From a virus: DNA of 30,789 bases. Made by a program: the position numbers and the translations under genes. The stretch covers positions 1 through 30,789 of IMG/VR virus record IMGVR_UViG_3300026183_000022; one strand, 5' to 3'. A model generated the notes under the pieces. That model was given only the letters and a program-made list of their open reading frames with translations, ran no database searches and was not told the DNA's origin. This document shows positions 1 to 30,789 of this stretch, piece by piece (position 1 is the stretch's first letter; each line of letters opens with the position of its first letter).

Positions 1-364
1 ATTTATAATTAGGATACACTGTATCCAAAAATTCCATTAGTTTAGTTTTTTTGCCTTTTCCTTTAGGTGCTTTGATCCATGGATGAAACATTTTTTTTCC
101 AACACCGCACAGTGCCAACAGTTTCCAAAACAGTTTGCTGTCATTTTCATGTTTTTGAATCAATGAAAAATCCTTGTTACAAAATTCATTTACATTTTGT
201 ATATACTCTTCTTGTAAACTGCTAATACCTTTAACACTTGATGCAAAACGCATAGCAACATATGGCGAAAAAGACTTTTTTTCTTCATCTGACAATTTGT
301 CATACCATTGCATATTGCCTATGTCAATATTGTATAGCATTGTGTTAAGATTAACTTTTGACAT
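1..364 (-). CDS. 62: Clamp-loader small subunit, gp62-like (3' part cut by window edge)
   Basis: The first 121 codons of a gene that runs off the left edge. The ATG at 364-362 overlaps the TAA of the preceding gene (TAATG) and has a GGGAGA Shine-Dalgarno about 10 nt upstream. The protein begins MSKVNLNTMLYNID and contains a YDKLSDEEKKSFSPYVAMRF segment followed by a tryptophan- and lysine-rich stretch ending in KAPKGKGKKTK. This pattern (short helical protein, early SPYVAMRF-type motif, late basic patch) is what I know from marine T4-like gp62, the partner of gp44 in loading the gp45 clamp. Its position after uvsW and a conserved marine T4-like gene fits a replication module. Identification is by recalled family resemblance; gp44 would be expected just beyond the left edge. 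Confidence 0.65.
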   Translation of the reverse strand, partial: MSKVNLNTMLYNIDIGNMQWYDKLSDEEKKSFSPYVAMRFASSVKGISSLQEEYIQNVNEFCNKDFSLIQKHENDSKLFWKLLALCGVGKKMFHPWIKAPKGKGKKTKLMEFLDTVYPNYK

Positions 365-864
365 TACAAAAAATCTCCCACTTGTATTTCATCAGGTATT
401 TGATTAATATCTTTTGCAAAATAAACACAAGCAGGTGTTTTTCCTTCATCAAGTGGTACTGCTAATATGTGTCCATGCTTTAGTTTTGGCAAATACCATT
501 TGACATCTTGAAAAACATTAATAATTTTAATCTCGTCTGACTGTATCATATAATCTGTCAGCGGGTTTGATACTAATGCATGAAAGCCTCTGTCATTTAA
601 ACTAGTCAACGGAACCATTTCACAAATACCTAATTCTCTTTCTATTATCATAATACTCCAATCAATTGGCATTTGTACTGTTTTCTTTCCAATTTCTAAT
701 ATCATGCTTGGTGCACTAAATGATTCCAAAAAGATCAATGGAATAAAAAAGAAATCAATATTGTTTTTGTTTGTAGTATCAAGCACACAGTATTGCAAAT
801 CATCTACAAGTTCGGGTACTTTGTTTAAGTTATAACTTTTATTTTCTGTTGTTAAAATTTTCAT
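364..864 (-). CDS. Conserved marine T4-like protein of unknown function (166 aa)
   Basis: Intact 166-aa ORF starting at an ATG preceded by AAGGTGA; the start overlaps the end of uvsW (ATGA-type junction) and its stop overlaps the gp62 start, so all three are probably translationally coupled. No signal peptide or transmembrane segment. The middle carries the segment EMVPLTSLNDRGFHALVSNP followed by an aromatic KWYLPKLKHG stretch; I recall the same blocks in unnamed proteins of T4-like cyanophages, so it looks like a conserved core-neighbourhood protein. It is not RegA: the RegA core motifs are absent. A role linked to replication or late transcription is suggested only by position. I do not assign a function. 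Confidence 0.8.
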   Translation of the reverse strand: MKILTTENKSYNLNKVPELVDDLQYCVLDTTNKNNIDFFFIPLIFLESFSAPSMILEIGKKTVQMPIDWSIMIIERELGICEMVPLTSLNDRGFHALVSNPLTDYMIQSDEIKIINVFQDVKWYLPKLKHGHILAVPLDEGKTPACVYFAKDINQIPDEIQVGDFL

Positions 865-2312
865 ATATTCACCTTATTAATAGTATACGGATAATTTGCT
901 TCTTTGTAAAACTTTTTTCTTGCCGTTAAATGTCTTTTTGAAAACTTGCAATTTGAAGTTATATCCCATATTTGTACATGATCCTTGTCTTTGGCTTTTC
1001 TAATACCTCTTCCAATACTTTGTATTACTCTAACAAAACTTTTTCCAGGTTCTAGTAAAACCAAATTAAATATTCTTGGTATATTGATACCTACTGCCGC
1101 AATTCCGTAAGTTGCAATTAAAACTTTGTGTTGCTCAGTAGCAATTTCGCTATACTCTTCTTCTCTGTCTTCTGTTTTTGTTTTTCCTTGGACAAAGACC
1201 GATCCAGGAATTAATTCTTGTAGTAATTCTCCTGATTTGATTCTGTCAATCAAAATCAAAGTGTTTCCACCATCACGTATTTCTTCAATCAAGTTACTTA
1301 AAAATTTTAATCTTTCTAAATTTGTTGTCAAATATGCAAGTTCTTCCTGATAAGTTCTAAACGAATTAGCATCTTGTGTTTGTATAACATTCACATGACA
1401 GTTTGCAAGTACACCTTTGCTTTGTAATTCACTTGCTGATAATTGGCTTATAACTGTACCTAGTGAACAAATCAAACTCATTTTTTCATAATCTTCTTTT
1501 GGCACCGTGCCTGTTAATCCCCATCTAATTGGAATGTGTGCAAAAGGTCCAGTTAATAAAGATTTTAATACATCAGCCTTTGCCATGTGTACTTCGTCAA
1601 CTATAATACAATTAACATCTTTTATGAATTCTTCAATAGGAAATTCTGCTTCATCTTTTTTTGTATTTTTATTTAAAATATTTAAACTTTGCCATGTGCA
1701 AATTGTGTGTTTGTGTCCTAGTTCTTTTCTTTCACCAAAATAAACACCAACATCTAATCCTACATTTTTATAATCTTCTTCTGTTTGTGTAACAAGTGAT
1801 TTGTTTGGTACTACTACAATTGATCTACCATAATTTTCACAAATTTTTGAAAGTGCCGCAGTGATAATTGTTTTACCAGCACCAGTGGCTATTTCTTGTA
1901 AACTTTGTGGATTACTGATAAAATCATTAATAACTTTAACTTGATAATCTCTTAATACAATTGGCTGTCCTTCATGTGTATGACCTTTAGGCCAATTGAT
2001 GTGTGAAAAAAAACTGTCAGTAACTTCTTCAAATGAAAAATCAAAACTTTGTCTATGATCTTGTATCTGTATTTCATATCCATTGTTTTCAATAATTGGC
2101 AAAATTTGATCTAGCAAATTCAAATATGTTCTTCCGCCAATGTCACAAAAACGTATGTTACCATCCCATCTGCCTAACTTGTAAGCAGGCAAGTGAAATG
2201 CATATGGCACAAAAAATTTAAGTTTGTCAGAAATTTTACGTCTTGTTGAAACGTCAAGACCTTCAAACTTTACATTAACTTCATCTTTGATTATTAATGT
2301 TGCTTTAGCCAT
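861..2312 (-). CDS. uvsW: UvsW-type DNA/RNA helicase
   Basis: A 483-aa superfamily 2 helicase. The N-terminal domain (about residues 1-100) matches the UvsW DNA-binding head with the PYAFHLPAYKLGRWDG segment. Walker A is ATGAGKT at about 142-148, the DEVH box at about 239-242, a motif III-like GLTGT follows, and motif VI QSIGRGIRK lies near the C terminus. UvsW branch-migrates recombination intermediates and unwinds R-loops, switching T4 from origin- to recombination-dependent replication. The start at 2312 is preceded by AGAGAAGAGAAT and overlaps the upstream lysozyme-like gene by 19 nt. Length is close to T4 UvsW (503 aa). It sits in one run with uvsX and uvsY, its functional partners. Confidence 0.95.
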   Translation of the reverse strand: MAKATLIIKDEVNVKFEGLDVSTRRKISDKLKFFVPYAFHLPAYKLGRWDGNIRFCDIGGRTYLNLLDQILPIIENNGYEIQIQDHRQSFDFSFEEVTDSFFSHINWPKGHTHEGQPIVLRDYQVKVINDFISNPQSLQEIATGAGKTIITAALSKICENYGRSIVVVPNKSLVTQTEEDYKNVGLDVGVYFGERKELGHKHTICTWQSLNILNKNTKKDEAEFPIEEFIKDVNCIIVDEVHMAKADVLKSLLTGPFAHIPIRWGLTGTVPKEDYEKMSLICSLGTVISQLSASELQSKGVLANCHVNVIQTQDANSFRTYQEELAYLTTNLERLKFLSNLIEEIRDGGNTLILIDRIKSGELLQELIPGSVFVQGKTKTEDREEEYSEIATEQHKVLIATYGIAAVGINIPRIFNLVLLEPGKSFVRVIQSIGRGIRKAKDKDHVQIWDITSNCKFSKRHLTARKKFYKEANYPYTINKVNI

Positions 2313-2920
2313 GGATTCTCTTCTCTTAACTGCTTTATAGAATTTTGTAATCTAATTGTATACTCTTTACCTAATTCGCTGTATAAACTTAAAAATTGCA
2401 CTAAAAATAACGAATCTACAGTGTTGTTAGCAACCATTTGATCTCTAACTTTACGAAATCCGTCATATGCATTATGATGATTAATTAAATGATAATAGTA
2501 ATCAACAGATCCGCATTTGTCTTTGAACTTGATAATTCCCCATGGTGTATTTTTTACACCTTTTGGTTTTATTTGAGGCATGTTTTCGTTCCATGTTCTT
2601 ATTCCAAATAGATTATTTGCTTCTTTAGAAAACCTTGAATTACCCCAAGCAGACTCATGAATTGCCTGTGCTATCACAATCTCAATTGGTATATGATGTT
2701 TTTCCTCTTTTGCTAAAACATTTTTATCTACACAATACACTATAAAATCAATAAATTCTTTTTTGTTTTTAACTTCTCCAAACTGTATTTTTGGAATTCT
2801 TTCTATCTGATGTATTTCATGTTCTTTTACTATTTTTGCTGGTGCTTCATTTTTATTGATACTTCCAGTAAACAATAAAATTACAAAAACAACTAAAACT
2901 AGTAACAAAAACTTTTTCAT
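2294..2920 (-). CDS. Membrane-anchored glucosaminidase-domain lysozyme (Bax/PF01832-like)
   Basis: A 208-aa protein with an N-terminal hydrophobic segment (residues about 3-19, MKK followed by L/V/F-rich sequence) that is a signal anchor or uncleaved signal. The domain from about residue 55 matches the Bax/N-acetyl-beta-D-glucosaminidase family: IAQAIHESAWGNSRFSKEAN followed by NLFGI, with E89 as the likely catalytic acid, and a later YYYHLINHH segment. The predicted role is hydrolysis of peptidoglycan from the outer face of the inner membrane, with export by the host Sec system. It lies unexpectedly inside the uvsX-uvsY-uvsW recombination run, with SD AAGGATAG at a good distance. It may be the phage endolysin (signal-anchor-release type) or an accessory wall hydrolase; no holin is visible next to it. 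Confidence 0.85.
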   Translation of the reverse strand: MKKFLLLVLVVFVILLFTGSINKNEAPAKIVKEHEIHQIERIPKIQFGEVKNKKEFIDFIVYCVDKNVLAKEEKHHIPIEIVIAQAIHESAWGNSRFSKEANNLFGIRTWNENMPQIKPKGVKNTPWGIIKFKDKCGSVDYYYHLINHHNAYDGFRKVRDQMVANNTVDSLFLVQFLSLYSELGKEYTIRLQNSIKQLREENPWLKQH

Positions 2921-2922
2921 CT

Positions 2923-3393
2923 CTATCCTTTTGCAAACAATTCAGCATCATCAAGTCCAGCAACTCTCAGTTTTACAATATTATTAATCTGAAATTGTTT
3001 ACTGTCAATGGCTTTCATTAAACCCAAGTATTTGTTTCTTAACAAAGCAAACTCATTAACAAGTTGACTCATGCTCACTACTTCATCTTCACCATCTATA
3101 TACTTTTCTACATCTCTACTAGTTAATGCTCTTTGATAGTTTTCAAGATATTTTTTGTAATGAATACTTCTAATTTTTCGCAATTGTATGTTTAAAAACT
3201 CTAATATTGATTCAATTTCTTGTAACTGATTAAAACGGTGCTCTACAATTCCTGGTATTTTTGATGAATTCAATTCAATGTTACCTTTCATGCCACACTC
3301 AATACGAGCTTCTTCTAATTGATTTTCAAAATAATCAATACAATCAGGCAACTTTGAAAAATCAGCAGAAACTGTGTTATACCATTTTACCAT
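2923..3393 (-). CDS. uvsY: UvsY-like recombination mediator
   Basis: I choose the ATG at 3393 (MVKWYNT, 156 aa), not the longer in-frame start at 3417, because it forms a TAATG overlap with the stop of the preceding gene, the same junction used at the previous gene boundary. The C-terminal half (YQRALTSRDVEKYIDGEDEV followed by LRNKYLGLMKAIDSKQFQIN) matches the UvsY pattern: a basic YxRxLxxR segment, an acidic turn, and a final helix ending just after LRVAG. UvsY loads UvsX onto gp32-coated single-stranded DNA. T4 UvsY is 137 aa, so the length is close. The location downstream of uvsX supports the call. Confidence 0.85.
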   Translation of the reverse strand: MVKWYNTVSADFSKLPDCIDYFENQLEEARIECGMKGNIELNSSKIPGIVEHRFNQLQEIESILEFLNIQLRKIRSIHYKKYLENYQRALTSRDVEKYIDGEDEVVSMSQLVNEFALLRNKYLGLMKAIDSKQFQINNIVKLRVAGLDDAELFAKG

Positions 3394-3638
3394 TACCAGT
3401 CCTCGTCTTCTTTCCAATCGTCATCAATTGATTCTTCTTCTTGATAATACTCGTTTAGAGCTTTTTCTAAATGTTCATCAGCCTGTTTGATTTCAACAAT
3501 ACTTTGTTCATCAATACTGTAATCATCAAGTAAAGTAACAAAAGACATAGCGGCATCTTCTCTGTCTTTAGCTGGAATAAAAGGTAATAATTTTTCCCAA
3601 GACTCCATTAACATTGCAATATCTTGATTGGTTATCAT
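3393..3638 (-). CDS. Small acidic protein between uvsX and uvsY (unknown)
   Basis: An 81-aa ORF wedged between uvsX and uvsY with TAATG overlaps at both ends (3636-3640 and 3391-3395), so it is almost certainly translated and coupled to both. The N-terminal half looks helical (MITNQDIAMLMESWEKLLPF); the C terminus is strongly acidic (EEESIDDDWKEDEDW). No cysteine motif, membrane segment or known fold is recognised. An acidic tail next to recombinase genes could mimic DNA or bind a protein partner, but this is speculation based on charge and position only. Confidence 0.85.
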   Translation of the reverse strand: MITNQDIAMLMESWEKLLPFIPAKDREDAAMSFVTLLDDYSIDEQSIVEIKQADEHLEKALNEYYQEEESIDDDWKEDEDW

Positions 3639-4705
3639 TATTCATCTCCTGTTGTTTCACTAACTGTGCTGTTTGCACTTAATATTTCTTCAAACTCAGA
3701 CATAACCATATCCATTAACTCTCCAGTCCATTGCTTACGATAATGTTTATGTTCTGTACCTGCTTTGTCAACATATTTTAAACGATTTCCTTCTTTAACA
3801 AGTAGTCCTTTTTTCTCAAATAAATCAACAAGACCACTGTAAGGATCCATTCCAGATTCATATGGAATTTTAACCTGTACTGATTCAAAAGGTTTGTTAA
3901 ATCTAGTTTTCATTACTTTAATTGCTGATCTAATACCAGTAACGTCAGATATTTTATTTCCATCTTCATCTTCTTTTAATTTAAGTTTTTTCATAGCAAT
4001 CACAACTGAACTTGCATACACAAATCCTTGTCCACCTGATATTTTGTCATCTGGATCAAACATGTCTTGTGATGCGTATGTGTGATTGGTTGCTACCAAA
4101 CCAATGTTATGACTACCAAATCTATTAACACAGTTTCTAATCAATGCTGTTAATGATTTGGCTTTTCTACCAAGGTCACCTTTCATATCACCTTTTTCAA
4201 ATTGATCTCTGTCAGTTGGTGTCAACAACATACCTAAACTGTCAATTACAAATAGAATTTTTGGTTTATCTGCTTCTTCTTTACCATCATATTCTTTGCT
4301 GTAATTTGTTATAAAATCACTAATAATTTTTGCAACATCATCAACCATTGCCACATTAATTCTTAAAAGTTTTTCTGGCGATGTGTCTACTCCAAGAGCT
4401 TGTAACCAATCTTCATGTAGTGCATTTTCTGAATCTAATGCCACACAAAATATTCCTTGCTCCTGTGCATTTTTGATAATGTTACCTGATGCAATCAAAC
4501 TCTTACCAGAACCTGATTCACCTGCTAACATGGTCACACGACCTAGTGGAATACCTCTTTGAAAATCTCCACTGATCAAATAATTTAATGTATAATTTCC
4601 TGTTGAAACCCAAGTGTTAGGATCTGATTCAAACCCAACACTAATTCCTTGAATGTTTTTTGTTAAACTTGTTCTAAATTTACTTACGTCAAACGGTCTT
4701 ACCAT
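3638..4705 (-). CDS. uvsX: UvsX RecA-like recombinase
   Basis: A 355-aa RecA/UvsX ATPase. Walker A is GESGSGKS at about residues 62-69, Walker B is in KILFVIDSLGML, and the GGQGFVYASS segment that follows matches the L2/DNA-binding region of UvsX. It catalyses strand exchange in T4 recombination-dependent replication. The start has SD AAGGAG (4715-4710) and follows the gp32 terminator; the stop overlaps the next gene (TAATG). The C-terminal KHYRKQWTGELMDMVMSEFE is acidic at the end, as in UvsX. T4 UvsX is 391 aa, so this one is somewhat shorter. Confidence 0.96.
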   Translation of the reverse strand: MVRPFDVSKFRTSLTKNIQGISVGFESDPNTWVSTGNYTLNYLISGDFQRGIPLGRVTMLAGESGSGKSLIASGNIIKNAQEQGIFCVALDSENALHEDWLQALGVDTSPEKLLRINVAMVDDVAKIISDFITNYSKEYDGKEEADKPKILFVIDSLGMLLTPTDRDQFEKGDMKGDLGRKAKSLTALIRNCVNRFGSHNIGLVATNHTYASQDMFDPDDKISGGQGFVYASSVVIAMKKLKLKEDEDGNKISDVTGIRSAIKVMKTRFNKPFESVQVKIPYESGMDPYSGLVDLFEKKGLLVKEGNRLKYVDKAGTEHKHYRKQWTGELMDMVMSEFEEILSANSTVSETTGDE

Positions 4706-4720
4706 TATAAACTCCTTCTG

Positions 4721-4753
4721 CTAAAAAGTAGTGCATGAATAACATGCACTACT
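4721..4753 (-). terminator. Rho-independent terminator after gene 32
   Basis: Perfect 11-bp inverted repeat (4727-4737 with 4743-4753, arm AGTAGTGCATG) with a 5-nt loop. In the minus (mRNA) direction it is followed at once by a run of five T. It lies 15 nt after the gp32 stop and just before the uvsX Shine-Dalgarno, so gp32 mRNA can be released alone while read-through expresses uvsX-uvsY-uvsW. A monocistronic abundant gp32 message is also typical of T4. Confidence 0.9.
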
Positions 4754-4767
4754 AATAGTTTTAACAT

Positions 4768-5844
4768 TTATTTGCTTGATTGTCTAGCTCTGATCATTGC
4801 CAAAATGTCATCTGCTGATCCTGATCCACTAGCAGTAGCAGGTGCAGTTTGCTCAGCCATTGCTGGTTGAGTTTCTTGAACTGTTTCTGTTACTGGTGCA
4901 GTTGCTGGTGCAGTTGCTGGTGCAACTGGTTGTGCCACTGCTGGTTGTGGAGCCACATTTTCAACTGTGGTTGCTGTAGTTGTACTTGCCACAGATGCCG
5001 TTGCTGGCGCTGTAGTTGTACTTGCCACAGATGATTTTTGTGAAGATCCTGCCACACTATAACCGGTTGGTTTATAGTATTGTGCGAATCTGTCTGGATC
5101 GTAAAGTTCACCATCTACAGATGCTTTAAATAGTTCTTGCATGATTGCAACTTCATCTGCTGAAGGTTTCTTTGGCATGTAATCTGAAAGATTGTGCAAT
5201 CCAAATTTATCAATTGCTCCTCTTTCTGTTTCAGAAAGACTTCTTGCTTTAAACGACCAAGTAGAAGTTGAATAATCTGCATAACCACCTTTTTGAGTTT
5301 TGGTTAATTTGAAATCTCTACCTGCTTCGTAATCAGTTGGAAGATCTTCCATGTCAGGATTCATCAATGCTGATCTAATGATATTAAAAATTGACGGATT
5401 AATTACAAAACGTCTAATTGGATTTTCAGGTATAGTATCTTCATCAAGTGTTGAATTTACTACAAAGCCTTGGAAAATGTAACTTCTTTTCTTCCAATAC
5501 TTTCTACCCATATCTTCAAGACTTGGATCTTTGAACCAAGTTCTTACTTCAGATAAGATTGGGCAAGGTTCACTAAACATTTCCATACAAGGTATTTGTA
5601 CTATTGTTGGTTTTGTGTCTTGTGCGCCTTTAATTCCTGGAAAAGGTAATTTAATCATTGCTCTTTCTTGCCAGAAAAAAGTGTTACTTGAATCACCATC
5701 TGGTAAGAATCTTAGTGTTGATGTAGTGCCTTCTGCTATATTCCAGAACGGAAAAATTGCGTTGTCTGATGCGAGTCCAGTACTGGCTGATGTTTTCTTT
5801 TCTTGTTCTGCCAATTTGGCTCTAATTTCTGCTAACGTTGCCAT
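4768..5844 (-). CDS. 32: Single-stranded DNA-binding protein gp32
   Basis: A 358-aa T4 gp32-type protein. The N terminus (MATLAEIRAKLAEQEKK) is the basic cooperativity region; the core follows (AIFPFWNIAEGTTSTLRFLP, then FWQERAMIKLPFPG, KYWKKRSYIFQGFVV and NPIRRFVINPSI, the aromatic/basic DNA-binding blocks). The C-terminal ~100 residues are a low-complexity Ala/Thr/Pro/Val linker with repeated APAT units, ending in DDILAMIRARQSSK. Only two cysteines occur in the region equivalent to the T4 zinc site (CMEMFSEPC), so that site looks incomplete. SD AAGGAG. It coats single-stranded DNA and recruits UvsX/UvsY and replisome proteins. It has its own promoter, a repeat-bearing leader and a terminator. 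Confidence 0.96.
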   Translation of the reverse strand: MATLAEIRAKLAEQEKKTSASTGLASDNAIFPFWNIAEGTTSTLRFLPDGDSSNTFFWQERAMIKLPFPGIKGAQDTKPTIVQIPCMEMFSEPCPILSEVRTWFKDPSLEDMGRKYWKKRSYIFQGFVVNSTLDEDTIPENPIRRFVINPSIFNIIRSALMNPDMEDLPTDYEAGRDFKLTKTQKGGYADYSTSTWSFKARSLSETERGAIDKFGLHNLSDYMPKKPSADEVAIMQELFKASVDGELYDPDRFAQYYKPTGYSVAGSSQKSSVASTTTAPATASVASTTTATTVENVAPQPAVAQPVAPATAPATAPVTETVQETQPAMAEQTAPATASGSGSADDILAMIRARQSSK

Positions 5845-5860
5845 AGTTTTTGTCTCCTTT

Positions 5861-5900
5861 GTGCATATGTTTGCCTATGTTTGCCTATATTTGCCTGTTA
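5861..5900 (-). repeat. 10-nt tandem repeats in the gp32 leader
   Basis: Three consecutive 10-nt units (TTGCCTATGT, TTGCCTATAT, TTGCCTGTTA on the plus strand), preceded by a degenerate fourth (GTGCATATGT). In the mRNA they read as A-rich AGGCAAACAT-type repeats and end a few nucleotides before the AAGGAG ribosome site. They look unstructured. T4 gp32 represses its own translation by binding cooperatively to an unstructured leader next to the RBS, so these could be gp32 binding units; that role is inferred. Confidence 0.7.
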
Positions 5901-5929
5901 GTGCTTTAATGTTCTAACATTAAACACTA
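5899..5929 (-). promoter_or_regulatory. Inverted repeat overlapping the gp32 transcription start
   Basis: Near-perfect palindrome: TAGTG (5899-5903), a one-base bulge, TTTAATGTT (5905-5913), CT, then AACATTAAA (5916-5924) and CACTA (5925-5929). It abuts the predicted -10 box and spans the predicted +1 near 5922, so it may act as a DNA operator. A shortened hairpin could also form in the RNA, comparable in position to the 5' structure of T4 gene 32 mRNA. No T-run follows in the mRNA direction, so it is not a good terminator for the gene upstream. Confidence 0.65.
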
Positions 5930-5957
5930 CTATATTTATCTTTTGATAAAAAGTCAA
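5929..5957 (-). promoter_or_regulatory. Sigma70-type promoter of gene 32
   Basis: On the minus strand: TTGACT (-35, 5957-5952), a 17-nt spacer, TATAGT (-10, 5934-5929), predicted start near 5922. A GATAAATA late-like element overlaps the -10 region, so the gene might be read both early and late. The predicted leader is about 78 nt. Confidence 0.7.
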
Positions 5958-5984
5958 CCTGAATATTTAGGTAATTTTCCAACT

Positions 5985-6857
5985 TTATAGTAAAGTTTTG
6001 TATATTGGTGTTAAACACACCCTGTTTATACCGTTTTCTCTTTTAAATCTATCCCATGCAGTGTCATTAGTTGTACCTACTAAAAAACTATCACTGGGTA
6101 CTAGATCAAAATGTTCACATATTTGTTTTTGTAAATTTTGATACTTTTGCTTTTTTTCAAACACTGTGCTGTGTGATATCACTGTGTCAAACACGTCTAT
6201 TATTGTGGAATTAAAATATCCAGCACCTTGAATTTCACGTTGTAATAATTCTTCTTTTTTTGAAAAACGTACACCTGCTCTGAGCAGATTAACACCATAT
6301 GCTTTTGAACAACTCCAAAACACTTGTTCAACACAGTCATACATTTTAATTTTGTTTTCTCCAGTTGTTCCTCCAAATGCAAGATCCAAATAAATTGGAC
6401 ACAAATCTCTTGAACCAACTTCGTCATATCTTGGATCAAAGTTTCCTGTAGCACTAAAAGGATTACTCATGTATAACGGAACACCAGGCAACAAACTGTT
6501 AACAGATGTAGCAACATTGACTGGTTTGTTTAATATTGTTGGATAACGATACTCACCTTCAAATATTTGATACTGTTTGATTTTGATAGCAAAATGATCA
6601 ATGCTTTCATGTATACCATTTGTAGGATAACAAAAATCAAAACTGTTGACATTAATCAAAGGATGTAAATACTTTTTTATTTTTTTAGCACACTCTATCC
6701 AACGTTTGCTTCTTTTATCTTTTATTGGTACATGAGATTGATCTGTACTGTCAACATAGTCACCAAGTTTGTTATCTAAACTTGTTTTAATATCTTTATC
6801 AATAATAGAATGTATTGCTTTACTTGTACCAAAATCTTTGTTTGTTATATGCTTCAT
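5985..6857 (-). CDS. Short fold-type I PLP-dependent aminotransferase-like enzyme
   Basis: A 290-aa protein with the aminotransferase class I/II signature in order: YPTNGIHESID (78-87; substrate/PLP phosphate region), SNPFSATGNF (131-140), PIYLDLAFGG with D158 as the likely PLP-nitrogen aspartate, and SCSKAYGVNLLRAGVRF with K185 as the likely Schiff-base lysine and a following arginine. Usual members are 350-420 aa, so this one is compact, mainly short at the C-terminal side. SD AAAGGTAA; the start overlaps the preceding GNAT gene by 4 nt. It is the last gene of the overlapping metabolic operon. The substrate is unknown; the conserved motif residues argue for an active enzyme. Confidence 0.8.
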   Translation of the reverse strand: MKHITNKDFGTSKAIHSIIDKDIKTSLDNKLGDYVDSTDQSHVPIKDKRSKRWIECAKKIKKYLHPLINVNSFDFCYPTNGIHESIDHFAIKIKQYQIFEGEYRYPTILNKPVNVATSVNSLLPGVPLYMSNPFSATGNFDPRYDEVGSRDLCPIYLDLAFGGTTGENKIKMYDCVEQVFWSCSKAYGVNLLRAGVRFSKKEELLQREIQGAGYFNSTIIDVFDTVISHSTVFEKKQKYQNLQKQICEHFDLVPSDSFLVGTTNDTAWDRFKRENGINRVCLTPIYKTLL

Positions 6858-7477
6858 AATATTTTACCTTTGCTTAACACTTCTGTTGTGTCAAGTTTTT
6901 GTCCATTATGATTATAATAAACCACATTTGTTTTTGGTTGCCATTTGTAATTAGAATCTTGTAAATTGATACTGTAAAAATATTGCAAGTAATCTGATTT
7001 AGGAGAAACTTTAAACAAACAGTCTGGTTCTAGTTTTAAATTTGTGTACCACTCTGTTTGTGTCCATTTTTTAAAAGCAGGATCAATCATTTGTTTTTTG
7101 CGTTGATACAATGCATTAATGGCTCTGTTTTTAATATCTACTGTGATGTACAATATTTTATATCCATGTTCTCTTGCCCAAGCAATTTGATGATCAGCAA
7201 CCATAAGTCCACAGTGTGTATGACGCCATGGCTTCAATATGTGATAACGACAAACTCTGGCCGCTATGTCTTCATCACCTGTGTAGTGTGATGGTTCTAC
7301 TGCTGATATTGATATTAATTGTTCGCCAGCAAACACCATCCAAGTTACTATGTTAGGATTGTCTGGATCATACTTGTCATGTGCAAGACTTTGATTGCCT
7401 TCTTTGAAAGTTTCTTCTCTAAACTTTTCTATTTGCTCTTTGTAACTGCTGTCGTATACTTTTACTTCAAGTTCCAT
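6854..7477 (-). CDS. GNAT-like N-acyltransferase
   Basis: A 207-aa protein resembling the GNAT fold: a beta-strand with MVFAGEQLISISAV, then CRYHILKPWRHTHCGLMVAD (the strand 4 / acyl-CoA loop region, where R/Q-x-x-G-x-G is usual and is here divergent), helix HQIAWAREHGYKILYITVD and NRAINALYQRK (the typical helix after strand 5). The C-terminal 60 residues are extra. SD TTGGAAAAA; the start lies inside the end of the FMN-reductase gene (16-nt overlap) and its end overlaps the aminotransferase, so the three are coupled. It may acylate an amine made by the aminotransferase. The acyl donor is not predictable. Confidence 0.65.
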   Translation of the reverse strand: MELEVKVYDSSYKEQIEKFREETFKEGNQSLAHDKYDPDNPNIVTWMVFAGEQLISISAVEPSHYTGDEDIAARVCRYHILKPWRHTHCGLMVADHQIAWAREHGYKILYITVDIKNRAINALYQRKKQMIDPAFKKWTQTEWYTNLKLEPDCLFKVSPKSDYLQYFYSINLQDSNYKWQPKTNVVYYNHNGQKLDTTEVLSKGKIL

Positions 7478-8061
7478 TTATTTTTCCAATCAGTGTATAT
7501 CTGTTGCCACTTTGAACTTGTTTTGTTATCGTAAGACAAATATCGTTGTATAATTTCTGCATCTTGTTTGTAAAATTCTTCATTTCCTGGTACAACATTT
7601 TCCCAACCACTATTAAAACATTTTGTATAAACAACATTAGCACCAAGTTTTGTTAATATTTCTTTTGTTGCAGGAAAATGTCTATCACCACCTTCTTTAG
7701 CGGCAGGAGTAAATGTCAACAACACAGTTGTTTTTCTGCTAAATGGATACTGTGTGCCTAAGTTAGCATTCATATAACCTTTTACCACTAACCAATCTAA
7801 AAAGTTTTTAAATGCCGCACCCATTTGTGTAGTCATTTCTGGCACAGCAAACACAAACTGATCATACTCATATAACTTTGTGATAAGTTTATCTACCTGT
7901 TCTGGTACAATACCATCTGACGCATTTGAATTGATAACAGGTATATCATAGTTTGCCAAACTGTCTACATCAAATGCACAGTGTTTGCTCAACAGTTGTA
8001 AACCTTTATAGTTCATACTGTCTGGAGATGCACTGCCACTCAATGCTATTGTTTTTATCAT
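7462..8061 (-). CDS. NADPH-dependent FMN reductase family flavoprotein
   Basis: A 199-aa flavodoxin-like protein. The N-terminal IKTIALSGSASPDSMN matches the phosphate-binding loop, and FVFAVPEMTTQMGAAFKNFLDWL matches the family hallmark (usually P-E-Y-N-x-S with LKNAIDWL). The TTVLLTFTPAAKEGGDRHF segment corresponds to the third FMN loop. It may reduce flavin for, or act as, an oxidoreductase in the neighbouring pathway. The start overlaps the methyltransferase stop by 4 nt. The hallmark tyrosine is replaced (PEMT), so activity may differ from classic quinone/azo reductases. Family call secure; substrate unknown. Confidence 0.85.
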   Translation of the reverse strand: MIKTIALSGSASPDSMNYKGLQLLSKHCAFDVDSLANYDIPVINSNASDGIVPEQVDKLITKLYEYDQFVFAVPEMTTQMGAAFKNFLDWLVVKGYMNANLGTQYPFSRKTTVLLTFTPAAKEGGDRHFPATKEILTKLGANVVYTKCFNSGWENVVPGNEEFYKQDAEIIQRYLSYDNKTSSKWQQIYTDWKNKWNLK

Positions 8062-8696
8062 ACTTCAATGTCCACTATCAATCGTTTACCAGCAAATATT
8101 TCACAGTCTAACAAATATTCTTTATAATTTTTATATTTGTCTTTGTACAAATTCATTTCTTTTGTTATTGTTTTTAATACTATTCTTTCATCCCAGTGAC
8201 GTTGCTCATGATAAGGCTCTTGTATAATGGCATATTTTGTTTTGTAGAAGTCAACAAGTTCATCAAATAAATCAATGTGTTTGTTTTTTTCATAAAGTAA
8301 TACTCCACTAAACACCACATGATCAACATCAAAATTAACTGATATACTATCTTTATTATTCCAAGTTGTGTTTCTGTATTCTATATTGCTATGTGATTTC
8401 CAAGTTTCTTTTGCAATCTCTATAGGTTCAACTGATGTATCAAACCCCATGTAATTGTAATCAGTATAACCTTTTTCGTATAGTATTTTATTAATAGGTC
8501 CATGGCGACAACCTACATCAACAATACCTTTTGACTGTTTTTCTATTATTATGTCTGCTTGTTTTTCAAAAATAGGTTTTGCTTCAAGTGTGTCTAAATA
8601 TGACATACTTTCAAATTTATAATCTTCTTTTAACGGAACTACAATTTCAGTTTCAGTTTGATTATGTATTGTGGGCCATGGCACTTTGTGGTTCAT
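8058..8696 (-). CDS. Class I SAM-dependent methyltransferase
   Basis: I prefer the ATG at 8696 (212 aa, MNHKVPWPTIHNQ) over the in-frame ATG at 8714, because GAGGA lies 7-8 nt upstream of 8696. SAM motif I is GIVDVGCRHGPINKILYEKG, followed by YMGFDTSVEPIEIAK (acidic residue after strand 2) and DVDHVVFSGVLLY (motif IV region). The C-terminal region AIIQEPYHEQRHWDER is family-specific. No DNA-methyltransferase NPPY/DPPY motif is seen, so a small molecule or protein is the more likely substrate. It overlaps the preceding oxygenase gene by 35 nt and the FMN reductase by 4 nt. Confidence 0.85.
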   Translation of the reverse strand: MNHKVPWPTIHNQTETEIVVPLKEDYKFESMSYLDTLEAKPIFEKQADIIIEKQSKGIVDVGCRHGPINKILYEKGYTDYNYMGFDTSVEPIEIAKETWKSHSNIEYRNTTWNNKDSISVNFDVDHVVFSGVLLYEKNKHIDLFDELVDFYKTKYAIIQEPYHEQRHWDERIVLKTITKEMNLYKDKYKNYKEYLLDCEIFAGKRLIVDIEV

Positions 8697-9510
8697 TTTT
8701 TTCCTCATAAACATTTTTGAAATCAGATGCTAATCTCCATAATAATCTACTGTTATCAAGCACAGGAGTTCTACGATGTAAACTAGTAAACTGATCCATT
8801 AAAAGCAAATCACCTTTTTTGAAAATATGATGATATTGATATTTTGATCTAAAAATAATTGGTTTTAGTCTTTCAATCATTTTTTCATGATCAATTAGTG
8901 TTTTGCCTTCCCATGCCTTTACAATAAAGTGATATGGAAAATAAAAATAGTAGTCGCCTGTATGAGGATGTCTATCAACTAAACTTCTGATACTGCCTTT
9001 GTTTTTACTCATAAACTCAAGTTCAGGATCGTCTTCTTCTAAATTATAGATAGTGTTATTTTGAAACTTTAATCTTATTTTAATACTTTTCCAATATTCT
9101 TGTTCATCTTGTGATAGATCATAAAACGGTTTGGATGTGTGACAAACACTTAAAGTTGTATTAATATCTTCTGTGATACAGTACAAACTGATTAAAATTT
9201 TATCAATTAAATGTCTTGAATTACCGTTTGAGTGCCAACCTAATTCTGTATCACCAAACATACCAATTTTTTTACCATCAACTTTTTTACCTGTCACTAA
9301 AAATATTTCAGGATGATCTTTTGGATTCATAAACAAGCCAGGTGCTTCACAATCGCCAAATCTTTTTTGCATCTTAACTATTTGTTCTTCAGTAAACTGT
9401 TGATCATAAAATACTGCACAACCTTCACTGTGTATTTGTTGTGATATCTGTTTTAATCTTTCGTCAGTTACTTCAAGTATATTTTCTGTGGTTCTAAATG
9501 GATTTATCAT
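8662..9510 (-). CDS. TauD/TfdA-like Fe(II)/2-oxoglutarate oxygenase with an H-x-N metal motif
   Basis: A 282-aa protein with the TauD layout: FYDQQFTEEQIVKMQKRFG near residue 35, FGDTELGWHSNGNSRH with H93-S-N95 where the first two iron ligands (normally H-x-D/E) lie, and KGDLLLMDQFTSLHRRTPVL with the distal H245, followed by an arginine (LLWRL) for 2-oxoglutarate. The Asp/Glu-to-Asn change is unusual. I recall marine relatives with a similar H-x-N, so it is probably a family trait rather than damage. The start overlaps the previous oxygenase gene by 4 nt. Predicted oxidative tailoring enzyme of the operon; substrate unknown. Confidence 0.85.
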   Translation of the reverse strand: MINPFRTTENILEVTDERLKQISQQIHSEGCAVFYDQQFTEEQIVKMQKRFGDCEAPGLFMNPKDHPEIFLVTGKKVDGKKIGMFGDTELGWHSNGNSRHLIDKILISLYCITEDINTTLSVCHTSKPFYDLSQDEQEYWKSIKIRLKFQNNTIYNLEEDDPELEFMSKNKGSIRSLVDRHPHTGDYYFYFPYHFIVKAWEGKTLIDHEKMIERLKPIIFRSKYQYHHIFKKGDLLLMDQFTSLHRRTPVLDNSRLLWRLASDFKNVYEEKNEPQSAMAHNT

Positions 9511-10157
9511 AATATGCTTTCTACCTTTTTTTTAAATGTTTGATAATCAATCTCAGCAGGAATATTATTCCATCTTGTAACCCAAGCACATCTTGGTGCT
9601 TCTGTTACTATAACTCTATGCATAGTATTTGTTTCTAATAATATGCACTTGTCAAAGACTTCAATCTCTCCAATTTTTCTTTCTTGTAGAAAATTTTCAT
9701 AATCTTCTTTATTCATAGCAGTTCTATTTTTAAATTCCCAATAATACCAATGACCATGAACATCTTTTTCTGGTAAAAATATTTCATCTCTATTGGTTTC
9801 AAAATATTCTATAACAGATCTACCAAAAACAGGTATTACTAAATTATAATAATTAGGATGTTCTAAATGAAAGTCAATATCTGCGTGTGCATACAAATCT
9901 TTTTTTACATCATCACTAAAATTAAAACCTGTATCTCTTCTTTTTATATGTGGGTGAACTTTTTTGTGTTCATCAAGCAACGGTTTAAATGTTTCAAGAT
10001 ACGTGTCTTCACCTGTTGCACGATCCTCTAACGAATAACTCGTCCATTGTGTTTTACCAAAACTATTATAATAGTCAGCATTGACTTGTTTAAAAAGTGA
10101 TTTAATTAAATCCATGTCAGGATGGATATCGATATATTCAGCAATATTTTTTATCAT
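9507..10157 (-). CDS. Cupin-fold 2OG/Fe(II)-type oxygenase-like protein
   Basis: A 216-aa protein. DLYAHADIDFHLEHPNYYNL supplies an H91-x-D93 pair, NYYNLVIPVFGRSVIEYFE looks like a jelly-roll core strand pair, and ETNTMHRVIVTEAPRCAWVT supplies a distal H180 and a nearby arginine. This is the H-x-D...H arrangement of Fe/2OG hydroxylases of the AspH/phytanoyl type. SD AAGGT 7-8 nt before the ATG at 10157. It is the first gene of the fully overlapping part of the operon, 11 nt after the AspH-like gene. Assignment is from the motif layout only. Confidence 0.6.
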   Translation of the reverse strand: MIKNIAEYIDIHPDMDLIKSLFKQVNADYYNSFGKTQWTSYSLEDRATGEDTYLETFKPLLDEHKKVHPHIKRRDTGFNFSDDVKKDLYAHADIDFHLEHPNYYNLVIPVFGRSVIEYFETNRDEIFLPEKDVHGHWYYWEFKNRTAMNKEDYENFLQERKIGEIEVFDKCILLETNTMHRVIVTEAPRCAWVTRWNNIPAEIDYQTFKKKVESIL

Positions 10158-10168
10158 TTTTAATACCT

Positions 10169-10900
10169 TTACACTGTTGCAAGTGTTTGTATGTCTTCTT
10201 GTGTTGGCAAAGAAAACATCAATGCAATTCTGTCTTCTGTTCCTTCATGCACAACTGAATGTTTTAATCCAACATTTAAAAAATATGCTGATCCATTTGC
10301 TGGCATTTCATGAGTTTCTTCAACACCTCTACGCCATACTTTGTTATAAACTTTGTCTGTTCCTTGTATTGGTACAATGACTCTAACTGCATACTCTGGT
10401 CCATAATCAATGTGTGGTGTTAAAAACTTACCACAACGTATTCTTGAAAGTCTAACTCTAATTGGTGTTGCGTTAAACTGACTTTCAATGGCTTCTTTTA
10501 AATATGAATTTTTATAAATTGGCAAAGGATGGTGCCAATTGTGTTCATTCATTGGTGCTGGAAGACCTTCTAACCTACGAGTTTTTGTTCTATATTTTTC
10601 TGTTTTTGATTTTCCTAGTGACTCGCTGTTTGCTGTAATTTTACATTCATTTCTTAATTCTGTTAAATCTAAAACATCATTCAATGACTCTTGATAATAA
10701 GTCAAATTAATCTGATCAAAGTGGTGATAATTGTCTGAAGCAAGTTCTTCATGCACTGCACAAAGTCCTCTATTTGCTTGATATACGTTTACCCACTCTT
10801 TATTTAAACGTACAACCTCTTCTCTAAGTTTTTCAATATCAAACTTAATTCCTGGAATTGGTGCTACACTTGGTAATTGATATTTTGTTCTAATTTCCAT
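10169..10900 (-). CDS. Aspartyl/asparaginyl beta-hydroxylase-like oxygenase (PF05118-like)
   Basis: A 243-aa protein. The C-terminal domain has the AspH pattern: RVRLSRIRCGKFLTPHIDYG with H163-x-D165, then EYAVRVIVPIQG, and NGSAYFLNVGLKHSVVHEG with distal H214, followed by DRIALMFSLP with R224 for 2-oxoglutarate. The N-terminal ~100 residues are a distinct helical region. SD GAGGAAAT. A sigma70-like promoter lies immediately upstream (10919-10947), so this gene heads the oxygenase-methyltransferase-aminotransferase operon. Bacterial members hydroxylate peptides or free amino acids. The substrate is unknown. Confidence 0.85.
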   Translation of the reverse strand: MEIRTKYQLPSVAPIPGIKFDIEKLREEVVRLNKEWVNVYQANRGLCAVHEELASDNYHHFDQINLTYYQESLNDVLDLTELRNECKITANSESLGKSKTEKYRTKTRRLEGLPAPMNEHNWHHPLPIYKNSYLKEAIESQFNATPIRVRLSRIRCGKFLTPHIDYGPEYAVRVIVPIQGTDKVYNKVWRRGVEETHEMPANGSAYFLNVGLKHSVVHEGTEDRIALMFSLPTQEDIQTLATV

Positions 10901-10918
10901 TTCTATTTCCTCAGTACT

Positions 10919-10947
10919 ATTATATATTTACTGCCTCAGTTTTGCAA
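10919..10947 (-). promoter_or_regulatory. Sigma70-type promoter for the oxygenase-to-aminotransferase operon
   Basis: On the minus strand TTGCAA (10947-10942), a 17-nt spacer and TATAAT (10924-10919); predicted start near 10912, giving a 12-nt leader that contains only the GAGGAAAT ribosome site. It lies inside the last codons of the upstream desaturase. The region is AT-rich, so confidence is moderate. Confidence 0.55.
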
Positions 10948-11666
10948 TCTTTTTTTGCTAAAAGAGGTACAACATATTTTCCACCAATATCCCATGGTCC
11001 TAGTACCACTCTACTTGTATCATCATGATGATTGTCATGATATCCTTCACCCCACATGATCATATTACTTGTAAAATCAATTGTAGTTGGTTCTGCTGTT
11101 TTACCACTGTGGCCAAAATAGTTTAGATAAGTCAAAAAGAACCATGCATGAGTAAAATTAAATGCCATCCACACAACCAACCAAGGATTGATCAATGCAT
11201 GAAGTACTACTGCCGCACTGTATAGTTTCCAATAGTGTTTGGTTGTAAACACAGCATCTTTTTTACGTAAAAATCTTCTCATTGGTATTGTGCCTTGTGG
11301 TGTTTGATATCTACCCATCAGCATCTTCCACCAGCCCAAATGTTTAGGCGAGTGTGTGTCTAGTTCTGAATCTGTGTACTTGTGATGATTTAGATGTGCA
11401 ACCACATTGTGTCCTGGAGGTCCCACAGCACTTATTACAGTTGATACCAATAATATTTTTCTACCTATCCAACTTGGTTCAAACTGATCATGACACAACC
11501 ATCTGTGATATGCGATCTGTGCCAAGTTGTTTGTGATGTGACCAACTAACGTAAAAATCAATGCAAGTTCCCATGATCCGCCCATAATAAAATAAGCAGG
11601 AATACCCACAACTGCGATGACAAACATCACTACAATTTTCAATGTTACCCAATCAATATACTTCAT
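10920..11666 (-). CDS. Membrane fatty-acid desaturase (first copy)
   Basis: A 248-aa integral membrane di-iron desaturase. The three histidine boxes are present: HRWLCH (54-59), HLNHH (91-95) and HDNHH (210-214), with hydrophobic segments at about 10-50, 68-85 and 150-180. This spacing matches delta-9 acyl desaturases. The predicted role is to introduce double bonds in host membrane acyl chains, using host ferredoxin-type electrons. It directly follows a second desaturase (4-nt gap). Length is short but complete for the bacterial/phage form. The start ATG at 11666 has AAAGAG about 8 nt upstream. Confidence 0.9.
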   Translation of the reverse strand: MKYIDWVTLKIVVMFVIAVVGIPAYFIMGGSWELALIFTLVGHITNNLAQIAYHRWLCHDQFEPSWIGRKILLVSTVISAVGPPGHNVVAHLNHHKYTDSELDTHSPKHLGWWKMLMGRYQTPQGTIPMRRFLRKKDAVFTTKHYWKLYSAAVVLHALINPWLVVWMAFNFTHAWFFLTYLNYFGHSGKTAEPTTIDFTSNMIMWGEGYHDNHHDDTSRVVLGPWDIGGKYVVPLLAKKDCKTEAVNI

Positions 11667-11670
11667 GTGT

Positions 11671-12456
11671 TTACTCTTTGATGTATCCTTTGTTTATGTG
11701 TGTGTTTAAAGGTTGTTTAACTTCAAGTAATTTAATAAACCAACCACCTATGTCGACCTCCCACCATTTGTGTTTGAAACTTGGATTTTGTGGATCAGCA
11801 TGATGATTGTTGTGCCAACCTTCTCCCCACATTAAGATACCAAGCAAAGGTATGTTGGTTGAATTATCATTTGTTTCATGATTTCTATAACCAAACATGT
11901 GTGTCAATGTGTTGATAAACGATCCTGCATTCCATAAAATCATTGCTGGAAATAAGTATGCCGCAACCAACAACATAGGATCAATCAATAACCATACACC
12001 TGCTATCACACCATGAATTAAAAAATACCATCTGTGTAAAAATGAGTGAAAAGGATCTTTGATCAAATGCATGGCATATCTTGGACTTGGTGTTTCAAAC
12101 ATGCTCAACCACTGCACTTTAAAAAATCCTTGATGTTCTGGAGAGTGTGGATCTCGTTCTTGATCAGTGAAGTGATGATGTTCTCTGTGAACAGCAACCC
12201 AACCAATTGTGGAACCAGTCAATCCATAAGCACCTGCCAATGATCCAAAGTATTCATACCATTTAGGTGCGTTCCAACTCTTATGTGATAGTAGTCTATG
12301 AAATGTCATTGTCATTCCAAAACAACCAGTTATAAAATATACAAAAAATCCTATTAACCAATGATACCAACTGCCGTACATGATCATAGGAATAATGCTC
12401 AAGTGTGCTATAATTTGGCTAAAAAATAACGCCCATTTAAAATAATTTTGTTTCAT
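11671..12456 (-). CDS. Membrane fatty-acid desaturase (second copy)
   Basis: A 261-aa delta-9-type desaturase. His boxes are FHRLLSH (52-58), HREHHH (90-95) and HNNHH (215-219), separated by hydrophobic segments at about 10-50, 70-90 and 148-175. It is clearly related to the adjacent downstream desaturase but diverged (the first and second boxes differ), suggesting an old duplication or two different position specificities rather than redundancy. No Shine-Dalgarno is visible before the ATG; a TATAAT box ends 7 nt upstream, so the mRNA may be leaderless. Confidence 0.92.
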   Translation of the reverse strand: MKQNYFKWALFFSQIIAHLSIIPMIMYGSWYHWLIGFFVYFITGCFGMTMTFHRLLSHKSWNAPKWYEYFGSLAGAYGLTGSTIGWVAVHREHHHFTDQERDPHSPEHQGFFKVQWLSMFETPSPRYAMHLIKDPFHSFLHRWYFLIHGVIAGVWLLIDPMLLVAAYLFPAMILWNAGSFINTLTHMFGYRNHETNDNSTNIPLLGILMWGEGWHNNHHADPQNPSFKHKWWEVDIGGWFIKLLEVKQPLNTHINKGYIKE

Positions 12457-12463
12457 AAGTTTT

Positions 12464-12491
12464 ATTATACATTCTTTTTAAAAGTTTACAA
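12464..12491 (-). promoter_or_regulatory. Sigma70-type promoter of the desaturase pair
   Basis: On the minus strand TTGTAA (12491-12486), 16-nt spacer, TATAAT (12469-12464). The expected start (about 7 nt downstream) falls at 12457-12456, the A of the desaturase ATG or its neighbour. No ribosome site fits between, consistent with a leaderless message. Confidence 0.55.
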
Positions 12492-12554
12492 GTTAATTAT
12501 AATGATATTTATTACAGTTTTCGGGACTGATATAAACTGCTATTTTAATAATGT

Positions 12555-12986
12555 TTATGAAAGTTCTTCTAAAACACCTTCAATAAAAGGATCTTTAAAA
12601 TCTTTGGTAATTTCACCGTTTTCAACTAAAACTGCGAATCTATTACATCTGATACCAAATGTTTCTCCCCAGTCAACTTCTTTTTTTAGTTTTTTTGAAA
12701 ATACTGCTAAAGGATCAGACACGCTGTCTATATCTGGATGTCCATGTGTTTTATTCCATTCGTCCATAACAAATGCATCATTAACTGCCATAAAAACTAC
12801 TTTTTCAATTCCTTTGTTTTTGAGTGTTTCAAGATTTTTTACAAACCCTGGAATATGTCTTTTTGTACAACCAGGAGTAAATGCACCCGGAACACCAACT
12901 AAAATTGCTTTTGAGTGTGTTAGTTTATAAGGAACTATATCTTTTCCTTCTAATATAAAAAGACCTTGAGTATCTAATGTTGTCAT
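12555..12986 (-). CDS. Peroxiredoxin (Prx5/redoxin-type)
   Basis: A 143-aa thiol peroxidase. GVPGAFTPGCTKRHIPGF holds the peroxidatic site P-x-x-x-T-x-x-C with C40; VVFMAVNDAFVMDEW and RCNRFAVLVENGEI match the Prx5 fold. A second cysteine (about residue 114, GIRCNRF) replaces the usual RYS-type segment and could act as a resolving cysteine. It reduces hydrogen peroxide or lipid peroxides; next to desaturase genes, protection of newly unsaturated lipids is a reasonable inference. SD AAGGAA. Own strong promoter at 13020-13048. Slightly shorter than typical Prx5 (about 160 aa). Confidence 0.93.
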   Translation of the reverse strand: MTTLDTQGLFILEGKDIVPYKLTHSKAILVGVPGAFTPGCTKRHIPGFVKNLETLKNKGIEKVVFMAVNDAFVMDEWNKTHGHPDIDSVSDPLAVFSKKLKKEVDWGETFGIRCNRFAVLVENGEITKDFKDPFIEGVLEELS

Positions 12987-13019
12987 TGTTATTCCTTGTT
13001 ATAAAATACTTTTATCGTA

Positions 13020-13048
13020 CTTATAACAGGAAATTAATTAGTTGTCAA
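13020..13048 (-). promoter_or_regulatory. Sigma70-type promoter of the peroxiredoxin gene
   Basis: On the minus strand a consensus TTGACA (13048-13043), 17-nt spacer and TATAAG (13025-13020), predicted start near 13013 and a 27-nt leader containing AAGGAA. This is one of the best sigma70 matches in the window and marks the left boundary of the late structural block. Confidence 0.75.
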
Positions 13049-13052
13049 TTGA

Positions 13053-15092
13053 TTATTTTATGCCTGCTAGATGTACAATTCTTGATAAGTCTTGTGTTTC
13101 TTGTTTGCCTTTTTCAAGTTCATCAGCAATTTTGTTTAACCATTCTGGCTCTGATGGGTGTCTATCACCATCTGAAATATCTGCATAACCAATGCCGTCT
13201 GCTTCTTTTCTCAGCATTGCAACAATTTCTTGTGTTGACTTGCCAGCATATACACTTGTTGGATCTTTGATATCATCATGTACAGCATCTTTGTATTCTT
13301 CAAATTCATGACTATCGTCTGCGGCCATTCCTGCTAGTTCACTGTTTGACATGCCCATTTCTTCTGGTGGATTCTTTTTAATTCTTGCTATGTCTTCTGG
13401 TGACATTGGATTTTCTTCAACTGAATCTTTGCCCATTGCTTTTTTAATTGCTTTGTCACGTGCCGCCATGTAATCATTTGAATCAATATCGCCGTCTTTG
13501 TCATGATCTTTTGCTTTTGCTTCATCTGTTTGGTCTTCTTCCATTTTTTGATAACCTAACATTCTCGCCGCCGCATTTAAATATGCTTCCCAAGATTTAT
13601 AATCACTTCTAGATTTGCCTTCTTTGTTCAGCATTTCATCTGCTTTGGCACTGATCTTTTGACGCTGATCAGGTGTATATTTCTTCATCATATCTGATGC
13701 TGAAATGTCTTCTGAAACCTTTACTGTGTTGCTTTGTGTTACAATTGGTTGGTTACTAAACACACCTAGTATTCTATCAAATGTTTCATCAATCTGTGAT
13801 AACTCAGGTAATTCAGATTCACCAGTGATCTGTTTTGGAGCATCTTGTTTTGGCATTCTTTCAGGATCTTTAATATTTTTTAATACTGATTGTATTGCTC
13901 TAATATCTTCTCCAGTTAGTGCTTCTTTGTCTTGACCAGTTAATTTGTCAGACATTCTTGCTAAAAAGATTGATACTTCATCGTCTTTGGCTCTTGCCGC
14001 CATGTCGCTTAATTTATAAGCCATCATAGTATCTTTGTTTGAAAACTTTTTAATGTTGTCTGGACTGTAATCTGTTTGACCACCTACTCTTCGTGGAGTA
14101 AGTTCAAACGGACCTTTTGAAATATTTTGTAAAACTCTGTTTCTTAATGTTGGTGTGTCATTGATTTCATCTTCATGTATTTGATGTATCATTGGTAATA
14201 ATTCTATTATTCTTGAATCAATATTTGACACAGTAAATTTTTCTTTTAACTTGTCAATTGCTTCTGTTGATACTTCTGTATTTTCTTTTGTTGTGAAATT
14301 TTCAACATATTCATTGTATCCTGTTGACGTTGTCAAACGCTTCATAGTTTCTCTCAACTGTGCTTGTCTGTTTAACAATGAATCATATATTGAAGATGCT
14401 TGTTCTTGCATGTTTGGTGAACGTCTCACAATAGTAGTGACTTCTCTAATCTTGCTTAACTGTTCACTGATTTCTACAATGCTTTGACCAATTTCATCAT
14501 ATGGTGTACCACCTGATTGAACGTGTCTTGTCATTGCTCTTGCACCGTTTAAATGAATGAAAGGATATTTAAATCTTTCACCATCAGCATTTTCAATATA
14601 TAATGCTTTGATGTTTCTTGATCTTGAACCAGGTACTTCTTCGTCCACTGGTTTTCTATGCTTGATTAAAAGCTTCGCATTTTCTAAATTTTGTGAACTG
14701 GTTTTTGTAGAACCAGCTAGTGTTGAATAACTTTCTGTTGTCATGTCTTTCATAGTATTTGTATTTAACCTATATGTGTAATTTTTGGGCTTAATTTCAC
14801 GGCCAAATTCCCTTAAATCAAAGTCAAGTAAGTTATCTCTGGCAAGATTTCTCACTGATTGTATGGATTTTTCAATATTTTCCACAGATGTTGGCCCTTT
14901 ATGCATCTTAATTTCAGCATTATCCTGGTCAAGATTGACCATTATATTTGGATTTTTTATATAAAAAAATCTAGCCTGTTGCGGATCAATGATTTCTTTA
15001 CCTTCATTGTTGTCAAACATCTGCACAGAGTACCCGTGCCCTTTGAGTACTTTAAACAATTTTTCAGATACTGTATTGTAATCTACTGCCAT
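13053..15092 (-). CDS. Large virion-associated protein with a C-terminal EF-hand (unknown function)
   Basis: A 679-aa hydrophilic protein, no signal or membrane segment. The first 90 residues form a compact domain (MAVDYNTVSEKLFKVLKGHG, then FYIKNPNIMVNLD); the middle is helical with many charged residues. A canonical EF-hand/dockerin-type loop DHDKDGDIDSND lies at about residues 529-540, followed by a lysine-rich helix (YMAARDKAIKKAMGK). Similar calcium-loop segments occur in virion proteins of marine T4-like phages, as I recall. The gene follows gp17 and has a late promoter whose motif ends 5 nt before its ATG. A structural or scaffold role is inferred from context and late control only. 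Confidence 0.75.
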   Translation of the reverse strand: MAVDYNTVSEKLFKVLKGHGYSVQMFDNNEGKEIIDPQQARFFYIKNPNIMVNLDQDNAEIKMHKGPTSVENIEKSIQSVRNLARDNLLDFDLREFGREIKPKNYTYRLNTNTMKDMTTESYSTLAGSTKTSSQNLENAKLLIKHRKPVDEEVPGSRSRNIKALYIENADGERFKYPFIHLNGARAMTRHVQSGGTPYDEIGQSIVEISEQLSKIREVTTIVRRSPNMQEQASSIYDSLLNRQAQLRETMKRLTTSTGYNEYVENFTTKENTEVSTEAIDKLKEKFTVSNIDSRIIELLPMIHQIHEDEINDTPTLRNRVLQNISKGPFELTPRRVGGQTDYSPDNIKKFSNKDTMMAYKLSDMAARAKDDEVSIFLARMSDKLTGQDKEALTGEDIRAIQSVLKNIKDPERMPKQDAPKQITGESELPELSQIDETFDRILGVFSNQPIVTQSNTVKVSEDISASDMMKKYTPDQRQKISAKADEMLNKEGKSRSDYKSWEAYLNAAARMLGYQKMEEDQTDEAKAKDHDKDGDIDSNDYMAARDKAIKKAMGKDSVEENPMSPEDIARIKKNPPEEMGMSNSELAGMAADDSHEFEEYKDAVHDDIKDPTSVYAGKSTQEIVAMLRKEADGIGYADISDGDRHPSEPEWLNKIADELEKGKQETQDLSRIVHLAGIK

Positions 15093-15097
15093 ACTAT

Positions 15098-15105
15098 TAT
15101 TTATT
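15098..15105 (-). promoter_or_regulatory. Late promoter AATAAATA, 5 nt before the ATG at 15092
   Basis: Minus-strand AATAAATA, one mismatch from the T4 late consensus TATAAATA. By T4 geometry (-13 to -6) the start would be the A of the ATG. No Shine-Dalgarno is possible in the 5-nt gap. Confidence 0.7.
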
Positions 15106-15109
15106 CTTT

Positions 15110-16714
15110 TTAGATAATCATAGGCATCGGTGCTACTGAGCCATCATCATCATCTAATTTATCACCTAAACTTTTCTCAAATATAGGATCAAATTTAGTT
15201 AGATAATCAACAATTCTGCCACACAGCAAACTTGCTGATACTAAATCATCATTTTCGCCTAATTTTGCAGAGTAACTATTTCCTCTAGCAACAAAAACTT
15301 TTAGTTCTCTAATTAAATTTCTACTGTTTAAAGTTACCTTATCAGATTCAATCCAGTATTTTAATTTTGAGCAGGCTGATATTTTAGATTTATGTGTGGT
15401 GTTAAAACCTTTTCTTTTGTGTTTGTCTCTTCTCTGTTGTCCAGCACGTCTAGGTTCATGTATAAAAAATCCTGGAAACTTTGATTCATCCATTTCTTCA
15501 ACTGCAACAATGGCCGCTTCACCAAGTGTGTTGTTTTCAATGGTCCAGTATATTTCTGGAGCCGGTTGCCCTTGTTCTTTTAATTCAAGATCAATTTCTT
15601 TTAATATTGAATATAATGTTCTCACTTGTCCTTGCACTGAAGTTTTATTATGTTGCCATTCTGCTACTTGTTTGAATTCTGGTAAACTGTAAACTTCTAT
15701 TGCTGAATAATCACCACCTGTACCCAAACTTGGATCAAGTGCCGCCACATAAGTGTTTCCTTTTTTGATCTTTTCATACCATCTAACTTGACCAGTTTTT
15801 CTCAAAGGATCTTTACCAGCCAATGTGATCAGTTTCATTGAATCAATTAAGGTTTCATCAAACACAATAAATTCACATTCGTGTTCACGTTTGAATCTTT
15901 CTTCACCTATTCTTGCTTGTTCGTCTTTGGCCCATTTTTCATCTCTGTCTGGATGTTCTGACCAGTGTACACCTATTGATCTAAAACCATTTATACCTGT
16001 GCCATCTCTTGTGGGTTGACCAAATTCATCAACTCTTTTGTTTGCACCTCTCCATAAACCTGCAAACACATCATCATCATTGTTTGGTGTTGACGTGATA
16101 ATACATTTACCACCTGTTGACAATGTAGGTGACAAGGAAGTCCAAAACTCTTGTGCTTTGGTTTGTGGTTCCACAAACGCAAACTCATCCATGTACACTA
16201 AAGATATACTCATACCTCTACCTGTTGTTTCAGTTGTAGTCTGTGCTATAATTCTTGAACCATTGTCAAAATCCATTGACCCTTTGTTGTAACTGGTCAC
16301 ACCACAACGAATGTAATCTGGACTTTCTTCATACGCAAATCTCACACGTTGCATGATATCTTGAGCACCTTGATATTTGTGTGCCGCAATTAGAATCAAA
16401 ACATCTGGATTAAACATTGCATACCATAATAGAAATCCAGCCGCACAGGTTGTTTTACCTGTTTGTCTTGCACACATGGCAATAGCAAATCTATTATTAT
16501 TGTAAGTTTCAAGTAATTTCTCCTGGAAAGGATATGGATCAAATTTCATTCTACCTTTGGTAGGATGTTGAATCCACATAAAATTTTTCATAAAATAGAG
16601 ATAGCCAGTATCTTTGTCAGCACATTTTTTCAGATCAAGCAATTTTTTTTCTGAATATGCCGTTTTAGCATAAGCTCTTTTTGTTAGATTTCCGTCAAGG
16701 CTTTTTCTTTGCAT
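15110..16714 (-). CDS. 17: Terminase large subunit gp17
   Basis: A 534-aa packaging ATPase/nuclease. Walker A ARQTGKTT (82-89), Walker B SLVYMDE (171-177), the coupling motif TSTPN, and the RNase H-like nuclease domain beginning with VAALDPSLGTGGDYSAIEVY, whose first aspartate is a metal ligand. gp17 with gp16 translocates and cuts concatemeric DNA into proheads at the portal. It is separated from gp16 by five genes, unlike the T4 16-17 pair. T4 gp17 is 610 aa; the length difference is mostly at the termini. The ATG at 16714 sits 5 nt after a late promoter motif and has no Shine-Dalgarno. Confidence 0.97.
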   Translation of the reverse strand: MQRKSLDGNLTKRAYAKTAYSEKKLLDLKKCADKDTGYLYFMKNFMWIQHPTKGRMKFDPYPFQEKLLETYNNNRFAIAMCARQTGKTTCAAGFLLWYAMFNPDVLILIAAHKYQGAQDIMQRVRFAYEESPDYIRCGVTSYNKGSMDFDNGSRIIAQTTTETTGRGMSISLVYMDEFAFVEPQTKAQEFWTSLSPTLSTGGKCIITSTPNNDDDVFAGLWRGANKRVDEFGQPTRDGTGINGFRSIGVHWSEHPDRDEKWAKDEQARIGEERFKREHECEFIVFDETLIDSMKLITLAGKDPLRKTGQVRWYEKIKKGNTYVAALDPSLGTGGDYSAIEVYSLPEFKQVAEWQHNKTSVQGQVRTLYSILKEIDLELKEQGQPAPEIYWTIENNTLGEAAIVAVEEMDESKFPGFFIHEPRRAGQQRRDKHKRKGFNTTHKSKISACSKLKYWIESDKVTLNSRNLIRELKVFVARGNSYSAKLGENDDLVSASLLCGRIVDYLTKFDPIFEKSLGDKLDDDDGSVAPMPMII

Positions 16715-16719
16715 AATTG

Positions 16720-16727
16720 TATTTATG
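16720..16727 (-). promoter_or_regulatory. Late promoter CATAAATA, 5 nt before the gp17 ATG
   Basis: Minus-strand CATAAATA with a 5-nt gap (CAATT) to the ATG at 16714; predicted leaderless start. A second, weaker TTAAATA lies just upstream. Confidence 0.7.
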
Positions 16728-16734
16728 TACGTAT

Positions 16735-17169
16735 TTAATGGTTTGCTAAAAACAATGAAGTACCAAATTGTTTTTCATTAGTAACACAAACATTGATAAA
16801 TTTGGAAAGAAATTTAAAATGATCTCTTAAATCTGAAAACAGTTTGTCATCTAAATATGATGTGGCTATATCGTAACTTGATCTTCCTATGTTGGAAAAA
16901 TACTCTTGTGTTAATCCTTTTCTTTTTCCATATTCAGGAAACACACCCACAGTAAACAAACATGTGTCACCTAATTCTTTGGCTTTGATACCTTTCAACT
17001 TCATATAACTTTCAGCAAAACTATCATGTGGTAAAAAATCTTTTTTGTCCACATGAGATGACAGCAACATGACCACATATACTTCTATGTCAAAAGGCAA
17101 GTCATATCCGTATCTGCTTTGTGTTTGTTTGACAACTTTGTAAAAAGCCGATGTGTATTCGTCACGCAT
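16735..17169 (-). CDS. Unknown 144-aa protein
   Basis: An intact soluble 144-aa protein lying between the radical-SAM gene and gp17. Notable segment: KELGDTCLFTVGVFPEYGKR followed by YFSNIGRSSYDIATSYL. I recall a similar G-D-x-x-L-F-x-x-G-x-F-P-E ... Y-x-x-x-G-x-x-x-Y pattern in unnamed bacterial proteins, so it may be a host-derived family, but I cannot name it. No catalytic motif is recognised. It has a late-type motif 5 nt before its ATG and no Shine-Dalgarno, so it is co-regulated with packaging genes. Confidence 0.8.
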   Translation of the reverse strand: MRDEYTSAFYKVVKQTQSRYGYDLPFDIEVYVVMLLSSHVDKKDFLPHDSFAESYMKLKGIKAKELGDTCLFTVGVFPEYGKRKGLTQEYFSNIGRSSYDIATSYLDDKLFSDLRDHFKFLSKFINVCVTNEKQFGTSLFLANH

Positions 17170-17174
17170 AAAAA

Positions 17175-17182
17175 TATTTAAT
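17175..17182 (-). promoter_or_regulatory. Late promoter ATTAAATA, 5 nt before the ATG at 17169
   Basis: Minus-strand ATTAAATA, gap of five T before the ATG. Same spacing as the other leaderless candidates. Confidence 0.6.
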
Positions 17183-17209
17183 TGTATGCGTTAAATTTAA
17201 TATGATGTG

Positions 17210-18529
17210 TTAAGTTGTTAGAAAGTTATAATTAGGAAATGTATTAGTAAAATTTTTATTACGTCTACGGTCAATTTCTTTGATAAAAGTTTTAGCATCT
17301 TGTGTTAATTTTATCTGTTCTTTTTGTTCTAAGCTGTTTTGTGCAAAATACTTGCACAGTCTGTCAATGTAATTGAATTCATTTACATCAGTGGTCTGTT
17401 GTGCTTTCACAAAGTCAAAAAGTTCTGTGAATTTGTCTTGCCAATACTGTGTTTTTGGCAAATTTAACACATTTAAAAACTTAGGACTATGCAGTATACT
17501 GACCCCGTATGTAACCCCCTTATATTCTTGTTTTAAGCGGTATACAGCCGTCATTAAGTCAATCATGGTATCTATGCTCAACATATTGGCTGTGACCATT
17601 ATATGCAAGGATATGCCACGTTTAAGCACCATTTTGCAGTGCGATAACCACTGATCATACTGCATTCCTTCACGTATGTATTCTGCCTGTTCTCCTGCAC
17701 AATCACAACTGGTATGTATCACAGCATTGTTGATGGATTTGGTCAATTTTAAATCAGCAATTTGATCCAGTGTTTTACTCACTGTTGCTGTGTCCACTGA
17801 CAGATTGGTATTGATTTCCAAATTCATTGCCGGTTGTGGTTCTGTGTCTAATTCATCCAACAGTTTAAAAGTGTTTTTGTTTAGCAATGGTTCACCTCCT
17901 GTGATTCTCAAAGTTCGCAATTGACTTTTGATTTCAGGCCACCACTTCCACCATGCTTCCACATAAGGATTGTGTTCTCTATTGAGATAAGGAGTTCTAT
18001 TGGATTGTTCTATCCATTCCAAATTGTTGTATCTGTCACTTGTGGGATATGCACCTTGATGTTTGATTTCACTCCACCATTCACTGCTGAACACCGGTGA
18101 GCAATACACACATTTCATGTTGCACACATTACCAAAACTCACTTCTACCTGTGCTGGTGTCACATTGGCATTCCAATCAGCATTGACCACTTGATCAAAA
18201 TAAGGCATGGCCCAAGTACTGTTACTGCTTTTTTTGATTCTGTCACTGTAGTGATCACCTTTGGTGTCTTCTACCTTCCAACAGTAATCACATTCGTCAG
18301 GTCGTTTGCCTTCCAACATTAATTTTCTTTGAAACTTTTTGTAAGTTGTGTTATGCAAAGCACTGGGATTTTTTTCCAGTTCTTCCAGTGGTACTTTGTG
18401 TGTTTGTGGATGATGACAACTGTGTGTATGTCCATTTTGCAAATGCACAGTGACCTGTTGCCATTTTGCTAGACACAAACTTGGAGACACAGAGTCTAAT
18501 TTTTTTTTGGTTTTTTCCAGTTTGTTCAT
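17210..18529 (-). CDS. Radical-SAM protein (twitch-domain type)
   Basis: A 439-aa radical-SAM enzyme. CNMKCVYC (C136, C140, C143) is the 4Fe-4S CxxxCxxC motif, preceded by QVEVSFGNV; LRITGGEPLLN (about 208-217) is the SAM-binding GGE motif. The N-terminal region has further cysteines (LCLAKW, SCHHP, DECDYCW), the pattern of the twitch-domain radical-SAM proteins that I recall from marine T4-like phages and SAR11-type bacteria. The substrate is unknown; relatives modify peptides or small molecules. The stretch appears visibly less AT-rich than its neighbours, suggesting a separate origin. No Shine-Dalgarno is obvious before the ATG. Confidence 0.88.
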   Translation of the reverse strand: MNKLEKTKKKLDSVSPSLCLAKWQQVTVHLQNGHTHSCHHPQTHKVPLEELEKNPSALHNTTYKKFQRKLMLEGKRPDECDYCWKVEDTKGDHYSDRIKKSSNSTWAMPYFDQVVNADWNANVTPAQVEVSFGNVCNMKCVYCSPVFSSEWWSEIKHQGAYPTSDRYNNLEWIEQSNRTPYLNREHNPYVEAWWKWWPEIKSQLRTLRITGGEPLLNKNTFKLLDELDTEPQPAMNLEINTNLSVDTATVSKTLDQIADLKLTKSINNAVIHTSCDCAGEQAEYIREGMQYDQWLSHCKMVLKRGISLHIMVTANMLSIDTMIDLMTAVYRLKQEYKGVTYGVSILHSPKFLNVLNLPKTQYWQDKFTELFDFVKAQQTTDVNEFNYIDRLCKYFAQNSLEQKEQIKLTQDAKTFIKEIDRRRNKNFTNTFPNYNFLTT

Positions 18530-18539
18530 AAGAACTTTT

Positions 18540-19103
18540 TTAACTACGTTTGAAAGGCTGAGCTAAAATATCTGCGGTGTTTCCTGGGTTTGAAACAGCG
18601 CCACTAAAATCACTAAATGCTTTTGCAGGATTTCTAACATAGTCTTTTGCTTTTTGTACAGTTTTATTTGTTTTTACAAATTTTGAAAAAGTTGTTTGAT
18701 CTCTATTTAAAATTGCTGTGAATGTTTTTGCAAATGCTTGTACCTTTTGCATGTCTTGATCACTGCTGGCATCATTGATACCAAATGCAGGATCACCGTA
18801 ACCACTAGAACTAATTGCATTGTTAAGTTCTTGCATGTTAGTTGCTGATATAATTTTCTTTAAATCTCTTTTGATATCATTAACACTGCCGGATATTGTC
18901 AATCCTCTTTCACCGTTTGATGATCTTCCTAGGTAAAAAATATTACTCATCATTTTTACAAATGCAGGGTCTCTTATAAGATTCTGTGGTAGAATTCCTG
19001 TTTCGCCTTGTAGACTTTTAAGAATTGGTAGATATTTTTGATTTGTTAATTGAGTTAGAATTGCTAACTGAGTTTTAGTTACATTCTGTTCACTTAATCT
19101 CAA
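18540..19103 (-). CDS. Unknown late protein (187 aa), TTG start
   Basis: The start is a TTG at 19103-19101 overlapping the TGA stop of the preceding gene (TTGA), with AGGT upstream after an A-rich run; translational coupling is likely. The protein is soluble and mostly helical: MRLSEQNVTKTQLAILTQLT, a Gly/Asn-containing middle (AISSSGYGDPAFGIND), and a basic C terminus. No known motif. It lies in the gp16-to-gp17 late block and could be a virion or prohead protein; this is positional inference only. Confidence 0.7.
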   Translation of the reverse strand: MRLSEQNVTKTQLAILTQLTNQKYLPILKSLQGETGILPQNLIRDPAFVKMMSNIFYLGRSSNGERGLTISGSVNDIKRDLKKIISATNMQELNNAISSSGYGDPAFGINDASSDQDMQKVQAFAKTFTAILNRDQTTFSKFVKTNKTVQKAKDYVRNPAKAFSDFSGAVSNPGNTADILAQPFKRS

Positions 19104-19549
19104 GTCTTTTTTTTTACCTGCTCGTTTTCAGCAACAAATTCTTTGTACTCTTTCATCAGTTTGCTATAGGCTTCTTCATTAACTTTTTCATCTTCATTAG
19201 TTAAAGGATTGTCACCATTTCTAGCAGGAACATATTTGAATTTTTTTTGATTTTTTATAGATGTTGTAAAATCGTCTTGCTTGTAAGTGTTTGGTCCTGT
19301 GTGAACCATTACGCTGTCTTCTTTCATATCAATTTCTACTTCCATATCATCGTCTTGAAATGCTTTTTGCATTTCTGGCAGTGTTGCAGAAGTTTGTATT
19401 TCTGCTTCTGCTCTGTTAAATTCTGACACATCAATCTGAGCATCTAAAATGCCTGAGTTTCTCAAAGCAAACTGCAATGATGATTCAATTGATCTATCTT
19501 CATCTAAATCAAAATCTCCTTCGTCAACTCTTACAACGTAACTGTGCAT
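19100..19549 (-). CDS. Unknown acidic late protein (149 aa)
   Basis: An acidic soluble protein starting MHSYVVRVDEGDFDLDEDRS, with an acidic middle (FQDDDMEVEIDMKEDSVMVH) and a lysine-rich C terminus (EFVAENEQVKKKT). SD GGAA before the ATG, whose first base overlaps the preceding stop. No recognised domain. It is coupled at both ends to other late genes. Confidence 0.75.
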   Translation of the reverse strand: MHSYVVRVDEGDFDLDEDRSIESSLQFALRNSGILDAQIDVSEFNRAEAEIQTSATLPEMQKAFQDDDMEVEIDMKEDSVMVHTGPNTYKQDDFTTSIKNQKKFKYVPARNGDNPLTNEDEKVNEEAYSKLMKEYKEFVAENEQVKKKT

Positions 19550-20193
19550 TATTTTGCTTTCCTGTTATCTTGTGTTAGTGGTGATTTTGCTTTGACATCA
19601 TCTTCTTTGGGCTGACTGTTGTCTACTGCATCAGTTTTGGTTTTTACACTCAAAGGACCTTCTGCTTCAACTTTGCCTCTGTCTGGATCATTGTCTTTAA
19701 AATCTTTTATGTCTTTTAAAAAATTCTTTTTGTGTTCTTCACCTGCAATAGGTGTTTCAGATTCGTTTGATTTCTTTTCATCGTCACTGTAATCTTGGCC
19801 CATCTTTGGTTCATAATCTTCTGGTTCAGCCTGCTGTCTGTTTACTTCAGCTTCTTGCTCTTGCTCTATTGGATCATTTGGACCTTTGACAACAATAGTT
19901 TCATATGCTATTGCTAACTTGTCTGATAAATTTCTTCTAAATGTTTCATGTGATATTGGCATGTGAATAATAGCATCAATTATATAAACTTCTGCATTTT
20001 TAACTTTAGTGCCAAAATCTAATGGATGTTCTTGCATAATTGTTTTAACAGGCTTGTTGATAGATACTATGTCATATCTTTCAAGCTCACGCTCAATTAT
20101 GTTCATCATGTCATCAGTTACTTCACAGGCAATCTTGATTCTAACTGGATTTTCTTGCACTGCTTCTGATAGATATTGTTTAAAACTTTTCAT
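19549..20193 (-). CDS. Late protein with MKSFKQYLSEA N terminus (unknown; probably virion-associated)
   Basis: I choose the ATG at 20193 (214 aa, MKSFKQYLSEA) rather than the in-frame ATG at 20223: the former sits exactly 5 nt after a GATAAATA late motif, and MKSFKxFLxEA-like N termini are common on virion/prohead proteins of marine T4-like phages as I recall. The N-terminal ~100 residues fold (VRIKIACEVTDDMMNIIERE, then AEVYIIDAIIHMPISHETF); the C-terminal half is a highly charged disordered region rich in E, D, K and Q. A scaffold or internal head role is possible. No catalytic motif is seen. Confidence 0.7.
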   Translation of the reverse strand: MKSFKQYLSEAVQENPVRIKIACEVTDDMMNIIERELERYDIVSINKPVKTIMQEHPLDFGTKVKNAEVYIIDAIIHMPISHETFRRNLSDKLAIAYETIVVKGPNDPIEQEQEAEVNRQQAEPEDYEPKMGQDYSDDEKKSNESETPIAGEEHKKNFLKDIKDFKDNDPDRGKVEAEGPLSVKTKTDAVDNSQPKEDDVKAKSPLTQDNRKAK

Positions 20194-20197
20194 ACTA

Positions 20198-20782
20198 TTA
20201 TTTATCATCCTTGTCATTTTCATTAACCTTTTTAACCAACTGATCCAGCAATTTGTTGCGATCTCCTACAATATAGCCCTCTCCTTCAATAAAATCATCA
20301 GTTTTACCCTCAGATTTTTGCTCCCATTGATCTACTCTTTGCTTTTTCAATTGTAGCTCAATCATACGCAGTTTTTTGTCTGCTTTGGCGTTTTTGGCTT
20401 CAATGGCATTTTTCATCATAGTCTGTGCCACTTCAAACATTTTACCAGCATGTCGTGATTCTGAGTTCATTCCCAAATCCATTAATTCTTTATAACTTTT
20501 CATGGCTTCAACAGCATAGTCATCCATGTCGTGATCATGTGCTTCAAGATCTTTCACCTGAGGCAATGCACGATCAATTTTTTCTGCTGTAGATAATGCC
20601 TTTTTAATTTCTACTGCTTCTTCTTCTTTTTCACTGTCTTCTGTTATTGCATTTTCTATTGCTTCATATTCAGACAACGGTGTAGACAAAGTATTTTCCT
20701 CAACATGGTCTTTTATTTGTTGCTCGTTGAGAGCATCTTCCATGCTTGGTAAATCAAATGTTTTTTCTAATTTTTTATTCAT
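20198..20782 (-). CDS. 16: Terminase small subunit gp16
   Basis: A 194-aa acidic-N-terminus protein. The central helical block YAVEAMKSYKELMDLGMNSE followed by RHAGKMFEVAQTMMKNAIEA and KADKKLRMIELQLKKQRVDQ matches gp16 of marine T4-like phages; the end YIVGDRNKLLDQLVKKV is also typical. gp16 forms a ring that recognises the DNA and stimulates gp17. T4 gp16 is 164 aa. A late motif lies 18 nt upstream with AGGT in between as Shine-Dalgarno. Confidence 0.88.
   Translation of the reverse strand: MNKKLEKTFDLPSMEDALNEQQIKDHVEENTLSTPLSEYEAIENAITEDSEKEEEAVEIKKALSTAEKIDRALPQVKDLEAHDHDMDDYAVEAMKSYKELMDLGMNSESRHAGKMFEVAQTMMKNAIEAKNAKADKKLRMIELQLKKQRVDQWEQKSEGKTDDFIEGEGYIVGDRNKLLDQLVKKVNENDKDDK
20199..20206 (-). 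promoter_or_regulatory. Late promoter GATAAATA, 5 nt before the ATG at 20193
   Basis: Minus-strand GATAAATA followed by ATAGT and the ATG, identical 5-nt spacer sequence to the one at 15092. It overlaps the last codons of gp16. Confidence 0.7.
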
Positions 20783-20800
20783 ATTAAGTACCTATATTAC

Positions 20801-20808
20801 TATTTATC
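20801..20808 (-). promoter_or_regulatory. Late promoter GATAAATA of gp16
   Basis: Minus-strand GATAAATA, 18 nt before the ATG at 20782, overlapping the stop of the preceding gene. The leader has room for an AGGT Shine-Dalgarno. Confidence 0.6.
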
Positions 20809-21706
20809 CAAGTATTGCACCACCACTAAAATTTATACCGCTAGACGCTATAATATGTTCATAATCTGCTTGGTATCCTGAGTTATCACCGGAAGCAAAT
20901 ATAGTTGACATTGTTGCAGTGTTGGGTGCTGTCAAAACTTTTGCCGCGGTGTCTAAATATAATTGATGTCCTAGCGAGTTATATGTTTGTACTCCTGCAG
21001 AATTAATTGCACTATCATTCCATTCTGGTGCCATTGAAGTTGAAAACGTTGATATGTAATTCCATTCAGCCGCAACTAACAAGTAGTAATATTCTCGCAT
21101 TAACAATGCTCTGAAATCTGCATCGTTGGCAAAGTCACCTGAATATCCTGACGTGTCAAATATTGGATTGCCATCTGATCCATTTGTGGTTCTTGCCTGT
21201 TGCATAGCATTGTAAATATCACTTGTTTGATTCATTTGATTCATCTTAGTTGAAAATGTTTGTTGTAGGCCAAACACTGTGATTGTGTGTAACAAGTGTT
21301 CAACAACTTCCATCACTGCCCCATTGCCTGCTGATACTTCCCAAATAAAATCAACATTTGGATTGTTGTCTTTTGTATAATCAATGCCTGGATAGTTGTC
21401 ATTGGCATTATCTGCCACTATGCTTGGTGTGTAGGAACCTGGTCCTGAATAACCAAGTAACTGTGATATGCTTGACTGTGCCATTTGATTCATAGTGTCG
21501 TTTTGATTTGTGGTGTTGATTGATGCTCCTGACCCAAACATCAGTTGCACTGTCTTTGCAACTTTTTTAATCCATGCATCTGATACTGCTGTTGCACCAC
21601 CTAACGTTGGCAGTGCTAATAATTTTATTCCATTTACTAAACAAAATTTTGTCCATGGTGGGTAACCAGACGTTGATGTAATTGGGCCTCCTGTTTTCAC
21701 TGACAT
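20804..21706 (-). CDS. Conserved marine-phage protein with an EVVEHLLHT motif (300 aa, unknown)
   Basis: A 300-aa protein, Asn/Gly/Ser/Thr-rich like many virion proteins. Visible blocks: CLVNGIKLLALPTLGGATAV near the N terminus, MEVVEHLLHTITVFG with E136, H137 and H140, and SMAPEWNDSAINSAGVQTYN followed by LGHQLYLD. I recall cyanophage and marine bacterial proteins with the same EVIEHxxHT and APEWxD blocks, all of unknown function. The H137-x-x-H140 pair with nearby glutamate could bind a metal, but it is not an HExxH zincin motif. It is located between gp4 and gp16; a head or tail role is possible. Confidence 0.75.
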   Translation of the reverse strand: MSVKTGGPITSTSGYPPWTKFCLVNGIKLLALPTLGGATAVSDAWIKKVAKTVQLMFGSGASINTTNQNDTMNQMAQSSISQLLGYSGPGSYTPSIVADNANDNYPGIDYTKDNNPNVDFIWEVSAGNGAVMEVVEHLLHTITVFGLQQTFSTKMNQMNQTSDIYNAMQQARTTNGSDGNPIFDTSGYSGDFANDADFRALLMREYYYLLVAAEWNYISTFSTSMAPEWNDSAINSAGVQTYNSLGHQLYLDTAAKVLTAPNTATMSTIFASGDNSGYQADYEHIIASSGINFSGGAILG

Positions 21707-21709
21707 AAT

Positions 21710-22132
21710 TTACTTTATAGCATAGATTGAGTCTTCATTCAAGACCCTAAATCTAATTCCTTTCCTCTTTGCCCACTCTCCTGCCGCTAACCATTTGGCT
21801 CTGTTAATCAAATAATTTACTTTATCTTGTTGGCTTTTGATACTTTCCAATGTGGTCTGTTTCTTTGGCTTTATTTCAACCATTTCAGCAATCTTTTTTC
21901 CTTTTTTGTTAACATACACCATCATAAAATCTGGTACATACATACTCATTTTTCCAGTGAACGGATGTTTGTATGGTATCCTTACAGGTTCGCTGGCCCA
22001 TTGTATCACACTAGGATGGTTGTCACACATTCTCATAAAAGTCAATTCCCATCCAGAACGATAACGAGGAGATCTGCTTCCCACATATTTTTGTTCATTT
22101 TTAACTTTGTAAAACCCTTGATGAAACTTCAT
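21710..22132 (-). CDS. 4: Head completion protein gp4 (TnsA/PD-(D/E)xK-like)
   Basis: A 140-aa protein. YRSGWELTFMRMCDNHPSV (with E29) followed by WASEPVRIPY and MYVPDFMMVY (P67-D68), then MVEIKPKKQ (E86-x-K88) give the restriction-endonuclease-like active site E...PD...ExK found in the T4 gp4/gp50 head completion family, which shares a fold with TnsA. It closes the packaged head before tail joining and may cut DNA at the end of packaging. Predicted leaderless: a late motif lies 5 nt before the ATG. Confidence 0.9.
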   Translation of the reverse strand: MKFHQGFYKVKNEQKYVGSRSPRYRSGWELTFMRMCDNHPSVIQWASEPVRIPYKHPFTGKMSMYVPDFMMVYVNKKGKKIAEMVEIKPKKQTTLESIKSQQDKVNYLINRAKWLAAGEWAKRKGIRFRVLNEDSIYAIK

Positions 22133-22137
22133 ATACT

Positions 22138-22145
22138 TATTTAAG
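22138..22145 (-). promoter_or_regulatory. Late promoter CTTAAATA, 5 nt before the gp4 ATG
   Basis: Minus-strand CTTAAATA with gap AGTAT before the ATG at 22132; overlaps the stop codon of the preceding gene. Confidence 0.6.
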
Positions 22146-22602
22146 CAATAATATGACGTTTAACAAATTTGTTTGTATCTAATTCTAAATTGGTTTTTCT
22201 TCTTGCTATTTGACTAGTGGACGGTCTATAATGATTTAATAATGCAATACCTACTTCAGTGAATTGCAAAGTATCGTTTTTTGTAGTTTCAACTAGATCA
22301 CTAAATCTAACACCAAACTTGTTAATGGCATCTAATGCCAACAGTGTGTATGCTTCAACTAAAGAACTGTTATCAGAATATTTTTCAAATATTCCTTTGA
22401 TCAATTCGTATGTTCTTGGATTAATTTGATCTTGTGTTAAACCTAAATTTTCTAATATGGCATTTGAAATATCTTGTGATGTGTTGTAAGATTGTCCACC
22501 TAGTATCTGTTTGGTTATTGATCCAAACTGAGAAACAATAGTTGATATCCCACCAACTGTTTCAACAGTAGACGTACTGTTTCTTACTTGATTGTATGCC
22601 AT
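22141..22602 (-). CDS. Unknown late structural-type protein (153 aa)
   Basis: A soluble 153-aa protein with a Thr/Ser/Gly-rich N terminus (MAYNQVRNSTSTVETVGGIS), a helical middle (SDLVETTKNDTLQFTEVGIA) and a basic C terminus (RRKTNLELDTNKFVKRHIIA). Its first base overlaps the end of the tube-fold protein gene and its stop adjoins the gp4 promoter. Position between a tail-tube-fold protein and gp4 suggests a head-tail joining or baseplate protein, but no family is recognised. Confidence 0.7.
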   Translation of the reverse strand: MAYNQVRNSTSTVETVGGISTIVSQFGSITKQILGGQSYNTSQDISNAILENLGLTQDQINPRTYELIKGIFEKYSDNSSLVEAYTLLALDAINKFGVRFSDLVETTKNDTLQFTEVGIALLNHYRPSTSQIARRKTNLELDTNKFVKRHIIA

Positions 22603-23618
22603 TACTTGCCTAATCCTGTAAAGTTACCCACAGCACTCTTTGTACTGTTTTTTACACCAGAAACTATTTTGGCTTTGGTGTTACCATAACCTTGTATAAT
22701 TTCATTGCCTGCTCCGGCAATTTGATTGCCAACTTGATTTAAAGAAAGTGAACCTTTTGTGCTGTCACCTACTTTGCCTGAATCTCCTGTTGCACCTTCT
22801 TTGTTATCTTTTTTACCAAGTGCAGGCGGGTTTTCAGTTTCAGTAACAGCAGGCGTATCTAAAAAATCTCCTGCTGTGTCTCCAAACATTTCTTCTAATG
22901 GATATTCTGTTTCACTTGAATCTAATGGTTGTGCCACCTGATCAATTAAAAAGTTTTCATACTGAAAACCAAAACTCAAATTAACTACACCGCTTTGAGC
23001 ATAATCAAGTTGATCCATATCAAATCTTGCCAATCTTGGATATATCACTCTTGTTTTGCTGTACATCTTTCCTGCAACCTGATATATGTCTATGTGTTTT
23101 AAAAGACGACTGTGAAAATTGTTGTGTGTAGCAAGACCAAAATGATGACTTTTTGTAAACTGATCTTCTGTTTGATATAAATTTCTATTGTAGTTGTGAT
23201 CTTCAGATCTTGATTCTCCTTGAACACCACTTTTCTTTTGTGTTAATCTTGCACCTTGAAATTCAAATTCATACAACAGTTTTGCAAATTTTAATCCCAA
23301 CCCATCATGTGTGTCATACATTCTAAAACTCAAAGGATCAAATGTAATTGACCTATTAACAACTCTTTTTCTGTTGTATTGATTTAACACAGTTTGATCC
23401 ACTGTGAACTTGGGTTGATCAACACTGTTTACTAAGAAGTGCAATCTGTCTCTGAATTGATTTAATTCGTCGTACGTTGTCTTTAAATGCTCCGGTACTG
23501 CCAACTGATACATATTGAAAACCACAACATATTGATGTGCTTGTCTTGGAGCTGGGTCATGATTTGAGCCGCGAAGATAAAGATTCGCGGCTCTGTTAGC
23601 TGGTTTTAAAACTGCCAT
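22602..23618 (-). CDS. Tail-tube-fold virion protein, possibly gp54-like baseplate/tube initiator
   Basis: A 338-aa protein. The N-terminal two thirds resemble the T4 gp19/gp54 tube fold: HQYVVVFNMYQLAVPE, FLVNSVDQPKFTVDQTVLNQ followed by YNRKRVVNRSITFDPLSF and GVVNLSFGFQYENF, the usual order of tube-fold strands. The C-terminal ~100 residues are Gly/Asn/Lys-rich, low complexity, as at the end of gp54. SD GGAG. Placed directly after gp19. Assignment to gp54 specifically is tentative; a tail-tube-associated structural role is well supported. Confidence 0.7.
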   Translation of the reverse strand: MAVLKPANRAANLYLRGSNHDPAPRQAHQYVVVFNMYQLAVPEHLKTTYDELNQFRDRLHFLVNSVDQPKFTVDQTVLNQYNRKRVVNRSITFDPLSFRMYDTHDGLGLKFAKLLYEFEFQGARLTQKKSGVQGESRSEDHNYNRNLYQTEDQFTKSHHFGLATHNNFHSRLLKHIDIYQVAGKMYSKTRVIYPRLARFDMDQLDYAQSGVVNLSFGFQYENFLIDQVAQPLDSSETEYPLEEMFGDTAGDFLDTPAVTETENPPALGKKDNKEGATGDSGKVGDSTKGSLSLNQVGNQIAGAGNEIIQGYGNTKAKIVSGVKNSTKSAVGNFTGLGK

Positions 23619-23661
23619 ATTCTATTACTCCGCTGGTAAGGATTAAACGAAATAGTAATTA

Positions 23662-24255
23662 TTATACTAATCCGCCAGATCCACCTAAACCAAGTAGAGG
23701 GAATATAGTGTCGCCCGGTGCTTGATGTATTGCATTATCATATTTCAGTGTCAAGATAACTTGTACTGGTTCTGATACTGCATAGTCACCATCTGAATAA
23801 TCAACGTTTTGTAAGAAACAACCTTCTAAATCCCATTGTTCTAATTCTGTGTCATTTGTACCATCTAAGATTTCAATTTTAGTTCCGAACTTGTAAACTG
23901 ATCCTGATGTTGCAGAAGTTTGTTCAAAGTGATTTAACTGTTTCTGTACTTGTTGACCAACAAGTTTAGAAATGTTATTGTTGATATCATCTCTAAGTGT
24001 TATGTTAACTGATTCCCATGTGTGTTTACCTTGCATGTATGCAACTGAGTTGTATGAATGAATTGGTACTTCTTCATGGTTGATCTTTGGTCTCGTAACC
24101 GACATAACTTGTTGAGTCAGTTGAAGAGGTGACGCACCTAGGTTACCAAAGTTAGTGAATCTAACTCTAAATCTATATTTCAGTTTAGGCTGTAAAATAC
24201 CGCCTCTACCTGTTGATCCATCTATTGGTACACCAAATTTTGAAAGTGTTGCCAT
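23662..24255 (-). CDS. 19: Tail tube protein gp19
   Basis: A 197-aa gp19-type tube monomer: LKYRFRVRFTNFG, QLTQQVMSVTRPKINHEEVP, YMQGKHTWESVNITLRDD followed by a long helix (ISKLVGQQVQKQLNHF), and LEGCFLQNVDYSDGDYAVSE near the end. These blocks are in the order seen in T4 gp19 (163 aa). It stacks as hexameric rings inside the sheath. SD AAGGAGAG, an optimal site, consistent with very high expression. It follows gp18 after a terminator-like hairpin and has its own late promoter. Confidence 0.95.
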   Translation of the reverse strand: MATLSKFGVPIDGSTGRGGILQPKLKYRFRVRFTNFGNLGASPLQLTQQVMSVTRPKINHEEVPIHSYNSVAYMQGKHTWESVNITLRDDINNNISKLVGQQVQKQLNHFEQTSATSGSVYKFGTKIEILDGTNDTELEQWDLEGCFLQNVDYSDGDYAVSEPVQVILTLKYDNAIHQAPGDTIFPLLGLGGSGGLV

Positions 24256-24279
24256 TTTGTGTTCTCTCCTTAATACTAT

Positions 24280-24287
24280 TATTTACA
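24280..24287 (-). promoter_or_regulatory. Late promoter TGTAAATA of gp19
   Basis: Minus-strand TGTAAATA, 24 nt before the ATG at 24255, giving a leader that contains AAGGAGAG. Confidence 0.6.
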
Positions 24288-24333
24288 CTTTTGTATGAAT
24301 TATAAAAATTTTTATATCCATTTAAAGGTAAAT

Positions 24334-24362
24334 TAAAGGGATAAGGTTCGCTTACCCCTTTA
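24334..24362 (-). terminator. Terminator-like hairpin between gp18 and gp19
   Basis: Stem of about 12 bp with one A-C mismatch (TAAAGGGATAAG at 24334-24345 with 24351-24362) and a 5-nt loop (24346-24350). It begins 6 nt after the gp18 stop in the minus direction; the T-run that follows is weak (AATTTA). It could attenuate or protect the gp18 3' end. Confidence 0.6.
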
Positions 24363-24367
24363 TTTTA

Positions 24368-27300
24368 TTAACTTGTTAAACTTTCTCCAGTGTTTTTGAT
24401 ACGAAGTGGAATATAGATAAATTCAATTGCTTTCACTGGTTGAATAGCAATATCAATCCATAATTCATTTCTATCAATTCTGGCACCAGTATTGTTTGTT
24501 TCATCACAAACTACTAAGAAATCAAATACTGCTCTCTTAGAAACAAGATCTTCAAAGAATCTATTGAAAGTATCTGTAACTTGATCTCTAGTAATTCTGT
24601 CATTTGGTTCAAACAAGAAAGGTTTTGCAAGTTGGTCTAATTGGTATCTTAGATACACAATCAGTCTTGCTACATTAACTCTATCAAGTGCTGACGCAAT
24701 TGGTGATAGTGTCTTCTGACCAAATACCACTAATCCTCTGTTTGGAATAAACGCAATTGGATTTAACTTGTTTGCGTATAGTGTGTCTCTTTGACCTTCT
24801 GACAATGTTACTGCTTTAAACTCTTCTTCGCTAGTGATATAACCAACTGAAGTTGAGTTGTCTACTAAACCTCTTGTGAAGCCTGCTGGTGCAAACCATG
24901 GAAACGCCACCTGATCATTAAATGCCATTGTTCTCATAGCAATATGTGTTGGTGGAACTGTTACATTGTTGCCTGCTAGATCTGATGTAAATCCTGAAGG
25001 ATAATACACAGCCGCATACGGAGTGCCTGTCAATAAACCATCTTCTCCATTTGTTGGAGCATTGTTGGCATTGGTTGCCCAATTTTGAATTGACGTTCCG
25101 TCTGGTGCTAATCTAAATGGTGTGTCAGCAAGTACAAATGCTGTTAATTTTCTATCTGTACTTAATGCAACCATTTCATCAAGTAACTCTGGATAACCAG
25201 GAGCGGCAATCAAGTTAAAGAATCTTGATTCTGCTCTGATATCTTCGTTGCCTTGTAACGCACCTTGCATTGCTGTAACAATCACATTTCTTTGTGCTTG
25301 TCTGCCAGTGTATGGTGACCCATCAGTTTTTAATCCTGATTCAGTTACCCAAATGTTACCGTTGTTTGTGTTATCAAAAGTGTAATCAGTTACATATTTC
25401 TTAACATTGTAACCTGACAATCTTGTGTTAAACAATATAATACCTTCTGGGTAAACAGCAGGATCTGGAGCATCTGAATGGAAGTTAGCATACGCTGAAC
25501 CCCAGTCTTGATCATCTTCGTTTGCTCCACCTGGGTTACCTACTGCATCACCAAACACAACACCTGATGCTGTGCTTTGATCTGCATTGTCTAGTAATAC
25601 CCAAGCTGATGTGGCTGTACTGTATTTGTAAATTTTTGGATAAGCATCTAATTCATCAGAGTCAATCCAAACATCACCGTCTTGTAAGTTTGAAGTTTCG
25701 TCTGATCTCTTAGTTGGTTCACCTGATACAATTTGTAAATCTCTAATACCGCCTGATACTACAGAATTTGCATCGTATCTATCTTTTGAGTTAGCATAAG
25801 CCAACCATTTCATAGTACCGCCATCGTTTTCTGCAATGTATAAGTCTGCGTCTTGAGTTGTTTTGTACCATAGTGTGCCATTTACTGGATTACTTGTTGG
25901 TGCTGATGATGATGCTTCGTAAGTTGCATCTGACCAAAGTGATTTGTAGTAAAATGCTGATGTACCTGATGATGTGTTATCAGTAAATCCAAGATCTGAA
26001 GTTGACGCACCTTTAATATTTGTGTCGTCAGCACCGTCTTGAATGTAAACTGCATAACCACCAGTTCTTGTTAATTTTAAGTATTGTCTTGTTGCACTAA
26101 CATAATCAATACTAGCAGTGATGTTTGCTGACTGTAGTGTTGAATCATTGTTAACTGCTGTGACAATCTCAGCAAGTGTAACTGGATTACCTGCACCTGC
26201 GGCACCTGTCACTGTGATAGTTTGGCCATTAATTTCCATTCTAATTGCAGTGTTAGATCCACCTGTTGCTACACCATTGTGTAATGATGCGGCATTACCA
26301 GTTGCAACTGTTGATGTACCTGCGCCTCTAATTCTAACTTCATATTGAACTTCTGGAGTTGCAGTTGCACCGCTAAATGCTTCAATTGATTTTTTAGCAA
26401 AATCAGTTGATGATACAGTTGATGATGTTGCTGTGAAATTTGCTTTTAATTCTGATGCAATGTTGCCATCATCAAAATCATCAAATCTTACGTACACATC
26501 ATTAGCAGATAGTGAACTACCGCCTTGTGCTGTAGCGGCATCATCTCTTGAATATACTTCAGATGAGATAGATGACCATGAGCTTGTTGCTGTGCTGTAT
26601 GATTTCATTACAATGTTTGCACCTTGACCACCTGATGTTGATTTTAACCAAACATCTTTGTAGTTACCAGATACTGCCACAGTTGGTGCTGTGCCGTTAC
26701 CTGATTGAATGTAAACATTGGCGCTTGTTGCTGATTTCCATGATGGTGAACCTACCACTTCCCATGTGCCTGAAACTTTTTGATAAAGTTTTGCTGGTGA
26801 AGTAGAAGCCACTAACACATAATCTAAATTTTGGCCATAAGTTGTAACCGGATCACCATTAGATGCTACGTTGCCGCCTGCGGCACCTGGCACATCAAGT
26901 AATACTGTTGGTGTCATCTTATCCCAAGTATTTGGAGTTGCTGTTGTGTTTGCTGTGAATAATCCCCAATCTGTGTTAGTTGTGTCTAACCAGTATGTTC
27001 CATCTGCTGGAGCAAGTTTTGGAGCGTTTGTAGAACCTTCTAATTGATCTAAGTCTATGTTAGCTCTTACTACATATGATCTGTTAGAAATTCCTAAGTA
27101 TGAATATGTTGATAGCAAACCGTATTCGTTTCTTTCATCACCGTGTAGCATTGTGCCTTGTAGTGATTTGAATGATGGTTCGCCAAAGGTTGTAACCAGT
27201 TCTCTTTGCGAAGTGATCAAAAATGGTACTCCAGCATTTGCTGAAGTGGTACCAACAGCAGTATTGCCTGTGCTCGGATCTGTTTTGTCCTGTGCAGTAG

Positions 27301-27397
27301 CAACAACTACCAAAGGTACTGTACCTTGACCAGCTGATGCATACATTGATTCGTCAATGACTGAAACTGATACACCTGGTGATACTAAAGTTGGCAT
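24368..27397 (-). CDS. 18: Tail sheath protein gp18 (enlarged)
   Basis: A 1009-aa contractile sheath protein. The N-terminal MPTLVSPGVSVSVIDESMYA is the classic sheath start, and the C-terminal region carries the conserved core (LNPIAFIPNRGLVVFGQKTL, then RVNVARLIVYLRYQLDQLAK and FLFEPNDRITRDQV, ending in WIDIAIQPVKAIEFIYIPLR). T4 gp18 is 659 aa, so about 350 extra residues lie in the middle (about residues 120-620), Thr/Ser/Asp-rich with several similar short blocks of the type P-x-x-G-x-x-W-x-x-T. These surface insertions probably decorate the tail. SD GGGAG. Late promoter 61 nt upstream. Confidence 0.96.
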   Translation of the reverse strand: MPTLVSPGVSVSVIDESMYASAGQGTVPLVVVATAQDKTDPSTGNTAVGTTSANAGVPFLITSQRELVTTFGEPSFKSLQGTMLHGDERNEYGLLSTYSYLGISNRSYVVRANIDLDQLEGSTNAPKLAPADGTYWLDTTNTDWGLFTANTTATPNTWDKMTPTVLLDVPGAAGGNVASNGDPVTTYGQNLDYVLVASTSPAKLYQKVSGTWEVVGSPSWKSATSANVYIQSGNGTAPTVAVSGNYKDVWLKSTSGGQGANIVMKSYSTATSSWSSISSEVYSRDDAATAQGGSSLSANDVYVRFDDFDDGNIASELKANFTATSSTVSSTDFAKKSIEAFSGATATPEVQYEVRIRGAGTSTVATGNAASLHNGVATGGSNTAIRMEINGQTITVTGAAGAGNPVTLAEIVTAVNNDSTLQSANITASIDYVSATRQYLKLTRTGGYAVYIQDGADDTNIKGASTSDLGFTDNTSSGTSAFYYKSLWSDATYEASSSAPTSNPVNGTLWYKTTQDADLYIAENDGGTMKWLAYANSKDRYDANSVVSGGIRDLQIVSGEPTKRSDETSNLQDGDVWIDSDELDAYPKIYKYSTATSAWVLLDNADQSTASGVVFGDAVGNPGGANEDDQDWGSAYANFHSDAPDPAVYPEGIILFNTRLSGYNVKKYVTDYTFDNTNNGNIWVTESGLKTDGSPYTGRQAQRNVIVTAMQGALQGNEDIRAESRFFNLIAAPGYPELLDEMVALSTDRKLTAFVLADTPFRLAPDGTSIQNWATNANNAPTNGEDGLLTGTPYAAVYYPSGFTSDLAGNNVTVPPTHIAMRTMAFNDQVAFPWFAPAGFTRGLVDNSTSVGYITSEEEFKAVTLSEGQRDTLYANKLNPIAFIPNRGLVVFGQKTLSPIASALDRVNVARLIVYLRYQLDQLAKPFLFEPNDRITRDQVTDTFNRFFEDLVSKRAVFDFLVVCDETNNTGARIDRNELWIDIAIQPVKAIEFIYIPLRIKNTGESLTS

Positions 27398-27422
27398 AGT
27401 TTATTTTCTCCCTACTATATGT

Positions 27423-27437
27423 GACAATTTTATTGTC
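27423..27437. repeat. Small inverted repeat in the gp18 leader
   Basis: GACAAT-TTT-ATTGTC, a perfect 6-bp palindrome with a 3-nt centre, between the gp18 late promoter and its Shine-Dalgarno. It could be a 5' stem-loop stabilising the abundant sheath mRNA. Confidence 0.5.
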
Positions 27438-27457
27438 TACTCTATATTATATAATGA

Positions 27458-27465
27458 TATTTAGC
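27458..27465 (-). promoter_or_regulatory. Late promoter GCTAAATA of gp18
   Basis: Minus-strand GCTAAATA, 60 nt upstream of the gp18 ATG; a long leader containing a small palindrome and GGGAG. Confidence 0.5.
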
Positions 27466-27508
27466 CAATCTTTATAAAAAACACCAGAAGTACATTCCCT
27501 TTAAAGGT

Positions 27509-27516
27509 ATTAAATA
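27509..27516 (+). promoter_or_regulatory. Late promoter ATTAAATA, 8 nt before the HNH gene
   Basis: Plus-strand ATTAAATA followed by AACATAGT and the ATG at 27525. No Shine-Dalgarno; the expected leader is about 3 nt. Confidence 0.55.
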
Positions 27517-27524
27517 AACATAGT

Positions 27525-27896
27525 ATGAGCGTGAAAGACGATATAAAGCACATAAGACCATTATGTAATTCTTGTAAAACTAGACCTGCGGCTTTTAATT
27601 ACAAAAGAAAAGGCAAAGTTTATTATCGTAAAAAATGTGATCAATGTATCAAAACTGATGCAGGTGAAAGAACAAAATACAATTATTCATGGGTCAAAAG
27701 CGGATATAGAAAGAAAAGTATCTGTGAAAAATGTGGCTTTAAATCAAAACATCCTTCACAAATGGACGTTTATCACATAGACGGCAACTTAAAAAATTCT
27801 AGTTGGGATAACTTAAAAAGTATATGTGCTAATTGTAGTAGAATCAAAAGTCTTGACGAAGTAGGGTGGAAACAAGGTGATTTATTACCAGATTAG
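27525..27896 (+). CDS. HNH-type zinc-binding protein (putative endonuclease)
   Basis: A 123-aa protein with three zinc-type CxxC pairs before the core (C14/C17, C38/C41, C67/C70) and the core VYHIDGNLKNSSWDNLKSIC followed by A-N-C (H84, the conserved N in DNL, C101/C104), i.e. an HNH/recombination-endonuclease VII-like fold. I recall near-identical architecture in T4-like cyanophages near gp17-gp18 (ending WKQGDLLPD-like). It is the only complete plus-strand gene in the window and overlaps the convergent lipoprotein gene by 4 nt. It may be a homing-type nuclease or a fixed phage HNH protein. Confidence 0.85.
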   Translation: MSVKDDIKHIRPLCNSCKTRPAAFNYKRKGKVYYRKKCDQCIKTDAGERTKYNYSWVKSGYRKKSICEKCGFKSKHPSQMDVYHIDGNLKNSSWDNLKSICANCSRIKSLDEVGWKQGDLLPD

Positions 27897-28057
27897 TAAT
27901 TGCAACTGACTTTGGTTTCAGGATTAATTTGATCTTGTATAGGCTTTTTAATATCAAATTCTTCATTGATAGATGCTGAAGGTTTGAATTCACAGTCTGT
28001 AACTTTGAAAGAACAAGCACTAAACAGCAGTAAAAAACATATAAAAATTAGTTTCAT
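27893..28057 (-). CDS. Small lipoprotein (54 aa)
   Basis: A 54-aa ORF too short for common length cut-offs. MKLIFICFLLLFSACSFKVT is a lipoprotein signal: two-residue basic start, hydrophobic core and the lipobox LFSAC with the lipidated cysteine at residue 15. The mature part is about 40 residues, polar, with two further cysteines. In phages such small lipoproteins are often outer-membrane spanins or superinfection-exclusion factors; no inner-membrane spanin is seen next to it, so the role is open. A late motif lies 6 nt before the ATG and no Shine-Dalgarno is present. Confidence 0.7.
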   Translation of the reverse strand: MKLIFICFLLLFSACSFKVTDCEFKPSASINEEFDIKKPIQDQINPETKVSCNY

Positions 28058-28063
28058 AGAACA

Positions 28064-28071
28064 TATTTATT
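28064..28071 (-). promoter_or_regulatory. Late promoter AATAAATA, 6 nt before the lipoprotein ATG
   Basis: Minus-strand AATAAATA directly after the tRNA 3' end; gap TGTTCT to the ATG at 28057. Confidence 0.6.
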
Positions 28072-28072
28072 G

Positions 28073-28166
28073 TGGTAGTCCTGACAGGACTTGAACCTGT
28101 ATCGCTCTCTAATCTGGAGACTGTGCCGAGTATAAGCCGGGTGTTTTACCATTAAACTACAGGACT
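28073..28166 (-). tRNA. tRNA or tRNA-like, apparent anticodon UAU, with long variable arm
   Basis: Acceptor stem AGTCCTG/CAGGACT (7 bp), D arm GTTT-loop-AAAC containing GG, T arm ACAGG-TTCAAGT-CCTGT, and encoded discriminator A plus CCA. The anticodon arm CCCGG-CTTATAC-TCGGC has a 7-nt loop with T33; the anticodon is TAT (reads AUA, Ile), with one G-U and a C-C mismatch in the stem. The 24-nt variable region, with an internal TCTC/GAGA hairpin, makes it 94 nt, as in class II tRNAs, which is not normal for tRNA-Ile. Could be an Ile tRNA with an insertion. Confidence 0.75.
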
Positions 28167-28173
28167 TTTGTTT

Positions 28174-28323
28174 TCACTTTTTCTTTTTACTACCCCAACC
28201 CCACGTTTTTTTAATCTTGCTAGGATCTGATCTTTGCATAGGTGGACAAATTGTTGGCTTGTTTGTTTTTAGCCATTTGTTAATGGCTTTTTGTTCTGCT
28301 TCTGATTTAGTTGGTTTTTTCAT
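28174..28323 (-). CDS. Small basic protein between two tRNAs (49 aa)
   Basis: I choose the ATG at 28323 (MKKPTKSEAEQKAINKW) because AAGGAAG lies 5-7 nt upstream; the longer in-frame ORF would start inside the tRNA-Leu. The product is 49 aa, very basic, ending TWGWGSKKKK. No motif recognised. It could bind nucleic acid or be processed with the tRNA transcripts. Confidence 0.65.
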   Translation of the reverse strand: MKKPTKSEAEQKAINKWLKTNKPTICPPMQRSDPSKIKKTWGWGSKKKK

Positions 28324-28339
28324 ATATCTTCCTTTAAGT

Positions 28340-28426
28340 TGGTGCGAGCGGAGGGACTTGAACCCACACACCCAAACGGATAACGGATTTTAAGTCCGTT
28401 GCGTCTACCTATTCCGCCACGCTCGC
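28340..28426 (-). tRNA. tRNA-Leu (UAA)
   Basis: A clean 87-nt class II tRNA with encoded CCA. Acceptor GCGAGCG/CGCTCGC, Leu-type D arm (TGGCGGAATAGGTAGACGCA), anticodon arm CGGA-CTTAAAA-TCCG with anticodon TAA (reads UUA, very common in this AT-rich genome), variable arm, and T arm GTGGG-TTCAAGT-CCCTC with a weak closing position. It supplements decoding of UUA. Confidence 0.95.
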
Positions 28427-28431
28427 AATCA

Positions 28432-28770
28432 CTACATTTTCTCGTCAAATGTTGACATCAAGTCTGGCTTGAATTTACGATTAGTTTCTACCTCATTGTA
28501 AAACTCATCTAGCTCTTTTGTTGATTGTGGCTGTGTGTTAATCTTTGGCTCTTTTTTACGATATTGATTTAATTCAAACACTTGACACATCATGTCTTCA
28601 AGATCATCAAATCTGTGTTGATAGATTGTTTCCATAGCCATAAGAAAATTATCAATTTCATCTTGTGTCATTGTTTCACGTTGCCAAAATCTATCACGAA
28701 ACAAGCGAATGTCTTCTAGCACCCAACTGGCTCGCATAATTTTTTCTTCAAGATCAAAACGATCAACCAT
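28432..28770 (-). CDS. Unknown 112-aa conserved-type phage protein
   Basis: A soluble, acidic helical protein starting MVDRFDLEEKIMRASWVLED, with DEIDNFLMAMETIYQHRFDD and a charged C terminus. I recall similar unnamed proteins in T4-like cyanophages (a -RFDIEQKIM- N terminus). The start overlaps the upstream gene by 8 nt, suggesting coupling. No enzyme motif seen. Confidence 0.75.
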   Translation of the reverse strand: MVDRFDLEEKIMRASWVLEDIRLFRDRFWQRETMTQDEIDNFLMAMETIYQHRFDDLEDMMCQVFELNQYRKKEPKINTQPQSTKELDEFYNEVETNRKFKPDLMSTFDEKM

Positions 28771-28984
28771 AGTCTAATTCTCCTTGTGTTGTTACACAAT
28801 AATCTATTACAAATTGTTTAAATTCTTCATAACTCACATTATGATAAGGTCCCCAATTGACTCCTTTAATTTTGTTGCCGGTTGGGTCTTTTACTATGTG
28901 CCAAAATTTTCTTGTGCGATCATCAGGATCATCATCATACTCGCAAAAGTATTGATATCCAAGATACTCCATATCAGATCTCAT
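28763..28984 (-). CDS. Unknown small protein (73 aa)
   Basis: A 73-aa protein rich in aromatic and acidic residues (YLGYQYFCEYDDDPDDRTRK, then FWHIVKDPTGN). SD AGGT about 6 nt before the ATG at 28984 supports that start over the internal Met5. Part of the small-gene run downstream of the 29251-29279 promoter. No recognised domain. Confidence 0.7.
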   Translation of the reverse strand: MRSDMEYLGYQYFCEYDDDPDDRTRKFWHIVKDPTGNKIKGVNWGPYHNVSYEEFKQFVIDYCVTTQGELDYG

Positions 28985-28988
28985 TGTG

Positions 28989-29201
28989 TTACCTTTTTTT
29001 AAGAAACAAACGAAACTCTTTCATACACGATCGAGTTAGTTCATTGACGTTGTAGATTACATATTCTTTTGAATCTGTATTGTAAAATCCCACTTGATCA
29101 ATGTGACCATTTGATTTGTTTTTATTGATACAGAGTTCAATGTTTTGGGGCTTTGATTTTTTCACTAGACCAAAGAATTCGTTGACGAATTGTTCAGACA
29201 T
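28989..29201 (-). CDS. Unknown small protein (70 aa)
   Basis: A 70-aa ORF with a strong Shine-Dalgarno (AGAAGGA, 8 nt before the ATG) and a consensus-like promoter upstream, so it is very likely expressed, probably early. The sequence (MSEQFVNEFFGLVKKSKPQN; C-terminal CMKEFRLFLKKR) is basic and shows no known motif. Confidence 0.75.
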   Translation of the reverse strand: MSEQFVNEFFGLVKKSKPQNIELCINKNKSNGHIDQVGFYNTDSKEYVIYNVNELTRSCMKEFRLFLKKR

Positions 29202-29250
29202 TTTGTTTTCCTTCTATGCTGTAAATGGAAGTTTCTATTAACGTACTTTT

Positions 29251-29279
29251 ATAGTAGTACAGGTTTTATTTCTTGTCAA
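29251..29279 (-). promoter_or_regulatory. Sigma70-type promoter of the small-gene/tRNA run
   Basis: On the minus strand consensus TTGACA (29279-29274), 17-nt spacer, TACTAT (29256-29251), predicted start near 29244 and a 43-nt leader with AGAAGGA. It overlaps the end of the dNMP kinase gene and probably drives the 70-, 73- and 112-aa genes and the tRNAs. Confidence 0.75.
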
Positions 29280-29916
29280 CCGTTTTTCTGTTTGAATTTA
29301 TTTTTTCTATGATTTGTTGTGTTTGTAATTGTAAATCTTCAATTGTAGAATTGTTGTGAATTTCATAATCAATTTTTTGATTGACCCAATCCCATTCGCT
29401 TTGGTGTATACCCATTTCTGCTAGACTGTGTTGACTAAAAGCATCTCCAGATGCGGCTTCAACTGCCATTTCATACCAATGTGGAGTTCCGCCTCTTTGC
29501 ACTTTAATTAAATAACCACCTAATGATTTTATCAAACTAACTTCGTTTTTAAAACGGCAATCGCTAATTACTATTTTTTTCATGCCACTTGACACATAAC
29601 GATTTTCTAAACTGTGTAGCCAAATGTTTGGATTAAAACTATCTCTAAAAACTTCTGTGCCAATCAACTGCAAAGCCAATCTTGGTGTAAAAGTTTTGAA
29701 ACCTAGTTTACTACTCCACCATGGATCAGACGCTTCTCTAAATTTACGACTGGCTTCAGTTTTGCCTTCCAGCATTTCTTTTGGCCACCCAAAAATATGA
29801 GACACAGCATCTTTCAACGGATTAGCAAAAGACTCATGCTTATACCCATTGTCTTTGAAAACTTGAGCAACAGTGTCCTTACCGGCACCTATAAATCCAA
29901 CAATACCAACAATCAT
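29266..29916 (-). CDS. 1: Deoxynucleoside monophosphate kinase (T4 gp1-like)
   Basis: A 216-aa P-loop kinase: Walker A GFIGAGKDT (7-15), the KHESFANPLKDAVSHIFGW segment (substrate/lid region), TPRLALQLIGTEVFRDSF and the KKIVISDCRFKNEVSLIKSLG core strand with the DxR motif, as in T4 gp1 and related dNMP kinases (T4 gp1 is 241 aa). It phosphorylates dGMP, dTMP and modified dCMP for phage DNA synthesis. The ATG at 29916 has no Shine-Dalgarno; a sigma70 -10 box ends 6 nt before it, so the message is probably leaderless. Confidence 0.92.
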   Translation of the reverse strand: MIVGIVGFIGAGKDTVAQVFKDNGYKHESFANPLKDAVSHIFGWPKEMLEGKTEASRKFREASDPWWSSKLGFKTFTPRLALQLIGTEVFRDSFNPNIWLHSLENRYVSSGMKKIVISDCRFKNEVSLIKSLGGYLIKVQRGGTPHWYEMAVEAASGDAFSQHSLAEMGIHQSEWDWVNQKIDYEIHNNSTIEDLQLQTQQIIEKINSNRKTVDKK

Positions 29917-29922
29917 ATTAAT

Positions 29923-29951
29923 ATATTAACTTATTTTTTGTGATTAGTCAA
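29923..29951 (-). promoter_or_regulatory. Sigma70-type promoter of the dNMP kinase gene
   Basis: On the minus strand TTGACT (29951-29946), 17-nt spacer, TAATAT (29928-29923). The expected start, 7 nt after the -10 box, is 29916, the A of the ATG. Confidence 0.65.
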
Positions 29952-29957
29952 CAAAAA

Positions 29958-30704
29958 TTATCCAATAACCCAAGTTAGTGGATCTTCGCCTGTGCCGTAT
30001 GTTTCAATTTCTCTTTCAAGACGTTCCATGGCAGATTGAGCTTCTGCTTTTAAATCAGCACCATTAAGAGAAACACCACCAGCCGCACCAGGTAAAGTAC
30101 CATATTTAGATCTGGCTTCACCCAACATCATTTTACACTGTGCAAGTGCATAATCTCTTATCCATGGTTTACTGTATCTTTGATCAATTAAAGTTTCAGC
30201 AGGTTTTTCCATGTAAACTTGTAACAGCACATTTTCTTTGGATCTGGGTCTTCTCATTAGTATTAATTTTTGTTTTTCTGTTACATATTTGAAGTTTAAA
30301 TAACCACCAAACAGTCTTCTAACAGTTTCTTGGTATTGTGCAAATGCATCCCATGTTAGCAATCCACCTATTCTACCACCCTGCAAAAAGTAAAGATTAG
30401 TGTAAGCAAGTTCAAAAGGATCTAAATCAACAGAACTTGATGATCCTGCAACTGATCTTCTGAAAATTTCACGAACCTCAATTACTTCTCTTGACAGTGT
30501 ATATTCTTGAATATCTTGCTGTAGTTCTAAATGAATATACGCTTCTTCTGTAGAATTTGACGATCTTTGTCTGTATCTATCAACTGCTAGATCAATTGCT
30601 TGTTCGTAGTGTTTTGGATCAAGTTCCACATCAACCATACCATCACCTAAGATGTTACGAATGTCTGTAATAAGTTCCTGTCTGTTAGTTTTCTTAGTAG
30701 CCAT
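29958..30704 (-). CDS. Neck/connector-type virion protein (gp13-like)
   Basis: A 248-aa protein. The N-terminal ELITDIRNILGDGMVDVELD, ELTYxL-like strand region (IQEYTLSREVIEVREIFRRS), then GGRIGGLLTWDAFAQYQETV and the C-terminal GAAGGVSLNGADLKAEAQSA followed by an acidic end with PLTWVIG match a neck-type family of marine T4-like phages as I recall; such proteins join head and tail. I cannot decide firmly between gp13 and another neck protein. A perfect TATAAATA late promoter lies 8 nt before the ATG, with no Shine-Dalgarno. Late expression fits a virion protein. Confidence 0.7.
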   Translation of the reverse strand: MATKKTNRQELITDIRNILGDGMVDVELDPKHYEQAIDLAVDRYRQRSSNSTEEAYIHLELQQDIQEYTLSREVIEVREIFRRSVAGSSSSVDLDPFELAYTNLYFLQGGRIGGLLTWDAFAQYQETVRRLFGGYLNFKYVTEKQKLILMRRPRSKENVLLQVYMEKPAETLIDQRYSKPWIRDYALAQCKMMLGEARSKYGTLPGAAGGVSLNGADLKAEAQSAMERLEREIETYGTGEDPLTWVIG

Positions 30705-30712
30705 GTTAATAG

Positions 30713-30720
30713 TATTTATA
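30713..30720 (-). promoter_or_regulatory. Late promoter TATAAATA (exact T4 consensus)
   Basis: Minus-strand TATAAATA, exactly the T4 late consensus, 8 nt before the ATG at 30704. It is back-to-back with a plus-strand AATAAATA at 30736-30743. Confidence 0.8.
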
Positions 30721-30735
30721 AAAAGATTTTAATAC

Positions 30736-30743
30736 AATAAATA
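30736..30743 (+). promoter_or_regulatory. Late promoter AATAAATA of the divergent plus-strand gene
   Basis: Plus-strand AATAAATA, 17 nt before the ATG at 30761, with TAAGGA in the leader as Shine-Dalgarno. Confidence 0.65.
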
Positions 30744-30760
30744 CTATGTAAGGAATAACT

Positions 30761-30789
30761 ATGCCAAGAATTAGCTTATGGAAAACAGA
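30761..30789 (+). CDS. Start of a divergent plus-strand late gene (truncated by window edge)
   Basis: Nine codons (MPRISLWKT) follow a late promoter and an AAGGA Shine-Dalgarno at good distance. I recall marine T4-like virion proteins that begin with (M)xRISLW, so this is probably another virion gene, but nine residues cannot prove it. Confidence 0.65.

Follow-up and report, generated by a model that had tools for sequence, protein, structure and literature searches.

How can a tRNA with the anticodon UAU be charged with isoleucine, and what is a variable region of class II length for in such a tRNA? The question is raised by a gene in a viral DNA of 30,789 nucleotides (IMG/VR record IMGVR_UViG_3300026183_000022; this whole stretch is called the window here), a T4-like phage fragment of 34% GC that encodes tail sheath, terminase, UvsX and head-tail adaptor. 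The isoleucyl-tRNA synthetase (IleRS) of most bacteria accepts U34 poorly and usually needs G34 or lysidine 34. In the window, AUA accounts for 211 of the 614 isoleucine codons and UUA for 310 of the 720 leucine codons, and given this AT-rich codon use both the tRNA-Ile and a companion tRNA-Leu suit the phage, in line with the first-pass annotation, which had regarded a direct AUA reader as useful in an AT-rich phage. AUA occupies the same alignment columns as the isoleucine codon AUU: in the head-tail adaptor family, AUA columns contain Ile at 0.46, Leu at 0.26 and Val at 0.14, AUU columns Ile at 0.40, Leu at 0.21 and Val at 0.18, and the columns of leucine codons are about 0.85 Leu.

ARAGORN identifies the gene as a tRNA-Ile with the anticodon TAT and a length of 94 nt (Table 1), and the Rfam tRNA model RF00005 matches positions 28076-28166 with 59.5 bits at a gathering score of 29. 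Both agree with what had initially been read from the letters, namely that all arms and the CCA are present, that the D arm is class I-like, and that a gap of 24 nt with a hairpin separates the anticodon arm from the T arm. From the 5' end, the tRNA reads AGUCCUG UA GUUUAAUGGUAAAAC A CCCGG-CUUAUAC-UCGGC ACAGUCUCCAGAUUAGAGAGCGAU, followed by ACAGG-UUCAAGU-CCUGU CAGGACU A CCA, with a 7-bp acceptor stem, a 7-nt D loop (AAUGGUA), A73, and the encoded CCA. As 27-43 in the UAU arm is a C-C mismatch, the anticodon stem consists of four pairs. Folded by itself, the sequence has a minimum-energy structure other than a cloverleaf (z -0.39), and the support for the tRNA fold and its hairpin is therefore comparative and not energetic: on an alignment of 26 relatives, RNAalifold predicts all five hairpins unaided, including the variable-arm hairpin that had been proposed at first, the helix of which is 92.3% paired and has compensatory double changes in five of its six pairs. 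This hairpin is thus no product of chance folding.

Table 1. Positions of the tRNA-Ile(UAU) gene, its parts, and the companion tRNA-Leu in the window
Feature	Position	Strand	Basis or remark
tRNA-Ile(UAU), whole gene, CCA encoded	28073..28166	-	5' end at 28166; ARAGORN, Rfam RF00005
Putative decoding anticodon arm, CCCGG-CUUAUAC-UCGGC	28125..28141	-	ARAGORN; covariation among relatives
Anticodon UAU of this arm	28134-28132	-	U33 and A37 present
Variable-arm hairpin, 7-nt loop CAGAUUA, bulged G on the 3' side	28103..28122	-	comparative
Centre of the variable-arm loop, GAU (positions 34-36)	28112..28114	-	kept in viral relatives
Variable arm from C29 (28119) to G41 (28107), A38 at 28110	28107..28119	-	kept in relatives
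D arm, class I type, with U12-A23	28143..28157	-	sequence
T arm, 5 bp	28084..28100	-	Rfam RF00005, alignment of relatives
Companion tRNA-Leu(UAA), reader of an AT-rich codon	28340..28426	-	ARAGORN; Rfam 60.5 bits

At the same site, close phage relatives have the tRNA-Leu, either alone or together with the tRNA-Ile. Four phage sequences with a head-tail protein about 92% like that of the window (L007, L008, L009, L012) carry differing forms of tRNA-Ile(UAU) at this place beside the tRNA-Leu, and in L012 the core is that of the window tRNA and the acceptor and T stems are different, as if exchanged. An HNH endonuclease gene (27525-27896, plus strand) adjoins the window tRNA, HNH genes are also found near the tRNA in Lactobacillus phage LpeD (L081), phage 3-521 (L084) and Acinetobacter phage qsb1 (L660), and tRNA genes may be spread by homing at adjacent sites. 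Elsewhere in the window, amid structural genes, a radical SAM protein of 439 amino acids is encoded that is weakly QueE-like (17210-18529, minus strand).

Viral relatives were collected with a pattern in which the D loop, the loop start YUUAUA and the T loop were fixed and the gap of the variable region was free. At least 97 distinct full tRNAs (mostly viral) are long-arm relatives, nearly all with the variable-arm hairpin, and the viral set analysed here comprises the 95 distinct long-arm UAU tRNAs among the matches listed; all viral and genome counts refer to distinct sequences among the matches listed, irrespective of relatedness. The variable regions of viral UAU tRNAs fall into two separate length groups of 4-6 nt and 19-33 nt. 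The short group consists of class I UAU tRNAs, which are common in phages (174 distinct ones among the matches listed), and the rarity of UAU to which the first-pass annotation had pointed thus holds for bacteria, which mostly avoid this anticodon for isoleucine, but not for phages. With 24 nt in the window and 19-33 nt in the viral set, the long group has a variable region of class II length (10 nt or more), but the 7-nt D loop is of class I type, and A73 and the position of AUA outside the Leu and Ser columns are not those of a class II tRNA either.

Among isolated phages the closest match is Lactobacillus phage LpeD, with 82.6% over the whole gene, which is unannotated there; in the region shown of this phage (L081 5001-5092; NC_048677), 14 further tRNAs predicted by ARAGORN are unannotated along with the tRNA-Ile(UAU). 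In phages ENFP1 and 3-521 the same gene is annotated as tRNA-Ile, and in general the public annotation gives these genes as plain tRNA-Ile(tat) or misses them. Long-arm tRNA-Ile(UAU) is also carried by isolated Vibrio, Acinetobacter and Aeromonas phages and by plasmids of Xanthomonas and Alteromonas, it is contained in large arrays of tRNA genes in Acidobacteriota and other groups, and in most phage copies the CCA is encoded. In bacteria the distribution is rare and patchy (47 distinct sequences among the matches listed, with 84,980 species genomes scanned). The long-arm tRNA occurs in 6 of 198 genomes of the Xanthomonas family and in 4 of 48 of the genus Microbulbifer, all these matches being of the long form with CAGAUAA under a pattern that allowed short loops as well, and there is no related sequence in E. 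coli genomes. Matches in Mycobacterium and Gordonia were partial matches to other tRNAs and were left out. A TilS gene scores above the cut-off in 24 of 26 carrier genomes, so that in those hosts the tRNA-Ile(UAU) is redundant or accessory. As to the neighbourhood, the large tRNA arrays of Acidobacteriota metagenome-assembled genomes (L262, L275, L279, L287, also L254 and L261) lie beside a gene for a Ro60-like TROVE/vWA protein and/or DUF6847 (PF20935), and on Xanthomonas plasmids and an island (L239, L662, L663, L667) the tRNA has a 3'-5' exoribonuclease gene as its partner.

The variable arm is more than a hairpin of conserved length. In a search that was blind to the loop sequence, positions 34-36 of a 7-nt loop read GAU in 85 of 94 viral hairpins, and most of the other nine are register choices that still contain CAGAU. 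With a GA-centred register, 94 of the 95 viral tRNAs have the hairpin, and while G34 and A35 (94/94) are then given by the choice of register, U36 is found in 92/94, A38 in 85/94, C29-G41 in 91/94, and all of these together in 83/94. Pair 30-40 takes four forms (UA 31, GC 24, AU 23, CG 14) and 28-42 also varies, which means that the stem changed many times while C29-G41, the sole invariant pair of the helix also in the 26-member alignment, stayed. Position 33 is mostly A (87/94) and position 37 mostly U, with A37 in only 28/94; given the A at 33, the variable arm is not a full copy of an anticodon loop. The GAU loop is tied to UAU and is found with no other anticodon: the loop CAGAUWA together with any VAU anticodon gave 0 matches, a search for it with position 36 other than U gave two sequences, a non-tRNA and a tRNA-Asn that lacks the hairpin, and in Leu, Ser and Tyr tRNAs from the same loci the variable-arm hairpins with a 7-nt loop had a GAU centre in 0 of 95 cases.

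A chance insertion is rejected, because at least 97 distinct tRNAs have kept the arm. Of the two roles that the first-pass annotation had offered for the long arm, a bearing on identity is thus upheld, the isoleucine determinants being kept, and a chance insertion or a shift away from isoleucine is not; nor does a better fold as tRNA-Leu, tRNA-Ser or tRNA-Tyr exist, and the relatives that bear the tRNA have lost neither the insert nor the anticodon. An intron in the main family is ruled out by the conserved 7-nt loop and stem, and we know of no bacterial splice system for so short an insert. Base pairing between the variable loop and the D loop, AUUA to UAAU, was discarded too, because no such pairing is possible for CAGAUAA loops and UAGC D loops. 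Variable arms of 14-24 nt, with short loops and no pseudo-anticodon, are frequent in phage tRNAs of class I isotypes (Asn, Trp, Thr, Gln, His, Met, Lys), as seen in many viral loci, among them L149, L152, L578, L579, L612, L566 and L618. Two further odd tRNAs are one whose body and variable arm are leucine-like but whose anticodon is UAU (L094, 1046-1128, minus strand), and one that was called Ala and resembles tRNA-Lys(UUU) with a 17-nt insert between the D and anticodon arms (L609, 4876-4965).

The conserved positions of the variable arm have to be compared with the bacterial isoleucine identity set, which consists of A73, C4-G69 and U12-A23 in the body and of C29-G41, G34 or lysidine 34, A35, U36, t6A37 and A38 in the anticodon arm (PMC9976931 Table 1; PMC9283866). 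The body determinants are all present in the window tRNA, and in the viral relatives A73 is found in 93/95, U12-A23 in 90/95 and C4-G69 in 67/95. The UAU arm of the window tRNA has C29-G41, A35 and U36, but U34 and C38 differ from the set, and in the viral UAU arms pair 29-41 is variable (GC 42, CG 39, UA 9, AU 4) and A38 occurs in only 17/95. What is kept in the viral UAU arms is C28-G42 (92/95) and G30-C40 (85/95), with 27-43 often C-C or G-U, and the arm has U33 and, after U36, A37. The anticodon-arm determinants other than A37 are thus kept in the variable arm, with C29-G41 and A38 not being kept in the UAU arm. Because this match was recognised only once the invariance was apparent, the comparison was repeated on the bacterial-genome set, for which the pattern required only RGAY and left C29-G41, U36 and A38 free: C29-G41 was found in 45/46, U36 in 46/46 and A38 in 46/46. 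The D-arm sequence differs between phages (GUUU/AAAC) and bacteria (GCUC/GAGC), whereas the variable-arm loop is unchanged.

A separate group of tRNAs has a different D arm, an extra linker and two perfect or near-perfect 5-bp arms in tandem, in the order UAU arm, CUGAU(U/A)A arm, class I variable loop. In L593 the sequence is GGGAGCG ... CGAGA-CUUAUAA-UCUCG, linker GCCAAACGGU, AGCGC-CUGAUUA-GCGCU, AGGU and T arm, and by eye the second arm looks like the anticodon arm of a tRNA-Ile(GAU) together with its class I variable loop. Both arms are well formed, with U33 in both, in L097, L437/L625, L593, L617 and L622; in 398 genomes of Bacilli, the pattern that had turned up L097 matched no true tRNA. 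In the copy on the Xanthomonas citri plasmid pCuR, the variable region is CGCGC-CAGAUAA-GCGCG followed by 5 nt, and the common variable region of 22 nt equals 17 + 5 nt, which is the length of an anticodon arm plus that of a class I variable loop. This agreement in length suggests that the long-arm tRNA arose by insertion of an anticodon arm.

One arm, then, probably gets the tRNA charged and the other reads the code. The UAU arm with its U33 and A37 would read AUA on the ribosome, and the variable arm would reproduce the identity part of the anticodon arm of a tRNA-Ile(GAU) (C29-G41, G34, A35, U36, A38) and be read by the IleRS of the host. In the IleRS-bound state, the GAU arm might be stacked under the D stem with the UAU arm swung out, and on the ribosome the UAU arm would stack under the D stem instead; such a swap appears possible because pair 27-43 is weak and the linker is short. 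A phage or plasmid would thereby gain an AUA reader that needs no TilS-modified CAU anticodon and hence no lysidine. The GAU arm itself is unlikely to decode, its loop in the main family bearing A33 and often U37. What fits the proposed role least is that A37, which as t6A is a strong determinant for bacterial IleRS, is absent in two thirds of the second arms. Nor is the arm the only route to charging, given how common class I UAU tRNAs that lack it are in phages. We assign a probability of about 0.6 to a portable, TilS-independent AUA reader, with decoding by the UAU arm and IleRS recognition by way of the GAU arm; that these tRNAs form a widespread class with divided arms, which are swapped between IleRS and the ribosome, has in our estimate an even chance.

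The conserved loop could also be explained structurally, by a tertiary contact within the tRNA or a contact with a modification enzyme or EF-Tu, in which case IleRS would charge the UAU arm as in class I tRNAs and the likeness to GAU would be coincidental. The unusual conservation of the D arm and of pairs 28-42 and 30-40 in the UAU arm would fit this explanation, as does the occurrence of class I UAU tRNAs that manage without the arm, but the conserved sites are just the known IleRS sites (C29-G41, 34-36, 38) in the fold of an anticodon arm, they are kept in two architecturally different groups, and the loop did not follow the D arm in its change between phages and bacteria, which makes a structural role unlikely. 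Decay would be another possibility, with a non-translational or degenerating tRNA of mobile elements similar to the allo-tRNA(UAU) group, and allo-tRNA(UAU) from soil metagenomes indeed has odd folds, which may include a five-stem junction, and was unusable for translation in E. coli (PMC7609411). The 7-bp acceptor and 5-bp T stems of the long-arm tRNAs are, however, 100% paired with many compensatory changes, most phage copies encode CCA, and U33, A37 and A73 are kept, so that decay is very hard to reconcile with the sequences.

The other alternatives concern what the two arms are for. The GAU arm might protect against, or be a decoy for, a host anticodon nuclease or toxin directed at isoleucine tRNA. 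Arrays of tRNA genes of this kind have been proposed to be anti-defence systems (PMC12803027), and the presence of the tRNA in phages, plasmids and arrays, in some cases beside genes for Ro60/TROVE-vWA or 3'-5' exoribonuclease, would be in agreement with such a counter-defence. A decoy has no obvious need of C29-G41 and A38, though, which makes this quite improbable. We also know of no nuclease that combines a matching specificity with a spread of this kind. Decoding by both arms in turn, UAU reading AUA and GAU reading AUC/AUU, could be imagined for the tandem-arm tRNAs listed above, but a decoding loop would not tolerate the A33 and U37 that prevail in the main family (U-turn, t6A37), and alternate decoding is thus very improbable. 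Finally, LeuRS, SerRS or TyrRS might charge the tRNA via the long arm, with AUA being recoded. Such arms are usual only in class II tRNAs, but A73 excludes the Ser discriminator, the AUA columns resemble those of AUU, and leucine codons lie in columns of a very different composition; a Leu, Ser or Tyr identity with codon reassignment was ruled out on the basis of A73 and the codon columns, and hardly any credence can be given to it.

If the division between a charging and a decoding arm is real, it would be a new solution to the IleRS need for G34 or lysidine 34 at a UAU anticodon and a natural case of an identity anticodon that is set apart from the decoding anticodon. It would provide phages, plasmids and tRNA arrays with a portable AUA reader that works without TilS, in a family that has been in plain sight as annotated tRNA-Ile(tat) or was missed. 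Recognition of a tRNA by a class Ia synthetase becomes open to direct tests, and synthetic tRNAs could be designed that are charged independently of their decoding anticodon. In the open-licence literature, no description of a GAU-bearing variable arm was found.

Several known systems resemble these tRNAs in part. A tRNA-Ile3(UAU) without TilS has been named in Mycoplasma mobile, Bifidobacterium and Neorickettsia, and Lactobacillus plantarum has a redundant copy (PMC4013482, PMC8450103). The UAU anticodon and, as far as its identity can be predicted, isoleucine at AUA are common to tRNA-Ile3(UAU) and the window tRNA. So far as is known, the tRNA-Ile3(UAU) described are class I tRNAs that need an adapted IleRS, the form of the Lactobacillus copies aside, whereas the window family adds a second arm with IleRS determinants. 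The tRNA-Ile2(CAU) also reads AUA, and in either case the unmodified base at position 34 (C34 or U34) is not an IleRS determinant, but in tRNA-Ile2 TilS alters position 34 chemically, whereas the proposal for the window family is that G34 in a second loop takes over, and with UAU in place of CAU the window tRNA is not of the TilS-substrate type. With class II tRNAs (Leu, Ser, bacterial Tyr) the family shares the long variable region with a hairpin, but it differs from them by the class I D loop, the 7-nt loop with a fixed GAU, the isoleucine determinants of the body, and several nucleotides between the hairpin and the T stem, as in class I variable loops. The allo-tRNAs(UAU) of Acidobacteria, Proteobacteria and Clostridia likewise combine UAU with an extra arm and are linked to mobile elements (Mukai 2017, as reviewed in PMC7609411). 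By description, allo-tRNAs are set apart by an acceptor branch of 8/4 or 9/3 and a serine identity, whereas the window family has 7/5 and A73; its pair 49-65 takes four pair types, and it does not have the 12-bp branch of allo-tRNAs.
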